From an uncultured Trueperaceae bacterium (GTDB taxonomy: Bacteria > Deinococcota > Deinococci > Deinococcales > Trueperaceae), in NCBI GenBank assembly GCA_913057165.1, contig CAJXNS010000005.1:1-64000 (forward strand): a DNA stretch of 64,000 nucleotides, in the 5' to 3' direction. The stretch's first letter is position 1. Each line of letters opens with the position of its first letter. Positions 1 to 64,000 of the stretch are shown piece after piece. The position numbers were made by a program, and so were the translations under genes. The notes under the pieces were generated by a model. That model searched no databases. It worked only from the letters and a program-made list of their open reading frames with translations, and was not told the DNA's origin.

Positions 1-596
1 CCTCGCAGGACGCCCACGTGCTCTGGGGTACCAAGGCTCCCATGGATCTTGCTCAGGCACGCGTGGCGGCTGAGCGCGGTGACCTTCACCGTCACCTGCG
101 GCGCGTGCCGGTGCATGCCGGTTCCATCATCCATAATCCTGCTGGGACGGTGCATGCGGTCGGTCGGGGTTTGCGCATTTTTGAGCTGCAGCAGGCGTCT
201 GACATTACGTACCGACTGGACGATTACGGCCGGCAGGATGCTGGGGGCCACTTGCGCGAACTGCACGTGGAGGAAGGCCTCCGCGTCTCCAACTTGGGTG
301 GGCGCGGCAGTCCGCACCCGGAGGTCCCCGCCGGCGCGCCTGACTGGACCGCGGCCGCCTGTGAGCACTACCTGCTGCGCGACGTTCCCATCCGCGGGGC
401 GCAAGAGATCGCGTTTGCACGTCCAGGCATACGATTCGTGACCGTCATTGAAGGGGAGATCCAGCTCGATGTTCCCGGTGGGCCAGCCCGTTTCGGCCCT
501 TTAACCTACCCAGCGACGGTGGCGGTGCCTGCCGTGATCGCGAGCGTGACCGCTCACGGCCACGGCCGGTTGATGGTGTCTGAAGCGTCGACTTAA
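1..596 (+). CDS. manA: Mannose-6-phosphate isomerase, class I (5' end off window)
   Basis: This is the C-terminal 197 residues of a cupin-fold, zinc-dependent phosphomannose isomerase, which interconverts mannose-6-phosphate and fructose-6-phosphate in the cytosol. The open frame runs to the left edge without a stop, so the start lies outside the window. The family segments HNPAGTVHAVG and LQQASDITYRLDDYGR are visible in the first half, followed by the C-terminal cupin that ends near the stop. It is convergent with the HNH gene and their stops overlap by 3-4 bp. The family call is firm. A broader sugar-phosphate isomerase role cannot be excluded without the N-terminal half. Confidence 0.9.
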   Translation, partial: SQDAHVLWGTKAPMDLAQARVAAERGDLHRHLRRVPVHAGSIIHNPAGTVHAVGRGLRIFELQQASDITYRLDDYGRQDAGGHLRELHVEEGLRVSNLGGRGSPHPEVPAGAPDWTAAACEHYLLRDVPIRGAQEIAFARPGIRFVTVIEGEIQLDVPGGPARFGPLTYPATVAVPAVIASVTAHGHGRLMVSEAST

Positions 597-1228
597 ACCG
601 CGTCCGGCAGGTAGTTACGCCATGCCGGGTCGACGTCCTTAATCAGCCCGTACGCCGACGTGAACACAAAGCGAGGCGCTTTAGGCGGCTTGTCGAGGCG
701 CATGTTGGCTTCCTCGGGCGTCCGGTCACGCTTGCGGGAGTTGCAGCGCCGGCAGCTTGCGACCACGTTCTCCCAGGTGGTCTTCCCACCGCGGCTGCGG
801 GGCAGCACGTGATCGAGCGTCAACTCGCTACCGCGCTCACCACAGTACTGGCACGTATGGTCATCGCGACGGAACAGGTTCTTGCGGTTAAACGACACAC
901 GCTGCCGGAAGGGACGCCGCACGTAACGGTTCAGGCGCACCACACTCGGCACAGGCACCACACTGGACGGGGTTCGCAACACCGCGTTGGCATCTTCCAC
1001 GCGACTGGCCACTTCGGTCATGAGCAGTTGGATGGCGCGCTTGACGCTGCACACATGCAGCGGTTCAAAACTGGCGTTCAGGATGAGCACGCGGGCGGAG
1101 CCGGGGTCGCCAAGAGGTTCAAGCCCTAAAAGGTGTGCGAGATACGCATCTTGCGCACGCCCGTCCTCTTGGTTTTCCGCAGAATCGAACGATTCAACTT
1201 GGACGCTTGCGACGTCGGCGGCGACCAC
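593..1228 (-). CDS. HNH endonuclease domain protein
   Basis: A small HNH nuclease of the stand-alone chromosomal type. The conserved core RVLILNASFEPL is followed by the zinc/HNH module: CQYC, then DHVLPRSRGG, an Asn and a second pair CRRC. This arrangement binds zinc and a catalytic metal. The open frame can be extended to a TTG at 1249, but a -10-like TACATT (preceded by TTGG) lies inside that extension. I therefore prefer the GTG at 1228; the GTG just before VLIL is a further option. It is the last gene of the leftward ddl group. Its substrate is unknown, and there is no intron, phage or toxin context that would make it a homing or defence nuclease. Confidence 0.8.
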   Translation of the reverse strand: MVAADVASVQVESFDSAENQEDGRAQDAYLAHLLGLEPLGDPGSARVLILNASFEPLHVCSVKRAIQLLMTEVASRVEDANAVLRTPSSVVPVPSVVRLNRYVRRPFRQRVSFNRKNLFRRDDHTCQYCGERGSELTLDHVLPRSRGGKTTWENVVASCRRCNSRKRDRTPEEANMRLDKPPKAPRFVFTSAYGLIKDVDPAWRNYLPDAV

Positions 1229-1267
1229 CTCCAGTGCGCAATGTACCAAGACCGTGCCATGGCAACG

Positions 1268-2308
1268 TCAAGATTGTGAACGTTTGGTAAGAGCGTCCTG
1301 GATCAGCGCCGCGACAAGATCGGGGTACGCCACACCGCTCGCTTCCCACAGGCGTGGGTACATGGAGACATCGGTGAAGCCTGGCAGCGTGTTGATCTCG
1401 TTGAGCAGGATGTCACCATCTTGTGTCACAAAGAAGTCCACCCGCGCAAGGCCGGCTGCGTCCACCGCGGCGTAGGCCGTATGGGCGAGAGCCGTTAGAC
1501 GTTCAGCAACCTGAGGATCGACCTCTGCTGGAACCTGAAGCGTGGTCGAGCCGTCCTGATACTTCGCGCTGTAGTCGTAGAAACCATCACCACCCACCAC
1601 AATCTCACCGATCACCGACGCCCTGGCGGGCTGCGTTCCAAGCATCCCGATCTCAAGCTCGCGGCCGTCAACGGCTCGCTCCACGAGAACCCTACGGTCA
1701 TACCGAAACGCGTCACGGATGGCTTCTGCGAGCGACCCGGCATCGTGCGCTTTGCCGATACCGACCGACGAACCCAAGTTCGACGGTTTGACGAACCACG
1801 GACCCTCGAACGACACCGTGAGGTCCTCCAGTACCGCCTCAGCATCGTGCTGCCAGTCCGCGGCGCGCACTTCACGCCACGGCGTTTGCGGAACACCGAC
1901 CGCTTGCAGTACACGTTTGGTGGTGATCTTGTCCATGCTGACCGCACTGCCGAGCACCCCGCTGCCCACGTACGGCAGCCCGGCCGCCTCGAGAACCGCC
2001 TGCAGCCTGCCGTCCTCACCAAACGGCCCGTGCAGCACAGGAAAGACAGCGTCCACACCCGCGGCTGCCAGGTCCGTGAGGCCGTCCAAGAGCGTCTCAG
2101 CGTCTTCAGGGTCAAGGCCGTTTGGGGCTCCTTCGAGCACGCGCCGGCTTGCGTCCTCTGGCCACACACTCCCTTGTTTCGACACAAACACCGGCAGCAC
2201 GTCGAACGTGCCTTTGCACGCTTGCATCACGCTGCGTGCCGACTGAACCGACACGTCATGCTCTTCTGAGGGACCCCCGAAGAGTATCGCGACCTTTAAC
2301 CTGCTCAC
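1268..2308 (-). CDS. ddl: D-alanine--D-alanine ligase
   Basis: ATP-grasp ligase that joins two D-alanines for the peptidoglycan stem peptide. At 346 residues it has the usual length. The N-terminus has ILFGGPSEEHDVS, followed by HGPFGEDG near residue 95, the ATP-binding KPSNLGSSVG near 175, FYDYSAKY near 245 and NEINTLPGFT near 306. The Tyr-containing FYDY..KY loop fits D-Ala-D-Ala rather than depsipeptide ligases. It starts with GTG only 3 nt after the ATPase gene stops, so it is co-transcribed with the ABC genes. The call is firm. Confidence 0.97.
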   Translation of the reverse strand: MSRLKVAILFGGPSEEHDVSVQSARSVMQACKGTFDVLPVFVSKQGSVWPEDASRRVLEGAPNGLDPEDAETLLDGLTDLAAAGVDAVFPVLHGPFGEDGRLQAVLEAAGLPYVGSGVLGSAVSMDKITTKRVLQAVGVPQTPWREVRAADWQHDAEAVLEDLTVSFEGPWFVKPSNLGSSVGIGKAHDAGSLAEAIRDAFRYDRRVLVERAVDGRELEIGMLGTQPARASVIGEIVVGGDGFYDYSAKYQDGSTTLQVPAEVDPQVAERLTALAHTAYAAVDAAGLARVDFFVTQDGDILLNEINTLPGFTDVSMYPRLWEASGVAYPDLVAALIQDALTKRSQS

Positions 2309-2311
2309 GCG

Positions 2312-3076
2312 TCAACCGTCCTCGCCCGTGACAAACCGTGCCAGGTCGCGACGCCCGTCGTCCGTGTGCGGGTCAACGCGGTCCACCAGCCGACCGTCTT
2401 GAAGAAAAAACACATCGTCCGTCATCATCGCACCGTTCGGATCGTGCGTCACCATCATTACCGTCCAACCCCACGCATCCACACCGTCGCGCAGGAGCTG
2501 CAAGACGTTCAAGCCAGCCGCCCGGTCGAGATTGCCGGTTGGCTCGTCGGCAAGCACCAATGCGGGTTCGTTTATCAACGCCCGGGCGAGTGCCACGCGC
2601 TGACGCTGACCGCCCGAAAGCGTGCCAGGCCTGCGGTTCAGCAGGCCCTCAAGCCCAAGCTGACCTGCGAGCCACGCCAAACGCTCACCGCTCTGCTTGA
2701 GGCGGCCTTCCAGAGATGCAGGAAGCGTGATGTTCTCAGCCACCGTGAGGGTGGGGATGAGCTCGAACGACTGGAACACAAACCCGATCCGTGCCGCCCG
2801 CAGGCGTGTGCGCTCTGCATCGTTGAGACCAGACGTGGCGCGCCCCTCAAGCCGCACCTCACCTGCCGTGGGCGTGTCGAGCAACCCAAACAGCTTCAGG
2901 AGCGTGCTCTTCCCGCTGCCGCTAGGGCCCATTACCGACGCAAACCTGCCCGAATGAACGCTTAGATTAATGTCCGTCAGGGCCGTGACCGGGCCGGCAC
3001 CCGCGTCGTACGTTTTAGAAAGCCCTTTGGCTTCAAGGGTGGCGTGCGGCATGCTTTTCATCCTCTCAGCCCTCAT
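2312..3076 (-). CDS. ABC transporter ATP-binding protein (LolD/MacB/YbbA-like)
   Basis: The nucleotide-binding subunit of an FtsX-type (type VII) ABC system. Walker A GPSGSGKST lies at about residues 50-58, and the signature LSGGQRQRVALARAL and Walker B LVLADEPTGNLD follow at usual spacing. The ATG overlaps the TGA of the upstream permease gene (ATGA), which implies translational coupling and a 1:1 partner. Paralogues act in lipoprotein release, mechanotransmission or export of peptides and lipids. The substrate cannot be read from the sequence. An internal ATG nine codons in (MPHATLEA) is an alternative start. Confidence 0.93.
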   Translation of the reverse strand: MRAERMKSMPHATLEAKGLSKTYDAGAGPVTALTDINLSVHSGRFASVMGPSGSGKSTLLKLFGLLDTPTAGEVRLEGRATSGLNDAERTRLRAARIGFVFQSFELIPTLTVAENITLPASLEGRLKQSGERLAWLAGQLGLEGLLNRRPGTLSGGQRQRVALARALINEPALVLADEPTGNLDRAAGLNVLQLLRDGVDAWGWTVMMVTHDPNGAMMTDDVFFLQDGRLVDRVDPHTDDGRRDLARFVTGEDG

Positions 3077-5643
3077 CCTTTCAGTCCCTCAGCATCAAAC
3101 GCCTGCGCGGGAGCCAGTCGTGTCACACGCACGGCCGGCCAGACCGACGCCAGCACCCCAAGTGGAATGGCGCCAAACCACAGCCACACGAGCGTGCCAA
3201 GCGGTACTGCGGGCGTCAGCGCAAAACCTGTAATCGCCGATGCGCCTTGCGCGACCAGCCGTGACAAGAGCAAACCAAAGGCACTCCCGAAAACGATTCC
3301 AACCAGCGTGATGAGCATGCCTTCGGCTGCAGCAAGACGCACCGCTCGTACGCGTGTCATCCCCAGCGCCCGCAGGACCGCCCACTCGTGGGCGCGCACG
3401 TTGAGGTTCATGGCTAAGGCGTTGGCCACCCCCAGGCCAGCCAGAAGCATGGCAAGCACCAACAGGCTTTGCGTGGCAGCAAACGACGAATTGACCGCGG
3501 CCACAATGGACGCACGGTACTGCTCACTCGACGTGGCCACAAGCTGGGTGTCTGGGAAGGCGTCACGCAACCAAGTGCGGGCATCACCTGCCGACACACC
3601 GGCATCCAGGCCAATCACGAACACGTTCGGACGTCCGCCCCCAAACCGCTCAAGGGCGCTGTAACCCACCACCAGCGAATCACCCCCTGCCGTGAAGTCC
3701 ACCACCGTGCCCGCCACGCGAAACGGCTCAACCCCAGAAAGCGTACGCAGCATGAGGGTCGACCCCGTCTGTAGGTCCATGCGGCGACCCAGTACCTCCG
3801 ACACCAACACGTCACCGGCCGCCAGGTCACGCGCCAGCGCGGCGGTATCGCCGCGGCCATCTGGCGTGACAAACCCCCCTAAATTTTGTGCGAGCTGGTA
3901 CCGCTCAGGCTCGACAAACACGGCACTCACCGACCGCGGTCGCGTCGCCTCAGCGTCGGCGCGAACAACCCGGACCGCCACCGGTGACGCTTCGGCAACG
4001 CCTGGGATGGCTTCACTCTGTGCACCAAACTCTGCAGGAAACCCAGACGGGCTGGTCACAAACAGATCCCCAGCAATCGTGGCATCGACCCAATGACGCA
4101 CCTCTGCGTTGATGGACGTGATCATGCCCGCTACACCAAGCACCAAGCCCACACCGACAGCGACCGTGGCCATCGCCACGCCGTTACGTTCCGCGTTGCG
4201 CTCCACAAAGCCAGCCAGTAACTGGCGTTCCGTCGTCCTGTTTGCCGGCCGGTGGCGTAACAGGGCCGTAAGCGGGCCGACGGCGTGCTGCCCGCCGATG
4301 ACGAGGGTGACCGCCAGCGCAACCAGGGCCACGCCGGCAGCAAGCAACGCCGGCCAGCCACTGACCGGCAGCACAGCAGCCGTAAGGCCCACACCCGCTC
4401 CCACCAGCACACGCACGCCGCGGTGGGCTGCCGGGCGGGCGCCTGGACTGGGTGTCACGCCAAGGGGTGCATCGAATGCCGCGTCTCGCGCCGGCTTCCA
4501 GGCGGCCACCAACCCCGCGAGTACCCCCGCAAGGGCGGCCATCACGACAGCGGCAGGGGAGACGGACAGGGTGGACACCGTAAAACCAAGGACCAACGCG
4601 TTCAGGCTGGCGAGCAGCCACGTAAGCAGCAGGCCAAGGATTACGCCTAAGGCCACACCGGCACCAGCGGTGATCGCCGCTTCCCACAGGGCAAGCGCCC
4701 GCACGTCACGTGCCGCAAAGCAGACCGTCCGCAGCAGCCGCAGCTCATGGCGGCGGTCCAGCGCCGAGGCGGCAAACGTGTTGTACGCCATGAACGAACC
4801 CAGCACCACGAGCATCACCGCGAGGACCTGCAGGCCCGCCTCAAGGGTTTGTAGCAGGCCACCGGAACCACCCGCGGGGGCTGTTGCCCTAAGCGCCATG
4901 AGGTTTGCAGGCAAACGCCCATCAAAGCGGGTCAGGGCCGCCTCAACGGCTGATTCGGTGGGGTCCACTAATGTCACATCCAACTGTGTGGCGCGCCCCG
5001 CCAACCCAAGCCCTTCGGTGAGCGTCTCGCGCTCCACCATGCCCACGCGACCCTGGTTGAGTGCGGACACCCCCTGGCCATCTTCAAGCACGCCCACCAC
5101 GGTCAATCCGAGCGGCCCGTAGGGCGTTCCAAACGAGAGTGCTTCGCCGACGGCAAACCCACGCGCGCTTGCGAAGCTGCGGGTGAGGGCAACCTCGTTC
5201 GCGCCAACCGCAGGCCAGCGGCCCTCCGCCAAGGCGCCCACCGATCCTTCGTGCCGGTTGCGTGCAAGCCCCACCAGTGTGAATCCTGAATCAAACCCCG
5301 GGAGCCTGACGGCAGTGTTCTCCACGGCAGGATCTTGCGGTTCAGCCAGTACCTCAAGCCGCGTGGTGACCTGACGAACCACGGGCTCAGACGCAAGGAG
5401 CGCCACCGCAGCGTCCGACTGAAACACCGTCCGTTCGCCTGCTGCGGCCACCACCCGCACGTCGCTTCCAAGGGCCGAACGTTGCAGTTCGGCCGTGAGG
5501 TTGGCCTGGACGTTGTCGCCCAGCGACAGGGTCGCTAGTACCGCCGCCACACCCACAGCCACGGACGTGGCCGCCGCCAGCGTCCGCGAAGGACGCCGCC
5601 GCACGTTCAGCCACGCGAGCCGCGCGATGGCGACCCCTCGCAT
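3073..5643 (-). CDS. FtsX-like ABC transporter permease, two-core (YbbP type)
   Basis: An 856-residue inner-membrane permease with an N-terminal membrane anchor (ATSVAVGVAAVLATL), a large extracytoplasmic MacB-like periplasmic core, a first FtsX bundle near residues 270-400, a second anchor and periplasmic domain, and a C-terminal FtsX bundle. This ten-helix duplicated layout resembles YbbP more than four-helix MacB or LolE. It is the first gene of a leftward run with its ATPase, ddl and the HNH gene, and is divergent from efp. Association with ddl hints at an envelope role, but that is inference only. Confidence 0.88.
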   Translation of the reverse strand: MRGVAIARLAWLNVRRRPSRTLAAATSVAVGVAAVLATLSLGDNVQANLTAELQRSALGSDVRVVAAAGERTVFQSDAAVALLASEPVVRQVTTRLEVLAEPQDPAVENTAVRLPGFDSGFTLVGLARNRHEGSVGALAEGRWPAVGANEVALTRSFASARGFAVGEALSFGTPYGPLGLTVVGVLEDGQGVSALNQGRVGMVERETLTEGLGLAGRATQLDVTLVDPTESAVEAALTRFDGRLPANLMALRATAPAGGSGGLLQTLEAGLQVLAVMLVVLGSFMAYNTFAASALDRRHELRLLRTVCFAARDVRALALWEAAITAGAGVALGVILGLLLTWLLASLNALVLGFTVSTLSVSPAAVVMAALAGVLAGLVAAWKPARDAAFDAPLGVTPSPGARPAAHRGVRVLVGAGVGLTAAVLPVSGWPALLAAGVALVALAVTLVIGGQHAVGPLTALLRHRPANRTTERQLLAGFVERNAERNGVAMATVAVGVGLVLGVAGMITSINAEVRHWVDATIAGDLFVTSPSGFPAEFGAQSEAIPGVAEASPVAVRVVRADAEATRPRSVSAVFVEPERYQLAQNLGGFVTPDGRGDTAALARDLAAGDVLVSEVLGRRMDLQTGSTLMLRTLSGVEPFRVAGTVVDFTAGGDSLVVGYSALERFGGGRPNVFVIGLDAGVSAGDARTWLRDAFPDTQLVATSSEQYRASIVAAVNSSFAATQSLLVLAMLLAGLGVANALAMNLNVRAHEWAVLRALGMTRVRAVRLAAAEGMLITLVGIVFGSAFGLLLSRLVAQGASAITGFALTPAVPLGTLVWLWFGAIPLGVLASVWPAVRVTRLAPAQAFDAEGLKG

Positions 5644-5843
5644 CCAACTCGGTGTGATGATGCCTCCTCTTGACGTCCCCTAGACGTAAGGCCTAAGCCC
5701 ATGTCGCGTCAACGCCTGACCCGCTGCGGTCCGCAAGGGAGCGTACCGTGTCGCCCCAGGCTGGCGGACGCTGGGAATGACGCCCTTTAACGGTGGTACC
5801 CTTGGCGGGTGAAAGAAAGCCAGCCTCAAAGGAGTTCATCAAC

Positions 5844-6401
5844 GTGATTAGCGTGACCGATCTACGTAACGGAACCAAAATCGAGATGGACCAAGGTCTG
5901 TGGGAATGCTTGGAACAGCAGCACCAAAAAATTGGTCGTGGTGGCGCCAAAGTGGTCGCCAAATTCAAAAACCTCGAAACAGGCAGTATCGTCGAGCGCA
6001 CCTTCAACGCCGGCGAAAAACTACAAGACATCTTCATCGACTACAAACAGATGCAGTACCTCTTCAACGACGGCGACACGTTCACCTTCATGGACTTAGA
6101 GACGTTCGATCAGCCTGCGTTGGATCGCAAGCAGATCGGCGACGCCGCCAAGTGGCTGAAAGAAAACACCGAAGTGACCGTCGATTACTACGGCGAAAAA
6201 GCGCTCAAGGTCACCCTCCCCAACGTCGTTGAACTGGCCATCACCGAAACCGATCCTGGGGTCAAAGGCGATACGGTCTCTGGCGGCAGCAAACCTGCGG
6301 TGGTGGAGACTGGCGCCACGGTGGCCGTCCCCCTGTTCGTGGAAAACGGCACCGTGATCAAGGTGGATACGCGCACCGGCGAGTACTTAGGAAGGGCGTG
6401 A
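5844..6401 (+). CDS. efp: Elongation factor P
   Basis: EF-P binds the ribosomal E/P site and rescues ribosomes stalled on polyproline. The start is the GTG at 5844, giving MISVTDLRNG, with an AAAGGAG SD about 9 nt upstream; the frame extends further left but without support. The three OB/KOW domains total 185 residues. The first-domain loop reads KIGRGGAKV, with Arg32 at the tip as in Thermus, rather than the Lys modified by EpmA in E. coli. Domain III ends GDTVSGGSKPA and IKVDTRTGEY. It is followed closely by accB. No modification enzyme for Arg32 is visible in the window. Confidence 0.98.
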   Translation: MISVTDLRNGTKIEMDQGLWECLEQQHQKIGRGGAKVVAKFKNLETGSIVERTFNAGEKLQDIFIDYKQMQYLFNDGDTFTFMDLETFDQPALDRKQIGDAAKWLKENTEVTVDYYGEKALKVTLPNVVELAITETDPGVKGDTVSGGSKPAVVETGATVAVPLFVENGTVIKVDTRTGEYLGRA

Positions 6402-6404
6402 CCC

Positions 6405-6881
6405 GTGGACATTAAAGACGTAAGGCGTCTGATCGATGCCGTCACCTCACGCGACGTTGAAGAGTTTCACTACCAAGAAGGCGACGTGTCCATCCGCATT
6501 AAGCGGCCGTCAGCGAACGTCGTCCATGCCCCCGTGCAGCCAGCGCCGCAAGCGATGCCGCAGGCGCCGGTGAGCGCCCCGGCCGAACCCGCACCCGCCC
6601 CTGCCGCAGCCGCGCCGTCAGCAAGCGAAAGTGACGCGTCTGGCCACGAGGTCACCGCACCGATCGTGGGTACCTTCTACGCCGCCCCTTCGCCTGATGA
6701 CGACCCCTACGTCAAGGTCGGCAGCCGCGTCAAACAAGGAGACACCATGTGCATCATCGAGGCGATGAAGCTCATGAACGAAATTGAGGCGGACGCATCG
6801 GGCGTCGTGACGGAAATCTTGGTGCAAAACGAAGAACCCGTCGAGTACGGACAAGCCTTGTTCCGAATTAAGCCGGACTAA
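6405..6881 (+). CDS. accB: Biotin carboxyl carrier protein of acetyl-CoA carboxylase
   Basis: Carries biotin between biotin carboxylase and carboxyltransferase in the first step of fatty-acid synthesis. The 158-residue protein has an N-terminal helix region, a Pro/Ala-rich linker at about residues 45-85, and a C-terminal biotinyl domain with the EAMKLMNE motif, whose Lys is the biotin site. It starts at GTG 6405, three bases after efp ends, and sits just before accC, so the two subunits are made from the same message. Confidence 0.97.
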
Positions 6882-6886
6882 GCGAC

Positions 6887-8224
6887 ATGTTCAAAAAGAT
6901 CCTCGTCGCCAACAGAGGCGAAATCGCCTTGCGCATCATCCGGGCCGCCCGCGAGTTGGGTATCCGGACGGTGGCCGTGTACTCAGAAGCCGACGAGGCA
7001 AGCCTTCCTGTGCTGGTCGCCGACGAGGCTGTCTGCATCGGGCCCCCAGCGGCCAACGGGTCTTACCTTCATGTCCGCAACCTGCTCTCAGCAGCCCTGG
7101 TGTCAGGTTGCGAAGCGGTCCACCCCGGCTACGGCTTCCTGTCTGAAAACGCTGAGTTTGCCCGCAAGTGCGAGGAGCACAACCTGGTCTTTATCGGACC
7201 GCGTCCTGAAACCATTGAGAAGATCGGCGATAAGGCCAGCGCACGGCTCTTGGCCCGCGAAGCTGGCGTGCCGCTGACGCCAGGTTCGGATGCCCTGGAC
7301 GGGGTTGATGCCGCCAGGTCGTTTGCGGAGAAGGTTGGCTATCCCGTCATGCTGAAAGCATCAGCGGGCGGTGGGGGTCGCGGCATGCGCGTGGTCCACA
7401 CACCTGACGATCTGGAACGCCAGTTTGTGAACGCCAGCGAAGAGGCGCGCTCGGCCTTCGGGAACCCCGAGATGTACCTCGAGAAGTACCTAGAAGAACC
7501 CAAACACGTCGAAATCCAAGTCATGGGCGACGGCCAAGGCGGTGTCGTGCACTACTACGACCGAGACTGCTCGATTCAACGCCGCTACCAGAAGGTCTTA
7601 GAGGAAGCCCCAAGCATTCTGCCTGACGACCTCAGGACCCGCATCGCTGCCTCTGCTGTAGGACTTGCAGCCAGCATCAACTACCGCGGAGCCGGCACGG
7701 TCGAGTTCCTTGTCGACAAACATGGCGACTTTTACTTTAGTGAGATGAACACCCGCATCCAAGTTGAGCACCCCGCCACGGAAATGGTGACCCGTAAGGA
7801 CCTCGTCGCTGAACAAATCCGGATTGCAGCAGGAGAACCACTCAGTTGCTCGCAGGCCGACATCGTCATTGACGGGCACGCGATTGAGGTGCGGATCAAT
7901 GCGGAAGATCCGGAGCACAACTTCCGGCCAACCGCGGGTGTCATTACCGACGTGCACTGGCCTGGAGGTCCTGGCATTCGCGTGGATTCGCACGTGTATG
8001 CCGGCTACCGCGTCCCACCCAACTACGACAGCCTGCTCGCCAAGATCATCGCGTGGGCACCAACGCGGTCAGAAGCCATCGAACGGATGAGTCGCGCCCT
8101 GCGTGAAACGGTCATTGAAGGCGTTGCCACGACCGTGCCGTTCCATCTTGAGGTGCTAGGCAACGGTTTCTACCGCAAAGGTGACGTGTACACGAACTTC
8201 ATTGCACGACGTTTAGGTCGCTAG
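6887..8224 (+). CDS. accC: Biotin carboxylase subunit of acetyl-CoA carboxylase
   Basis: ATP-grasp enzyme that carboxylates the biotin on AccB. Its 445 residues match the family. Visible are ILVANRGEIALRI at the N-terminus, the glycine-rich ATP lid KASAGGGGRGMR near residue 160, the HVEIQV and DRDCSIQRR segments, and the active-site stretch EMNTRIQVEHPATE near 290. It lies 5 nt downstream of accB. The carboxyltransferase subunits accA and accD are not in the window. Confidence 0.98.
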   Translation: MFKKILVANRGEIALRIIRAARELGIRTVAVYSEADEASLPVLVADEAVCIGPPAANGSYLHVRNLLSAALVSGCEAVHPGYGFLSENAEFARKCEEHNLVFIGPRPETIEKIGDKASARLLAREAGVPLTPGSDALDGVDAARSFAEKVGYPVMLKASAGGGGRGMRVVHTPDDLERQFVNASEEARSAFGNPEMYLEKYLEEPKHVEIQVMGDGQGGVVHYYDRDCSIQRRYQKVLEEAPSILPDDLRTRIAASAVGLAASINYRGAGTVEFLVDKHGDFYFSEMNTRIQVEHPATEMVTRKDLVAEQIRIAAGEPLSCSQADIVIDGHAIEVRINAEDPEHNFRPTAGVITDVHWPGGPGIRVDSHVYAGYRVPPNYDSLLAKIIAWAPTRSEAIERMSRALRETVIEGVATTVPFHLEVLGNGFYRKGDVYTNFIARRLGR

Positions 8225-8225
8225 G

Positions 8226-8594
8226 ATGGACGGCAGCATGAAGCCCACGACCAGCCTGTCGCACGCTGAACTCAGCGATGACGTGCTCTACGGCATCGCG
8301 CAGCTTGCCCTCGAGTCGATCGACGGCATTCGGCTGTTGTCGCCCCCCGCCCGCGTCGGCGAACTGCTGACCGGCCGGCGCACCAAAGGGATTCGTGTGG
8401 AACGAACGGACGGAGGCGTGCGCGTTGAACTCAACGTCCGTATCCGCTACGGCCTCGTCATACCGGAGGTTGCGCGCGCCGCCCAAACCGCCGTGCGTGA
8501 CGCGATGCACTCCATGACCGGTTTGGATGTTGAGAAGGTTGCCCTAACCGTCATCGGCATCGATCTTGACAAACCAGCGAAGGCCGATGAGTAG
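8226..8594 (+). CDS. yqhY: Asp23/Gls24 family protein (YqhY-like)
   Basis: A 122-residue protein with the Asp23/Gls24 fold: a central RVELNVRIRYGLVIPEVARAAQTAVRDAM segment can be read as the strand-helix core, ending in VEKVALTVIGID. In Bacillus the homologue YqhY lies in the same accB-accC-yqhY-nusB order and is linked to control of acetyl-CoA carboxylase; here that link is inferred from synteny. The start is either the ATG at 8226, one base after accC, or the ATG at 8238. Its 3' end overlaps nusB by 8 bp. Confidence 0.88.
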   Translation: MDGSMKPTTSLSHAELSDDVLYGIAQLALESIDGIRLLSPPARVGELLTGRRTKGIRVERTDGGVRVELNVRIRYGLVIPEVARAAQTAVRDAMHSMTGLDVEKVALTVIGIDLDKPAKADE

Positions 8595-9054
8595 GCGCCG
8601 CGCGCGCGACCTTGTGTTCAGGGCCTTGTTTGTCGCCGACCAAGGCAACACGGCGTTTGCTGACGTCTGGCGGCGCATTCGGGCGCACCCGAGCGAGGCG
8701 CTGGACGACAGCGAAGATCAAGACAGCTTCGTGCTACCGCAAGAGGACCTGGTGTTCGCCGACCGTATTGCTGAGGCGTACCAACACCATCACGAGGCGA
8801 TCGATGCAGCCCTCCGTGACGCGATTGAGGGCTGGTCGTTCCAGCAGATGTCACAGACCGACCTCAACGTGTTGCGTGTCGCGGCAACCGAATTGCAGTA
8901 CTTGCCGGATGTACCGAGTAAGGTCACCGTTGAAATGGCGGTGCGCATGGCAAAAACGTTCGGTGGGGAAGACTCCGGCCGCTTCGTGAACGCGGTTGCC
9001 TCGAAGGTTGCGGCACACGGACTCAATGCTGACGGTCAGGAGGTTGACGCGTGA
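8587..9054 (+). CDS. nusB: Transcription antitermination factor NusB
   Basis: Partner of NusE/S10 in rRNA antitermination complexes. The 155-residue all-helical protein begins MSRRRARDLVFRALF, typical for the family, and carries the conserved PSKVTVEMAVRMAKTFGGEDSGRFVNAV stretch in short segments near the C-terminus. The ATG at 8587 overlaps the preceding gene's end, and the frame upstream of it (TTG 8566) is not needed. Its TGA overlaps the GTG of folD, so translation is coupled. Confidence 0.95.
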   Translation: MSRRRARDLVFRALFVADQGNTAFADVWRRIRAHPSEALDDSEDQDSFVLPQEDLVFADRIAEAYQHHHEAIDAALRDAIEGWSFQQMSQTDLNVLRVAATELQYLPDVPSKVTVEMAVRMAKTFGGEDSGRFVNAVASKVAAHGLNADGQEVDA

Positions 9055-9896
9055 GCGCCACAGTGATGGATGGGCGGGCGACAGCCGCCACGGTGGTTGC
9101 GGACGTGGCGAGTCGTGTCAGCACCCTCAAGCGTCCACCGAAGCTGGTGTTCGTGCAGGCGACCGACGACGCGGCAAGCGCATCCTACGTGCGCTCCAAG
9201 GCGCGCCTGGCCGCGAAGGCCGGCATCGATAATGAAACCCTCAAGCTACCTCCTACGGTGGACCAAGAAGGTCTCGAAGCCACCGTGCGCGACCTGAATG
9301 TTGACGACGGGGTCGATGGCATTCTGGTCCAACTTCCTCTGTACCCGCATCTGAACGCCCAATCGATTCTCGAGGCCATCGATCCGGCCAAAGACGTCGA
9401 TGGGTTTCACCCTGAAAATGTCGGGCGGCTGTGGTTGGGACAGGCAGCCTGGGCACCGGCCACACCGCAAGGGGTGATCGAGCTTCTCGACCGGCACGCC
9501 ATTGACGTTGCGGGTGTCAACGTGACCATTGTGGGTCGCAGCATGCTGGTCGGTAAGCCTGCCGCTGCTCTATTCCTGCAGCGTCACGCCAGCGTCACGA
9601 TGGTGCACTCGCGCTCACGCGACATGGTGCAGCACGTGCGCGCCGCTGACGTGATTGTCGCTGCTGCCGGACGCCCTGGCCTCATTAAGCGCGAGATGGT
9701 GAAAGCCGGCGCGGTGGCCATCGATGTGGGCCAAAGCATGAGCGATGGTGCGCTCGTCGGGGACGTGGCTCCAGACGTCGCTGAGGTGGCGTCGTTCGTG
9801 ACCCCCACGCCTGGCGGGACCGGCCCGATGACCGTCGCCATGGTCGTCAAAAACACGCTGCTGGCGTACGAGACGCGGTTGGGACCGAACGCATGA
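9051..9896 (+). CDS. folD: Bifunctional methylenetetrahydrofolate dehydrogenase/cyclohydrolase
   Basis: Interconverts 5,10-methylene-THF, methenyl-THF and 10-formyl-THF, supplying formyl groups for purines and for Fmt. The 281-residue protein shows the catalytic YVRSK segment, DGILVQLPL, the NADP-binding IVGRSMLVGKPAA and the C-terminal TPTPGGTGPMT. The GTG start overlaps the nusB stop (GTGA), and its own TGA overlaps the ATG of the DUF212 gene. It is a straightforward family member. Confidence 0.97.
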   Translation: MSATVMDGRATAATVVADVASRVSTLKRPPKLVFVQATDDAASASYVRSKARLAAKAGIDNETLKLPPTVDQEGLEATVRDLNVDDGVDGILVQLPLYPHLNAQSILEAIDPAKDVDGFHPENVGRLWLGQAAWAPATPQGVIELLDRHAIDVAGVNVTIVGRSMLVGKPAAALFLQRHASVTMVHSRSRDMVQHVRAADVIVAAAGRPGLIKREMVKAGAVAIDVGQSMSDGALVGDVAPDVAEVASFVTPTPGGTGPMTVAMVVKNTLLAYETRLGPNA

Positions 9897-10333
9897 ATCC
9901 TGCTGACATCAACCCGCACTTGTGGGCGGCGCTTGCCGCGACTGTGGCTGCGCAAATTCTAAAGCTTGCGTTGGTCGGTGTGACGGAGCGCCGGTTTGCG
10001 CCCGAACGGTTGCTTGAAACGGGCGGCATGCCGTCGTCCCATTCGGCTGCGGTGTCCGCACTCGCCATCTCCGTAGGTCTGGGCGAAGGTTGGGCGAGCA
10101 CCATGTTTGCCGTGTCTGCCGTCCTCGCTGCGATCGTCATGTACGACGCAACCGGTATTCGCCGGGCTGCAGGCATGCAAGCGCAAATGATCAACGATCT
10201 CGTCAGCGAACTCAGCCACCTGTTTGATGACGGGTTTAGGCCCCAGTCGCTCCAGACGCTGCTTGGGCATACCTACCCCCAGGTGCTGGTCGGCAGCATT
10301 CTAGGGGTCATCACCGCCTTTGTGCTGCAGTAA
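9893..10333 (+). CDS. Divergent PAP2 family (DUF212) membrane protein
   Basis: A 146-residue integral membrane protein with about four hydrophobic segments. The family motifs GGMPSSHSAAVSALA and MYDATGIRRAAG are present; the SSHS motif resembles the phosphatase motif of PAP2 lipid phosphatases, though catalytic activity of this branch is not established. It is coupled to folD by ATGA and ends the rightward efp run. It faces the polyprenyl synthase gene tail to tail with about 40 bp between, in which I see no clear terminator. Confidence 0.85.
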   Translation: MNPADINPHLWAALAATVAAQILKLALVGVTERRFAPERLLETGGMPSSHSAAVSALAISVGLGEGWASTMFAVSAVLAAIVMYDATGIRRAAGMQAQMINDLVSELSHLFDDGFRPQSLQTLLGHTYPQVLVGSILGVITAFVLQ

Positions 10334-10374
10334 GCCACGCCCCGTCAACCTGCATTGTGCTGCGCCGTCTTGCC

Positions 10375-11388
10375 TTAGCGCGTGCGATGCGCGAGGCTAT
10401 TGAACTCCTCGAGAAGCACCTGACCGGCATCGCTCGCCGGTAGCAAATCCCGCAGCTGGGCGATGGCCTCGTCGGCCATCCTTTCGGCCACGCGCTGCGC
10501 TTCAGCGATGGCGCCGCTGGCTTCCAGCAGCCCAAAGGCATCCTCGACCGCAGCGTCGGTTTTGGCGTCTGGTGAAAGTTGATAAAAGTCCGTCAAACGG
10601 CCACGTTCGTCGGCACCGAGACGCTCCATCGCGAGTGCAAGAACGAGGGTGCGCTTGCCTTCAATTAAGTCACCTAGGTAAGCCTTACCAAATGAACCGT
10701 CGGTATCAGGCGTCAAACTCAGCACGTCATCACGAATCTGAAACGCGGCACCAAGCCGTAGCGCTGGCCTGATGATTGCGTCGTCTGGCGTCTGACCGGC
10801 CGCAATGGCACCCAGGCGCAAGGGGGCACTGACGGTGTAATGCCCCGTCTTACGTTCCACCATGCTCAGGTACGAGTCGGCGGAAACATCGACCGTGCCA
10901 TGCGCAATCCACTGGAGGTCCATATGCTGACCTTCGGCCGTGCGTTCGATCATGTCCAGGAACTCCCGAACCAGCGCGTCGCGCTGCGGTGTCGGGTCGG
11001 TCATCAGTAGGCGCCACATGGCGACATGCATGGCGTCGCCCACGTTGATGGCCACCGGCACCCCGACGAGCTTGTGGAGGGCAGGCAGTCCACGCCTGGT
11101 ATCGGAGTCGTCCTCAACATCGTCGTGAACCAGCACCCAGTTTTGGAACAGCTCCAAAGCGGCGGCAGGCACGATCGCATCCTCTTCACGGCCGCCATGC
11201 GCAACGCACGATAAGACGGTAAACAAACCGCGCAGGCCCTTGCCTGGGCGTTCAGGGTAGGCGCGTTGCAGCTCCCAGAACTCCTGCACAAGTTCCGGCG
11301 CATCATTCACGGTGGTTGTGGGCGGCAAGGCTGCCAACACGTGCTCGCGAATGCGTTCAATGAGGGCGTCCGCTTGCGTGCGGTTCAT
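10375..11388 (-). CDS. Polyprenyl diphosphate synthase (GGPP/longer-chain type)
   Basis: Condenses IPP onto allylic diphosphates to make GGPP or longer chains for carotenoids or quinones. The first Asp-rich motif HDDVEDDSD is complete near residue 90. The second reads QIRDDVLSL, where the usual final Asp of DDxxD is Ser; the GDLIEGKRTL segment follows as expected. The ATG at 11388 overlaps the TGA of the upstream 52-residue ORF (ATGA), so the longer open frame to 11460 is rejected. It could supply crtB, since no separate crtE is visible, but product chain length cannot be read with confidence. Confidence 0.9.
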   Translation of the reverse strand: MNRTQADALIERIREHVLAALPPTTTVNDAPELVQEFWELQRAYPERPGKGLRGLFTVLSCVAHGGREEDAIVPAAALELFQNWVLVHDDVEDDSDTRRGLPALHKLVGVPVAINVGDAMHVAMWRLLMTDPTPQRDALVREFLDMIERTAEGQHMDLQWIAHGTVDVSADSYLSMVERKTGHYTVSAPLRLGAIAAGQTPDDAIIRPALRLGAAFQIRDDVLSLTPDTDGSFGKAYLGDLIEGKRTLVLALAMERLGADERGRLTDFYQLSPDAKTDAAVEDAFGLLEASGAIAEAQRVAERMADEAIAQLRDLLPASDAGQVLLEEFNSLAHRTR

Positions 11389-11543
11389 GCGGCAGCCCCC
11401 AAGGCGGTGACCACCAGCCAGGTCACCAGCGTTAACCCAAGGACGAACGCGACAAACCAAGGCAAGGTGGTGGCGTACACCATCCGAATCAACCGCCAGA
11501 CGCTGGGTTGAGCCTCTTGATCGCGGTCGTGCGCCTCAGGCAT
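11385..11543 (-). CDS. 52-residue single-pass membrane protein, unknown
   Basis: A small ORF read directly from the minus strand. It starts with ATG immediately after the oppF stop codon and ends with TGA overlapping the ATG of the polyprenyl synthase gene. The N-terminal 20 residues are charged and polar (MPEAHDRDQEAQPSVW), followed by one hydrophobic helix of about 25 residues (LPWFVAFVLGLTLVTWLVV) and a short AlaGly tail. This fills the gap exactly and links oppF to the synthase, which supports it being real. I do not recognise the family. It may anchor or regulate a neighbour, but that is speculation. Confidence 0.65.
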   Translation of the reverse strand: MPEAHDRDQEAQPSVWRLIRMVYATTLPWFVAFVLGLTLVTWLVVTALGAAA

Positions 11544-12554
11544 CTACCGGTTGATGCACGCCTTGAAGTGGCCGGGGGAGACCTCTTCTAATGGCGGTAC
11601 CACGTGGGCGCAGTCATCCGTTGCAATCGGGCAGCGGGTTCTGAACACGCACCCGCTGGGCGGGTTGATTGGGCTTGGGATGTCGCCCTGAAGGATGATG
11701 CGCTCGCGCTTGTAGGTGGGATCTGGGATTGGCACGGCCGACAGCAACGCTTCGGTGTAAGGGTGCGTTGGGTTGCGGTACAGCTCCTTGGCGGGGGCGA
11801 CCTCCATGACACGGCCGAGATACATGACGATCACCTTGTCGCTGATGTACTCCACCACGCCCAAATCGTGCGCAATGAACAGCAACGTCAAACCCAGCTC
11901 GTCTTTCAGGTCCTGCAGAAGGTTGACGACCTGCGCTTGAATGGACACATCGAGCGCACTGACGGGCTCGTCCGCCACAATGAACTGTGGGTCGACCGCA
12001 AGGGCCCGGGCGATACCGATCCGTTGCCGTTGACCCCCTGAGAACTCGTGCGGGTAGCGGCGCATGTGCGAGGCCGACAGGCCGACCTTCTCAAGCAGGC
12101 TGGCGACGCGTTCTTCACGGTCGCGCCCTTGCGCCAGGTTGTGGATTTGTAGCGCCTCACCGATGATGTCACCGACCGACATGCGTGGGTTGAGGCTGGC
12201 AAATGGATCTTGGAAGATGATCTGCATCTTCTTGCGGTACTCGCGCATCGTCTGCTTGTTCAACTGTGTGACGTCCACACCGTCAAACTTCACAGAACCG
12301 GATGTGGGTTCAATCAAACGCAAGATCGATCGACCTGCGGTTGTCTTACCGGAACCCGATTCGCCCACCAGCCCGACCACTTCGCCAGGGTTGATGGTGA
12401 AACTGACGTCCTCAACGGCCTTAACGTTGCCTACCACGCGCGACAGGACGCCGCCACGGATAGGAAAGTACTTCTTGAGGTTTTGGACGTCCAAGAGGGG
12501 TTGCACGTCGCCCGTTTCTGCAGCCACGGGGGGGTTGGTTGGTTCGGTCGTCAT
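11544..12554 (-). CDS. oppF: Oligopeptide/dipeptide ABC transporter ATPase OppF
   Basis: One of the two nucleotide-binding subunits of an Opp/Dpp importer. Walker A is GESGSGKTT near residue 65, the signature [15 protein letters not shown] follows, then Walker [13 protein letters not shown]. The C-terminal oligopeptide extension carries the Cys-rich [15 protein letters not shown]. It overlaps the end of oppD by 4 bp, so both ATPases are co-translated. The 336-residue length is normal. Confidence 0.95.
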
Positions 12555-13567
12555 GCGTTCGCCTCCGCTTGGGTGAGGTCAAGTTCATCCCAGCGAACGC
12601 AGCGCACCATGTGCCCGTCGCCTGCGTCCACCAGTTCGGGAACGTCTGCCTTGCAGGCGTCCGTGGCGAACTTGCACCTCGGGTGGAATGCGCAACCTTC
12701 GGGCAGGCTCAGCGGGTTCGGAACGTTGCCGGGGATCGCTTCAAGCCGTTCTTGGTGCAAGGCGGCCTTATCGACGCGTGGGATGGAGTTCAACAGTCCG
12801 TGGGTGTAAGGCATCCGAGGATTCTTGTAAATATCGCCAACGTCGGCTTCCTCCACGGCGCGGCCTGCGTACATGACGACCACGCGGTCGGCCACTTCAG
12901 CCACCACACCCAAATCGTGCGTGATGAAGAGGATCGACATACCGATTTCTTCTTGCAGACTGCGCATCAAATCCAGGATCTGCGCTTGAATCGTCACGTC
13001 AAGGGCGGTGGTGGGCTCATCGGCGATGAGAAGCTTCGGACCGCAGGACAGCGCCATGGCGATCATGACGCGCTGACGCATCCCACCCGACATTTGGTGT
13101 GGGTAGTTCTTGACGCGCTTGCCAGGCTCAGGAATGCCGACCAGGTCAAGCATTTCCGTGGCCAATTTCATGGCTTGTTTACGGGTTTTGTTTTGGTGCA
13201 GCACGATCGCTTCAGCGATCTGATCGCCGACGGTGTACACCGGGTTGAGGCTCGTCATCGGCTCTTGAAAAATCATGGAGATTTCATTGCCTCGGATTTT
13301 GCGCATTTCGGCGTCAGACTTTTTAAGAAGGTCGCTGCCTTCAAACAGAATCTGACCCCCGGCGAACCTGCCAGGAGGCTGAGGGATCAGCCGCATGGTG
13401 GAGAGGCTCGTCACGGACTTACCCGAACCGGATTCGCCGACCACGGCGAGGGTTTCACCACGGTCGATGTGAAAACTGACGCCGTCGACCGCTTTCACGA
13501 CGCCTTCATCGGTATCGAAGTACGTTTTTAGATTCTGGACGTCCAGCAAACGTTCTGACTGACTCAT
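12551..13567 (-). CDS. oppD: Oligopeptide/dipeptide ABC transporter ATPase OppD
   Basis: Second ATPase of the Opp/Dpp importer, 338 residues. Walker [12 protein letters not shown] is near residue 40, with the long [11 protein letters not shown] signature region and [12 protein letters not shown], followed by the C-terminal extension with [15 protein letters not shown]. It starts at ATG 13567 behind a GAGAGGA SD. A 190-bp space separates it from oppC. That space holds only a short ACGCC/GGCGT hairpin with a GAAA loop and an AT-rich TATTAC box on this strand, so a secondary promoter for oppDF is possible but weak. Confidence 0.95.
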
Positions 13568-13759
13568 GACGGTCCTCTCGAAACCCTCAAGCGCGCGTTA
13601 GGTCGTGCGCGAGGGTGGGGGTGTAATACAAGATGAGCAAATTACGAAGTTGCCTCGAGAGAACGCCGAAAGGCGTCTGGAGATACAAGGGCCGTGCAAT
13701 ATGGGTCTAAGTGTAACCAATTGGTCGCTCGGACGTGGGCGCTCTATCCGGGCGTCAAT

Positions 13760-14917
13760 TTAGCGTCGTTTTCGTGGGTCAAAGGCGTCCCTAAGGCCGT
13801 CGCCGACCAGGTTCCAACTCAGCACCGCGAGGAAGATCGGAATGCCTGGGATGAGCAACCATGGCACGAACTGAATCGAAATGCCTCGGGCGGTTGCGTC
13901 CCTAAGCAGCAAGCCCCAACTTGCGGTGTCGACTTCGCTGGGTCCAAGCCCAATGAACGATAGGCCGGTTTCGGTCAGGATGAAGCCGGGAATGGCAAGC
14001 GTGAGGTCGACGATGACGTAACTCGCCGTGGCGGGCAGGAGGTGCTTCGCCAGCACGCGCCTCTCGCTGGCCCCGAGCGCTTTGGCGGCTTGCGCGTAGT
14101 CCATTTCACGGATCGATAGAACCAAGCTGCGGATGGTTCGCGCCAGTCCGCCCCAGCCAACCAAACCAAGCACAACCACAATCATCAAGAACGTTTGGGC
14201 TGAGTTCATCTCCAGGCCGAACGCTTGCGCGAGCGGGTTGCGTGGGTCTTGCAGGAGGCTCGCAAGCACGACCAGCAAGAACAGTCCAGGGATGGCAGAG
14301 AGGACCTCGACGATACGCATGACGAGCTCATCAACCCAACCGCCATAAAAGCCAGCGAGGCCGCCGAACAGCAGCCCGAGTGCCAGCGATACCCAAACGG
14401 CGAGCAGTCCGATGGTGAGGCTCACCTGCCCGCCGTACAGCACGCGGCTGAAGACGTCCTTACCTAAGTTATTGGTCCCCCACAAAAAAATGCGGGCCGG
14501 GTCGTCGACGCCAAAAAGGTGCCGGTCGGATTCAAACAGCCCCAAGATACGGTAGCTGGCCTCGGGTCGCTTGACGAAGAATTTGATCGGGTAGCGCACG
14601 GAGGTGTCTTCAACGTAGACCCGTTGGAACGTGACGGGGTCGCGTTCCGCGGTGACGTCGTAGACAAACGGTCGCGTCAGGCGACCGGTATCCGGGTCCG
14701 TCCAGTGGATTTGGGTGGGCGGTCTAAAGGCCGCTGCTGGACGGGTGCGGTACTCGTTGATGCCGTACGGCGCGATGAATCCAGCGAAGGCGGTGAGGGT
14801 GTACATCACCACCAGAATGCCGGCACCGATCATGGCCACCCGGTGGCGACGGAACTGCTCGAGCGCAATCTGCGTCTGAGACTTTGCTTCCGAACGGGCG
14901 CGCGGGTTCTGTGCCAT
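13760..14917 (-). CDS. oppC: Peptide ABC transporter permease OppC/DppC with long external loop
   Basis: Inner-membrane permease of the importer. TM1 lies at about residues 33-53. It is followed by an unusually long extracytoplasmic stretch of about 110 residues (GINEYRTRP through RHLFGVDDP) before the transport domain, which starts at GTNNLGKDVFSRVLYGG. The EAA-type loop AAKALGASERRVLAKH is near residue 280. The 385-residue length compares with about 300 in enterobacterial OppC. It shares a TGATG junction with oppB. The insert stays in frame, so it is not a frameshift. Confidence 0.93.
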   Translation of the reverse strand: MAQNPRARSEAKSQTQIALEQFRRHRVAMIGAGILVVMYTLTAFAGFIAPYGINEYRTRPAAAFRPPTQIHWTDPDTGRLTRPFVYDVTAERDPVTFQRVYVEDTSVRYPIKFFVKRPEASYRILGLFESDRHLFGVDDPARIFLWGTNNLGKDVFSRVLYGGQVSLTIGLLAVWVSLALGLLFGGLAGFYGGWVDELVMRIVEVLSAIPGLFLLVVLASLLQDPRNPLAQAFGLEMNSAQTFLMIVVVLGLVGWGGLARTIRSLVLSIREMDYAQAAKALGASERRVLAKHLLPATASYVIVDLTLAIPGFILTETGLSFIGLGPSEVDTASWGLLLRDATARGISIQFVPWLLIPGIPIFLAVLSWNLVGDGLRDAFDPRKRR

Positions 14918-15918
14918 CAGTCGTACCGAATCCTTGGATCCACGACGGACAGTAAGAGGTCGGAGAGAAGGTTGCCGATCATGAGGAGGAAGGTGGTCAC
15001 CACCACAAGCCCCAGGACCACATAAATGTCTTGCCTTGAGATGGCCTCCAGCAAGGTTGGGGTAATGCCCGGCCAGGAGACCACCACCTCAACCAGGCCG
15101 GCGCCACCGATCAGTACCGGTAGGAGACCACCGATGCCAGCCACGAACGGAATCACGGCGGGCCGCAAGGCGTGCTTGTAGGTGACGCTCCGTTCACCTA
15201 AACCTTTCGCGCGCGCGGTGCGAATGAAATCGCTTGATAGGTACTCAATCATTTGCGCACGGAGCACACGCGTGAATCCTGCAATGCCTGACGTTGCAAT
15301 CACGAACGTTGGCATGAGCGCGTGGACGAATACATCCCACGCTTGCCGGTACCAAGGCCAGTCAAGGGCGTTGCTGCTGGTCATTTGGGCGACCGGAAGC
15401 AGCAGTTCGTTGTAACCAAACGTCTCGCGGGTGAAGGTCCGTAGCGTAAACAGGCCGAGAATCAATATTTGCGCAAAAAAGAAGTTGGGAATGGCCAGCC
15501 CGAAGTAGGCAAGGGCGGAGATGCTTTGGTCCGCCAGCGAGTACTGACGCACAGCGGTGTACACCCCGAGCGGGACGGCCATGACGTATAGCAGCACGAT
15601 CGACATGATCACCAGCACCATGGAGTTGCGAATCGGAGCGGCAATCAAGTTGGTGACCGGCTGGTTGCTGCTGAAGGATAGGCCTAAGTCGCCTTGCAGC
15701 AGACTGCCGAACCAGCGTATGTACTGCACGGTCCAAGGTAGATCAAGCCCAAACTGCTGCCGCAAACGTTCGATGGTTTCCGGCCGGACGTTGGGCTCGA
15801 GCGCGCGTTGCTGCAAGAAGTCGCCCGGCACGAGTTGCGCCACGAGGAACGCCAGAATCGTGGCGCCGATAAACGTGGGCACGAGATTAAGAAACCGTCT
15901 GACGACGTAGGCGAACAC
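14917..15918 (-). CDS. oppB: Peptide ABC transporter permease OppB/DppB
   Basis: First permease subunit, 333 residues with about six membrane helices. The N-terminus YVVRRFLNLVPTFIG is typical, and the EAA loop ARAKGLGERSVTYKHALR is near residue 240. It starts with GTG behind a TGAGGTAG SD. It overlaps oppC by one base. A perfect 11-bp hairpin separates it from oppA upstream (see 15938-15963). Confidence 0.94.
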   Translation of the reverse strand: MFAYVVRRFLNLVPTFIGATILAFLVAQLVPGDFLQQRALEPNVRPETIERLRQQFGLDLPWTVQYIRWFGSLLQGDLGLSFSSNQPVTNLIAAPIRNSMVLVIMSIVLLYVMAVPLGVYTAVRQYSLADQSISALAYFGLAIPNFFFAQILILGLFTLRTFTRETFGYNELLLPVAQMTSSNALDWPWYRQAWDVFVHALMPTFVIATSGIAGFTRVLRAQMIEYLSSDFIRTARAKGLGERSVTYKHALRPAVIPFVAGIGGLLPVLIGGAGLVEVVVSWPGITPTLLEAISRQDIYVVLGLVVVTTFLLMIGNLLSDLLLSVVDPRIRYD

Positions 15919-15937
15919 GGCTACCTCAGATAGGGAA

Positions 15938-15963
15938 GGTGGCGCATGTTGCCATGCGCCACC
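15938..15963 (-). other. Intergenic stem-loop between oppA and oppB
   Basis: An 11-bp perfect inverted repeat, GGTGGCGCATG and its complement, with a four-base loop, lies in the 60 bp between the oppA stop and the oppB start. It is not followed by a T-run on the coding strand, so it does not look like an intrinsic terminator. Hairpins at this position commonly protect the binding-protein part of the message and lower downstream permease levels. That role is inferred here. Confidence 0.7.
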
Positions 15964-15977
15964 GGGGGTTTAGGTGG

Positions 15978-17723
15978 TCAGTCGACTTTGTACGTCAGTG
16001 GCAGCTGGCGGGCCCCGACGGCGGCATTGATCATGCCTTCAGGATGCTCGCCGCGCACGCTGGACAACCAGCTGTAGTGCGCCAGGGGGCTGACCGTGTA
16101 GATCTGTGCTTGCAGTTCCGCTAAGGCGCGTTGGATGTCGTAACCGATGTCGCGGGCGGCTTCGGTATCCAGTGTGGCCCTGCCTTCAAAGTAAAGGTCC
16201 TCAGCGGTTTGCTCAAGGTCGTCAAGGCACGCGCCGGACTGGTTGTACATGTGCAAGTTGGTGTCGCAAGGGATCACGTTCGGCCCGAATGGGTACACCC
16301 GGTTGCCCCCCTGGAGGCCGATGAGGATTGCGTCGAACGGCCGATCATCACCAGTTGAGAGCAGCTGGTCGACCAATAGATTGAAGTCCACCGCTTGGAC
16401 GTCGACCTCCACGCCAACCGCGCGGGCGGCATCGGCAAAGATGATCGCGATCTCTTCACGTTGCGTGTTACCGGCGTTGGTGGCCAACGTGAAACTGATG
16501 GCGTCTCCGTCGGCATTCGCGCGAACACCGTTGTCGTAGAGCTCCGTGAAGCCCAGCTCCTCAAGCAGTTCCACCGCGCGTTCTGGATCGTAGGGAAACT
16601 TGGGAACGTCTGGGTCGACCCAGTAGTCGTACACCTGATAGACGTTCGACCACATCGGCGCGGCTGACCCGCCGTAGACCAGGTCGATGATGGCTTCACG
16701 GTCGACGAGGTGGCTCATGGCCTGGCGGAAACGCGCATCGCGGAACAGGGACTCTTTAAATGGGTCGCTGGCCTTATTCCAGTTAAACGTAATGAATTGG
16801 CTTGAGGCGACGGGCGATTGGTTTGGCAGCAGCGTGGCGTCCAGCTCACCGTTCACGATGGCTTGGTTGATGACCCCGAGGGCGTCCACGGTCGGCGGTG
16901 CGAAGCTGTCAAGTTCGCCTGCGAGGTAAAGGTTCAAAGCGGCATCGACGGACTCGACGATGGTGACGGTGTAGCGATCCAAGTACGGCAGCCCGTTACC
17001 GGCCTCGTCCTCGTTCCATTCCGCAAAGTACGGGTTGCGTTCAAACACGATGCGCTGTCCGGGCGTGAAGGACACCGGAACGAACGGCGTCGCCCACACG
17101 GTCTCGGACACATCACTATCGGTTCCCCACGCGGCTTTCAGGGCTTCAGCGCCACCTTCGCGGTAGATCTCACCAAGAATGTGGTCGGGGGCAGGGGAGA
17201 TCGCCATGACGGGCAGGGCCGTCCGGTCAGGCTCGGGGAAGGTGAAGCGGAGCGTGTACTCGTCGACAAGCTCACCCACGATGGGCTGACCGTTGATGAA
17301 CCAGCTGTCGTAACCGTTCGAGCCGACGGCTTCATCGGTCTCCGCGGTGTAAGTGAAGAAGAAGTCGGCGGCTGTGATGTCTTCACCGTCGGACCAGCGC
17401 ATGCCTTCGCGGACGTTTAACGTGACCACGAGGCCGTCGTCACTCACCGTGAACGACTCGGCCATGTACGGCAAAAAGGCATCCGAGTCAGGGCCTTGGG
17501 TAATCAAGGTCGTCAGGTTCGCGGCATCGACCACGTCGTTTTGTTCGGCGCTGACGAACGGGTTGAAGGTACGAGGATCGGACAGGCTGTAACTCCGCAA
17601 GGTGCCACCCGTCACGGCTTCCTCTGGCGTGTTGGCGGACCAGGCGTTGGGCCACGTGAACGTTTGCGCCAGCGTGAAGCTGAACATCAACGTGACGGCG
17701 AGTGGAACGGCAAGTCGTTTCAT
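15978..17723 (-). CDS. oppA: Peptide ABC transporter substrate-binding protein OppA/DppA
   Basis: Extracytoplasmic solute-binding protein (family 5). The start is the ATG at 17723 behind a strong AGGAGGAGA SD, giving MKRLAVPLAVTLMFSFTLAQ, a cleavable signal peptide without a lipobox Cys. The 581-residue mature region includes VTLNVREGMRWSDGEDITAADFFF read in parts near residue 110, the conserved signature of this family. It is the first gene of the oppABCDF run and has its own promoter (17761-17789). The frame continues upstream to 17930 through the terminator and promoter, so that extension is rejected. Which peptides it binds is not predictable. Confidence 0.95.
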   Translation of the reverse strand: MKRLAVPLAVTLMFSFTLAQTFTWPNAWSANTPEEAVTGGTLRSYSLSDPRTFNPFVSAEQNDVVDAANLTTLITQGPDSDAFLPYMAESFTVSDDGLVVTLNVREGMRWSDGEDITAADFFFTYTAETDEAVGSNGYDSWFINGQPIVGELVDEYTLRFTFPEPDRTALPVMAISPAPDHILGEIYREGGAEALKAAWGTDSDVSETVWATPFVPVSFTPGQRIVFERNPYFAEWNEDEAGNGLPYLDRYTVTIVESVDAALNLYLAGELDSFAPPTVDALGVINQAIVNGELDATLLPNQSPVASSQFITFNWNKASDPFKESLFRDARFRQAMSHLVDREAIIDLVYGGSAAPMWSNVYQVYDYWVDPDVPKFPYDPERAVELLEELGFTELYDNGVRANADGDAISFTLATNAGNTQREEIAIIFADAARAVGVEVDVQAVDFNLLVDQLLSTGDDRPFDAILIGLQGGNRVYPFGPNVIPCDTNLHMYNQSGACLDDLEQTAEDLYFEGRATLDTEAARDIGYDIQRALAELQAQIYTVSPLAHYSWLSSVRGEHPEGMINAAVGARQLPLTYKVD

Positions 17724-17760
17724 CGGTCTCCTCCTCGTGTTTGTGCCGGACTTGCCGGCG

Positions 17761-17789
17761 AACGTACCACCACGCGCGAGGTTGGTCAA
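17761..17789 (-). promoter_or_regulatory. Predicted sigma-70 type promoter for oppABCDF
   Basis: On the minus strand, TTGACC at 17789-17784 and TACGTT at 17766-17761 are separated by exactly 17 nt. The expected transcript starts about 30 nt before the oppA SD and start codon. It lies just downstream of the secG terminator, as expected for a new transcription unit. Confidence 0.75.
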
Positions 17790-17802
17790 AGACTCCAGGA
17801 CA

Positions 17803-17835
17803 CAAAAAATGCGCGACCCGGGAAGGTCACGCATT
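17803..17835 (-). terminator. Rho-independent terminator after secG
   Basis: On the minus strand, AATGCG.GACC pairs with GGTC.CGCATT around a short GC-rich loop, with one mismatch, and six T residues follow immediately. It sits 53 bp past the secG stop and ahead of the oppA promoter. Confidence 0.85.
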
Positions 17836-17887
17836 GCAGGTTGGGTGGATATCGCGCAGGCCTTGTCAAGGTTCGGCGCGCGCGCCG

Positions 17888-18112
17888 TTAGCGAGGAACG
17901 ATCTGCAGCAGCAACGCGAGGACGGCCCAAGTGACCGCCACGTAAATCGTGATCCGTTGCAGGTTGCCGGCTGTACCGCCTGACGTTGAGAATTCACTAC
18001 CGCCACCGGCCAGCCCGTCTCCCAAACCTGACTGTTTCGGTTCTTGGAGAAGCACCACGGCCGTTAGGGCAACGGACGCCAACACAAACAAAATAAGCAA
18101 CAGCCAGAACAT
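17888..18112 (-). CDS. secG: Preprotein translocase subunit SecG
   Basis: Small subunit of the SecYEG channel, 74 residues with two membrane helices. The N-terminus is MFWLLLILFVLASVALTAVVLLQEPKQSGLG. The LLQEPKQSGLGDGLAGG loop between helices is diagnostic, and the second helix ends the protein. The start is the ATG at 18112 behind a GGAGGTTTTC SD; the open frame above it runs into the tRNA and is not coding. It lies only 16 bp below tRNA-Leu and is probably made from the same transcript. Confidence 0.95.
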   Translation of the reverse strand: MFWLLLILFVLASVALTAVVLLQEPKQSGLGDGLAGGGSEFSTSGGTAGNLQRITIYVAVTWAVLALLLQIVPR

Positions 18113-18128
18113 GAAAACCTCCGTAATG

Positions 18129-18212
18129 TGGTGCCGGGAGCGGGATTCGAACCCGCACGGGTTGCCCCGGTAGATTTTGAGTCTACTGCGTCTACCGTTC
18201 CGCCATCCCGGC
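18129..18212 (-). tRNA. trnL-CAA: tRNA-Leu (anticodon CAA)
   Basis: The minus strand folds into a full class II tRNA: 7-bp acceptor GCCGGGA/TCCCGGC, a D arm, a 5-bp anticodon stem GTAGA/TCTAC around CTCAAAA (anticodon CAA, reading UUG), a long 13-nt variable arm typical of Leu, T arm GCGGG-TTCGAAT-CCCGC, discriminator A and an encoded CCA. The span is 84 nt including CCA. It lies directly upstream of secG. Confidence 0.97.
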
Positions 18213-18225
18213 GTGCCAAGGTGAG

Positions 18226-18255
18226 AGTCTAGCACCGCGCCTCACCCGTCCGCAA
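18226..18255 (-). promoter_or_regulatory. Predicted promoter for tRNA-Leu-secG
   Basis: Minus-strand TTGCGG (18255-18250) and TAGACT (18231-18226) with an 18-nt spacer. The start site would be a few bases before the mature tRNA 5' end. It is back to back with the leaderless promoter of the PrcB-like gene. Confidence 0.7.
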
Positions 18256-18283
18256 CGCACGGCACGCTCGCCAAGCGCGGTGG

Positions 18284-18296
18284 TAGGCTGCGCGCC
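18284..18296 (+). promoter_or_regulatory. Leaderless-type -10 box for the PrcB-like gene
   Basis: TAGGCT at 18284-18289 is followed by 7 nt and then the ATG at 18297. There is no SD. Transcription starting at the normal distance from a -10 box would begin at or next to the start codon. Confidence 0.6.
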
Positions 18297-19394
18297 ATGA
18301 CGCGCCAACGATGGACGTTGCTGGCTTTAGCCGTACCCGCACTCATTCTCGCGGCGTGTGGACCTGTAGGCACACGCGAATGGCACGAAATCGTGGTGTC
18401 CGACGCGGGTGGTACGCAGGCCATCGGCGTGGCTTACGGCAACGCGCGCTCGTTTACCGTCAGCGGACAAGAGCTCGAGGTGGGCGAGGTCATCGATACG
18501 GTTGAAGGCGACGCCTTCGCTGTGCGTGGTGCGCGCACGATTGCCGGTGAGCCGACGTTCACAGAGACGACCCAAGCGCCTCGTTCGGTGGCGTTGAATG
18601 TACAGCGGATCCCACTCACCACGGACTTGACGGTGACCCTTGACCGACCCGTGGACCGCCTTCACTATTTTGACGGGGTGCGCTGGTTTGAATTGCCGGT
18701 CCCGACGGATTTGCCCGCCCGCGAACGTGTCGTTCCCAAGCAGACAGGTTTTCCTTTCCGTGGTGCGGGACAGTTAACGCCTGCTGAGGCGGACGCACTG
18801 CAACGGTTCTTGGCTGCAGAAGGTGAGCCGCTTGCTGTGGCGGTCTTACCGCCGGAAGACGACCACGACCGGGTGCGCGACGTTCGCGGCCTCGATGAGC
18901 ACCGACAGACCGAACTGGTGGTCCAACGTGACCTACCGATCGATTCCGGTGCGTACCGCGCCCCGCAGCGCCGCGCGGTATTCGAAGTTGTCTCGCAAGG
19001 CAGTATTGGGGCCTTGAGCGAGCAGCCACGCTACGAATTAATCGATTCACAAGATGCCCTGCTCGACTTTTGGTCCGACGTGCATAGCGGGATGACCGAG
19101 TTGCCAGCAGCGCCCAGCCCTGACTTTTCGCGTGAAACCCTGGTCGGGATTCGCTTGGCGCAGAAACCGTCCGGTGGTTACGGCGTGGCCGTCGAATCGG
19201 TGTTCGTTGACGGCCGCCAGCTGTTCGTGGATGTTCGCCGCAGCGAACCTGCCGAGGGCACGCTCAGCACGTCGGTGTTAACGGCCCCTTGGGTGCTGGT
19301 TCGGGTGCTTGGCGTGGACGCGCTTGCCGTGTGGTTCCGCGACGCTGGCACCCAAGAAATCTACGAGGTTGACCGCGTCGAACGACTCGACTAA
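18297..19394 (+). CDS. Lipoprotein with PrcB-like C-terminal domain
   Basis: A 365-residue envelope lipoprotein. The N-terminus MTRQRWTLLALAVPALILAAC ends in a lipobox with Cys21. The middle has little recognisable homology. The last 110 residues, from about SQDALLDFW, contain ETLVGIRLAQKPSGGYGVAVESV, the pattern of the PrcB protease-complex subunit family; these C-terminal domains also occur in proteins of unknown role. The gene has a leaderless-type promoter and is convergent with the dGTPase gene (4-bp overlap). A protease partner is not evident nearby, so the function remains open. Confidence 0.75.
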   Translation: MTRQRWTLLALAVPALILAACGPVGTREWHEIVVSDAGGTQAIGVAYGNARSFTVSGQELEVGEVIDTVEGDAFAVRGARTIAGEPTFTETTQAPRSVALNVQRIPLTTDLTVTLDRPVDRLHYFDGVRWFELPVPTDLPARERVVPKQTGFPFRGAGQLTPAEADALQRFLAAEGEPLAVAVLPPEDDHDRVRDVRGLDEHRQTELVVQRDLPIDSGAYRAPQRRAVFEVVSQGSIGALSEQPRYELIDSQDALLDFWSDVHSGMTELPAAPSPDFSRETLVGIRLAQKPSGGYGVAVESVFVDGRQLFVDVRRSEPAEGTLSTSVLTAPWVLVRVLGVDALAVWFRDAGTQEIYEVDRVERLD

Positions 19395-20551
19395 CGCACC
19401 GTCATGACGTTGGACGGATCGAACAGTCGGCGGTGTTCCTCGACCGCAAACCGGTCGGTAAAGCCAGCCAAGTAATCCGTCACCGCACGAAGCACGCCGT
19501 CGCGCTCGGCAGCCACTTGCCACCTCTCAGGAAGCGACGCGGGTTCCTGCACAAAAGACTCAAACAGACGCTCAATAATGTCGGCGGCCGCCCGGCTGGT
19601 CCGAACCTGCCGCGGGTGTTGGTACAGCGCCTGATGCAAAAAGTCTTTGAGGTTCACTCCGGCCTCCGCGAACGGTCTTGAAGGCTGCACCAAACGATCG
19701 ATCGCCTGCTCATCGGAGTCTGCAATATCGCCTGCTGCGTCCAAGCGGGTGGAGGCCGTCACGATCACGTCCTCAACGCAGGCACCGAGAATTTCGCGGA
19801 CCAGTTCGTGCCGCCGTAACTCCGGATTGTCCGGCAGGCGCTGACCCGCAATGGCCAACTGGACCAGTGGCAGATCGTGAATCTCGCCGAAGTCAAGCAA
19901 GCCGCTGCGTAAACCGTCGTCTAAATCGTGGGCGTTGTAGGTCAGCTCATCGGCCAAATTCACGATGCGTGCCTCGACACTCGCCGGTGGCCAGCGATCT
20001 CCGGCGTCCGCAAGGCCCAGCGCCGCGCGTTCACCAGCCTCGTCGTGCTTCATGAGACCCCGCAGCGTTTCAAGCGTGAGGTTGAGTCCGTTAAACCCCT
20101 CGTAGCGCTGCTCAAGGTGCGTGACCACACGCAGGCTTTGGCGGTTGTGTTCAAACCCACCGATCGGTTCTGCAAGCCGGTTCAGGGTTCTCTCACCGGC
20201 GTGGCCGAACGGAGGGTGACCCAAATCGTGCGCCAGCGCAAGCGTTTCAGCCAGGTCCTCGTTCAAGCCCAAAGCCCGCGCAACCGCCTTGGAAACCTGA
20301 GCGACCTCAAGCGTGTGGGTCAAGCGGGTTCGGTAGTGATCCCCCTCGCCGTTGACGAAGACCTGCGTTTTGTACTCAAGGCGGCGAAAGGCGGTGGTGT
20401 GCACCACGCGGTCACGGTCCTTCTGAAAGGCGGTCCGGTAGCGACTCGGTTCTTCTGGGTACAGCCGACCGGCCGAGGCGCCGCTTAACACAGCGTACGG
20501 CGCCAGCTCCCGACGTTCGCGGGCTTCAAGGTGTTCACGTGGGACAACCAT
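19391..20551 (-). CDS. dgt: Deoxyguanosinetriphosphate triphosphohydrolase-like protein
   Basis: HD-domain enzyme that hydrolyses dGTP or other dNTPs to nucleoside and triphosphate. The start ATG at 20551 gives MVVPREHLEARERREL and a 386-residue protein of normal length. The metal ligands are visible in RLTHTLEVAQ and LAHDLGHPPFGHAGE, with LTYNAHDLDDGLR further on. The 650-residue open frame includes upstream antisense sequence of the hisN-like gene and is rejected. It is divergent from hisN. Substrate range in this type-2 family is usually broader than dGTP. Confidence 0.92.
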   Translation of the reverse strand: MVVPREHLEARERRELAPYAVLSGASAGRLYPEEPSRYRTAFQKDRDRVVHTTAFRRLEYKTQVFVNGEGDHYRTRLTHTLEVAQVSKAVARALGLNEDLAETLALAHDLGHPPFGHAGERTLNRLAEPIGGFEHNRQSLRVVTHLEQRYEGFNGLNLTLETLRGLMKHDEAGERAALGLADAGDRWPPASVEARIVNLADELTYNAHDLDDGLRSGLLDFGEIHDLPLVQLAIAGQRLPDNPELRRHELVREILGACVEDVIVTASTRLDAAGDIADSDEQAIDRLVQPSRPFAEAGVNLKDFLHQALYQHPRQVRTSRAAADIIERLFESFVQEPASLPERWQVAAERDGVLRAVTDYLAGFTDRFAVEEHRRLFDPSNVMTVR

Positions 20552-20602
20552 GGCGTCGGTGAGGGTACCGCGTGTTGCTAAGGTATGCGCTTGGAGGCAG
20601 GC

Positions 20603-21385
20603 ATGCGTAGCGACACGGAACAACTGCTCAATGCAGCGCTGGAGATGGCGGACGTGGCAGGCCGGATGACCCTTGGTTACTTTCGGACTGGCGTTCGGCC
20701 GGACTGGAAGGACGACCGGACCCCTGTCACGGTCGCAGACCGTGAAGCTGAAACGTACCTGCGTGATGAGATCCATCGCCGGTTTCCCACGCACGGCATT
20801 GTCGGCGAGGAGTTTGGTGAGGAAGCTGGCGGTGACGGCACGACGTGGTGGATCGATCCGATCGATGGCACCAAAGCGTTCCTGCGTGGTGTGCCGACCT
20901 ACGGCGTACTCCTCGCGGTCGAGCGCGACGGTGAGGTGTGTGCAGGTGTGGCGTCGTTCCCGGCGCTGGGCGAGACCATTGGTGCGGGGCGCGGTTTGGG
21001 TGCACGCCTTAATGGCCGTTTGGTCAACGTTTCGTCCGTCGGGGAGATGCAGCACGCCGCCATCAGCACGACGGACGGCGGCCGGTTCGCTGAACTGGGT
21101 GCCGACCAAGCCTGGGCTGACACCATGCGCCGTTTTCATGTGCGCGCTGGATGGGGCGATGCGTACGGCTACATGCTGGTCGCCTCGGGGCGGGTTGAGG
21201 CCATGGTGGATCCAGTGGTCAGCCCGTGGGACGTCGCACCCTTCCCGGTCATTATCGAAGAGGCCGGTGGTCAGATGACCGACTGGAACGGACAGCGTGG
21301 CTTTACGGGCGGTCATGCTGTGGCCAGCAACGGCCTGTTTCACGAACCGCTTCTTGCATCGTTGCGTGGCGACAGAATTGAGTGA
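20603..21385 (+). CDS. hisN: Histidinol-phosphatase, inositol monophosphatase family
   Basis: A magnesium-dependent phosphatase of the IMPase fold, 260 residues. Metal-site motifs are EEFGEEAGG near residue 70, WIDPIDGTKAFLRGVP near 87 and SPWDVAPFPVIIEEAGG near 210. The KAFLRGVPTYG variant matches IMPase-type histidinol-phosphatases, and hisD occurs elsewhere in the window, so HisN is the best call; generic IMPase or 3'-phosphoadenosine phosphatase remain possible. The ATG at 20603 is chosen because GGAGG lies 5 nt before it; an in-frame ATG at 20585 precedes that SD. Confidence 0.85.
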   Translation: MRSDTEQLLNAALEMADVAGRMTLGYFRTGVRPDWKDDRTPVTVADREAETYLRDEIHRRFPTHGIVGEEFGEEAGGDGTTWWIDPIDGTKAFLRGVPTYGVLLAVERDGEVCAGVASFPALGETIGAGRGLGARLNGRLVNVSSVGEMQHAAISTTDGGRFAELGADQAWADTMRRFHVRAGWGDAYGYMLVASGRVEAMVDPVVSPWDVAPFPVIIEEAGGQMTDWNGQRGFTGGHAVASNGLFHEPLLASLRGDRIE

Positions 21386-21414
21386 CCGCTACGGGTTTCC
21401 CGCTGCGGCCTCGG

Positions 21415-21425
21415 TAAGGTAAGGC
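21415..21425 (+). promoter_or_regulatory. -10 box close to the ispG start
   Basis: TAAGGT at 21415-21420 is 5 nt before the ATG at 21426. The intervening AAGG is too close to the ATG to be a good SD, so a leaderless transcript is the simpler reading. Confidence 0.5.
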
Positions 21426-22652
21426 ATGATTGCTGAACGTCGCGCAACCCCAACCGTATGGGTGGGCTCGGTTCCCGTTGGGTCCGACCATCCCGTTGTC
21501 GTGCAGTCGATGACCAACACCGACACCGCCGACGTGGACGCCACCGTCAGGCAGGTGGCCGAACTGGCCGAAGCTGGCAGCGAGGTTGTGCGCATCACCG
21601 TCAATAACCAACAGGCCGCCGAGGCCGTCCCCACGATTGTCTCGAGGCTGGCCGACGAGGGTGTTTACACACCCATCGTGGGTGATTTCCATTACAACGG
21701 ACATATTTTGTTGGACGCCTACCCCGAGACCGCGGCAGCGCTCGCGAAGTACCGCATCAACCCAGGCAACGTCGGGACGGGCGAGCGGCACGACGAAAAC
21801 TTCGAAAGCATTGTCCGAATCGCCATCAAGCACGACAAGCCGGTGCGTATTGGCGTGAACTGGGGCAGTCTAGACCAGGGCCTACTGACGCACATGATGG
21901 ACATCAACGCCGAAAAAGACCGGCCGGACGACGCCCATGAAGTGATGATGCAAGCGATGATTGAGTCGGCCATGCAATCGGTAGAACTCGCCGAAAAGGT
22001 TGGCCTGGCGCACGACAAGATCGTCCTCAGCGTCAAAATCAGTCGCGCCCCCGACCTATGGGATGCCTACCGCCGTCTGGCCAAACGTACCGACCTGCCG
22101 TTCCACTTGGGTTTAACCGAAGCCGGTATGGGCACCAAAGGCGCGGTGGCGTCGGCTGCTGGTCTGGTTCCACTCCTCAGCGAAGGGATTGGGGACACCA
22201 TTCGGGTGTCGCTGACGCCAGCCCCGGGCGCTTCACGCACCAAAGAGGTTGAGATCGCCCAAGAGATTCTCGCCTCGGTTGGCATCCGTCGTTTCGCGCC
22301 GGCGGTGACGGCATGCCCCGGTTGTGGACGCACCACAAGCACGCTCTTTCAGGAAATGGCGCAGGACATCGACGCCTTCATGCGGCGCCAAATGCCGGTG
22401 TGGCGGAACACGTACCCGGGGGTTGAGAACCTCAACGTGGCGGTCATGGGGTGTGTGGTGAACGGACCAGGCGAATCAAAGCATGCCGACATTGGCATCA
22501 GTCTGCCCGGCACAGGGGAGACACCCCGTGCCCCCGTCTACCAAGATGGCAAGCTACTGACCACCCTACAAGGGGATGGCGAGAGCATCGCCCGCCAGTT
22601 CAATGAACTCCTTGAAGACTACGTTCAAAGCCGCTACGGATCGAACGCGTGA
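21426..22652 (+). CDS. ispG: 4-hydroxy-3-methylbut-2-enyl-diphosphate synthase
   Basis: Iron-sulfur enzyme of the MEP isoprenoid pathway that reductively opens MEcPP to HMBPP. The 408-residue protein shows [20 protein letters not shown] at the start, GVNWGSLDQ in the barrel, and the [4Fe-4S] ligands in ACPGCGRTT (two Cys) and GCVVNGPGE (third Cys). It directly precedes the carotenoid cluster and feeds it, although a separate SD suggests crtB is translated independently. dxr of the same pathway is at 46-47 kb. Confidence 0.97.
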
Positions 22653-22703
22653 TGGTCAAGATCACGTGCCGGTCGTAGCGGTCGTTTGATGGGAGGGCAT
22701 GCC

Positions 22704-23648
22704 GTGACGGCCGCACCGGACGCGACTGGGACGCTCACAAAGCTGAATCAAGGCGTCGTACGCGACGCGCTGGCGGCATGCGAGCGCACCACCGCCCGTC
22801 ACTCCAGCACGTTTTCGCTTGGCAGCCGATTCTTCCCAGGGGCACAGCGGCGCGCCGTGACGGCGGTCTACGCCGCCTGCCGGGTCGGTGACGACGCGGT
22901 TGATGAGGCCTCCGGCCTGGCAGACGCCCAGCAACGCCTAGAGGCGTGGTGGCAAGGCATTGAGCGTGCCTACAGCGGTCGGCCCGACCTTGAACGCCCC
23001 TACGAGGTGGGTCTGGCATGGACGCTTGAACGCTACGACGTTCCCAAAGAGGCGTTTGAAGAACTACGAAAAGGCTTTGAAACCGACCTCGTTCTGAGTT
23101 GCATGGACTCAACCGATGACCTGCTGACGTACTGCCGGCGCGTCGCAGGTGTGGTGGGTTGGATGATCACCCCAATCGCCGGCTACAGGGGCGGCAACGA
23201 GACACTGCAAGCGGCCCTCGCCTTGGGCAACGCCATGCAGCTCACCAATATCCTGCGAGACGTCGGCGAAGACCTCAACCGCAATCGCTGCTACCTGCCG
23301 CAAGAACTGCTCGACAAGCACGGCGTCACCCTGGACGAGCTTCGTAAAGGCTCCGTCAGCGACGCGTACGTGGCACTCCTTGAAGACTTGGCTTTAGAGG
23401 CAGAACGGCTCTACGCCCAAGGGTGGGCTGGCGTACCGAAACTGCAAGGCGCCGCAAAATTTGCGGTCGCGGTGGCAGCCGAAAACTACCAAGCGATCCT
23501 CAACAAGTTGCGCGCCAACCGTTACGACAACCTCAACCGGCGTGCCTACCTGCGTACGCCCGAACGCCTGAAACTGATCCCCATCGCCGTGTGGCACGCA
23601 TGGTTTCCGCCGGAGCCCGGTTCCACACGTCATCAGGAGGCTTCATGA
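22704..23648 (+). CDS. crtB: Phytoene synthase
   Basis: Head-to-head condensation of two GGPP to phytoene, the committed carotenoid step. The Asp-rich motifs are DDAVDE near residue 55 and [15 protein letters not shown] near 190, with the squalene/phytoene synthase fold over 314 residues. The start is the GTG at 22704 because GGAGG lies 7-8 nt upstream; TTG 22686 has no SD. The TGA overlaps the ATG of the next gene, the first of a chain of overlaps binding six carotenoid genes together. Confidence 0.95.
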
Positions 23649-25198
23649 GTCAGTACGACATCATCGTGGTCGGTGCAGGGCACAACGCCCTCATCACCGC
23701 GGCATACCTCGCCCAGTCCGGTCGTAAAGTCGGCGTGTTTGAACGCCGCGACATGGTCGGGGGGGCCGTCTCAACCGTGGAGGAGGTCCCGGGCTACCAG
23801 TTTGACCTTGGAGGCAGCGCCCACATCCTGATTCGTTTGACGCCGATCGTCGAGGAACTCAACCTCGGTCGTTACGGCCTTGAGTACATCGATGTGGACC
23901 CGCTTTTCTTTGCGCCATTCCCGGATGGCGATTCGCTATACATCCACCGGAGTGAACAGCGCACCATCGAGGCGCTGGAAGCCAAGTACCCCGGTGAGGG
24001 GGAAGCGTACGGCCGTTTCATCGACGAGTGGCGCCCGTTCGCCCGGGTGGTCAAGGATCTGTTCTTAAGCACGCCAAGCCCCTTGAACCTGGGACGCAAG
24101 ATGATGTTCGGTAAAGCCATCCAAGGCGACTGGAAGCGTGCCCTGCAGGCGATCTTGTCGCCGTACGGTGAGGTGGTCGACCGGTACTTTAAAGAGGAGA
24201 AGGTGAAGGCGCCGCTGACGTGGATGGCTGCGCAGTCCGGACCACCCCCATCGGAACCGATGACCAGCCCGTTTTTGTTGTGGCACCCGCTCTATCACGA
24301 GGGGGGTATCGCCCGGCCGCGTGGTGGGTCGGGCATGCTGACGCAGGCCCTTGCACGGCATATTGAAGACCATGGTGGCGAGATTCATACCAGCGCTGGT
24401 GTTGATGAAATTCTTGTGGAAGGTCGCCGCGTCACCGGCATTCGTGTGGGTTCGGACACGTACCACGCCTCCACCGTGGTGGCCGGAAGCCACGCGCTGG
24501 AGACGTTTGGTCGCCTGCTGCCCGAGGAACACCGGCCGGCCACGAGCCGCAACATGCGTGTTGGCAACGGCTTTGGGGCGGTGTTGCGTTTGGCGTTGGA
24601 CAAACCGGTCCGTTACGCCGCCGATCCCAGCGATGACGCCCGTACCGCCCTGCAACTGATCGCTGACGACCGTGCCCAGATCAGCCGGGCTTATGGCGAC
24701 TACCTGCGGGGTGAACCGGCCAAGGATCCGCCCATTGTGGGTATGTCGTTTTCCGCTGTGGACGACACGTTGGCCCCTCCAGGGGGAGAGGTGCTGTGGC
24801 TGTGGGCCCAGTACTTCCCTTACGAGCTGGCCGGCGGCCAAACGTGGGAGCAGATTGGCCCTAGGGTGGCTGAGTCGATCTTGGATGCGTTTGAACGCCG
24901 CGCTCCTGGCACGAAGGAGAGTGTGGTCGGTTCCCTGTTCCAGCATCCTGAATGGCTTGAGGCCAACTTGGGTTTGTTCCGCGGAAACGTCATGCACCTC
25001 GAAATGAGTTTGGATCAGATGTTTGCGTTGCGGCCGTTTCTTGGCATGAGCGAATACAGGACGCACCTCAAAGGCCTATACCTCACGGGCGCGAGCACGC
25101 ACCCAGGTGGCGGCATTATGGGTGCGTCGGGACGCAATGCGGCCAGAACCGTCTTGGGTGACGTGGAACGTCGCCGCTGGATTCCGGTGAAGCGGTGA
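23645..25198 (+). CDS. crtO: CrtO-type carotenoid oxidoreductase (putative ketolase)
   Basis: A 517-residue FAD-dependent protein of the CrtI superfamily. The N-terminal dinucleotide motif is [29 protein letters not shown] in short form GAGHN..A, and the C-terminal FAD segment reads [21 protein letters not shown]. Length and the GAGHN start match CrtO beta-carotene ketolases such as that of Deinococcus, which convert a ring CH2 to a ketone, better than phytoene desaturase. The start overlaps crtB (ATGA) with an AGGAGG SD. A desaturase or isomerase role cannot be excluded from sequence alone. Confidence 0.82.
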
Positions 25199-26703
25199 CC
25201 ATCACGTACGCCATGTTCCACGTCATCTTTACGCTCCCGCCGCTTGCGTTCTTCTTCTGGCGGTATCAACGGGCAAAGCGTTTGACCGGCAGTGGCACGG
25301 GTGGCTGGGCACCCACCGCCCGCTTCTCAAACCTGGCGCTCTTGGCGCACTTGATCATTGCGTTTATTTACACCACCCCTTGGGATAACTACCTTGTCTT
25401 TCGGGACGTGTGGGGTTACCCCCCAGGGCGCGTCCTCTTTACGATCGGCTACGTTCCCATCGAGGAATACGCATTTTTCTTGATTCAGACGGCTGGGACA
25501 GGCTTGTTTTTGTACTTCCTGATGCGGCACTTCACAGTGCCTGCACGTTCTCTACCTCAAGGATCCACGCAGATACGCTGGGTTGGTTCCGTGGTGTTTC
25601 TGATGATCGCGGCGGTCTCGGTTGCGGCCTTGACCACCGACGCTGGCACGTATGCTGGCCTGATCCTGGTGTGGGCCGCCCCGGTGCTTGCGTTGCAGTG
25701 GGCCTTCGGGGGTGACATGATCGTCCGTTCCTGGCGGATGGTGCTGACCGCGATCGCCGTCCCCACGGTGTACTTATGGTTTGCCGACTGGGTGGCGATC
25801 GGCAACGAAATCTGGTGGATTAGCGAATCGCTAACGACCGGGATCAAACCGTTCGGCCTTCCGATTGAGGAGGCGATGTTCTTTTTGGTCACCAACCTGC
25901 TGGTGGTGTTCGGCCTGACGATGGCGCACGCGCCTGAGGCGATGGACCGCTTCAAGAGCATCCGCACCACCCCGAAACTGCTGTGGTTGATCCCCCTGAC
26001 GTTTTGGGCGCTCAGTATGGTGCCCACCCCGCTCATGCCGGCAGGGGCGTTCTACCCGATGGCGCAAATTTCGACCGGTCTGCTTGCCTTCGCTCTGTTG
26101 GTGCACGCGGTCTTGCACTACAGGATGCGTGGTGCTGGCGCATTCATTACCGCCGTGGCGCTGGGCTGGTTGGTGGAACGGCTGGGCGAAACGACGGGTG
26201 TTCCGTTCGGCGAGTACGCCTACCAAGTGGAGCGCGGATTGCTGTTGGGCGTGCCGTGGTTGGTACCGCTCGGTTGGTTCGCCTTCACGTACGTCGGTAT
26301 TCACCTCTTTACAGGCAGCAGGTGGTTTCGTGCACTCGGCGCGGCGGTCGGATTGGTCGCCCTCGATTTGAGTTTGGACCCGCTCATGGTGGGTCAAGGT
26401 ATTTGGGCGTTTGAGCATGGGGCGTACGCCGGTGTCCCCCTCAGCAATTTCGTCGGCTGGTTTGTCTCTGGCCTGATCATCGCGTTCGTCATGCAGAGCG
26501 TGCTGGCACGTCCGGTACAACCTGTTGATCCAACCGCCGGCCGTGCTGTCTTTGCGGTTCAAGCGTTCCTGTTCGGTCTGGGGCTTGTGCTGTTCGGCCT
26601 TCCGGTACCTGCGCTGGTCGGCACGACAGCCATGCTGGCTGTGTTGGTGTGGGCCCTTGCGGATGCTCGCGCCAAAGCTGGGAAGGGGGCTGCAGCAGGG
26701 TGA
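25195..26703 (+). CDS. Lycopene cyclase (CrtYc-CrtYd type) fused to CruF-like hydratase
   Basis: A 502-residue polytopic membrane protein with three modules. Residues about 1-110 and 130-240 are tandem copies of the small lycopene-cyclase domain: each has a PIEE motif, PIEEYAFFL at 88-96 and PIEEAMFFL at 223-231, like the subunits of heterodimeric CrtYc/CrtYd and the fused fungal and archaeal cyclases. Residues about 255-495 match CruF/DUF422: [42 protein letters not shown] and LSNFVGWF. CruF adds water across the C-1',2' bond of psi ends. One polypeptide may therefore close one end and hydrate the other. The gene overlaps both neighbours by 4 bp. Confidence 0.85.
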
Positions 26704-27401
26704 CCGCGCCCGGCCCGGTCGCTGCCTTTAAGCGGCATATCCAAACGCGTTGGATTGCACCGCTGATTCCAATGGTGGCGCGAGGGTCCATGCGACGGGG
26801 TTTGGCAGGCGTTTGGTGGAAGGGGGATGAGCGACCGTGGTTGCCTGACGGTCGGGTCCTGCTCATCGCCAACCATCACTCCTGGTGGGATCTTTACCTG
26901 GTGTGGTGGTTCACGCACCGGCTTGAGCGCCCGATGGTGGGTCTGATGAACCCAGAGCGTCTTGCGTCATTCCCATTCTTTGGTCACCACGGTGCCGTAC
27001 CTGCCGATCAGCCGCGACCTTTCGTGCGGGGCGTCCGCGCTGGCGCGACCGGCATTGTGTTTCCCCAAGCGGGACTGCAGGCACCCGGCCCGGTCGTGTT
27101 GAGTCCGGCCCAAGCGGAACGAACGGAGCGCCTGGTCCGCCTCACCCAAGCGGCGGTGGTCCCCCTTGCGATCAGGGTGCTGTTGCGCGGCGGTCAACAC
27201 CCTGAGGCCTACCTTTGGGCGGGCCCACCGTTTCAGCAAAGCAACGCGGCACTTGAGCGCCTCAACGCGATGCTCAGCAGCTTCGAGCAGTCCGCGGCGG
27301 ACGTTGATCCTGAACAGCCACTGCCAGGCTTTGATGCCGCATTTCAGGGGCGCCAACCCACCCATAAAACCGCCGGTCGCCTGTCGCGGTGGTGGCGATA
27401 G
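26700..27401 (+). CDS. Lysophospholipid-type acyltransferase in carotenoid operon
   Basis: A 233-residue PlsC-superfamily acyltransferase. The catalytic HX4D motif is visible in NHHSWWDLY near residue 62, and block II-like FPFFGHHGAV near 93 follows. The GTG at 26700 overlaps the TGA of the previous gene. Position between a cyclase/hydratase and a sugar transferase suggests it esterifies a carotenoid glycoside, as acyltransferases do in staphyloxanthin-type or thermozeaxanthin-type pigments. That substrate is inferred from context. A housekeeping phospholipid role would not explain the tight coupling. Confidence 0.8.
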   Translation: MTAPGPVAAFKRHIQTRWIAPLIPMVARGSMRRGLAGVWWKGDERPWLPDGRVLLIANHHSWWDLYLVWWFTHRLERPMVGLMNPERLASFPFFGHHGAVPADQPRPFVRGVRAGATGIVFPQAGLQAPGPVVLSPAQAERTERLVRLTQAAVVPLAIRVLLRGGQHPEAYLWAGPPFQQSNAALERLNAMLSSFEQSAADVDPEQPLPGFDAAFQGRQPTHKTAGRLSRWWR

Positions 27402-28519
27402 TGGTCACGGCAGCCACCGTCATCATTGCGGCGTATCTCGCAGTTCAATTCGCCGTGTTTCTGTCCAACCTGGTGGCGTTTCCGGTGCTAAGGACTCACC
27501 AGCGTTCAGGGGCCCAAGCCCCAGCGGGGCGCATCAGCCTGTTGGTGCCGGTCCGCAATGAGGCGGATGTCCTGCCCAGCACCCTGCCGACCTGGCTCGC
27601 TCAGGACGTCCATGAAATTGTGGTGCTGAACGACGCATCGAGTGACGATTCAGCTGCCATTTTGGATCGTGCGGCAGGCCAGGACGCCCGCTTGAAGGTG
27701 GTGCATGGCGGTGCCGAGCCACCACCTGGCTGGAATGGGAAGAACTGGGCCTGCAACCGGCTGGCTGAGCATGCAGAAGGCGATTTGCTGCTGTTTTTGG
27801 ATGCCGATGTGTTCCTTGAAAGTGGCGCGGTGCAAGCGGCCGTGGCAGACCGGCACGCGTCAAACGCCGACCTGCTGACCGTCTGGCCGCACCAGCGTCT
27901 GGGTTTGCCGCTGGAACGGCTGGTGGTGCCGCTGGTGGACATGATCCTGCTCGGTGGGTTGCCCGCCGCACTCGTCAACCGGATGCCGCAGCCTGCCCTC
28001 TCGGGTGCGAACGGACAGTTCATGCTGTGGACGCGCGGCGCGTACGAGCGTGTCGGCGGTCATGCTGCTGTGCGTTCGCAAGCGCTTGAGGACGTCAAAC
28101 TCGCCCGTGAGGTCAAACGCTCAGGGGGGCGACTTGCGCTCCGCTTGGGTGGACGGTTGGTGCAAGCGCGCATGTACCGATCGAACCGGGCGGTTGCCGA
28201 AGGGTTCTCAAAGAACGTGCTTGAGGCGGCAGGTTCAGCACCCGCCTTGGTGTTCTGGACCGCACTTGCGTTGCTTGCCTACACCGCCGTGTGGCCGCTT
28301 GCTCTGATGGCGCCGCACTTGTTGCTGCTTGGTGTGGCGGGCATCCTTCTGCGGGCCGTGGTGGAGGTCCGGTCGGGCCGGAACGCTGCGCTTGGGTTGC
28401 TGCAGCCGCTCGCGCCCGTTGCGGCCGCGTGGATTGTGTTCTTGGCCTTAAGGCGCGGCCGGTCGTACCACTGGAAAGGTCGCACGTTCAGCCGAGAAGG
28501 GTCGACCGGTGCCCCGTAA
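27389..28519 (+). CDS. Family 2 glycosyltransferase, CruG-like
   Basis: A 376-residue membrane-anchored glycosyltransferase. An N-terminal helix (VVTAATVIIAAYLAVQFAVF) is followed by the GT-A core: SLLVPVRNEADVL, VLNDASSDDS, GWNGKNWACN and the metal-binding LLFLDADVF near residue 140, then QALEDVKLA. Two C-terminal helices lie near residues 290-350. The order matches CruG, the carotenoid 2'-O-glycosyltransferase that works after CruF in cyanobacteria. The sugar is unknown. The start may be GTG at 27389, 27392 or 27401, all close to the previous stop. Confidence 0.8.
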   Translation: MVAIVVTAATVIIAAYLAVQFAVFLSNLVAFPVLRTHQRSGAQAPAGRISLLVPVRNEADVLPSTLPTWLAQDVHEIVVLNDASSDDSAAILDRAAGQDARLKVVHGGAEPPPGWNGKNWACNRLAEHAEGDLLLFLDADVFLESGAVQAAVADRHASNADLLTVWPHQRLGLPLERLVVPLVDMILLGGLPAALVNRMPQPALSGANGQFMLWTRGAYERVGGHAAVRSQALEDVKLAREVKRSGGRLALRLGGRLVQARMYRSNRAVAEGFSKNVLEAAGSAPALVFWTALALLAYTAVWPLALMAPHLLLLGVAGILLRAVVEVRSGRNAALGLLQPLAPVAAAWIVFLALRRGRSYHWKGRTFSREGSTGAP

Positions 28520-29927
28520 CGAGGTCTTGGTGCTCGGGGGTGGGTTTGCTGGCATGGCGGCCGCAGCATCGCTGGCGATCCGCGGCCATCAGGTTCAGCT
28601 GATCGAGCAGACCGGCAGCCTTGGCGGTAAAGCCGCCCGTTTGCAGCGACAGGGCTTTCATTTTGATTTGGGGCCGAGCGTGGTCACGCTCCCGGACATG
28701 CTTTCGGCACCGTTCATCGCGGCGGGCGAGACGCCACCCAGATTCGTGCCCGTGGCGCACCCAACGCGTTACGACTTTCCAGACGGACGGACGCTTCACA
28801 TCGGGACCGACCCACAAGCCGTGGCAGCCCAGCTCAGCGCGAGCGAGTGGACAGCCTATGACGCCCTCTTGGGTGACGCGCGTTCGCTTTACGAGGCAGC
28901 CGCACCCACATTTGTGCACGGCCCTCCTCCGTCGTTGTGGGACTTGACGCAATACGGTATGCGTCACGGCCTCGCCGCCAAACCGTGGTTGCGCCTGCCG
29001 GGTTACCTGGCCCGGCGGCATCCCAGCAGTCACGTACGCGACGTGTTCTTGCGGTTTGCAACCTACTTTGGGGCGAACCCCTTCCGTGCACCGGCGGTAC
29101 TGCACAACATCGCGTGGGTTGAGCTCGGTATTGGCGCCGTCAATCCTGAAGGGGGTGTCGCTGGCCTCGTTCATGCGTACGAGCGCTTGCTCCGCAAGCT
29201 GGGCGTGCAGATCAACCTACACACCCAGGTGGACCGCATCGCACCCGATGGAACCGGAATTGACGTGCACGTGACCCAGGCGGGCGGCGCCTCACGGCGG
29301 TGGCGAGCCGATGGGGCTGTCAGCGCTCTAGACGCGGCCCGAACCTACCGTCTCCTGGGGCGGTCGCACCCTTCGCAACGCTGGACACCAAGCCTGTCAG
29401 GGTTCGTGCTGGCGCTTGCCGTGAAGGGTGTTTCACCTGAGCGAATGCAGCACAACCTCATCATGCCGGCAAGATACGAACAAGAGTTTGAGGACCTTGC
29501 CCGTGGGCGTCACCCCCGTGACCCCACGTTGTACGTGTCCATCTCATCGAAGGTGGAGCCTGCGCACGCACCGGCCGGCTGGGAAAACTGGTTTGTGCTG
29601 GTCAACGCCCCACCCGGCGTGCGAACGGACAAGGCGGCGTACGCACGCCACCTGCTCGGCCTTCTTAAGGCCCGTGGTTGGCTTGAAGCAGGACAGGCAA
29701 CCGTGCTCGGCGCATTCGATACCGACCACCTAGAACGGTTTGCCACGCACGGCGCCATCTACGGCCGGATGGCGAACAGTTTAGGCGCGACAATCCGCTT
29801 GGGCTACGACGTGAAAGGCCTACCGACCCTCAAACTGGCGGGCGGCACGGTCCACCCAGGCGGTGGTGTCCCGCTCGCCGTCCAGTCAGGCGTCCATTCG
29901 GCTGACGCGTTGCACCAGCAGCTTTAG
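28509..29927 (+). CDS. Phytoene desaturase family protein (CrtI or CrtD)
   Basis: A 472-residue FAD-dependent carotenoid desaturase. It has the N-terminal VLGGGFAGMAAAASLAIRG, GSLGGKAARLQRQGFHFDLGPSVVT in parts, and the C-terminal HPGGGVPLAVQSG. CrtI performs phytoene-to-lycopene desaturation and CrtD the 3',4' desaturation that normally pairs with CruF. Because it is the only clear desaturase here either role is possible; the CruF/CruG neighbourhood favours CrtD, and the absence of another desaturase favours CrtI. It overlaps the glycosyltransferase by 11 bp and converges on mscS. Confidence 0.85.
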   Translation: MPRNEVLVLGGGFAGMAAAASLAIRGHQVQLIEQTGSLGGKAARLQRQGFHFDLGPSVVTLPDMLSAPFIAAGETPPRFVPVAHPTRYDFPDGRTLHIGTDPQAVAAQLSASEWTAYDALLGDARSLYEAAAPTFVHGPPPSLWDLTQYGMRHGLAAKPWLRLPGYLARRHPSSHVRDVFLRFATYFGANPFRAPAVLHNIAWVELGIGAVNPEGGVAGLVHAYERLLRKLGVQINLHTQVDRIAPDGTGIDVHVTQAGGASRRWRADGAVSALDAARTYRLLGRSHPSQRWTPSLSGFVLALAVKGVSPERMQHNLIMPARYEQEFEDLARGRHPRDPTLYVSISSKVEPAHAPAGWENWFVLVNAPPGVRTDKAAYARHLLGLLKARGWLEAGQATVLGAFDTDHLERFATHGAIYGRMANSLGATIRLGYDVKGLPTLKLAGGTVHPGGGVPLAVQSGVHSADALHQQL

Positions 29928-31003
29928 GCCTCCGGTGTGCCGACCGTCGACGCTTGATCGGGTTTGACGACATGCACCGTCTGCGTCGGGAACGCAAAAT
30001 CAAGGCCAAGCGCTTCAAAACGTTCAGCCACCTCAAGCAGAATGGCTTCCTTGCGGTCCATGTGGGCCACGTAGTCGGGGGAGAGCATCCAATAGACCAG
30101 CTCAAACTCCAGCGCAAAATCGGCAAACGCGTCAAAGTGAGCACGGTCGAAACGCACATCGTCGTAGCGTTCCACGGCCTCTCGCAAGATGCCAGGCACG
30201 GCCCGCAACTGCTGCACGGTCGCGTCATACGTGACGCCTAAGCGCAAGACCACGCGGCGTTCCTCCATGCGTTTGTAGTTACGAATGCGGCTCGCGAGAA
30301 GGTCGCCATTCCCAAAAATGAGCTCTTCGCCACCCAGTGCACGCATTCGCGTGGTCCTGAGCCCCACGTGCTCAACGGTGCCCATATCGCTGCCGACGAT
30401 CACGAAGTCACCGATTTCAAACGGCCGATCGAACACGATCGAGAGCGACGCGAAAAGGTCGGTCAGGACGTTCTGCAGTGCCAGACCGATCGCAACCGAC
30501 GCCAAACCGATCCCTGCCAGCAGGGCCGTCACGTTCACGCCGACATTTTCAAGGGCCACCAACACCAGCAACGTGTAGAGCACCAACCGGCCCATGAATC
30601 CGATCGCTGACAGCATGGTCTTACGGCCACCGTTAAGGTTCTCGTCCGCCCGGTAGTGGGCAAGGGCGGTCTCAAGCGCCCGTGTGCCCGATGCTGCGGC
30701 CTGAATAATGACAATCAGAACCGCTGCCGACGCCACCAGCGCCGCGTAGCGCGGCGGTAGTGAAAGGGCGTACGAACCAAGCCATACCGCGACAGCAAGC
30801 AGGGTAAGCGGATGGATGTGCCCCACCATGCTTGAGAGCACGTCATCCCAAATGGTTGGCGTTCGGCTGGCGAGACGCGTCAGCCTGCGGCGCGCAATAT
30901 TGCGAATCACCAGCGTGGCAATGAAGATCAGCGCAGCGATCCCGATCGCAGAAAGCAGTTGCGTGGCAGTTTGTCCAGCCCAGGTCCAGCCAAGAAGGTT
31001 CAT
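29924..31003 (-). CDS. mscS: Small-conductance mechanosensitive channel, MscS family
   Basis: A 359-residue MscS-like channel that releases solutes on hypo-osmotic shock. Four predicted helices include the pore-lining NVTALLAGIGLASVAIGLALQNVLTDLFASL region, read in segments near residues 160-190, then the beta domain RPFEIGDFVIVG and the C-terminal domain with NYKRMEERR. Extra N-terminal helices make it longer than MscS of E. coli. It has a leaderless-type -10 box and is convergent with the desaturase gene (4-bp overlap). Confidence 0.92.
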   Translation of the reverse strand: MNLLGWTWAGQTATQLLSAIGIAALIFIATLVIRNIARRRLTRLASRTPTIWDDVLSSMVGHIHPLTLLAVAVWLGSYALSLPPRYAALVASAAVLIVIIQAAASGTRALETALAHYRADENLNGGRKTMLSAIGFMGRLVLYTLLVLVALENVGVNVTALLAGIGLASVAIGLALQNVLTDLFASLSIVFDRPFEIGDFVIVGSDMGTVEHVGLRTTRMRALGGEELIFGNGDLLASRIRNYKRMEERRVVLRLGVTYDATVQQLRAVPGILREAVERYDDVRFDRAHFDAFADFALEFELVYWMLSPDYVAHMDRKEAILLEVAERFEALGLDFAFPTQTVHVVKPDQASTVGTPEA

Positions 31004-31010
31004 GGGCGCG

Positions 31011-31016
31011 AGTGTA
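31011..31016 (-). promoter_or_regulatory. Leaderless-type -10 box for mscS
   Basis: Minus-strand TACACT is 7 nt before the ATG ending at 31003. No SD is present. Confidence 0.55.
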
Positions 31017-31019
31017 ACG

Positions 31020-32060
31020 CTAGGCGCGCGGGTGTGCGGTCAAGGCTGCACGGTTGATGTCCGCCACCCATGCCGGACCGTTGTAGACCAAACCGGTATA
31101 CACCTGAACCAGATCGGCGCCCGCATCAAGCCTGTCGGTCGCGTCACGCGTCGTCATGATGCCGCCCACGGAAGCAATCGGGAGGTCCGTCTCGGCCTTG
31201 AGGAGGCTGAGCCAGTTCAGGCTGAGCTCCGCCAGCGGCCGGCCTGAAAGACCCCCAGACTCATCAACCCCCAACCCAGGCGGACGGCTGACCGTCGTGT
31301 TGGTGGCAACCACACCGTCAATCTCGATGGATTGGAGTGCGCGGATCAACGCGTCAACCTGTGCCTCATCACCGTCCGGTGCAACCTTGACCCACACCGG
31401 CTTGCCACCCGCGACCTCGCGCACCGCCTCGACCGTGCGGGCGAGAGCGTCGTGCGACTGAAGCTCCCGGAGGTTTGGGGTGTTCGGTGACGACACATTC
31501 AACACGAAGTAGTCCGCGAGCGACGCCATGGTGCGGACCACGTACCGGTAGTCCAAGTGCGCATCGGCATTCGGGGTCCACTTGTTTTTCCCGACATTCA
31601 CACCCACGGTCATGCTCGGCCAGCCACCACGGTCTCGCAGGCGGTGGAGCCGCCGTGCAATCTGGTCGGCACCATGGTTGGGAAACCCCATCCGATTGAT
31701 CAACGCTTGCTGGTCAGGAACACGGAAGATGCGTGGTTTGGGGTTGCCAGGCTGCGGTTTTGGGGTCACGGTTCCGATTTCGGCGTGCCCGAACCCGACG
31801 GCCGCCCATAATCCCAGCGCGACCGCATTCTTATCCAACCCAGCCGCCACCCCGACGCGGTTTGGGTACCGAACACCCGCGAGGGTGACCGCGGAGTCCT
31901 GGTTGAGGCGTTGCTGCCGGTCGTTAAGGGCCCGCCATACAGGAGGGACGGCCGTCACGGCACGCCCAAACTGCATGGCGGCATCGTGCACCGCTTCAGC
32001 CGGCAGGCGGAACGCCAGCGGACGGATCAAGCGGTAGGCACGCTCACCGACAGACGTCAA
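31020..32060 (-). CDS. pyrD: Dihydroorotate dehydrogenase (quinone), class 2
   Basis: Membrane-associated FMN enzyme of pyrimidine synthesis that passes electrons to quinone. The 346-residue protein has the N-terminal helical membrane-docking segment of class 2 enzymes (RAYRLIRPLAFRLPAE), NRMGFPN, NVSSPNTPNLREL with the catalytic Ser, and VATNTTVSRP. The TTG at 32060 gives the usual family length and lies just after the SDR stop; no ATG or GTG fits. The much longer open frame running through the SDR gene is not coding. It is probably co-transcribed with the SDR gene. Confidence 0.95.
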   Translation of the reverse strand: MTSVGERAYRLIRPLAFRLPAEAVHDAAMQFGRAVTAVPPVWRALNDRQQRLNQDSAVTLAGVRYPNRVGVAAGLDKNAVALGLWAAVGFGHAEIGTVTPKPQPGNPKPRIFRVPDQQALINRMGFPNHGADQIARRLHRLRDRGGWPSMTVGVNVGKNKWTPNADAHLDYRYVVRTMASLADYFVLNVSSPNTPNLRELQSHDALARTVEAVREVAGGKPVWVKVAPDGDEAQVDALIRALQSIEIDGVVATNTTVSRPPGLGVDESGGLSGRPLAELSLNWLSLLKAETDLPIASVGGIMTTRDATDRLDAGADLVQVYTGLVYNGPAWVADINRAALTAHPRA

Positions 32061-32070
32061 AGCAAAACCC

Positions 32071-32781
32071 TTACTTGGGGCCACCCGGCTGGCTGGGTCG
32101 CACCTCAATCTTCGACGGCAGGGTCCGTGCGGGCATGCGGACCAAGGACCGCACCAGATCGGCAATATCTTCAGGTTGGATCTTCCAAGCGTCAGCATCG
32201 CTTGGCGTGTGCCCATTAAAGTGCGTGGATACCGAGCCCGGCATGATGGTAGACACGCGCACGCCAAACGGCCGAAGGTCGAGCATGGCCGCCTGGCTGA
32301 AACCAAGCAGACCGAACTTACTGGCGTTGTAGGCGGCGCCACCCGCAAAAAAGTTGGTGCCAGCCAGCGAACCGATCGTGATGAACAACCCTTGCTCCTG
32401 CTTAAGGTCCTGCACAGCCGCTTGCAGGGTGTTGAACGCGCCGGTGAGGTTGATCCCAATCACGTCATCCCAGTCGTTCGGATCCATCTCGCTGACGTCA
32501 CCAAAGGCACCAATACCGGCGTTCGCCACGACCAGCGAAGGCGAGTTGAAACGTGCACGGGTTGCGTCAAAGGCTGCCGTCAGAGCGTCACGGTCTTGTA
32601 CGTCGGCTGCGACCGCCAGAACGCGGGAGGCATGCTCACCACCGAGTTCTGTGACCGCCTGGTCCAAGGCGGCTTGGTTGCGGCCCGTAAACGCCACGTT
32701 CCAACCGTCTTCCAGCAGTGCTTTTGCGATGCCGAGCCCAATGCCTTTTGAACCGCCGGTGATGAATGCCGTTTGCGTCAT
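32071..32781 (-). CDS. Short-chain dehydrogenase/reductase (SDR)
   Basis: A 236-residue classical SDR with the Rossmann motif GGSKGIGLG near residue 8, NAGIG near 88, and the catalytic YNASK near 152 preceded by a Ser in TIGSLAG. It reduces or oxidises a small carbonyl or alcohol with NAD(P)H. The substrate is not predictable, and 3-oxoacyl reductases share the same motifs. It is the first gene of a two-gene unit with pyrD and divergent from the phosphatase gene. Confidence 0.88.
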   Translation of the reverse strand: MTQTAFITGGSKGIGLGIAKALLEDGWNVAFTGRNQAALDQAVTELGGEHASRVLAVAADVQDRDALTAAFDATRARFNSPSLVVANAGIGAFGDVSEMDPNDWDDVIGINLTGAFNTLQAAVQDLKQEQGLFITIGSLAGTNFFAGGAAYNASKFGLLGFSQAAMLDLRPFGVRVSTIMPGSVSTHFNGHTPSDADAWKIQPEDIADLVRSLVRMPARTLPSKIEVRPSQPGGPK

Positions 32782-32787
32782 GGGTGC

Positions 32788-32793
32788 AGGCTA
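32788..32793 (-). promoter_or_regulatory. Leaderless-type -10 box for the SDR gene
   Basis: Minus-strand TAGCCT is 6 nt before the ATG ending at 32781, without an SD. It is back to back with the box for the phosphatase gene at 32835. Confidence 0.55.
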
Positions 32794-32834
32794 ACACCGA
32801 CCGTTTTGGCGGCGAGTGGCGCACCTTCATGTGG

Positions 32835-32845
32835 TAGGTTTCAGC
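32835..32845 (+). promoter_or_regulatory. Leaderless-type -10 box fixing the histidine phosphatase start
   Basis: TAGGTT at 32835-32840 is 5 nt before the GTG at 32846. It supports the shorter start over the open-frame start at 32816, which would lie upstream of the promoter. Confidence 0.55.
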
Positions 32846-33475
32846 GTGCCCGACACGCTGACGCTCATTAGGCATGGACTTACACCGTGGAACGAAACGG
32901 GTCGTTTTCAAGGGCACGCAGACCCACCGTTGTCTGAGGCCGGCCGGCAGCAAGCAGAACGCCTGAAACATCGCGTGGCCGCAAGTTTTCCAGCACCGTC
33001 TGCGGTGTACAGCAGTCCGCTCACGCGGGCTCGCGAGACGGCAGGCATCGCGTTTGGTGAGTCTGCGATCACGCTTGATGAACGTCTCAAAGAAATCCAC
33101 TTTGGCGAGTTTGAAGGTGCGACACGTCCTGAAAACGAACGGCATCCAGCCTGGACGTACTGGGCGGAGGATCCCTATCACCGGGCACCACCCGGTGGTG
33201 AAAGTTACGCCGACCTGAGGCGGCGCGTGATTCCTTGGTTGGAATCTGTGCATGGCGCAGAAGGCCACCTGGTGGCCGTGGCGCATAGTGGCACCATTCA
33301 GATGATCCTCGCTGAACTTCTTGGGGTGACCCACCCGCAGTGGGATCGCCGCGTGTTCGTTCGGCACAGCTCAATTACGCGTGTGATCTACACACCGAAC
33401 GGTTGGATGGTTGAGCGGATCAACGACACCCGCCATTTAGACGACGAAGGCGTCGATCCGTACTGGCATGGCTGA
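32846..33475 (+). CDS. Histidine phosphatase family protein (phosphoglycerate mutase-like)
   Basis: A 209-residue cytosolic phosphatase. The phospho-accepting His lies in LIRHGLTPWN at the N-terminus, followed by SPLTRARETA, EIHFGEFEG and a second catalytic His in VAHSGTIQMIL. Family members include cobalamin and sugar-phosphate phosphatases and broad phosphatases; the exact substrate is unknown. The start is taken at GTG 32846 from the promoter position. It overlaps scpA by 8 bp, so the two are co-translated. Confidence 0.88.
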   Translation: MPDTLTLIRHGLTPWNETGRFQGHADPPLSEAGRQQAERLKHRVAASFPAPSAVYSSPLTRARETAGIAFGESAITLDERLKEIHFGEFEGATRPENERHPAWTYWAEDPYHRAPPGGESYADLRRRVIPWLESVHGAEGHLVAVAHSGTIQMILAELLGVTHPQWDRRVFVRHSSITRVIYTPNGWMVERINDTRHLDDEGVDPYWHG

Positions 33476-34214
33476 GCAGGCCGCCGCACAAACCGACGCG
33501 CCGGGCTTTACGGTCCACTGGGATGGCCTTTACGAGGGAGACCTAGCGGGCCTTGCACGCGCTTTGCGTGCCGGTAGCGTGACGCTTCAGCAGGTTGACT
33601 TGCAGCGACTTGTGCAAGACGTGTTGGCTTGGTTTCATGAGTGGTACGAACGCGACCCGTTGATCGCGAGCGGTGCGCTGCCACAGGCAGCCCAAGTGGT
33701 GGAACTGAAACTCAGGCTGATGCTGCCGCGCCGGGTTGAGGCGGACGAGGAGGAGGAAGGCACCCTCTTCACGTCCGCTGAAGCACTCGAAGCGATCGCC
33801 CTGCTTGAGGACTTAGAGGACGCCATTCGTTTCTTAACCGACCGTCGCTACGAACGTCGGATGGTGGTGCCCGCGAGCGCCCCACGTCCGTCGTTCCCGC
33901 GTGAGCGCAGCCCCAACCGCATCACCCCGCACACGCTGGCGCGAATTGCGTCGTCTTTGCGTCCCTCCGGCTACTTTGAGATGGCCAAGGAGCGCCTGAC
34001 GCTTGAGAAAGCCATGTCGTGGATTCAGCGTTCGGTGGCGCGTCTTGGGCGTCTTCTCTCACTCCGGGACGCCGCGCCGACCGACAATTGGGCGGACCGC
34101 ACGGTGACCTTCGCGGCCATGCTTGAACTGGTGCGTAGCGGGGACGTGCGTGCTGAGCAAAACGAACCTTACGGCGATATTCAACTCGGGCCGACTGGAC
34201 GATCCACCCGATAA
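33468..34214 (+). CDS. scpA: Segregation and condensation protein A
   Basis: Kleisin subunit of the SMC-ScpAB complex that compacts and separates chromosomes. The 248-residue protein carries the N-terminal kleisin region (YEGDLAGLARALRAGSVTLQQVDL in parts), an acidic patch EADEEEEG, and the C-terminal winged-helix signature VTFAAMLELVRSGDVRAEQNEPYGDI in parts. It is downstream of and overlaps the phosphatase gene. scpB and smc are not in the window. The gene is convergent with typA. Confidence 0.9.
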   Translation: MAEQAAAQTDAPGFTVHWDGLYEGDLAGLARALRAGSVTLQQVDLQRLVQDVLAWFHEWYERDPLIASGALPQAAQVVELKLRLMLPRRVEADEEEEGTLFTSAEALEAIALLEDLEDAIRFLTDRRYERRMVVPASAPRPSFPRERSPNRITPHTLARIASSLRPSGYFEMAKERLTLEKAMSWIQRSVARLGRLLSLRDAAPTDNWADRTVTFAAMLELVRSGDVRAEQNEPYGDIQLGPTGRSTR

Positions 34215-34242
34215 CGCGAACCTGGCAGCTTGTGGTTTGTGG

Positions 34243-36039
34243 TTACGACGCGAGGCGTTTGCGTTGTTTTGGGTCCAGCACGGCCTTGCGGATACGCACG
34301 GCTTTGGGGGTGATCTCGATGCGTTCGTCGTCCGTCACGTACGTGAGGGCCTCTTCAATACCCATGGCAATCGGCGGGGTGAGCACCATGGCGTCATCTG
34401 AACCGGAGGCACGCACGTTCGTGAGTTTCTTGTTTTTCGTCACGTTCACTTCAAGGTCGCCGGCACGAATGTGCTTGCCGATCACCATGCCGACGTAAAC
34501 GTCGGTGCCTGGGTCAATGAAGAAACTGCCACGGTCCTGAAGTTTGAACAACGAGTACGTCATGGCCGTGCCGGCTTCCATCGCGACCAGGGAGCCGTGC
34601 GACCTACGGGTGGCCGTACCCTCCGCAGGCAGGAAGCCTGCCGCGCTCTTATTGAACTGGCCTTCGCCGGACGTCAGACTCATGAACGTATTACGAAACC
34701 CGAACAGGGAACGGCTGGGAATACGAAAGAACCCCACGGACCGTTCGGTGCCTTGCTGCAGGTCGGTCATGCGCGCTTGGCGCATGTTGAGCGCCTCAAT
34801 CACGCCCCCTAGGGAGGCGGTGGGTACGTCCACACGGACGTCCTCGTACGGTTCGCAGAGGACACCGTCGCGTTCAATTTGAACCACGGCGGGAGGGGAG
34901 ACGGTCAACTCAAACCCTTCCCGCCGCATGTTTTCAAGAAGGATCGATAGGTGAAGCTCACCACGTCCGGACACACGAAAGTGTTCACCGCCGAGTGACT
35001 CAACGTGCAGCGCCACGTTCGTCAGCAGTTCCCGCTCAAGCCGGTCGGCGAGCTGTCGTCCGGTGAGCTTGCTTCCGTCACGTCCCGCAAACGGGCTTGA
35101 ATTTGGCGACACCGTCACGCTGATGGTGGGTGGCTCTACAGTCGGAAACGGTTTGGCTTTTGGCACGCTTGGGTCGGCGATCGTGTCACCAATCTCGACG
35201 TCAGCAAGGCCTGCAAGGGCCACGATATTGCCTGCTTGGGCGTCCTCAACAGCCACAAGGTTGGCGCCTTGGAAGGTGGCCACGCGACGCACCGTGAGGT
35301 TCTCAACCTTGCCGTCACGCCCCATGCGTTTGAGCGACTGCCCTTTGCGGAGGGTGCCCTGTTCCAGTCGCCCGATAGCAATCCGGCCAACATGATCGTC
35401 ATGGTCAAGGTTGGCGACCTGCAGGAGGGCGGGTGCGTCCGTACTGGGAGCGTTCAGCGGCGTGGCTTGATCGATGATGGTTTCAAACAGAGCCGCGAGG
35501 TCTGTGGCTTGGGGTTCGCCATCCCGCCATGCCGCTCCGTTTTTGGCGATGGCATGCAGGACCGGAAAGTCCAGCTGCCAGTCCGAGGCACCAAGCTCCA
35601 CCATCAAGTCAAACGTCTCGTTAAGGACTTCATCAGGGCGAGCATCTTTACGGTCGATTTTGTTGATGACCAGGATCGGTTTCAGGTCACGCTGGAGGGC
35701 CTTCTGAAGCACAAAGCGGGTTTGTGGCATCGGGCCTTCGGCTGCGTCCACCAATAGCAGCACGGCGTCCACCATGGAGAGTGCACGTTCAACCTCACCC
35801 CCGAAGTCGGCGTGCCCTGGCGTGTCGACCAAATTGATGGTGTGGTCGTTCCAGCGGACCGAGACGTTCTTCGCGAGAATGGTGATCCCACGTTCACGTT
35901 CAAGTGAAATGGAGTCCATGAAGCGTTCTTCAACATCCGCGCGTTCGTGGAACACACCAGATTGCTGAAGGAGGCCGTCGACCAGTGTGGTTTTGCCGTG
36001 GTCAACGTGAGCGATGATGGCAACGTTTTTGTAATCCAT
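34243..36039 (-). CDS. typA: Translational GTPase TypA/BipA
   Basis: Ribosome-binding GTPase involved in large-subunit assembly and stress growth. The 598-residue protein has the G1 motif [10 protein letters not shown] near residue 10, G3 DTPGHADF, G4 [12 protein letters not shown]-Tu domain II, EF-G-like domains III and V, and the BipA-specific C-terminal domain. The ATG at 36039 has no strong SD, and the upstream TAACCT box would give about a 40-nt leader. It stands alone and convergent with scpA. Confidence 0.96.
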
Positions 36040-36090
36040 AAGGGTTGGTGGCGCCTTGGCTTGCCGGCGCAGCGACGCAGGTTAGCACGC

Positions 36091-36132
36091 CAAAAGAACA
36101 CGGACGCCACGCCGAGAGGCGAAGCGTCCGTG
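36091..36132 (-). terminator. Rho-independent terminator after the fasciclin gene
   Basis: On the minus strand a 9-bp stem CACGGACGC/GCGTCCGTG (36132-36124 with 36107-36099) is followed by TTCTTTT. It sits 30 bp after the stop at 36162 and separates that gene from typA on the same strand. Confidence 0.8.
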
Positions 36133-36161
36133 CGTACCGCATTGTTGCGGTGGGTGGTGCG

Positions 36162-36974
36162 TTAGTGGGCTGGCGCGCCGGCGCCGACCTCACCGCAAGC
36201 CACGAAGCTGAGGTCGTCTGGCGAGAGGTGCACCATGAGGAGGTGGTTGCCCGTCAGGATGGCGTCCAGCGGCGCGTCGACGACGGTCACCGAACGGCCC
36301 GTATCACCGTCAACGTTGTTGAGCGGAATGGCAACCGGGCCTGGCATGTTGCAGTCACCCGTGTGGAAGTGGGCGGGGTGGTTACCGCCGGCAGGCGTGC
36401 CGTCCAGAGCGATCGTGACGTTGGTTTGGTCACCACTGCGGCTGAGGGTCACGTGACCGGACACGCCCGAATCGTTCAAGCTGCCCACTTCGTACTCGAT
36501 CCGGTCGATGGCACCCGCGGTCATGCTGGGCGGCAAGATGACGCGGTCGATCACGTGCACGACACCGTTGCTGGCCATTACGTCGGTGGCCACCACGTTC
36601 GCATCGTTGACCATGACGCCGTCGTCCACGGTAATCGTGACGGACTCGCCTTGCACGGTTTCTGCTGAACCGAGCGTGACGACCGTATCGGCTGTGACCT
36701 CACCGGCAACCACGTGGTACGTCAAGACTTGAGCAAGGGCTGCTGGATCGTCAAGCAGAGCTTCGAGGGTGCCTTCGGGCAGAGCCGCGAACGCCTCATC
36801 GGTAGGCGCGAACACCGTGAACGGACCGTCGCCAGACAGGACGTCAACAAGATCGGCAGCCTGAACCGCCGTGACCAGGGTCGTAAAGTCGTTTTCGACA
36901 GCCACGTCAACAATGGTTTGTGCCGACGCCACGGTGCCAAACGTGAGCACGAGAGCGAACAGAAGTTTCTTCAT
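36162..36974 (-). CDS. Secreted fasciclin-domain protein with CuZn-SOD-like tail
   Basis: A 270-residue exported protein. [19 protein letters not shown] is a signal peptide, preceded by a GGGAGG SD that fixes the ATG at 36974. Residues about 22-155 form one FAS1 domain: [43 protein letters not shown] and [12 protein letters not shown]. Residues about 165-265 resemble small SOD/CHRD-like domains: [15 protein letters not shown]-like MVHLSPDD and FVACGE, with His and Cys suited to a metal site or disulfide. FAS1 domains mediate adhesion. The combined role is unknown. Confidence 0.82.
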
Positions 36975-37006
36975 ACGAAATTGCCTCCCAGGTGAGCCAT
37001 AGATTC

Positions 37007-37020
37007 GTGCCAAGTGGCAC
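37007..37020. promoter_or_regulatory. Operator-like dyad upstream of the fasciclin gene
   Basis: GTGCCA and TGGCAC are separated by AG, a 6+6 perfect dyad about 33 nt before the fasciclin start codon in the divergent space with the glutaredoxin gene. It could be a repressor or activator site; no regulator is identified. Confidence 0.35.
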
Positions 37021-37123
37021 TGCCTTGACGCTACGGCGTGGAAGGCTGGCGAACCACGACATGCGTCACGTTCCAAAGGCGGTTTTTTGGTGCCAGGTTA
37101 CGATGCGGGCGTTCAATCACCAA

Positions 37124-37136
37124 TAGGCTCTAGGTC
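37124..37136 (+). promoter_or_regulatory. Leaderless-type -10 box for the glutaredoxin gene
   Basis: TAGGCT at 37124-37129 is followed by 7 nt and the ATG at 37137, with no SD. The box and spacing are identical to those before the PrcB-like gene. Confidence 0.6.
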
Positions 37137-37415
37137 ATGGCGTCAAACCACCCGGAAATTCGTGTGTACACAACCCCCGTGTGCGGCGACTGCGTGGCCG
37201 TCAAGCGGGCGCTCGAGCAGTATGGATTGCACTTCACGGAAGTGGATATCACCCAGTCGGAGGAAGCCACCCAAAAGGTGGAACGCGTGAACGACGGAAA
37301 ACGCAGTGTGCCGACGGTGGAGGTCGGCGATCAAGCCGTCAGCCTCAGCCGTTTTACGATTCGTAAGTTCGTTGATTTCATGACGGCCGCAGGCGTCAGC
37401 CTGAGTCGGCCGTAA
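37137..37415 (+). CDS. Glutaredoxin/NrdH-like thiol oxidoreductase
   Basis: A 92-residue thioredoxin-fold protein. The redox motif is CGDC in YTTPVCGDCVAVKRAL, followed by the cis-Pro segment SVPTVEV and a short C-terminal helix. The CxDC spelling is closer to mycoredoxin/NrdH-like families than to the CPYC of classical glutaredoxin; its electron donor is unknown. It leads a rightward run with menG two bases further on. Confidence 0.85.
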   Translation: MASNHPEIRVYTTPVCGDCVAVKRALEQYGLHFTEVDITQSEEATQKVERVNDGKRSVPTVEVGDQAVSLSRFTIRKFVDFMTAAGVSLSRP

Positions 37416-37417
37416 GC

Positions 37418-38209
37418 ATGCCGGCAAGCAAGCCGCAAGCCGGCGCTCAAGCGAGCACGACGCAAGGTCCCACGCCTGGCCGGCCACAAGGTCAAGCGGT
37501 GCAAGGCATGTTTAACGACATTGCGGCGTCGTACGACCGGCTCAACCGCCTTCTTTCTCTTGGGGTTGACCGATCGTGGCGTCAAGACCTTATCGCCAAC
37601 GTGGTGCGCCACCAGCCCGCGCAGGTGCTCGACGTGGCAACCGGAACGGCCGACGTTGCCCTCGCCCTCAAAAACGCGCTGCCGGATGCTCGCGTTCAAG
37701 GCGTGGATTTTGCGGAGGACATGCTTGCCGTCGGAAGAACCAAAGCGCAGCAACGCGCGCTTGACGTCAATCTTGTGCAAGGCGACGGGATGAACCTGGA
37801 TGTTCCCGATGCCAGCGTGGACGCTCTCACCATTGCCTTCGGACTCAGGAACTTCGAGGACCCTGAACGCGGGCTGGCCGAATTTCACCGCGTCCTCAAG
37901 CCAGGTGGACGGCTGTACGTGCTCGAGTTTCCACCACCCGAAGGGCAGCTGCAAAAGCTGTTCTTTCGCCTGTACTTCTCAACGGTGGTGCCGTTGCTTG
38001 GGCGCATGGTGTCCGGGCACGCCAGCGCGTATACCTACCTGCCGGAAAGCACCCGGCATTTCCCAAGTCCCAAGCGGCTCGCCGCCGCCATGGAACGGCA
38101 AGGATTTCGCGAGGTATCCTGGCGCCTATATACGTTTGGCGTCGCGGCGTTGCACACCGCTCAACGTCCCCACCAGGCGGAAGCCAACAACGGAGCCACA
38201 CCTGCATGA
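37418..38209 (+). CDS. menG: Demethylmenaquinone methyltransferase
   Basis: SAM-dependent C-methyltransferase (UbiE/MenG) for the last step of menaquinone synthesis. The 263-residue protein has an extra Gln/Ala-rich tail of about 25 residues, then MFNDIAASYDRLNRLLSLGVDRSWR read in parts, the SAM loop VLDVATGTADVAL, and FGLRNFEDPERGLAEFHRVLKPGG in parts. With mqnD (40-41 kb) and the UbiA/MqnP gene (58-59 kb) it gives a coherent futalosine-route menaquinone set. Its stop overlaps the next ATG. Confidence 0.94.
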   Translation: MPASKPQAGAQASTTQGPTPGRPQGQAVQGMFNDIAASYDRLNRLLSLGVDRSWRQDLIANVVRHQPAQVLDVATGTADVALALKNALPDARVQGVDFAEDMLAVGRTKAQQRALDVNLVQGDGMNLDVPDASVDALTIAFGLRNFEDPERGLAEFHRVLKPGGRLYVLEFPPPEGQLQKLFFRLYFSTVVPLLGRMVSGHASAYTYLPESTRHFPSPKRLAAAMERQGFREVSWRLYTFGVAALHTAQRPHQAEANNGATPA

Positions 38210-38799
38210 CGCATGTTCCCAGCAATGAGTTTGAAGTGAACACCGATGCCGCTCTGGTTGACCCCGATTGGGAGGGGTTCGTGCAGCATCACGACGCCCG
38301 CTACGGTCTTGCCATTCATCACCTCAAGAGCCTTGTGAAAGGCCGCCGGTTTGATAACGAGGCCATGAAGTTACGTGTCGGCCCCGAAGGGTTCTACCTC
38401 CAGTCGCGCCGGTTCCCAGCGGCGTTTCACGGTGGTACGGGCCGCTCCGATGTGCGGTTCATTGACTTCGATGAAGCCCAAGCCATCGCCTGGGAGGCCA
38501 TCGCTCTCTACCGTTCGGGTGACGCGCGGTCACTTACCGTGGTGTACGACGATGACGATCCCCCCGAAGCCTTTTTTGGGTACCGCGTAGGCAGCGAAGA
38601 GCGTTTCGAGATGGGCGAGTTGTCCCACGGTCAACCGATTCATCTGCGCGTCACGGTCGATGCGGTTGGCCCGCAAGACCTCATTGAGGGTGGCCGTGGC
38701 ACCGTGGTCTACCAGCGTGCAGCGGATGGCCGGCACGTCCTCCTGAAGCGGCCTGGGGCTCCGCTGCCCTACCAGCCGCTGCAGCGTCTTCGCGATTAA
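38206..38799 (+). CDS. Conserved-looking hypothetical protein
   Basis: A 197-residue soluble protein that I do not recognise. No signal peptide or membrane helix is visible. It is acidic at the N-terminus, with an aromatic-rich central part (RRFPAAFHGG, VRFIDFDEAQAIAWEA) and a run of four Asp followed by two Pro near residue 115. The ATG overlaps the menG stop (ATGA), and a GidA-like flavoprotein follows 20 bp later, so it belongs to a menG operon. A role linked to quinone or redox metabolism is a guess from position only. Confidence 0.7.
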   Translation: MTHVPSNEFEVNTDAALVDPDWEGFVQHHDARYGLAIHHLKSLVKGRRFDNEAMKLRVGPEGFYLQSRRFPAAFHGGTGRSDVRFIDFDEAQAIAWEAIALYRSGDARSLTVVYDDDDPPEAFFGYRVGSEERFEMGELSHGQPIHLRVTVDAVGPQDLIEGGRGTVVYQRAADGRHVLLKRPGAPLPYQPLQRLRD

Positions 38800-38819
38800 T
38801 ACGATGAAGGCTCAGCCGC

Positions 38820-39530
38820 ATGGTTGATGTTGCGGTGGTTGGCGGCGGTGTGGCCGGTTGTGAATTGGCGCTGCGACTTGATCGCGCCGGACGGTCGGTG
38901 GTGTTGGTGACCACCTCACTCGATACGGTCTACACCAGCGAGCCTCCCTTTCTTGATGTCAGCGAGTTGACGGGCGTTGCGGCTAAGGAAGCGGCTGCGT
39001 TGCAGCCGGATGCAGACCGCTTGAGTCGGTGGGAACTCCATACGCACGTCAAACAAGTCTTAGAGCAACATTCCGGCGTGCATCTCATGCAAAGCAGCGT
39101 TGAGCAACTCGTACCTGAGACGAACGGCTGGTCGGTCGAGACGTGGGAGGGGGTGCCGATTGAGGCTGAGCGGGTGGTCTTGGCGGTCGGTACGTTTCTA
39201 AACGCGGTGTTGCATGTCGGTCGTACTGTCGAAACGTCCGGTCGGCTGGGCGAGATTGCTTATCCTGACCTGTTTCACTGGCTGCAGGGAAAAGACGTGC
39301 CACTTGAGCGGCACTCCGATGCAGGCAAGAACGACGATGGCGTAGCGTGGACGCGTGATTATTGGGCAATCCGGAGCGAGGGGACCCCTCCGTTTGCGGT
39401 TCCTGGGCTGCCGGGTGTGCACGCCATCGGCCGCTGCCGGACTGGTTGCACAACCTACGAGGCGACGGTGGCCGACGCGACCGCCCTTGCGGACCACGTC
39501 ATCAATGACGCTCTTGACGCTACTTTTTGA
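38820..39530 (+). CDS. GidA/MnmG-related small FAD-dependent oxidoreductase
   Basis: A 236-residue flavoprotein. The N-terminal dinucleotide-binding motif is VAVVGGGVAGCELALRL. A second FAD contact is seen in ERVVLAVGTFLNAVL, which echoes the GTFL segment of MnmG, and GRCRTGCTTYEATVADATALAD ends the FAD domain. It is much shorter than MnmG (about 620) and lacks its C-terminal tRNA domain, so it is a separate subfamily rather than a tRNA modification enzyme. Substrate is unknown. It is convergent with the small gene at 39520 (11-bp overlap). Confidence 0.8.
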   Translation: MVDVAVVGGGVAGCELALRLDRAGRSVVLVTTSLDTVYTSEPPFLDVSELTGVAAKEAAALQPDADRLSRWELHTHVKQVLEQHSGVHLMQSSVEQLVPETNGWSVETWEGVPIEAERVVLAVGTFLNAVLHVGRTVETSGRLGEIAYPDLFHWLQGKDVPLERHSDAGKNDDGVAWTRDYWAIRSEGTPPFAVPGLPGVHAIGRCRTGCTTYEATVADATALADHVINDALDATF

Positions 39531-39741
39531 GGGTCGTGTCGTGCCGTGCTTCGGTGTACGACGTCATGGTGTGTAACTCCGACTCGTCCACCCAGAGGGC
39601 TTGCGCTTCGGTACCGCCGCGATCACTGGCGGAAAGGATGCGAATCCCGTACGGACCTTCGCGTTTGCCAGCCACCACGTAACGCTTACCGTCGTAGAGG
39701 ACCTCTTCGCCCACCATAAATTTGGGGCCTTCCTGTGTCAT
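39520..39741 (-). CDS. Small hypothetical protein, SH3-like length
   Basis: A 73-residue soluble protein, MTQEGPKFMVGEEVLYDGKR at the start, with a short beta-rich central part (KRYVVAGKREGPYGIRILSA) and a charged tail. The pattern of VGEEVLYDGKRYVV resembles small SH3-like barrels, but I cannot name a family. A leaderless-type TACGCT box sits 6 nt before the ATG, and the codon use matches its neighbours, which supports it being a real gene despite its size. Confidence 0.6.
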   Translation of the reverse strand: MTQEGPKFMVGEEVLYDGKRYVVAGKREGPYGIRILSASDRGGTEAQALWVDESELHTMTSYTEARHDTTLKK

Positions 39742-39747
39742 GCCTGC

Positions 39748-39753
39748 AGCGTA
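39748..39753 (-). promoter_or_regulatory. Leaderless-type -10 box for the 73-residue protein
   Basis: Minus-strand TACGCT is 6 nt before the ATG ending at 39741. It gives the gene its own start of transcription even though it lies behind mqnD and the membrane-protein gene on the same strand. Confidence 0.55.
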
Positions 39754-39768
39754 CCAGCCTGGGGGGTC

Positions 39769-40314
39769 CTAGACAGAGGCAAAAGCCTCAAGGATCCAGA
39801 CAATAAGCGCGAGCGGCCCAACAAGCGTCACCAGCACGTACAGCGCCAACGTCATCACCGGTTTGGCGACTTGGACGCCTGACAACGCCAACGCAAGCCA
39901 GCGCACATGAACCAACGGCAGCATGACGACCGACGCCACGAAAGCTGCCTGCGCGTCCAGCAACGCCGCAGGCCAAAGGGACACGGTGACGACAGCGGAA
40001 GGCACGAACGACCACGCCAGTAGCGGGTAGGCCAACGCGCCAAGGCCACCGGGACGAAGCAACACCAACGCGCCTAATCCGGCCTGCACGAGCCAGGCGA
40101 GTGCCGCCCCCAGCGGCGCGACCAGTAGAACCACCAGCCACCACGTGGAACCTGTCGCCAGAGCCCAATAGAGCGCCAAGTGGGCGGCAGCCAACAGCGA
40201 TGCTGCTACGCCGGACCCGATGGCGCGCCGCTCCTGGGGTTGCTCTTCAAGTGCATCCGCAAAAGCCACCGGTTTTGAGGTGACGAACCAGGCTTTGCGA
40301 AACACGTCCTTCAT
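39769..40314 (-). CDS. Polytopic membrane protein, YIP1-like
   Basis: A 181-residue integral membrane protein with about five hydrophobic helices between residues 32 and 178. The N-terminus MKDVFRKAWFVTSKPVAFADAL has the amphipathic PxxFF-like entry typical of YIP1-family proteins, but the match is loose. The ATG at 40314 overlaps the mqnD TGA (ATGA), which rules out the upstream start at 40344. No function is assigned; it may be an accessory of the menaquinone unit only by position. Confidence 0.7.
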   Translation of the reverse strand: MKDVFRKAWFVTSKPVAFADALEEQPQERRAIGSGVAASLLAAAHLALYWALATGSTWWLVVLLVAPLGAALAWLVQAGLGALVLLRPGGLGALAYPLLAWSFVPSAVVTVSLWPAALLDAQAAFVASVVMLPLVHVRWLALALSGVQVAKPVMTLALYVLVTLVGPLALIVWILEAFASV

Positions 40315-41135
40315 GGCGTTAGGAAGACGGGAAGGTCCTGCCATGATGTCGCGTCGGGCCGCCCATGGTGCCAGAGCGCCTTTAAGGCCGCCTCACCAGA
40401 CGCACCCACGTCCTCACTGAACGCGTTGACGTACAGGTCAATATGCTGCTGGCGTACCTCGGGTGATAACTCTTGGGCGTGCGCTGCGACCCATGCTTCT
40501 GAGGCTGCCGGTCTATGTTGGGCGGCTTGAACGCTGGCGCGAACCGAGGCGTTGAGCGCCGCATGGACTTGCGTACCGAGTGATCGTTTGGCTGCCACCA
40601 CACCCAGCGGGATCGCCAGCCCATGCCGTTGCTCCCACCACGTGCCAAGGTCGGTGACGAGGCTTAAGCCGTGATCCTGGTACGTGAAGCGGCTTTCATG
40701 GATGATCACACCCGCATCAAACTCGCCTCCAGCCACTGCCGACATGATCCGGTCGTAGCGCACAGGCACTGGGGTGGCACGACCTTCACTGAATGCTCGA
40801 AATAGCAGGGCGGCGGTGGTGGTCTCACCGGGTATGGCGACCCGTGCGCCCTCAAGATCGACCCGTTCACGGTTGGCGACCAGTAGTGGGCCCACGCCGT
40901 GACCCAGTGCACCTCCGGCACGCAGCAGGGCGTACGTGGGCGCCACATCTGGGTAGAGCGCCGCAGAGATTTTGACGACATCGTGGGTGCCGTCAAGGGC
41001 GTGCTGGTTCAGTTCGGCGATATCGGCGAACTGCAAGTCAAAATCGGGGCGCGTCCCATTATTGTGATGGACCGCGTCATGAAAGACGAAGGTGTCGTTG
41101 GGGCAAGGTGAAATCCCGAGCTTAAGGTCACGCAC
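40311..41135 (-). CDS. mqnD: 1,4-dihydroxy-6-naphthoate synthase (futalosine pathway)
   Basis: Enzyme of the alternative menaquinone route that converts cyclic dehypoxanthinylfutalosine to 1,4-dihydroxy-6-naphthoate. The 274-residue periplasmic-binding-like fold begins KLGISPCPNDTFVFHD, the diagnostic N-terminal motif of this branch, and contains GVGPLLVANR, IPGETTTAALLFRAF and GVIIHESRFTY. It starts with GTG and a TAGTTT box at 6 nt. It is divergent from infC and coupled to the membrane-protein gene downstream. Confidence 0.95.
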   Translation of the reverse strand: MRDLKLGISPCPNDTFVFHDAVHHNNGTRPDFDLQFADIAELNQHALDGTHDVVKISAALYPDVAPTYALLRAGGALGHGVGPLLVANRERVDLEGARVAIPGETTTAALLFRAFSEGRATPVPVRYDRIMSAVAGGEFDAGVIIHESRFTYQDHGLSLVTDLGTWWEQRHGLAIPLGVVAAKRSLGTQVHAALNASVRASVQAAQHRPAASEAWVAAHAQELSPEVRQQHIDLYVNAFSEDVGASGEAALKALWHHGRPDATSWQDLPVFLTP

Positions 41136-41141
41136 AGTGGC

Positions 41142-41147
41142 AAACTA
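41142..41147 (-). promoter_or_regulatory. Leaderless-type -10 box for mqnD
   Basis: Minus-strand TAGTTT is 6 nt before the GTG ending at 41135. No SD is present, and the start codon itself is GTG. Confidence 0.55.
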
Positions 41148-41187
41148 CCACCCGCCGTTGCAAGCCACAGGCGTGGTGACAACGCGT

Positions 41188-41216
41188 TTGAGTTCGTCGG
41201 GCACGTCTGCTAGCAT
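41188..41216 (+). promoter_or_regulatory. Predicted sigma-70 type promoter for infC-rpmI-rplT
   Basis: TTGAGT (41188-41193) and TAGCAT (41211-41216) are separated by exactly 17 nt. The predicted transcript has a leader of about 45 nt with a CTCGG/CCGAG hairpin (41226-41243) and the infC SD. Confidence 0.75.
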
Positions 41217-41253
41217 ACGGCGCCTCTCGGTGTTGTCTCCGAGGGCAACCTCT

Positions 41254-41261
41254 GGAGGTGA
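41254..41261 (+). promoter_or_regulatory. Strong SD that points to an ATA start for infC
   Basis: GGAGGTGA is complementary to the 16S rRNA 3' end over eight bases. The GTG at 41258 lies inside it, so that GTG is an unlikely start. The ATA at 41267 is 8 nt after GGAGG, the ideal distance. The SD also sits in a short ACCTC..GAGGT dyad. Confidence 0.7.
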
Positions 41262-41266
41262 AGTCA

Positions 41267-41800
41267 ATAGCGAAAGACCTGAAAGTCAACGATCAGATTC
41301 GCGTGCGGCAAGTTCGGTTAATTGACGCCGATGGTGGCCAGGTTGGCATTGTCGAGACGCGTGATGCTTTGCGTCAAGCGCGCGAAGGGGACCTTGACCT
41401 GGTGCTGGTGGGTGAGCGTGCCCAACCGCCCGTGGCGCGGCTTATGGACTACGGTAAGTACCGCTACGAGCTCCAGCAGGAAGCAAAAGAGGCACGTAAG
41501 CGGTCTCGTCAGCAGGAACTCAAGGCGATCAAGTTTCGCGTCAAGATCGGTGATCACGATTACCGCACGAAGGTCAATCACGTGCGCCGCTTCCTGAAAG
41601 GTGGCCACAAAGTCAAGGTCACGATCATGTTCAGGGGCCGCGAGCGTGCCCACACCTCTTTGGGAGAGAACATCCTGAACCGGGTGGCTCAAGACGTTTC
41701 GGATATCGCTGCTGTGGACCAAGCACCGATGATTGCGGGGATGGACATGAACATGACCCTCAGGCCCGTCGCTGAAACGCCACAAGAGGCCTCCGAGTAA
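41267..41800 (+). CDS. infC: Translation initiation factor IF-3 (probable AUA start)
   Basis: IF-3 keeps the 30S subunit free and proofreads initiator tRNA and start codon. The 177-residue protein starts (M)AKDLKVNDQIRVRQVRLID, has LDLVLVGERAQPPVARLMDYGKYRYE in parts, and the C-domain KIGDHDYRTKVNHVRRFLKGGHKVKVT in parts. The only start with a well-placed SD is ATA at 41267. Non-standard starts such as AUU are known for infC and let IF-3 repress its own synthesis, so autoregulation is likely here. The alternative is GTG 41258, which overlaps the SD. rpmI and rplT follow. Confidence 0.9.
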   Translation: MAKDLKVNDQIRVRQVRLIDADGGQVGIVETRDALRQAREGDLDLVLVGERAQPPVARLMDYGKYRYELQQEAKEARKRSRQQELKAIKFRVKIGDHDYRTKVNHVRRFLKGGHKVKVTIMFRGRERAHTSLGENILNRVAQDVSDIAAVDQAPMIAGMDMNMTLRPVAETPQEASE

Positions 41801-41852
41801 GGTACAGTTGACGGCCGGTGCGTCCGCGTACCGAACGTTCAAAGGAGACACC

Positions 41853-42050
41853 ATGCCGAAGTTAAAGACCCATAAGGGCACCAAAGCCCGTGTCAAAATC
41901 ACTGGGCGAGGTAAGGCAAAGGCCATGCGATCCGGAAAGCGGCACCTGAACTTCAAAAAGTCAGGCCGCCGAATCCGCCAAGGCCGCACCGATCTCATCC
42001 TCGCCAAACCGTCTGCGGACAGCATCAAAAAGCTGCTTCCGTACGAATAA
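41853..42050 (+). CDS. rpmI: 50S ribosomal protein L35
   Basis: A basic 65-residue protein beginning MPKLKTHKGTKARVKITGRGK, as in bacterial L35. The ATG at 41853 has an AAAGGAGA SD 7 nt upstream, so the longer open frame from 41808 is not used. It lies between infC and rplT in the usual order; in many bacteria L20 represses this operon, which cannot be seen directly here. Confidence 0.97.
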   Translation: MPKLKTHKGTKARVKITGRGKAKAMRSGKRHLNFKKSGRRIRQGRTDLILAKPSADSIKKLLPYE

Positions 42051-42062
42051 GGAGGGGACCGG

Positions 42063-42413
42063 ATGCCTAGAGCAAAAAGTGGGCCGGCGCGACGCGCCCG
42101 CCAGAAAAAGGTTCTAAAGCAAGCCAAAGGTTACTGGGGGCGTCGTTCTAAAACGTTCAAGAACGCCCAGCAGTCGATTCTGAATGCAGCCGATTACGAG
42201 TACCGGGACCGCCGGGACAAAAAGACGGCATTCCGCCGCCTGTGGATTGCGCGCATCAATGCGGCCTCCCGTCAGCATGGCATGTCGTACTCGACGTTCA
42301 TGCACGGCCTGAAGCAAGCCGGTGTGGAACTGGATCGCAAAGTGATCGCCGACATCGCCGTGCGCGACGAGGCGGGCTTCGAAGCGCTCGTTAAAGCGGC
42401 CAAATCCGCCTAG
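42063..42413 (+). CDS. rplT: 50S ribosomal protein L20
   Basis: A basic 116-residue protein with the conserved start [19 protein letters not shown], then [13 protein letters not shown] and the C-terminal [13 protein letters not shown]. It binds 23S rRNA early in assembly. An AAGGAGGG SD lies just before the ATG. A hairpin terminator follows the stop, closing the infC operon. Confidence 0.97.
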
Positions 42414-42434
42414 CCGAACGTTTGTCATGACGCA

Positions 42435-42479
42435 AGCGTGCGCGGAGCGAGATAAACCTCGGTCCGCGCACGCTCTTTA
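42435..42479 (+). terminator. Terminator hairpin after rplT
   Basis: A perfect 12-bp inverted repeat, AGCGTGCGCGGA (42435-42446) with its complement at 42463-42474, is followed by CTTTAG. The T-run is short, so read-through into hisD is possible. Confidence 0.7.
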
Positions 42480-42510
42480 GAAACCAGCCAGTTAGGAAGG
42501 GACAACGTAC

Positions 42511-43788
42511 GTGACGCTCGTCGAAGGCTTGGACGAAGCCCTCATTCACGCCCACCGCCGCCAAGCGACGTCGGTCAATGACGCTATCGGCTCGCGGGTG
42601 CGTGACATCCTCAGCGACGTACGAACACGTGGGGATGAGGCGCTTGTGGAGTACGCACGGCGCCTTGATGGTGTTGAGATTGGTGCCACCACGCTTGATG
42701 TGCAAGCAGCCTTCAACGCTGCTCCCGCCCTTGAACCTGACCTGCAACATGCCATCGACCTCGCCATCCGGCGTGTGCGGGCGTACTACGGTCATCAGGT
42801 CAGTCGAGGCTTCGTCACCCACCATGAGGGCGTGACGCTTGGTCAGGTCGTGCGACCGCTTGACTCGGTCGGTGTGTACGTTCCAGGTGGCACGGCCACG
42901 CTCTTCACGAGCCTCATCATGACCGCGGTGCCGGCACAGGTTGCTGGTGTCCCACGTGTCGTGGCAGCGACACCGCCGCAGGCCGGCGGCGTCGCCCCCG
43001 AAGTGCTGTACGTCGCCCATGCCCTAGGGATCGAGCAGCTTGTCCTGGCTGGTGGCGCCCAGGCTGTCGGCGCCCTTGCCTACGGCACATCGTCCATCCA
43101 AGCGGTTGACAAGATCGGAGGCCCCGGGAACGCCTATGTCGTTGAGGCGATGCGTCAACTGTTCGGTACGGTTGGCATCGTTTCGCTTCCCGGGCCAACC
43201 GAGACGCTGGTGATGGCTGCGCCCGATGCGGACCCTGCCGATGTCGCAGCAGACCTGCTGGCACAAGCTGAACACGCCGAATCGCTCCCCGCGTTGGTCA
43301 CGTGGTCTAAGCCGCTCGTCCAAGCCGTGGTTGACGCGGCCCGCGAACAGTTGGAAGGGGTGGACCAAGACGCACGGACGCGGGCAGGCGATGCGATGGA
43401 TCAACGTTTTGTCGCGTATGTGGTTGCAGGCCAGGATGAAGCCCTGCAGGTCGCCAATGCGTTCGCTCCAGAGCACCTCTGCTTTCACGTCGCAGACCCA
43501 TGGTCGCTCATTGAGCGCATTCAACATGCCGGTGGTGTCTTCATGGGTGCCGACACGCTCGAAGCGTTGGGGGATTACCTCTTAGGCCCGAGCCACGTGA
43601 TGCCGACCGGAAGGACGGCCCGGTTCTCAAGTTTTGTCAACACGCGTGACTTCGAGCGCGTCATTCCGTTTGCTGAGGTTGGGCCTGACGCCATCGAATC
43701 GTTGGGACCCAATGCGGTACGCATGGCGGAACAGGAAGGCCTGCCGTTCCACGCGAATGCCGTGAGGCGAAGGCTGAAACGCTCTTGA
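42511..43788 (+). CDS. hisD: Histidinol dehydrogenase
   Basis: Zinc enzyme for the last two oxidations of histidine synthesis. The 425-residue protein shows VGVYVPGGTA, IGGPGNAYVVEAM, the SLPGPTETLV and QAEHAESLPALV metal-site segments, and NAFAPEHLCFH. The GTG at 42511 has an AGGAAGGG SD about 10 nt upstream. It lies after the infC operon, with ydcF downstream. Other his genes are not adjacent; only the HisN-like phosphatase at 20.6 kb is in the window. Confidence 0.96.
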   Translation: MTLVEGLDEALIHAHRRQATSVNDAIGSRVRDILSDVRTRGDEALVEYARRLDGVEIGATTLDVQAAFNAAPALEPDLQHAIDLAIRRVRAYYGHQVSRGFVTHHEGVTLGQVVRPLDSVGVYVPGGTATLFTSLIMTAVPAQVAGVPRVVAATPPQAGGVAPEVLYVAHALGIEQLVLAGGAQAVGALAYGTSSIQAVDKIGGPGNAYVVEAMRQLFGTVGIVSLPGPTETLVMAAPDADPADVAADLLAQAEHAESLPALVTWSKPLVQAVVDAAREQLEGVDQDARTRAGDAMDQRFVAYVVAGQDEALQVANAFAPEHLCFHVADPWSLIERIQHAGGVFMGADTLEALGDYLLGPSHVMPTGRTARFSSFVNTRDFERVIPFAEVGPDAIESLGPNAVRMAEQEGLPFHANAVRRRLKRS

Positions 43789-43803
43789 TGCGACAGGCTG
43801 TAC

Positions 43804-44400
43804 GTGCGCACTAACCTCATCGCTGTCCTCATGACGTTGGTGGTGGCGGCAGGGACCGTCATGCTGACAGACGCCGTGGCCGTCGTCACGCACCCTGCAC
43901 GCACGGCTGCTCCTTCGTGCCAGGCAGGAACGGCGTTTGTGATGGGCGCAGCCCAGTACGACGGTACGCCTTCGCCGGTCTTCAGGCGGCGTTTGGACAC
44001 CGCCCTCGGATTGTACGAGCAAGGCTGCGTGTCGCGGATTCTGGTGAGTGGGGGAGGCCAGCCAGGAGACGCAACCACCGAAGCGGACAGCGGCCTGGCG
44101 TACCTAACCGCACGCTCGGTGCCGGTCAGCCGTGTCGCGGTGGAACCAACCGCCTCGAGTACCTATCAAGCAGCACGGCGCGGTCTACCGCTCGTGTCCG
44201 CCCGTCCTGTGGTCGTCGTTACGGACGCCTACCACGGCCGCCGGGCCGCCTGGGTGTTCAAGCAATTCGGCGAAGACGTCGACCTCAAGCTCGTCCCCAG
44301 TCGCGCTTCGTCCTGGTCGCATTATGTTCGTGAAGTGGTAGCGCTCAGCGCGTACCGACTCGCCTACGGTTGGCCGTGGCTTCACCCTTCTGACCTTTAG
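43804..44400 (+). CDS. YdcF/DUF218 family envelope protein
   Basis: A 198-residue protein with one N-terminal helix (NLIAVLMTLVVAAGTVML) and an outside DUF218 domain: FVMGAAQYDGTPSPVFRRRLDTAL in parts, ILVSGGGQPGDATTEA, EPTASSTYQAA and VVTDAYHGRRAAW. This is the ElyC/SanA/YdcF fold linked to envelope polysaccharide or peptidoglycan metabolism in E. coli. It starts with GTG close after hisD and is convergent with the glycosyltransferase gene (4-bp overlap). Confidence 0.85.
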   Translation: MRTNLIAVLMTLVVAAGTVMLTDAVAVVTHPARTAAPSCQAGTAFVMGAAQYDGTPSPVFRRRLDTALGLYEQGCVSRILVSGGGQPGDATTEADSGLAYLTARSVPVSRVAVEPTASSTYQAARRGLPLVSARPVVVVTDAYHGRRAAWVFKQFGEDVDLKLVPSRASSWSHYVREVVALSAYRLAYGWPWLHPSDL

Positions 44401-45041
44401 CCACTGCGCCGTCGCAACAACAGTTGACGACCGATTTCGACGTACATCTGAAGGCGGGTTCGTGCACCCCCAGCAAACGACGCCTTTTCTTCCTTCATGA
44501 CCTGGCCGACCCCACGCAGCCGGACCTGCGTCTGTTGGATGCCCAAATGCTTGAGTCCGCGTTCGATTAGCACCTCAACGCCGTAACCGCTTTCGGTGAA
44601 CGGACCGAGCGCCCGTAGATCAACGGTGCGAAATCCGCGCTGCCCACTGAGGTTGGGCGCAAGGGTTTGGGCGACCGACGTTGCCCACCGCCCACCAATC
44701 AAGACCCCTCGTGACGCCAACGGGATGTTGACATCAAGCGGCTCGACCAACTGCTGAATATGGTGTGACGTCAAACCGGTCAGGTCGGCATCCACAAGCA
44801 CCGTCAGCGGCGATGCCACCTGCTCAAGTCCGGTCGCTAAAGCCGCCCCTTTGCCTCGGTTGACGTCATGCCGGACAACCCGTGCGCCAAAGCGTTCAGC
44901 AGCGGCAGCGGTTTCGTCACTGGAGCCATCATCCACCACCACAACCGGCCCGAGCGCAGCGCCCCGAGCTGCCTCAACAACGGCACCCACGCGAGGGGCT
45001 TCGTTGTAAGCACAAATGAGGACGGTGGCTGTGTCCGACAC
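44397..45041 (-). CDS. Family 2 glycosyltransferase (DPM/dolichol-phosphate-mannose-synthase-like)
   Basis: A 214-residue soluble GT-A transferase. The nucleotide-sugar motifs are VLICAYNEAPRV, VVDDGSSDET, VNRGKGAALATGL and the metal site VLVDADLTGL. The C-terminus GYGVEVLIERGLKHLG follows. There is no membrane helix, unlike the carotenoid-operon enzyme at 27.4 kb. It is immediately downstream of the site-2 protease gene on the same strand. The acceptor is unknown; a lipid-linked sugar is the usual role of this class. Confidence 0.83.
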   Translation of the reverse strand: MSDTATVLICAYNEAPRVGAVVEAARGAALGPVVVVDDGSSDETAAAAERFGARVVRHDVNRGKGAALATGLEQVASPLTVLVDADLTGLTSHHIQQLVEPLDVNIPLASRGVLIGGRWATSVAQTLAPNLSGQRGFRTVDLRALGPFTESGYGVEVLIERGLKHLGIQQTQVRLRGVGQVMKEEKASFAGGARTRLQMYVEIGRQLLLRRRSG

Positions 45042-45042
45042 G

Positions 45043-46128
45043 TCACACCAGCATCGCAGCGATTTCCTGGACGGTAATCAGCACGATCAGCGCTAAGACC
45101 GTCATCACCCCAATGAAGTGAACCATCGCTTCCTGCTTAGGAGCGAACGGTCGGCCGCGCATGGCGGCAATCGACGCCACCAGAATACGTCCGCCGTCCA
45201 ATCCAGGGATGGGGAGCAAGTTAAAGATCGCCAGCGAGAAATTGATCACGGCCGCTAGAAACAGCACCGGTGCGATGCCAACCTGTGTTGCCTGATTCAC
45301 CATGGAAACGATCCCCACCGGGCCGGCAACATCTTCACTCTGACGGCCCGTGATGGCGGCACCAAAACCACTCGCGAAACTTCGCACCATCTCCGGAACG
45401 GAACGCACGACAAACACCGAAGACTCCCATACCGCCTGCGCATACCCGACTGACGCGACCTCCCGCGGTTCAAGTTGAACGCCCAACAGCGGCCGTTCGT
45501 TCTCAGCAAGGTCCTCAGGAGGCCAAGCAACGACCACCGTACGCTGCTCGCCGTCCTGCACCACGCGCAGCTCAAGCTCGCCAACCGTGCCCTGGATGGC
45601 TTCCACCACCTCGTTCGGGTTTGGGTCATCCACGCCGTTGATACCCACAAGAGCCATTCCCGGTTGAAGTCCCACCTCAGCGGCCACAGAACCGGGCTCA
45701 ACACCCACAATGTTCGTCCCTTGTACGACGTTCGCGCCCGGATTGACGAACGAGCGGTAGAGCGGTTCAAGGGTGACCGCGCCAGCCATGAGGAACACGC
45801 CCAAAATCAGGTTGGCGATCACCCCGCCGATCAGCACCCACACCTTGGCAGGCCAGCCTTTGGCGGCCAAGCCGTCACGCGCAGGCTTTAGTTCTCCAGA
45901 ATCGTCAACCTCTGGTGCCAAGCCTTCCACGTCCACGTATCCGCCAAGCGGAAGGAGCGAGAAACGCCATTCGGTGCCGTACGCCTGGCGTTTGAACAGG
46001 ATCGGTCCGAAACCCACGCTAAAGCTACGAACACGCACGCCAACCTGACGTGCGTTGAAATAGTGAGCCAACTCGTGCACGAGCACCGCACTGAGCAGGA
46101 TGGCGAGAAAGACAAGGGCGGTAACCAT
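45043..46128 (-). CDS. rseP: Site-2 type membrane metalloprotease RseP
   Basis: Intramembrane zinc protease that cleaves membrane-bound regulators. The 361-residue protein has the active-site HELAH at 18-22 in the first helix, a central PDZ domain (VGLQPGMALVGINGVDDP), and the C-terminal helix pair with the NLLPIPGLDGG motif holding the third zinc ligand. The -10-like box CATACT lies 7 nt before its ATG, so it may also be leaderless. dxr lies just upstream on the same strand, an arrangement common in bacteria. Confidence 0.93.
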   Translation of the reverse strand: MVTALVFLAILLSAVLVHELAHYFNARQVGVRVRSFSVGFGPILFKRQAYGTEWRFSLLPLGGYVDVEGLAPEVDDSGELKPARDGLAAKGWPAKVWVLIGGVIANLILGVFLMAGAVTLEPLYRSFVNPGANVVQGTNIVGVEPGSVAAEVGLQPGMALVGINGVDDPNPNEVVEAIQGTVGELELRVVQDGEQRTVVVAWPPEDLAENERPLLGVQLEPREVASVGYAQAVWESSVFVVRSVPEMVRSFASGFGAAITGRQSEDVAGPVGIVSMVNQATQVGIAPVLFLAAVINFSLAIFNLLPIPGLDGGRILVASIAAMRGRPFAPKQEAMVHFIGVMTVLALIVLITVQEIAAMLV

Positions 46129-46194
46129 GCCGTCAAGTATGGCGCATATTGCCGTTCATGAACGTTGCGGCTGCGCCGTTGGCAGACCGTCAGT

Positions 46195-47325
46195 TCAAGC
46201 GAAGGACCGAACGACCTCATGCGCAAGATGGCGCGCCTCAAGATCGGCAGCCTCGATCGTTTCCCAACTGAGGTCGTGCCCCTCTGCTCGCTCCATGACC
46301 GACTCAATCAGCGTGGGGATCTGATCGAACGTCAGGCGGCCTTCCAAAAACATGGGTACCGCCACCTCGTCTGCAGCGTTCAAGGTTGTGGGAAGGGTAC
46401 GCCCCGCCTGAGCTGCTTCCCGGGCCAGCCTCAAGGCTGGAAAGCGTACGAGGTCGGGTGCCTCAAACTCCCAAGTCCCTAAGGGTTCAAACGGTGCGAC
46501 AGGTGTTTCTGGCCTTTCAAGGCCGGCAATACCCCAAGCGATGGCGATCCGCATATCGTGCGGGCCGACATGTGCCTTAAGGGAACCATCGTGGAAGCGC
46601 ACCAAGGCGTGGACGAGCGATTGGGGGTGGACGACCACCTGCACCCGTTCAACCGGTAGGTGAAAGAGGTGAACCGCCTCGATCAGCTCCAGGCCTTTGT
46701 TGAATAACGTGGCCGAATCGATCGTGACCTTCGGTCCCATGCTCCACGTTGGGTGGTTCAGTGCTTGTTCAGGGCTGACGTCACGGAGGTCGCCCGCATA
46801 AGTCCGAAACGGCCCACCGGATGCCGTTAGAAACACCGTATCGATCCGATCGGGATGCTCCCCAACCAGAAGCTGATCCACACCAGCATGCTCGGAATCC
46901 ACCGGCGAGAGTCGCCCACCGTGCCGCTCAAGCAGGTCGTGAATCAGAGGGCCGGCTGTCACCATCGCCTCTTTGGTGGCGAGGGCCACATGCTGTCCGG
47001 CCTCCAGGGCATGCCGTACGGGCTTCAGCCCAGCAATGCCCGGAATCGCCGCAACCACGGTATCGACCGGCATTTGGCTGGCATCCCGAAGGGCGTCCGG
47101 ACCTGACGCGACCTGGGTACCCGCCGGCGCCTGAGCCGCAACCGCATGCAAAACGGACGCATCACACACCACCAACTCAGGCTCAAATTCGCGCATTTGC
47201 TCAATGAGCACAGCGTCGTTGCGGCCGGCAACCAGCGCCTTGATGCGCCAACCGTGAAAGCGTGCCAGATCCAACGTTTGCGTTCCTATGGATCCTGTGG
47301 ATCCAAGCACGGTAAGGGTGGTCAT
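46195..47325 (-). CDS. dxr: 1-deoxy-D-xylulose-5-phosphate reductoisomerase
   Basis: NADPH-dependent second enzyme of the MEP pathway. The 376-residue protein shows VLGSTGSIGTQTLDLARF, KEAMVTAG, SGGPFRTY and SMGPKVTIDSATLFNKGLELIEA in parts. The ATG at 47325 is chosen because a TACGAT -10 box sits 7 nt before it; an ATG 9 nt further upstream would overlap that box, and the longer open frame is rejected. It precedes rseP and shares the isoprenoid pathway with ispG. Confidence 0.96.
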   Translation of the reverse strand: MTTLTVLGSTGSIGTQTLDLARFHGWRIKALVAGRNDAVLIEQMREFEPELVVCDASVLHAVAAQAPAGTQVASGPDALRDASQMPVDTVVAAIPGIAGLKPVRHALEAGQHVALATKEAMVTAGPLIHDLLERHGGRLSPVDSEHAGVDQLLVGEHPDRIDTVFLTASGGPFRTYAGDLRDVSPEQALNHPTWSMGPKVTIDSATLFNKGLELIEAVHLFHLPVERVQVVVHPQSLVHALVRFHDGSLKAHVGPHDMRIAIAWGIAGLERPETPVAPFEPLGTWEFEAPDLVRFPALRLAREAAQAGRTLPTTLNAADEVAVPMFLEGRLTFDQIPTLIESVMERAEGHDLSWETIEAADLEARHLAHEVVRSFA

Positions 47326-47332
47326 GGATCGC

Positions 47333-47338
47333 ATCGTA
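47333..47338 (-). promoter_or_regulatory. Leaderless-type -10 box for dxr
   Basis: Minus-strand TACGAT is 7 nt before the ATG ending at 47325. It decides between two close ATG codons. Confidence 0.6.
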
Positions 47339-47436
47339 CCGAGCCCACCCACGGGCGGACGCTTGCCGGGTCCGCGGTAAGGTTCACACAACCGCTGGGC
47401 GAGACCGCTGAGCGTCAAGAAAGGTTGACCCATCCC

Positions 47437-48111
47437 GTGAATACCTCCGACCGCAAAGCCTGCCTAAGCCTCCTCCAAGCCGACGGCTTCACTGACTTTA
47501 TGGACGGTCCAGAGGTGGCGGCATGCCTGACCACCGCCCGCGAGGCAGGCATCGCCACTGTGGAGGCCTGGGGCGGCATGGCGGGCGCGGAAAGACGGTT
47601 TCTTTTCGATCGTCAGCGGGTCAGCGCGCCACAGGTCTGCTCGACCGTTCGTTTTGAGCCTGAAGTCGATATCGCTGCCGTGCGGACGCTGCTTGCGGCG
47701 TACGGTGTGACTGAAGCACAGATCGGTGACGTCCAGCGGGTTGGTGGGACCCTTGAGGCTCAGGTGCGACTCGGTCGTGAGGAGGCCTTGGCGCCCGTGC
47801 AGGATGACCGGATTGTGGCGGTCGATCCGTGCGCGCAACCGGTTTGGAAGACCGTTCAACGCATCGCAGCTTCGATGCGTACCGATGCGCTGGGTGCGGC
47901 AGCGTTCAACGCGTCACGCAGCTGGTTCAGCAAAGGTATTGCCGGTGGCAACGTCTTCATCGATGGACGTCAAGCTGGTAAGGCGTCGCCAGTAGAGGTT
48001 GGCAGCGAAATTTTCGCGCGAGGGCTTGGGCGTGCACGGCTCGTTGAGGTAGGTGGGCAAACCAAGCGTGGCCGCACGCACGTGACCTTCGAGCTTGAGT
48101 CAAGCGGCTAG
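47437..48111 (+). CDS. S4-domain RNA-binding protein (YlmH-like)
   Basis: A 224-residue protein of the YlmH/photosystem-II-S4 family. An N-terminal regulatory fold (residues about 1-85) is followed by the central domain with VQRVGGTLEAQVRLG and the S4 RNA-binding domain near residues 150-205, containing FNASRSWFSKGIAGGNVFIDGR in parts. The start is GTG 47437. YlmH of Bacillus binds ribosomes near division genes; here der is convergent, so the role is inferred as ribosome-linked. The upstream part of the open frame is antisense to dxr. Confidence 0.85.
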   Translation: MNTSDRKACLSLLQADGFTDFMDGPEVAACLTTAREAGIATVEAWGGMAGAERRFLFDRQRVSAPQVCSTVRFEPEVDIAAVRTLLAAYGVTEAQIGDVQRVGGTLEAQVRLGREEALAPVQDDRIVAVDPCAQPVWKTVQRIAASMRTDALGAAAFNASRSWFSKGIAGGNVFIDGRQAGKASPVEVGSEIFARGLGRARLVEVGGQTKRGRTHVTFELESSG

Positions 48112-49445
48112 TTCGCGGTTCGCACGCGTTTACCGCCGCCTTGTGCGCGGTCTTTAAAAACCACCCGCACAGGCACGCGTTCGAATCCGAGGTCTTCCTT
48201 AATGCGGTTAATCAAATACTGCTCGTACGAGCGGGTCACGAACGATTCATGATTGACCGAAATGATGAACGTGGGCGGGGCCACGGCCGCCTGGGTGGCG
48301 TACAAAATCTTCAGCGGCCGACCTTTGAAGTTCGGGGGAGACTGACGCTCAAGCCAGACCTCCACCCACGCGTTCAGCAGGCCGGTGGCGATACGTTGGT
48401 TCGCTTCCTCGTAAACAGATGCACACTCGGCCAACAGTTCCACAAGCCCGTCGCCATGCAGCGCACTGATCGCCAAATGTGGCGCTGAATGGAGGTGTTC
48501 TAGCGTGGTGCGGACGTGCTGCATGGCCTCACGCTTCTGTTTGCCTTCCACCAAATCCATCTTATTAAGAGCCACCACGGTGGGTGTTCCGTGTTCAAGC
48601 GCCATGTTGGCAAGACGGTGTTCATGGTCACCCAGCTCGAACGGGTCGACCACAAGAATCACCACGTCGGCTCGGCGGATGGCGCGTTCGCTTCGCAATT
48701 TCGTATAAAACTCAAGATCCTCACTGGGTTTACGGCGAATCCCGGCCGTATCGATCAACACAAACGGCCGCCCACCCCACTCGAGTTGCACGTCAATCGC
48801 GTCGCGGGTGGTTCCCGCCTCACTGCTTACAATGACGCGCTCTTCGCCAAGCAGTCCGTTGAGGAGCGACGACTTGCCGGCATTCGGTCGACCGACAATC
48901 GCGACGGTCAGCCGATCGGTGGAGGTGTCGAACGATTCATCCTCAATGGCCAAAGGCCGAATCAGATCCACGATTTCGGGAATGCCGCGACCGTGGTTGG
49001 CGGACGTCAAGACAGGCGTACCGAAACCCAACCCGTAGGCTTCCATCACGGCCGCACTGTCGGCATGACGTTCATCATCGATCTTTGTTGCGACCGGAAC
49101 CACAGCGACATTACGCGCCCTGAGCCAGTCAGCGATGCGTTCGTCGACCGACGAGATGCCTTCCCGACCGTCAAAGCAGAAAAGCACCAGGTCGGCATGC
49201 TCAAGGGCGTGCTCCGTCCGCCTCAAGACAGCGCTTTCCCAGGCGTCTGCAGACCAAAGACCGCCCGTATCAAGGAGGGCGTAACGCCAACCCTCTTCGT
49301 GTTCGATGATGCGTTCCTTCACGTCACGGGTGACGCCTGGGACATCTTCCACAATCGCGTCACGCGACCCCAGCAGGCGGTTGAACAAGCTGGATTTACC
49401 GACATTGGGACGCCCGACGATCGCCACGTTAATCAAAGCGGTCAC
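48108..49445 (-). CDS. der: Ribosome-associated GTPase Der (EngA)
   Basis: Double-G-domain GTPase for 50S assembly, 445 residues. G domain 1 has GRPNVGKSSLFNRLL near residue 10; G domain 2 has GRPNAGKSSLLNGLL near 190, with NKMDLVE in the second domain, and a C-terminal KH-like domain with PPTFIISVN. It overlaps fmt by 17 bp and ends the def-fmt-der run. It is convergent with the S4 gene. Confidence 0.97.
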   Translation of the reverse strand: MTALINVAIVGRPNVGKSSLFNRLLGSRDAIVEDVPGVTRDVKERIIEHEEGWRYALLDTGGLWSADAWESAVLRRTEHALEHADLVLFCFDGREGISSVDERIADWLRARNVAVVPVATKIDDERHADSAAVMEAYGLGFGTPVLTSANHGRGIPEIVDLIRPLAIEDESFDTSTDRLTVAIVGRPNAGKSSLLNGLLGEERVIVSSEAGTTRDAIDVQLEWGGRPFVLIDTAGIRRKPSEDLEFYTKLRSERAIRRADVVILVVDPFELGDHEHRLANMALEHGTPTVVALNKMDLVEGKQKREAMQHVRTTLEHLHSAPHLAISALHGDGLVELLAECASVYEEANQRIATGLLNAWVEVWLERQSPPNFKGRPLKILYATQAAVAPPTFIISVNHESFVTRSYEQYLINRIKEDLGFERVPVRVVFKDRAQGGGKRVRTAN

Positions 49446-50361
49446 CCACCTTCACGCCGTTGTTTCTGGCCCATTCATGGGCTGCCACCCGCGATTTTCC
49501 GGGTGCGGTGACCTCCCGCAAGCGTACGGCACCTGTCGCGCACGCCACCAGGACGCCATCGTGGTCGATGGCCAGCACCTCACCCAGCGCGGGGTTTTGT
49601 GCCCAATGAGGTGCTTCTTCTCCGCTTAAGGTGTTGACTTTAAAAACGTGTCCGTGAATGGCGGTTTGGATGCCGGGCCAATCTTGCAAGGCGCGCCAAC
49701 GGTTGACCGTTCTCGTAGCGCTTTCGTTCCAGCGGATACGACCGTCGGCTTTGCGGATTTGAGGGGCTTTGGTGGCTCGCGTGTCGTCCTGCGGCTCACA
49801 GGCGAGCGTGCCGTTCTCGAGGGCGTCGAGTGCCGCTTCCATCGCGTCGGCCGACCGTTGCGATGCGGCCTTAAACAAGCCTTCAAGGGTCATATCGGGC
49901 GGGATGGGAAGGGAGAGGGTTAAACACACAGGCCCGGTATCCATGCCGACATCGGTGCGCATCACGCTCACGCCAGTCTCAGCGAGACCGTCCAGTAACG
50001 CGTGCTGTAAAGGTGCCGCGCCCCTGTATGCCGGTAGCAGGCTTGCATGCGCGTTCAGGATTCCGTGACGGGGCGCGTTGATGAGGGATGCCGGCAGGCG
50101 CTGACCGTATGCCACCGTAACCGTGACGTCGGTGTCTGCCAGGGCACGCTGAACCTCAGGATCATCGCCCACCTTTTGGGGCGTCCAAACGGCCATGTCA
50201 CGCTCGCGTGCCCAGCGTTCGACCGGCGTGGCCAACACCCGTTTGCCGCGTCCAGCGGGCTTGGCGGGTTGGGACACGACCGCGGTGACGGTATGCAGCT
50301 CGTGCAGACGCTCAAGCGTTGGCAGGGCATACGCCGGGGATCCCATGAAACCGACACGCAT
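49429..50361 (-). CDS. fmt: Methionyl-tRNA formyltransferase
   Basis: Formylates Met-tRNAi with 10-formyl-THF to start protein synthesis. The 310-residue protein begins MRVGFMGSPAYALPTLERL, with the family hallmark NAHASLLPAYRGAAP, catalytic-site VMRTDVGMDTGPV and the C-terminal tRNA-binding domain. The ATG at 50361 fits the normal start; the longer open frame is antisense tail. It lies 4 bp after def, so formyl addition and removal are co-expressed. Confidence 0.97.
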   Translation of the reverse strand: MRVGFMGSPAYALPTLERLHELHTVTAVVSQPAKPAGRGKRVLATPVERWARERDMAVWTPQKVGDDPEVQRALADTDVTVTVAYGQRLPASLINAPRHGILNAHASLLPAYRGAAPLQHALLDGLAETGVSVMRTDVGMDTGPVCLTLSLPIPPDMTLEGLFKAASQRSADAMEAALDALENGTLACEPQDDTRATKAPQIRKADGRIRWNESATRTVNRWRALQDWPGIQTAIHGHVFKVNTLSGEEAPHWAQNPALGEVLAIDHDGVLVACATGAVRLREVTAPGKSRVAAHEWARNNGVKVGDRFD

Positions 50362-50365
50362 GGTG

Positions 50366-50956
50366 TTACCGCACCCCAGCGTCGAATGTGGGGCCGACCG
50401 TGCGAACGATGCGCTTGGCTTCACGCTGGATGTCGGCAAGCTCGCTGCGGTGCTCTTCTAAGAATGTCTTCTTGGCGTCACCTTCAAGTCGGTCGAAGTA
50501 CAGCACGCCGTTGAGGTGGTCGATTTCGTGCTGCAGCACGTGGGCGAAGTGCCCCTCCGCCGTGAGCGTGCCAGGATCGCCCTGGAGGTCTTGGTAGTTC
50601 ACCACCACGCGGTCATCACGTGGCATGTCTTCAAACCAAATGCCAGGCACGGACAGGCAGCCGTCCACGCCGTGCTGCAAGCCAGACCGTTCGCTGATCG
50701 TGGGATTGACCAACACGTGCGTGATGGCGTTGTCGGGTTCATCATCGCTCGCCGTCTCGTGCAATTCGGTGGCCAGCAACAGCCGGAAGGGCACGCCCAC
50801 TTGCGGGGCTGCCAATCCCACACCGTTGGCTTCGACCATTGTGCGCTGCATCGCCTCCGCTAAAGCACGTAGGTGTTCGTCAAACGTGGTCACCGGCATG
50901 GCTGGCTTGCGGAGAATCGGATCGCCGTAAAGACGAATGGTAAGTGTTTGGCTCAT
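50366..50956 (-). CDS. def: Peptide deformylase
   Basis: Removes the N-formyl group from nascent proteins. The 196-residue protein has motif 1 GVGLAAPQVG at 45-54, motif 2 with Cys100 in DGCLSVPG, and motif 3 LQHEIDHLNG with HEIDH at 143-147. Motif 2 has Asp in place of the usual Glu (EGCLS), a mild change. The start is the ATG at 50956 behind GGAAGG; the TTG just before it is not needed. Confidence 0.96.
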   Translation of the reverse strand: MSQTLTIRLYGDPILRKPAMPVTTFDEHLRALAEAMQRTMVEANGVGLAAPQVGVPFRLLLATELHETASDDEPDNAITHVLVNPTISERSGLQHGVDGCLSVPGIWFEDMPRDDRVVVNYQDLQGDPGTLTAEGHFAHVLQHEIDHLNGVLYFDRLEGDAKKTFLEEHRSELADIQREAKRIVRTVGPTFDAGVR

Positions 50957-51061
50957 CAAAACCTTCCCAATGCCGCCCCGAGCAGGCGGGCACAGACCCG
51001 AAAGTCTACCGGCATCCCGATGTTGCGTAGGTGCCCAGCCAGACGGAAACGGCCGCTGGAC

Positions 51062-51820
51062 TCAAGCGCGATCGCCGTCGCGCCGCTGAAAAAACGCTTT
51101 CAGGTCCGGTAGGAGATCGGAAGGGGTCATGTCGGTCCGCAAATGCCCGTTTTGGGCGACTGAGACGTCCCCCCGTTCTTCGCTGACGACAATGACGTAG
51201 GCGTCCGATTGTTCCGCCATGCCAAGGGCTGCCCGGTGGCGGGTGCCAAGGCGTGCGTTCCAACCGCCCTGAACGTCCGACAACGGGAATATGGCCCCGG
51301 CCATGGCGAGTCGGTCGTTACGGATCACCATTGCACCGTCGTGGAGCGGCCCTTCGGACTGAAATACTGTCTCGATCAGTGACGCTTTCACGGGGGCGTT
51401 CAACTCAACCGCTTGGTCGCCCACATCGGCGATCGGTACGTTGCGCTCAAGCGCAATCAGGGCCCCTGTGCGGGTGCGGGACAACGTCCGGACCGCCTGC
51501 ATGATCTCGTCGATGGGCCGATCGGCACCGGCCCGTCTGAGGCGCCTGCGACCGACCCTTTCAAGGGCGCTTCTCAGTTCAGGTTGGAAGACGATCACGA
51601 GCGCCAAAATGCCGACCGGAGCGAGACGGTCAAACAACCAGGTCGTGGCTGACAAGCCAAGCAGGCGAGCCAAGCCGTACACCAGGCCGACCGCCAGGAT
51701 GCCGCGAAGCAGATTCCAAGCGCGCGTACCCGAGATGAGCACGAACGCCTGGTAGGCAAGCAAGACCAACACCGCCACGTCAATCGCATCGATCCAGTCG
51801 AAACGATCGAGGATGGGCAT
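51062..51820 (-). CDS. cdaA: Diadenylate cyclase CdaA (c-di-AMP synthase)
   Basis: Makes c-di-AMP, a messenger for potassium and cell-wall homeostasis. The 252-residue protein has three N-terminal helices (residues about 13-78), then the DAC domain with LHDGAMVI (DGA 161-163) and GTRHRAALG (RHR 194-196), both catalytic motifs intact. The ATG at 51820 follows an AAGGAGA SD; the longer frame is rejected. The usual partner cdaR/ybbR is not adjacent. It is divergent from prfB across a space with an operator-like dyad. Confidence 0.96.
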   Translation of the reverse strand: MPILDRFDWIDAIDVAVLVLLAYQAFVLISGTRAWNLLRGILAVGLVYGLARLLGLSATTWLFDRLAPVGILALVIVFQPELRSALERVGRRRLRRAGADRPIDEIMQAVRTLSRTRTGALIALERNVPIADVGDQAVELNAPVKASLIETVFQSEGPLHDGAMVIRNDRLAMAGAIFPLSDVQGGWNARLGTRHRAALGMAEQSDAYVIVVSEERGDVSVAQNGHLRTDMTPSDLLPDLKAFFQRRDGDRA

Positions 51821-51837
51821 GCAGCGTCTCCTTGCGC

Positions 51838-51869
51838 ATCTTAAATTTGGTTTGGATGCCCTCCAAACC
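51838..51869 (-). promoter_or_regulatory. Putative cdaA promoter overlapping an 8-bp dyad
   Basis: Minus-strand TTTGGA (51867-51862) and TAAGAT (51843-51838) are 18 nt apart. A perfect inverted repeat GGTTTGGA/TCCAAACC with a 5-nt loop (51849-51869) covers the -35 box and the spacer, so it is placed like an operator. The start site would fall close to the SD, so the promoter call is tentative. Confidence 0.45.
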
Positions 51870-51943
51870 ACACGAATGCTGTTCTGTACGTTACCATCGC
51901 CAGCATCGTTAGCTGCCGCCCTCAAGGGCGTGGGAGGACCGTT

Positions 51944-53042
51944 ATGCACGAATTTCAAGACCGACTAGCCCAACTCCGGGGGTATCTTTGACCTCGATGC
52001 GAAGCGTTCGCAACTAGGCGAACTCGAACCGGAACTCAACGACCCCAACCTGTGGGGCAATCCTGATCACGCCCGAGCGGTGACGCAGCGTGCGTCCCAG
52101 TTGCGTAATGTGGTGGGCACGTTCGACGAGGTCGCCTCCGATATTGATGCGTTCTGTGAGCTTGAGGCGATGGCCGGCCCTGAGGACGCGCCCGACCTGG
52201 CCGACGAGCGCGAACGTATCGACGCCCGCCTGAGCGAGCTCTACAAAGAAACCTTGTTCAAAGGTCAGCACGTCGACCGGCCGGCGATCGTCACGATCAA
52301 GCCGGGAGCAGGGGGGACGGAATCCTCCGATTGGGCCGGCATGCTCCTGCGGATGTACCGCCGCTACGCGGAACGTAACGGCTTTCAAGTCGAACTCTTG
52401 GACGCCGTCGGCAACCAAGAAGCTCCCAACGGGGTGGATTACGCCCAGATCATCGTTCGTGGACCGCGCGCTTTCGGTCTGCTAAGTGTTGAGAATGGCG
52501 TCCACCGGCTGGTGCGCGTCAGCCCGTTCGACGGTCAAGGACGCAGACATACGAGCTTCGCATCGGTCGAGGTCATGCCCGAAATCGACGACACCGCCGA
52601 CGTCAGCATCGACCCGTCCGACGTGCGCGTCGACGTGTACCGCTCCTCCGGACCTGGTGGACAGAGCGTCAACACCACCGATTCCGCCGTACGCCTTGTC
52701 TACAAGGGCGGCACGCCGGATGAAATTGTGGTGACGTGTCAAGACGGAAAGAGCCAAATCAAAAACCGCGAAAAAGCCATGACGGTGCTCAGGAGCCGTT
52801 TGTTTGAGCGTGAAGAACGCAAACGTCTTGAGGAGCAAATGAAGGCTCGCGGCGAACAGAAAGCCATCGAATGGGGTTCGCAAATCCGTAGCTACGTGCT
52901 CGATAAGCGTTACGTCAAGGACCACCGCACAGCGCTCATGTCGCACGATCCTGACGCCGTGCTGGACGGTGAACTCAACGATCTTATTTGGAGTGGTTTG
53001 GAATGGCGGGCTTCCGGTGGCGAGGAATCGTCCGGCGAGTGA
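51944..53042 (+). CDS. prfB: Peptide chain release factor 2 (programmed +1 frameshift)
   Basis: Recognises UGA and UAA stops. Frame 0 runs from ATG 51944 for 15 codons to an in-frame TGA at 51989-51991; the rest lies in the +1 frame (join 51944-51988, 51990-53042), giving 365 residues. The tripeptide anticodon SPF is at 193-195 and the hydrolytic GGQ at 238-240. GGGAGG precedes the ATG. RF2 thus controls its own synthesis: shortage lets the ribosome slip at CTT TGA. This is not a broken gene. Confidence 0.97.
51974..51992 (+). promoter_or_regulatory. prfB +1 frameshift site
   Basis: The codons CTC CGG GGG TAT CTT TGA C contain an SD-like GGGGG three bases before the slippery CTT and a TGA followed by C. 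From the G-run to the C this is the same arrangement as the classical E. coli prfB site. Confidence 0.95.
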
Positions 53043-53049
53043 ACCTGAC

Positions 53050-53748
53050 GTGACGGCTGACCCCGGCGACCGTTCGGGGTTGCGCATCCTGGCGATCTCG
53101 GATGCGGTATCGCCATTCGTCTACTCTTCTAACTTTCCAGACAACCTGCCACCCATCGATCTCATCCTTGCAGCAGGCGATATGCCCGGTTACGTGCTCG
53201 AATTCCTGGCGACCAAATCGACCCTCCGGCCGCTGTACGTCCTCGGTAACCACGCCAACGGCTACGTTCGTGATCCGGACACCAACGAGACACGCCTTCC
53301 GGGAGGCTGCATCAACCTCCACCGCCGGGTCATTGAACACAAAGGTCTGCTGATCGCCGGCTTTGAAGGCAGTCCGCGCTACCGTCCTGGTGAACACCAG
53401 TACCGCGAGTGGGAGTTTGAACGTTTCGCCTGGCAGATGGCCCCGGCGTTACGTTTCAACCAATGGCGCCAAGGTCGCGCCGTTGACATCCTGCTGACGC
53501 ACGCAGCACCGGTCGGTCCGCATGCCGGTGAGGACTACCCACACCGGGGGGTTCCGGCGTTCAACCGTTTTCACGCGCGCTGGAAGCCTAAACTTCATGT
53601 GCACGGGCACGTGCACCTGAACGGTGCAAACGCCCCACGGCAGTACGTCACCGAGGACGGTGTCACCGTCATCAACGCCTTCGAGTTCACCCTCATCGAT
53701 TGGCCTTTACAAGCCAACACAACACCCCAACCGAACCACAACCCGTAA
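53050..53748 (+). CDS. Metallophosphoesterase
   Basis: A 232-residue calcineurin-like phosphoesterase. The metal-binding blocks are LILAAGDMPGYV, YVLGNHANG, DILLTHAAPVG and LHVHGHVHLNG; the first D-x-H block is degenerate (AISDAVSP), so the usual two-metal site may be altered. The GTG at 53050, 7 bp after prfB, is the likely start, with only a weak SD. The substrate is unknown (phosphodiester or phosphoprotein). The run continues with ygfZ and the LysM/M23 gene. Confidence 0.83.
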   Translation: MTADPGDRSGLRILAISDAVSPFVYSSNFPDNLPPIDLILAAGDMPGYVLEFLATKSTLRPLYVLGNHANGYVRDPDTNETRLPGGCINLHRRVIEHKGLLIAGFEGSPRYRPGEHQYREWEFERFAWQMAPALRFNQWRQGRAVDILLTHAAPVGPHAGEDYPHRGVPAFNRFHARWKPKLHVHGHVHLNGANAPRQYVTEDGVTVINAFEFTLIDWPLQANTTPQPNHNP

Positions 53749-53758
53749 AATTCGTGGC

Positions 53759-54748
53759 GTGGCATGGCTTGAACCCCTCAGCGACACAGACTGGCAGCAA
53801 CTGGCTGACGGTGTGGCCTGGTTTACGCCTTCAGGCAGCCGTTCACTACGGCTGACGGGTCACGACCGGCTTAACTTTTTGAACGGACAGGTCACCCAGG
53901 ATATGCGCCGGCTGCAGCCTGGCGACCGTCGCCAAACCCTCATGCTCAACATCAAAGGTCAAGCGCAGGCGTTAATGGACGTGCATGTACGACCAGACGA
54001 CGTGCACATCTGGGTCCACGGTCACCGCCAGCCGTTCGTATGGGACGCGCTCAAGCGACATATTGTTTTTGATGACGTGACCCTGACCGACCTCACAGAG
54101 ACACTGCAACACGTGGTTGTGACCGGCCGCGAAGCCGAGACGTGGACGCTGGATCGATTAGGCATCGCGATTCCGCAACCCACCTCGTTTCAAGCGGTGG
54201 AACGCGCTGGAGCCACGTTGCTGGTGGCCGCATTCGAGCGATCCCCGTTCCCAGCCGTGTCCATCTCCATGCTCGCCAAAGATGCCTCGCGCGTCGTTGA
54301 CGCCCTTGGTTTAAACGACCATCACGCCCTTTCAGTTGAAGCTGAAGACGTGCTCGGTCTTGCTGCTGGGCACCCCGCAATGACCGAAGGTTACGGCGTG
54401 GGTCAGCTCCCACAAGTTCTTGGTCTTGAAGGCCTGGTGGACCACCACAAAGGCTGTTACTTAGGCCAAGAAGTCATGGCCCGACTCGACGCACGGGCCA
54501 ACCTCAAGCGCGTGATTAAGCCCTTCCATCAAAAGGGCGCTGCTGAAACGGTCGATCCCAGCGAACTGCAAACGGCAAGCGGCGTGAAGGCAGGCGTCGT
54601 CTGGCAAGCGTCCACCATGCAGCCAGGCGAGGTTCGCTTCGGCCTGGCCTTGTGCGACAAAGACGTTCTCGGGGAGGAGAGTCTCATGCTGGACGGTGCG
54701 CCTGTCATCACCGAACCGCTCGCTCTCATCGGACGCTCAGAACCGTAG
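53759..54748 (+). CDS. ygfZ: Folate-binding protein YgfZ (GcvT-like)
   Basis: A 329-residue protein related to the glycine-cleavage T protein that helps repair or assemble iron-sulfur clusters. The signature KGCYLGQEVMARL is intact near residue 240, and the GcvT-fold N-terminus LRLTGHDRLNFLNGQVTQDMRRL appears near residue 30. The GTG at 53759 is the most likely start. It is next to the phosphoesterase gene. An iron-sulfur client in this window would be IspG. Confidence 0.9.
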   Translation: MAWLEPLSDTDWQQLADGVAWFTPSGSRSLRLTGHDRLNFLNGQVTQDMRRLQPGDRRQTLMLNIKGQAQALMDVHVRPDDVHIWVHGHRQPFVWDALKRHIVFDDVTLTDLTETLQHVVVTGREAETWTLDRLGIAIPQPTSFQAVERAGATLLVAAFERSPFPAVSISMLAKDASRVVDALGLNDHHALSVEAEDVLGLAAGHPAMTEGYGVGQLPQVLGLEGLVDHHKGCYLGQEVMARLDARANLKRVIKPFHQKGAAETVDPSELQTASGVKAGVVWQASTMQPGEVRFGLALCDKDVLGEESLMLDGAPVITEPLALIGRSEP

Positions 54749-54749
54749 G

Positions 54750-54762
54750 TACACTAAGGCCT
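54750..54762 (+). promoter_or_regulatory. Leaderless-type -10 box for the LysM/M23 gene
   Basis: TACACT at 54750-54755 is followed by 7 nt and the GTG at 54763. The AAGG within that spacer is too close to be a good SD. The box sits right after the ygfZ stop and gives the gene its own start. Confidence 0.55.
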
Positions 54763-55773
54763 GTGAGCGAACAAGGGCAGCTGCCACAGCGCACGAGCGT
54801 GTTTGTCCTCCTTTGGTTTCTTCTCATCCCTGCGGCATCCGCTGAGGGTTTCGCACTGCACACCATCCAACCCGGTGAGACGTACGCCGACGTGGCGTCG
54901 ATGTACAACCTTCCTGTCGATGCGGTCCTCGAAGCGAACGGTACGCAAAGTGTGGTCGTGCACCCAGGAGACCTCATTCGCGTGCCCCTCGGTGAAGCCA
55001 CCGGCGGTTACGCCTTGCCGGCTCCCGAGCCTCCGCCAGGCTTCAAGCTCCACGTCCTGCAATCGGGAGAGACGTTAAGCGCCATCACCGAACGTTACGG
55101 CATCAGCATGGAAAGCTTGGTCGGCGCCAACCCAGACCTCAGCTCGCTCGACCGTTTACCCGTCGGGGTTGAGTTGCTGATTCCTCCGGCTGGCACAGGC
55201 CTTCTCGTGCCCTGGGAGCAGGGCCTTGACCTGGCTGGACTCATCCACCACTACGGTGCAGATCCCGTGGATGTGGTGCGTGCCAACCGTTTGCACACAC
55301 CAAACGATCTCAAACCCGGCATGCTGCTGTGGCTCCCCGGGGTGGAACCCACCGCAGCGCTTGAGCGTCTCGCCAAAGTACGCGAGCTTGAGAACATGTA
55401 CGTCTGGCCGGTGCACGGCCGGATCACCAGCTACTTCGGGCGTCGCAACCTTGGCATGGGCACATCCAACTTCCATCGCGGTCTCGATATCGCCGCGCCC
55501 ACAGGCACGCCGATCGTCGCATCGCGCAGCGGCACCGTGAGTTTTGCAGGGTGGTCAGGAAGCTACGGTTACCTCGTGCGCATTCGTCACGCCGGGGGAG
55601 ATGAAACCTGGTATGCGCACCAAAGCCAAATCCTCACCAGCAACGGTGCGTGGGTGGACCAAAATGAGGTGATCGGTCGGATCGGGTCGACTGGCCTGTC
55701 AACCGGACCCCACATTCACTTCGAGATCAGGCGCAACGGAACGGCTCTAAACCCACTTAGCGAACTGCGCTAG
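54763..55773 (+). CDS. LysM-repeat M23 peptidoglycan endopeptidase
   Basis: A 336-residue exported cell-wall hydrolase. The N-terminal signal VFVLLWFLLIPAASA is followed by three LysM-type repeats: HTIQPGETYADVASMYNLP, HVLQSGETLSAITERYGIS and a weaker LAGLIHHYGADPVDVVRANRL. The C-terminal M23 domain has HRGLDIAAPTGTPIVA and HIHFEIRRNG, the zinc ligands. It binds and cuts peptidoglycan cross-links; no divisome link is seen in the sequence. Confidence 0.93.
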   Translation: MSEQGQLPQRTSVFVLLWFLLIPAASAEGFALHTIQPGETYADVASMYNLPVDAVLEANGTQSVVVHPGDLIRVPLGEATGGYALPAPEPPPGFKLHVLQSGETLSAITERYGISMESLVGANPDLSSLDRLPVGVELLIPPAGTGLLVPWEQGLDLAGLIHHYGADPVDVVRANRLHTPNDLKPGMLLWLPGVEPTAALERLAKVRELENMYVWPVHGRITSYFGRRNLGMGTSNFHRGLDIAAPTGTPIVASRSGTVSFAGWSGSYGYLVRIRHAGGDETWYAHQSQILTSNGAWVDQNEVIGRIGSTGLSTGPHIHFEIRRNGTALNPLSELR

Positions 55774-55777
55774 ACCG

Positions 55778-56473
55778 TCAACCCTCCGTAGCGAGAATCC
55801 GGCCGCACGACGGGCAACGTACCAGGTCGCCTCCGCGCTTCAGTTTCTGCTGAACATGCAAGGGAAGCTGGACGTTGCAGGCACCGCAACGCTTTTCGGC
55901 CGTGACCTTCACGATGCCGAGGCCGCGCTTGGCCTTCCGCACGCTGTCGTACTGTTTAAGCAGGGTCGGGTCAATCCCCTCCGCCATGCTGTCTCGTTTA
56001 GCCTCAAGTTCTTTTTGGGTGCCGTTGATGTCACCCAACCGGGCCTGTTCGGCTTCCTCAAGTTCTTCAAGTGCAGGCACGACGGAAGCCAGACGCTCAT
56101 CAAGCGCAGCAAGCTTCGTTTCGACACCCTCCAGCTCCTCCATGAGCGGCAAGATGTCCTCTTCAATCTCCTGAGCGCGTGTGCTGAACTGCAACTCCTG
56201 GTTTTGGAATTGGGATGCCTCTTTGGCGGTCCCTGCTTGCAACGCCGAACTGGATGCCAGCTTAATGCGTTCACGCAAGCGCGCCAATTCGGCCTCCGCC
56301 TCGTTTACCTTGCCTTGCAGTTCGTTGCGTTCCGCCTCCCGGGCGGCACGTTCGTCATCCAACGCCTTACGGTCCTGCCGCGCCTCAATCAGTTCGGTAG
56401 GCACGTCGTTCTTTTTCTCTTCCAACGCCACAATCTCAAGGTCTACGGTTTGTAATTCAAAAAGGTCGTTCAC
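55778..56473 (-). CDS. Coiled-coil zinc-ribbon protein (DUF164 type)
   Basis: A 231-residue soluble protein. Residues about 20-165 form a long charged coiled coil (EEKKNDVPTELIEARQ, ERNELQGKVNEAEAEL, EEDILPLMEELEGVETK), and the C-terminus has a zinc ribbon CGACNVQLP...CPSCGRIL. The family is found beside nif3-like genes and has a suspected role in nucleic-acid or membrane scaffolding that is not established. The GTG at 56473 is preferred because a GAGGTGA SD sits 5 nt before it; GTG 56482 overlaps that SD. It is convergent with the M23 gene. Confidence 0.85.
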   Translation of the reverse strand: MNDLFELQTVDLEIVALEEKKNDVPTELIEARQDRKALDDERAAREAERNELQGKVNEAEAELARLRERIKLASSSALQAGTAKEASQFQNQELQFSTRAQEIEEDILPLMEELEGVETKLAALDERLASVVPALEELEEAEQARLGDINGTQKELEAKRDSMAEGIDPTLLKQYDSVRKAKRGLGIVKVTAEKRCGACNVQLPLHVQQKLKRGGDLVRCPSCGRILATEG

Positions 56474-56525
56474 GCCATTCACCTCGTCGTTTCATTTGCG
56501 ACAGCACCATCAAGACAGCCCATGC

Positions 56526-56557
56526 AAAACCCCCGCTCGGCCTGCGCCGAGCGGGGG
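56526..56557 (-). terminator. Terminator-like hairpin in the leader of the zinc-ribbon gene
   Basis: On the minus strand a perfect 12-bp stem CCCCCGCTCGGC/GCCGAGCGGGGG with a 4-nt loop is followed by TTTT. No gene ends upstream of it on this strand, because the next gene to the right is divergent. It may be an attenuator for the zinc-ribbon gene about 50 nt below. Confidence 0.65.
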
Positions 56558-56618
56558 TTCAACGGGACACGTTTGCCGCGTGCATGCTTCACGCCGGCAG
56601 GGTAGCACGCGTACCGGG

Positions 56619-56631
56619 TAGACTCGCCGCG
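56619..56631 (+). promoter_or_regulatory. Leaderless-type -10 box for the 157-residue protein
   Basis: TAGACT at 56619-56624 is followed by 7 nt and the ATG at 56632, with no SD. It decides against the longer open frame from 56584. Confidence 0.6.
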
Positions 56632-57105
56632 ATGCTTGACGACACCCCGCAGGCGGTACTGGCAAACTTTAAAGCCAACGGCGTCCAGGCCCACGTCTTT
56701 GCGCGGCCTGAAGGCAGCGCTCTGCTTGAACTCCTGATTGACGGCCAGGTGCTTTACGCCTTTGAGCGAACGAACCCCTACGATGCGACCCCAGGAAAGC
56801 ATGACGTCGTGCTCAACGTCCAAGCGGACTACGTCGACGTTGCTTCAGAAGACCAAACCCATGAGGCACCCACCTGGCAGTCGCATGAACATGGCCGCTT
56901 TACGGCGCACGGCGAAGTCGTGCAGGTCGGCGACGAGTATGCGGTCCTCAACGTGGGTTGGCCCCTGGTCGTCTTCCCAACCCAGGGACGGGAGTTCCGT
57001 GAAGGTGAGCGGTGGCACGTCGATTCACCTTGGCCTGTTCACGCCTTCGTGCGTCGCTCCGACACGGGCAACCGAGCGCAAGAACCGATCGACGACGCTG
57101 TGTGA
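56632..57105 (+). CDS. Hypothetical protein
   Basis: A 157-residue soluble protein that I cannot assign. It begins MLDDTPQAVLANFKANGVQA and has a beta-rich pattern with many Val, His and acidic residues (HGEVVQVGDEYAVLNVGWPLVV). There is no signal peptide or membrane helix. It has its own leaderless-type promoter and lies upstream of pgi, which also has one, so the two need not be co-transcribed. Confidence 0.65.
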   Translation: MLDDTPQAVLANFKANGVQAHVFARPEGSALLELLIDGQVLYAFERTNPYDATPGKHDVVLNVQADYVDVASEDQTHEAPTWQSHEHGRFTAHGEVVQVGDEYAVLNVGWPLVVFPTQGREFREGERWHVDSPWPVHAFVRRSDTGNRAQEPIDDAV

Positions 57106-57135
57106 ACGCGTTCCAACGCGCGGTTAGTTCAGGGG

Positions 57136-57148
57136 TACGCTTACGCCC
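57136..57148 (+). promoter_or_regulatory. Leaderless-type -10 box for pgi
   Basis: TACGCT at 57136-57141 is followed by 7 nt and the ATG at 57149. No SD is visible. The sequence and spacing match several other genes in the window. Confidence 0.6.
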
Positions 57149-58513
57149 ATGATCAATCTTGATGAACGCTACTCGCTCGAGGCACATGTCGCCGACGGTG
57201 GCCTTGCGGTGCCCTCCTCAGGCGCGTCGACTGACCTGAGGCAACGCCTCGCGGCTGGGCTGCAACGCCTTCAAGGTGACCGCCAGCAACCAGACAGCAT
57301 GTTGGGTTGGATCGATCAACCGACCCGCACGCTCGATGCGCTTGCCGACCATCAGGCCGTCTTACGTCAAGCCTTCCCGGACGTGACGGATGTGGTGGTC
57401 CTCGGTATCGGCGGGTCCGCGCTTGGCATGCTTGCCGTCCACGACGCGTTCAAGCAACACCATGAAACAAAGCCGCAGCTGCACGTTGTTGACAACGTCG
57501 ATCCCGACGTCATCCAACCCCTGATGGACGGCCTTGACCCCCGGCACACGGTGGTGAACGTCGTATCGAAAAGCGGAACGACCGCTGAAACGATGGCGGC
57601 CTACATGCTCTTTGAAGCGTGGCTTCACCGTCACTTAGGGGCGGAGAAGGGCGACCGCCACATCGTGGTCACCACCGATCCTGAAGCCGGCATCTTGCGT
57701 CCGATGGCGCAATCGCGCGGCCTCATTACGTTTGATATCCCACCGTCGGTGGGAGGCCGTTACAGCGTGCTAACACCGGTCGGCGTGGTGCCGTCGATCC
57801 TGATGGGCTACGACGTCCAAGGCATGGCCGAAGGCGCAGCCTCCGTCAATGAGGACGTGGCGGCGTTGGGCGTCGACAGTCTGCCTGCCCGGTTGGCTCT
57901 GACGCACGAGATGCTGCGTCCGCTTGGCCTGAATATGGTCGTGATGATGCCGTATAGCTCACGTCTGAGGCGGCTCTCTGATTGGTTCGTCCAACTGTGG
58001 GCCGAATCGCTCGGTAAACGTCTCGACCGTAATGGCGGCATTGTTCATGCAGGGACCACCCCCATTCCTGCGTCTGGGACGACGGATCAGCATGCGCAAG
58101 TTCAACTGTTTAACGAGGGCCCTAACGACAAGTGGACGGTGTTCATTAAACTCGCAGAAGCGGCCCATCACGTCGTCCTGCCTGAACCCAACGACAGCCT
58201 TCAAGACCTCGCCTACTTGGGCGGCCACCGCCTGCAAGACCTCATGAACGCTGAGCAGCTTGCGACTGCCGCCGCCCTCGCCAACAACGGCCGTCCAAGC
58301 GTGACCCTCACCATCGAGCGTCTGACCCCCGCAACCTTCGGTGCGTTGCTACAAACCTTCATGTGGCAGACCGCGCTGGTGGGCGAACTGATGGGGATTG
58401 ATGCCTTCGATCAGCCTGGCGTTGAAATGGGCAAGCGATACACGTACGCGCTGATGGGGCGTCCAGGATTCGAGTCCGTGCGTGACGAGTTGGGGTTGGA
58501 CGGAGACGCATGA
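57149..58513 (+). CDS. pgi: Glucose-6-phosphate isomerase
   Basis: Interconverts glucose-6-phosphate and fructose-6-phosphate in glycolysis. The 454-residue protein has VVVLGIGGSALG near residue 85 and VVSKSGTTAETMA near 138, the SIS-fold signature, and LFNEGPNDKWTVF and FDQPGVEMGK further on. The length matches the shorter bacterial PGI branch. Its TGA overlaps the start of the UbiA-type gene. Together with manA at the left end it links mannose and glucose-6-phosphate pools. Confidence 0.96.
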   Translation: MINLDERYSLEAHVADGGLAVPSSGASTDLRQRLAAGLQRLQGDRQQPDSMLGWIDQPTRTLDALADHQAVLRQAFPDVTDVVVLGIGGSALGMLAVHDAFKQHHETKPQLHVVDNVDPDVIQPLMDGLDPRHTVVNVVSKSGTTAETMAAYMLFEAWLHRHLGAEKGDRHIVVTTDPEAGILRPMAQSRGLITFDIPPSVGGRYSVLTPVGVVPSILMGYDVQGMAEGAASVNEDVAALGVDSLPARLALTHEMLRPLGLNMVVMMPYSSRLRRLSDWFVQLWAESLGKRLDRNGGIVHAGTTPIPASGTTDQHAQVQLFNEGPNDKWTVFIKLAEAAHHVVLPEPNDSLQDLAYLGGHRLQDLMNAEQLATAAALANNGRPSVTLTIERLTPATFGALLQTFMWQTALVGELMGIDAFDQPGVEMGKRYTYALMGRPGFESVRDELGLDGDA

Positions 58514-59385
58514 CCGGCGGGACAGCGCAGGCCACGCTGCCGACCATGCTCAGTTTCGTCAAGTTTCAGCACACCCTGTTTGCGCTCCCATTTGCCTTTC
58601 TTGGTGTCTTTTTAGCCGCCGATGGGTGGCCTGGCTGGTTGACCGTCGCACTGGTGCTGCTTGCCATGGTGGGTGCACGCACCAGCGCCATGGGGCTTAA
58701 CCGCATCATCGACCGTGAGATCGACCGCCGAAACCCAAGGACCGCCGACCGCGAACTGCCCTCTGGCCGCTTAAGCCTGGCTGGCGCGTGGGGCGTCACC
58801 CTGGCGGGGGCTGCGGCGTTCGTCTTGGCGGGCGTCAACCTGAATCCGCTCACCACCGCGTTGCTGCCGGTCGCCATGCTGTTTTTTGTGGTGTATCCGT
58901 ACCTCAAGCGCTTCACCTGGCTCTGTCATGTGTGGCTCGGTATTACCGTCGGAGCGGCAGGCGCTGGAGGGTATATCGCTGTCTCTGGCGCGTTCACGCT
59001 TGAAGCATGGCTGCTTTGGGCTGCAGCCGCAGCATGGATTGCTGGCTTCGATGTGGTGTACGCCATGCTTGATGAAGCATTCGATCGGCAGCATGGTGTC
59101 CACAGCATCCCTGCCGACTTGGGCCGGAACGCAGCAATCGCGGTCACCACTGGCATGTACATCACCGCTGTGGCGTCATGGATCGGGCTTGGGGTGGCTG
59201 CTGGGCCCCTAGGTGCCGCGTTCCTGGTGGCGGTCCTTGCCGTTGTGGCACCGCTCCTGGCATGGCAGTTACGCCTTCTTGTGCGGGACGGCGCCGGCCG
59301 GGCGCTGGGGGCATTCAACTTAAACCTGTGGATCGGAAGTTTGCTGCTTGTAGCGAGCTTGCTAGACATCGTTTGGTTACGTTAG
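58510..59385 (+). CDS. mqnP: UbiA-family prenyltransferase, MqnP-like
   Basis: Membrane prenyltransferase that attaches a polyprenyl tail to an aromatic acid. The 291-residue protein has about eight helices, the first Asp motif NRIIDREIDRRNPRTADRELP and the second in DVVYAMLDEAFDRQHGVHSIPADLG in parts. Because mqnD shows a futalosine pathway, MqnP is the best assignment; 4-hydroxybenzoate transferase UbiA is a close relative and cannot be excluded. It is coupled to pgi by a 4-bp overlap. Confidence 0.85.
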   Translation: MTGGTAQATLPTMLSFVKFQHTLFALPFAFLGVFLAADGWPGWLTVALVLLAMVGARTSAMGLNRIIDREIDRRNPRTADRELPSGRLSLAGAWGVTLAGAAAFVLAGVNLNPLTTALLPVAMLFFVVYPYLKRFTWLCHVWLGITVGAAGAGGYIAVSGAFTLEAWLLWAAAAAWIAGFDVVYAMLDEAFDRQHGVHSIPADLGRNAAIAVTTGMYITAVASWIGLGVAAGPLGAAFLVAVLAVVAPLLAWQLRLLVRDGAGRALGAFNLNLWIGSLLLVASLLDIVWLR

Positions 59386-59411
59386 CGGTCGCAGCTAAGG
59401 CGAACCGCTGG

Positions 59412-59424
59412 TAGCGTGAAGGCC
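59412..59424 (+). promoter_or_regulatory. Leaderless-type -10 box fixing the Lon-N protein start
   Basis: TAGCGT at 59412-59417 is followed by 7 nt and the ATG at 59425. It favours this ATG over the GTG at 59416, which lies within the box. Confidence 0.55.
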
Positions 59425-60072
59425 ATGAAGGTCCTGCCCTTATTCCCACTTGAAACCGTGGTATTTCCGGGCATGACGCTGCCTCTGCGGGTGTTTGAAG
59501 CCCGCTATAAGCGTCTGGTCAAGGCGGCCATGGACATGGAAAAGCCAGCGTTTGTGGTCGGTACCTTGCCGGACACCGGTGAGGCGGAACCGGCTGAGGC
59601 GGGCACGCGCATGGAGATCGTAGAAACGCAAGACCAGCCTGACGGCACCATCCACCTTCTCGCCCACGGCATTGAGCGGGTACGTGTCACCTTGGACACG
59701 GTTGAACTCGTGGCGGAACCCACCGGTGGGGAGCGCCCCCTCCACTGGGTAAACGCCGAACCGTGGCCTGTGGAGCGTGTCGATCCCAATGCTGAACGGC
59801 TGGCTGCTTGGGATGCCGTGACCGCCTTTGAGGCGTACAGCGAGCGTTTCTTTGCGGAGTCCGTCCGTAAGCAAGCACGTGCCGCCATGCCTGATGAGCC
59901 GCTCTACCAAGCAAGTTTCGTGTGTGCCAACCTCCACCTGCCTTACACCGAAGCGCGACGCCTACTCGCCGCGCCCTCCTTGGTGCAGCGACTCAGCGAC
60001 GCGACCGACATGATGTACGAACGCCTGACCGAAGATATTGAAGACGTCCTCGGGGACACTGGGCAAGCTTGA
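59425..60072 (+). CDS. Lon N-terminal (substrate-binding) domain protein
   Basis: A 215-residue protein made of only the N-terminal domain of Lon, MKVLPLFPLETVVFPGMTLPLRVFEARYKRLV in parts, with no AAA or protease region. Such stand-alone domains are common; they may bind unfolded proteins, but no role is established. Its stop overlaps the TTG of truD (TTGA), so translation is coupled. Confidence 0.88.
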   Translation: MKVLPLFPLETVVFPGMTLPLRVFEARYKRLVKAAMDMEKPAFVVGTLPDTGEAEPAEAGTRMEIVETQDQPDGTIHLLAHGIERVRVTLDTVELVAEPTGGERPLHWVNAEPWPVERVDPNAERLAAWDAVTAFEAYSERFFAESVRKQARAAMPDEPLYQASFVCANLHLPYTEARRLLAAPSLVQRLSDATDMMYERLTEDIEDVLGDTGQA

Positions 60073-61148
60073 CGCTGCGACGCGGTGGGTTCCGGTGGGC
60101 GGATCTTCCATCCATCCTGGAAGACCTTCCAGCCTCGGGCGGCACGGCCCGCGAGGAACCCGAAGACTTCATTGTGCGTGAAGTGCCCGCCTACGAACCA
60201 AGCGGTCACGGCTCACACTTTTACATGCACATCAGGAAACGCAACCTCACCACCCGTGACGTGGTGAAAGCGTTCGTGGCGCACGGCATCAGCGAATCCC
60301 GGATCGGTGTGGCAGGCCTGAAGGATAAGCATGCCGTCACCGAACAGTGGTTATCGGTTCCTTGGTCACAACACGATGACGCGCGTCGCGCCCTTGAGGC
60401 ACTCGACGGCACGGAGATCTTGCAGGAGTCACGCCACAAAAACAAGCTTGGGGTGGGGCACCTTCACGGCAACCACTTCACCCTTCGTATCCGTGACGCC
60501 TCAGATGCGCAGGTTAAGGCGGCCAGCGAACGCTTTCAAGCCCTCACGCAGAGGGGGGTGCCGAACTACTTCGGCCCGCAACGATTTGGCCGTTATGGCG
60601 GCAACGTTGAGGACGGCCTCAAGTTGCTTGACGGCGCCCAAGTCAGCGGCGACCATCGCCTGAAACGCTTTTTCCTGTCTGCCGTTCAAAGCTGGCTTTT
60701 CAACCGTGTGTTGGCGTTACGCATCGAAGAAGGACTGTTTTTCGGCTTGACCGACGGCGACTGGGCCCGTAAACACGAGACCGGTGGCACATTTAAGGTG
60801 GAAGATCCAGCCAGTGAAACCCCACGCGTCCAACATGCTGAAATTAGTGCCCTGATTCCGTTGCACGGCAAGAAGGTGCGGATGTCCGACGGGCATGCGG
60901 GTGAGCTTGAGGCCCAGGCGTTTGGCGAACTTGGCGTTCGCTGGGCGCAGCTCGCCACCCGTCGTGGCGACCGGCGCTTAAGCCGCGTGCTACTGACCAA
61001 CCCAAGCTTTGAGGCGGAGGAGAACGGTTACACCCTCGCGTTCCAACTGCCAAAAGGTTCGTACGCCACAGCGGTGCTGCGCGAGGTCACGTCGCAGCCG
61101 GTGGATGAACCGACGGTCCCCCAAGACGAGGTCAAGGTAGACGCGTAA
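60069..61148 (+). CDS. truD: tRNA pseudouridine synthase TruD
   Basis: Makes pseudouridine 13 in tRNA. The 359-residue protein has EEPEDFIVREVPAYEPSG near residue 30, the catalytic Asp86 in GLKDKHAV, PNYFGPQRFGRYGGN near 175 and the TRUD insertion domain in the C-terminal half. The TTG start overlaps the Lon-N stop. It is convergent with the vWA gene (17-bp overlap). Confidence 0.93.
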   Translation: MTLRRGGFRWADLPSILEDLPASGGTAREEPEDFIVREVPAYEPSGHGSHFYMHIRKRNLTTRDVVKAFVAHGISESRIGVAGLKDKHAVTEQWLSVPWSQHDDARRALEALDGTEILQESRHKNKLGVGHLHGNHFTLRIRDASDAQVKAASERFQALTQRGVPNYFGPQRFGRYGGNVEDGLKLLDGAQVSGDHRLKRFFLSAVQSWLFNRVLALRIEEGLFFGLTDGDWARKHETGGTFKVEDPASETPRVQHAEISALIPLHGKKVRMSDGHAGELEAQAFGELGVRWAQLATRRGDRRLSRVLLTNPSFEAEENGYTLAFQLPKGSYATAVLREVTSQPVDEPTVPQDEVKVDA

Positions 61149-63375
61149 ACCACCGTCTCTCAAGCCAAACGGCCATCAGGAAAAACACGCCACTGAGCCA
61201 CACGAACGGTTGGTAAGGCCGGTCACCGTTCAAGGACCGTAACGTCAAGACGGACCGATCAGGCCACTCCGTCACGGTCGTACCCCCATGTCGCTCGACC
61301 CACGCCAGGCCGTCCTCAACGGCAGGATCCAACTCGCGCGTCCCTGGCAGCTGCACCCGACGCCGCTCGCCGGCACCACCCACGACCACAGCCGTGGTCG
61401 GCGCACCAGGCACGCGGTCAAGCACCACCTCAAAACGTCCAGGCCTCGTCTCCACCAAAGGCTGTTCGGTACCACCGGTCCGAACGAACCAAGGCTGGTC
61501 CCCACCCTCGGTTGGCCCGTTCACGGTCACCCGCACCGCATTCAATCCGACGCTGCTGACGGCAACTTCCACATCCTCGCGCGCGTTTTGCGTCCACCAG
61601 GTGGCACGAACGATGTCATCGGTCAGGTCCGACCAATCAGCAGCCGTAAAGGCCACACTACGCCCGGAACCGACGTTGGCAGCGGCCACCCCCACCCGTG
61701 CCTCAGCGTCACCCACCAACACCGATGCTGCCGGTTTGGCGGTGGCTTGATGCCAACGCCCCGCCGGGAGCTGCAAACCAGAAGGCGTGGCCGGATGGGC
61801 TTGGGTGGTGACGGGCCCGGCAGGATCAATCAACCAAGCTTCCGATTGACGGTCGGACGCTTCATCGACACGATCGGCGATCGCGTCACCGTTCGTCGCA
61901 ACCGTTACGGAACCACCGGTGGGTACCACCAACGCCTCAAGCTCCTCAACATCCGAGCGATCGCCGATGGCCACCGCTTGCAGCGTGATGCCTGCAGCCT
62001 GCGCGCGCAACACGAAAGCCTCCGTGTCAAACGCGCCCGTCAACTGAGGCCGACCCTCCGACAGTTCACCATCCGTGACAATCACGATTTCACGCCGTTC
62101 AGCCTCAGTGTCTTCAAGCCACGCAAGGGCCTGGTTTAAGGCAGGATCAATGTAGGTGGCCCCGTTCGGCTCAAGCCCCCGCAAGGCAGCTTCAGCTTGG
62201 GCACGCCCCGATGACGTCACCAGGCCGAACGGAACGTCGGTTTGAAACTCCGTCGCGAAGGACACCACCCCAAACCGGTCGTTTGCCTCAAGCCGCGAGA
62301 GTAGCCGCACGATGCCTGTCACAGAACGACCAAGTCGGTCTCCCTGGGCCATGGATGTGGAGCGATCGAGCACCACAACCAACGCCTCACCCGATCCCGG
62401 CTGTGGCGGCAGACGCACCGGCAGCGCCGCAGCGACCCGTTCGGCCTGCCAACCGCCAGCCCTAAACGATGCCTCACCCCCAACCAACACCAGGCCACCA
62501 CCACGGTCGACGAACGACGCGACGTCCCCAAGGGCGGCCTCTGTTTCGGCCAGGGAACGGCCTGTGACCACCACGTCTGGCCGTGAGGGGAATGGCGTCC
62601 CAGCCTCCAACGGCATCACCTGAAAACCAGCCGACGTGAGGGGCGCGACCAAGTCAGGCGCCCCGACAAGGCCGACAAGCGCGGGCTGTGCTACCTGAAC
62701 GGTGTCACGCCAGACGTCAACCACCTCCCCTGATGGACCGTCCGTGAGCTGAATGGCCAGGGGTAACGCTCCGCGCGCCTCGTTCGGAACGGTCAGCGGC
62801 ACCACGGTCGGGCCAGCATCCCCAGCGACCACGGGGACCGATCCCGACGCGTCCCCGAGCGACCAAGACAAACGCAGTGGACGACCATCAGGTTGGGCGG
62901 CAACGGTGACTTGCGCTTCACCGGTGCTGCCAGCCGGTAACCGCCACGGTGTGGCCACACCGGCAATGCGCGGTGACGCGATCGTTGGTACCAGCACCAT
63001 CGTCAAACGCTCCGGCGGTCCTGGAAGATCCAAACTGGCGTCCGTGAAGCGGCCGTCGGACACCACGATCACCTCGTCGCTACGTGTCATCGCCACCGCC
63101 ACTGCCGAAGCGATATTGGAACGGTCGGAGGGTTCGCGGTTGATGCCTAGTGCACGCGGCTGCGACACCCCAGGCTGGCTTGCCCAGCGCACGTCGTCAA
63201 GACGCAAACGCTCTATATCGCCCGCTACCTCACGCAACGCACCGGCATCCACACTGCGTGAGTCGTCGATCACCACCACCGGTTTGCTCGGAGCAAGGTT
63301 GGGTGCAAGCCAGGGCGCTATCAGCATCACCATTGACGCCACTAGAGACACAGCCGAAGCCCAACGTAAACGCAT
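61132..63375 (-). CDS. Large membrane-anchored protein with two vWA-type domains
   Basis: A 747-residue protein with an N-terminal helix (residues about 8-28) and a C-terminal helix near 720-740. Residues 33-130 form a first vWA-like domain with DDSRS at 37-41 and VVSDGRFTD near 105. A GATase-like/Rossmann segment lies at about 231-325 (FVDRGGGLVLVGGE). A complete second vWA domain has D337xS339xS341, T407 and D435, a full MIDAS metal site. Such proteins resemble BatA/YfbK-type envelope proteins, but the twin vWA layout is less common. The role is unknown. The ATG at 63375 has a leaderless-type box. Confidence 0.85.
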   Translation of the reverse strand: MRLRWASAVSLVASMVMLIAPWLAPNLAPSKPVVVIDDSRSVDAGALREVAGDIERLRLDDVRWASQPGVSQPRALGINREPSDRSNIASAVAVAMTRSDEVIVVSDGRFTDASLDLPGPPERLTMVLVPTIASPRIAGVATPWRLPAGSTGEAQVTVAAQPDGRPLRLSWSLGDASGSVPVVAGDAGPTVVPLTVPNEARGALPLAIQLTDGPSGEVVDVWRDTVQVAQPALVGLVGAPDLVAPLTSAGFQVMPLEAGTPFPSRPDVVVTGRSLAETEAALGDVASFVDRGGGLVLVGGEASFRAGGWQAERVAAALPVRLPPQPGSGEALVVVLDRSTSMAQGDRLGRSVTGIVRLLSRLEANDRFGVVSFATEFQTDVPFGLVTSSGRAQAEAALRGLEPNGATYIDPALNQALAWLEDTEAERREIVIVTDGELSEGRPQLTGAFDTEAFVLRAQAAGITLQAVAIGDRSDVEELEALVVPTGGSVTVATNGDAIADRVDEASDRQSEAWLIDPAGPVTTQAHPATPSGLQLPAGRWHQATAKPAASVLVGDAEARVGVAAANVGSGRSVAFTAADWSDLTDDIVRATWWTQNAREDVEVAVSSVGLNAVRVTVNGPTEGGDQPWFVRTGGTEQPLVETRPGRFEVVLDRVPGAPTTAVVVGGAGERRRVQLPGTRELDPAVEDGLAWVERHGGTTVTEWPDRSVLTLRSLNGDRPYQPFVWLSGVFFLMAVWLERRWFTRLP

Positions 63376-63381
63376 GATTGA

Positions 63382-63387
63382 AGCGTA
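63382..63387 (-). promoter_or_regulatory. Leaderless-type -10 box for the vWA gene
   Basis: Minus-strand TACGCT is 6 nt before the ATG ending at 63375. It is divergent from the rnhB box at 63433, with only about 45 bp between the two boxes. Confidence 0.6.
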
Positions 63388-63432
63388 GCAACCGCCTGCT
63401 CGAACCGGCGAAGTAACGCAACACCGCAGCGG

Positions 63433-63444
63433 TAAAGTCGAACC
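63433..63444 (+). promoter_or_regulatory. Leaderless-type -10 box for rnhB
   Basis: TAAAGT at 63433-63438 is followed by 6 nt and the ATG at 63445, with no SD. Confidence 0.55.
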
Positions 63445-64000
63445 ATGGCTGCGGCTGAGACGCATGACGGTTGGCACTACGAACGCACCCTCTACGCCGC
63501 AGGCTTCACCCCAGTCGCTGGGGTTGACGAAGCCGGCCGGGGAGCGTGGGCCGGCCCTGTCACCGCCGCGGCGGTCGTCCTACCCCACGCAAAGCATGCG
63601 TTCGTTGACTCGAAACGTCTCACGCCCGCCCGCCGTCAGGTCTTAGCAGACGAGGTGCGGCGGGTTGCCCTCGCGTTTAGTGTGGTGCACGCACCGGCAT
63701 CACTGGTGGATGACATCGGTGTCCTTGAGGCCACACGGTGGGCGGTACGTCGTTGTGTCACCACGCTTCACGTGCCACCTGCAGCGTTGGTGACGGACTA
63801 CCTCACACGCGTCGGCCTACCGGTTCGCGCGCCTGCGAAGGGCGAGCACGTCAGCTGGCAGGTGGCGGCTGCGAGCCTTCTAGCGAAAACGGAACGAGAC
63901 CGTTACATGACCGACGTCGCCCACGCGGCCGACGACCGATTTGGGTTTGCAGGGCACAAAGGCTACGGTGCAGCAGCCCACCGCGAGGCCCTCGCCAAGT
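63445..64000 (+). CDS. rnhB: Ribonuclease HII (3' end off window)
   Basis: The first 185 residues of RNase HII, which removes RNA from RNA-DNA hybrids and nicks at misincorporated ribonucleotides. The hallmark GVDEAGRGAWAGPV near residue 30 carries the first Asp-Glu pair, SKRLTPARR follows near 60, and AASLLAKTERDRYM holds the later acidic residue. The frame is open to the right edge, so the gene runs on. Its codons match the flanking genes, and the other open frame at 63464 is a shadow of it. Confidence 0.95.
   Translation, partial: MAAAETHDGWHYERTLYAAGFTPVAGVDEAGRGAWAGPVTAAAVVLPHAKHAFVDSKRLTPARRQVLADEVRRVALAFSVVHAPASLVDDIGVLEATRWAVRRCVTTLHVPPAALVTDYLTRVGLPVRAPAKGEHVSWQVAAASLLAKTERDRYMTDVAHAADDRFGFAGHKGYGAAAHREALAK

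Follow-up and report, generated by a model that had tools for sequence, protein, structure and literature searches.

A putative AUA start codon for infC in a Trueperaceae bacterium, and predicted non-AUG infC starts across the Deinococcota

In E. coli the gene for IF-3, infC, is clustered with rpmI and rplT. As cited in PMC5472188, it has an ATT start and is repressed by IF-3. The Streptomyces infC gene has an ATC start and is autoregulated, and Streptomyces sigR, with a GTC start, is under IF-3 control (PMC5472188). ATT starts are described for infC of Listeria (PMC13068326) and, with peptide support, of Xanthomonas (PMC5559785); the latter paper also cites an ATT start for D. deserti. In S. 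aureus an AUA start of infC was mapped by Ribo-Ret in 2026 and autoregulation was proposed, while reporters with non-AUG starts, for genes other than infC, gave about 10-30% of the AUG yield (PMC13009471). The usual reading of such infC starts is that IF-3 represses its own synthesis (PMC5472188, PMC13009471). The infC-rpmI-rplT operon of B. subtilis is reported to be controlled by an L20-interacting leader (PMC6097659). An AUA start of infC is thus already known from S. aureus, and IF-3 self-repression through a non-AUG start has long been known from the AUU of E. coli.

The infC locus considered here lies in a 64-kb stretch of Trueperaceae DNA, called the window below. Its main features are:

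41254-41261, forward strand: Shine-Dalgarno (SD) sequence GGAGGTGA, the exact complement of the 3' end of the genome's own 16S
41258-41260, forward strand: decoy GTG within the SD, in frame with infC, rejected as a start
41267-41269, forward strand: putative ATA start codon of infC, predicted from its distance to the SD, from relatives, from codon usage and by parsimony
41267-41800, forward strand: infC, encoding IF-3 (177 aa; TIGR00168 equivalog, PF05198, PF00707)
41853-42050, forward strand: rpmI (L35), second in the operon, with an ATG start and its own SD; identified from its sequence and its place in the gene order
42063-42413, forward strand: rplT (L20), which comes third in the infC-rpmI-rplT operon; identified in the same way as rpmI

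The locus resembles that of E. coli in gene, in a non-AUG start with a third-base mismatch and in the cluster with rpmI and rplT, but the codon there is AUU and not AUA, and the feedback demonstrated in E. coli would apply here by analogy. With S. aureus it shares the gene, the AUA codon itself and an extended SD; S. aureus belongs to another phylum, however, and its start was mapped experimentally, whereas ours is read from the sequence. Streptomyces infC and sigR likewise have non-canonical starts of the kind rejected by IF-3, and sigR has an SD of the AGGAGGTG type containing a decoy GTG, although the codons differ (ATC and GTC) and the target in the case of sigR is not IF-3 itself. The B. 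subtilis L20 leader is also a structured leader in front of the same operon, but the leaders of the Deinococcota are small stem-loops whose 3' end lies directly ahead of the SD, and no Rfam family matched in the window or in 20 related loci.

The putative start site of infC

The protein read from the ATA is IF-3: it matches TIGR00168 with 200 bits, its residues 4-168 falling on positions 4-168 of the 170 in the model, as well as the Pfam domains IF3_N and IF3_C (PF05198 and PF00707). A single copy of infC was found in the genome. On the 5' side the nearest in-frame stop is the TGA at 41189-41191, and between this codon and the ATA the GTG at 41258 is the sole in-frame ATG, GTG or TTG. The 16S gene ends in ...TGGATCACCTCCTT, with an anti-SD matching the SD of infC, so that all eight bases of the latter pair. 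The computed pairing amounts to -15.2 kcal/mol when the start is placed at ATA 41267, compared with -7.2 and -6.4 kcal/mol for the next in-frame candidate codons; among the start candidates listed for the window, no other is better than -14.0 kcal/mol. By itself the octamer GGAGGTGA says little, because about two copies would be expected by chance in 64 kb (there is one), but the composite GGAGGTGA-N5-ATA, also present once, appeared in none of 100 shuffles. The original prediction had thus placed the SD, the ATA and the GTG correctly, and was right in holding that this SD is the best in the window, that the ATA lies at the proper distance from it, that the only in-frame GTG sits inside it and that the protein read from the ATA fits the IF-3 N-terminus.

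Two CTG codons were also considered as starts and ruled out, that at 41207 for lying 5' of the predicted transcript start and that at 41252 for overlapping the SD. On the minus strand, a 270-codon antisense open frame (41318-42130) spans infC, rpmI and part of rplT; it is probably a by-product of composition.

Start codons across the Deinococcota and beyond

The codon fixed by the SD was read wherever a Deinococcota genome offered an infC leader, giving 102 distinct genes: ATA in 67, ATC in 20, ATT in 11 and GTA in four. None of the 102 has ATG, GTG or TTG at this position, so that the search of related genomes for ATG or GTG in place of the ATA, proposed with the original prediction, did not refute an AUA start. 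The gap between GGAGG and the start is 7-9 nt in 91 of these genes. There is no in-frame ATG, GTG or TTG between the ATN codon and the 5' stop in 62 of them, and in roughly 30 a stop codon stands immediately 5' of the ATN; Thermus (GTG TAG ATA AAG) and the Trueperaceae locus L030 (AAG TAG ATA GCT) are examples. In Meiothermus the GTG of the SD is out of frame. Since the GTG is thus out of frame or blocked by a stop in relatives, it would seem to be kept as a part of the SD and not as a start. Beyond the Deinococcota, scanning the proteins of named genomes gave 58 loci, mostly titled Actinobacteria and Acidimicrobiia, of which 53 are distinct infC genes with sufficient 5' sequence. Their codons at this position are ATC (28), ATA (24) and ATT (1), never ATG, GTG or TTG, and no canonical start is possible 5' in 34 of them. 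The position of the SD, the exclusion of canonical starts in most relatives and this conservation strongly support AUA as the predicted start of infC. The view that AUA is an unusual natural start holds for genes in general, among which it is rare, but not for infC, where it is the commonest start in the Deinococcota, is frequent outside the phylum and is on record for S. aureus.

Two loci of the survey call for comment. The Thermus infC at L106 (G105:C35:107700-108900) is broken across two frames, probably by a sequencing error. One Trueperaceae bin has a second, highly divergent infC, L052 (G023:C190); most likely this is a contaminating contig, and it was excluded from the counts.

An internal isoleucine codon would likewise remain ATH without ever turning into ATG; what discriminates between the two is codon usage. 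The internal isoleucine codons of the same infC genes are ATC (77%), ATT (19%) and ATA (4.4%), and in the open reading frames of the window ATA makes up 1.9% of isoleucine codons. At the start position, by contrast, ATA accounts for 67 of the 98 ATN codons of the Deinococcota, which argues for a selected start codon. On a gene tree of 100 infC sequences, with codon changes counted by parsimony, the start codon changed eight times, seven of them at the third base and none to G. On the same tree, conserved internal isoleucine codons changed 14-17 times; fourfold sites underwent 9-35 changes and often have G. On codon usage and these third-base changes we reject ATA 41267 as an internal isoleucine; they indicate that selection keeps the predicted start codon from being AUG, with A favoured. 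It is by computation that we established how the site is built, that other starts are excluded, that the codon is conserved and that ATG is selected against.

The Deinococcota, Thermus, Meiothermus and Truepera included, would therefore seem to retain a non-AUG start for IF-3, mostly AUA, against mutation toward AUG. Such a phylum-wide start argues that a self-repression loop of the E. coli type is old and maintained by selection. A further consequence is that automatic annotation restricted to ATG, GTG and TTG will misplace the infC starts of this phylum.

Predicted promoter and leader stem-loop

Two further features lie 5' of the SD:

41188-41216, forward strand: predicted promoter, with -35 TTGAGT (41188-41193), a 17-nt spacer and an extended -10 TGCTAGCAT (41208-41216)
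41222-41246, forward strand: 5'-terminal leader stem-loop, with stem 41222-41230 / 41239-41246 and an 8-nt loop

This promoter would start the transcript near 41223 and give infC a leader of about 44 nt. A consensus promoter scan, which requires a closer match to the -35 and -10, did not report 41188-41216. Promoters of the same type (TGnTAnnnT with TTGnnn 17-18 nt upstream) nevertheless precede infC in most Deinococcota, as a rule 45-60 nt 5' of the start codon. Just 3' of the -10, at the predicted transcript start, the motif CGCYGTG is common to Trueperaceae leaders (L025, L030, L035 and L037, for example); the window's own leader lacks it.

The CTCGG/CCGAG hairpin that had been predicted does exist, as a part of the stem listed above, and the fold of 41222-41251 has an energy of -14.2 kcal/mol (z -3.6). 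To compare leaders, we took the sequence from the promoter-defined start to the SD, with boundaries set regardless of folding. In 88 genomes, many of them close relatives and not independent, the mean fold z was -2.51, with 81% of leaders below -1.65, compared with mean z values of -0.27 to +0.39, and 2-11% below -1.65, in control windows of equal length placed 75-150 nt upstream and 60-200 nt downstream. The stem sequences vary by clade (GCCCGC/GCGGGC in Thermus, GTAGGCAAC/GTTGCTTGC in Meiothermus), and lengths range from about 20 to 80 nt within the Trueperaceae, where alignment of 10 short leaders gave no common structure. The Meiothermus leaders taken alone form a stem of 15 pairs in which 94% of cells are paired, although only two pairs are compensated and 17 of 500 shuffles were equally good, so that covariation is modest. 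In Rfam, neither the covariance model of the L20 leader nor that of any other family matched the region in the window or 20 related loci.

A hairpin that keeps the SD open was considered and rejected, SD accessibility being 0.41 as compared with 0.38 in shuffled leaders (p 0.057, non-significant). Protection of the 5' end, or a binding site, are guesses at the role of the stem. Perhaps infC in the Deinococcota is controlled at two levels, by its non-AUG start and by a 5'-terminal stem-loop, hitherto undescribed, that the phylum has kept between transcript start and SD, with the start of one clade of uncultured Deinococcales moved to GUA, but we regard this combined picture as doubtful. Both the stem-loop of the leader and the clade with GTA are in any case new and testable leads.

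Proposed IF-3 feedback, its rivals and the GTA clade

We consider it very probable that infC is translated from AUA 41267 and is subject to feedback of the kind known from E. coli. Ribosomes, we infer, initiate at this ATA. The near-perfect SD would keep the 30S subunit on the start site, where fMet-tRNA would read AUA with a third-base mismatch; IF-3 is the factor that rejects mismatched starts of this sort. With free IF-3 plentiful, its own mRNA would then initiate poorly, and with IF-3 scarce initiation would rise, as in the loop of E. coli infC with its AUU. Such self-repression at AUA is suggested by analogy, its sequence signature being the same as that of a plain low-expression throttle. 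One point against the proposal is that, in the lowest-energy fold of the window's leader and start RNA, part of the SD and the ATA are paired, which would lower initiation; among the leaders of relatives this pairing was not seen as a conserved feature.

A very improbable alternative is that translation starts at the GTG inside the SD, giving the protein MKSIAKDL..., and that the ATA is an internal isoleucine codon. In the window, as in many Trueperaceae, this GTG is in frame; it is the codon that automatic gene finders would pick, and a comparable mis-call within the ribosome-binding site has been described for Streptomyces sigR (PMC5472188). It has, however, no SD of its own at a proper spacing; a stop separates the GTG of the SD from the ATN codon in Thermus, L021 and L030, its frame is wrong in Meiothermus, and the preference for ATA at the ATN position is far from the 4% found among internal isoleucines.

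Granting that the AUA start is real, it might be only a fixed throttle of low efficiency, setting the level of IF-3 against those of L35 and L20, with no feedback by IF-3. The yields of the S. aureus reporters would fit such a throttle, and conservation by itself is no proof of feedback. Yet IF-3 discriminates against starts of this kind, feedback on infC through AUU is established in E. coli (as cited in PMC5472188), and a throttle alone leaves unexplained why infC, above other genes, keeps the codon across phyla; we therefore hold it to be unlikely. Slightly less likely again is control exerted mainly by the leader stem-loop, for instance as a site for a ribosomal protein or another ligand, with the AUA start secondary. 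A stem-loop is indeed found across the Deinococcota, and B. subtilis offers a precedent for the same operon in the L20-interacting leader of PMC6097659, but against this stand the missing Rfam matches, the scant likeness of stem sequences between clades and the lack of a predicted common structure in the 10 short Trueperaceae leaders. IF-3 feedback at a predicted AUA start thus remains the preferred reading.

Four uncultured Deinococcales of three genera in one family (L009, L013, L015 and L018) have GTA where all the other Deinococcota infC genes surveyed have ATA, ATC or ATT. L114 and L118 are apparently the same records as L013 and L018. SD pairing at the GTA is -13.8 to -16.1 kcal/mol, and GTA makes up only three of the 61 internal valine codons in the four genes. 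In L013 and L015 an ATG that overlaps the SD stands two codons before the GTA, while in L018 and L009 there is only a GTG, within the SD or close to it. These candidates are most simply read as having a GUA start, and we consider the chances for and against it to be roughly even; if true, it would be the first for infC, as far as the surveyed literature shows.
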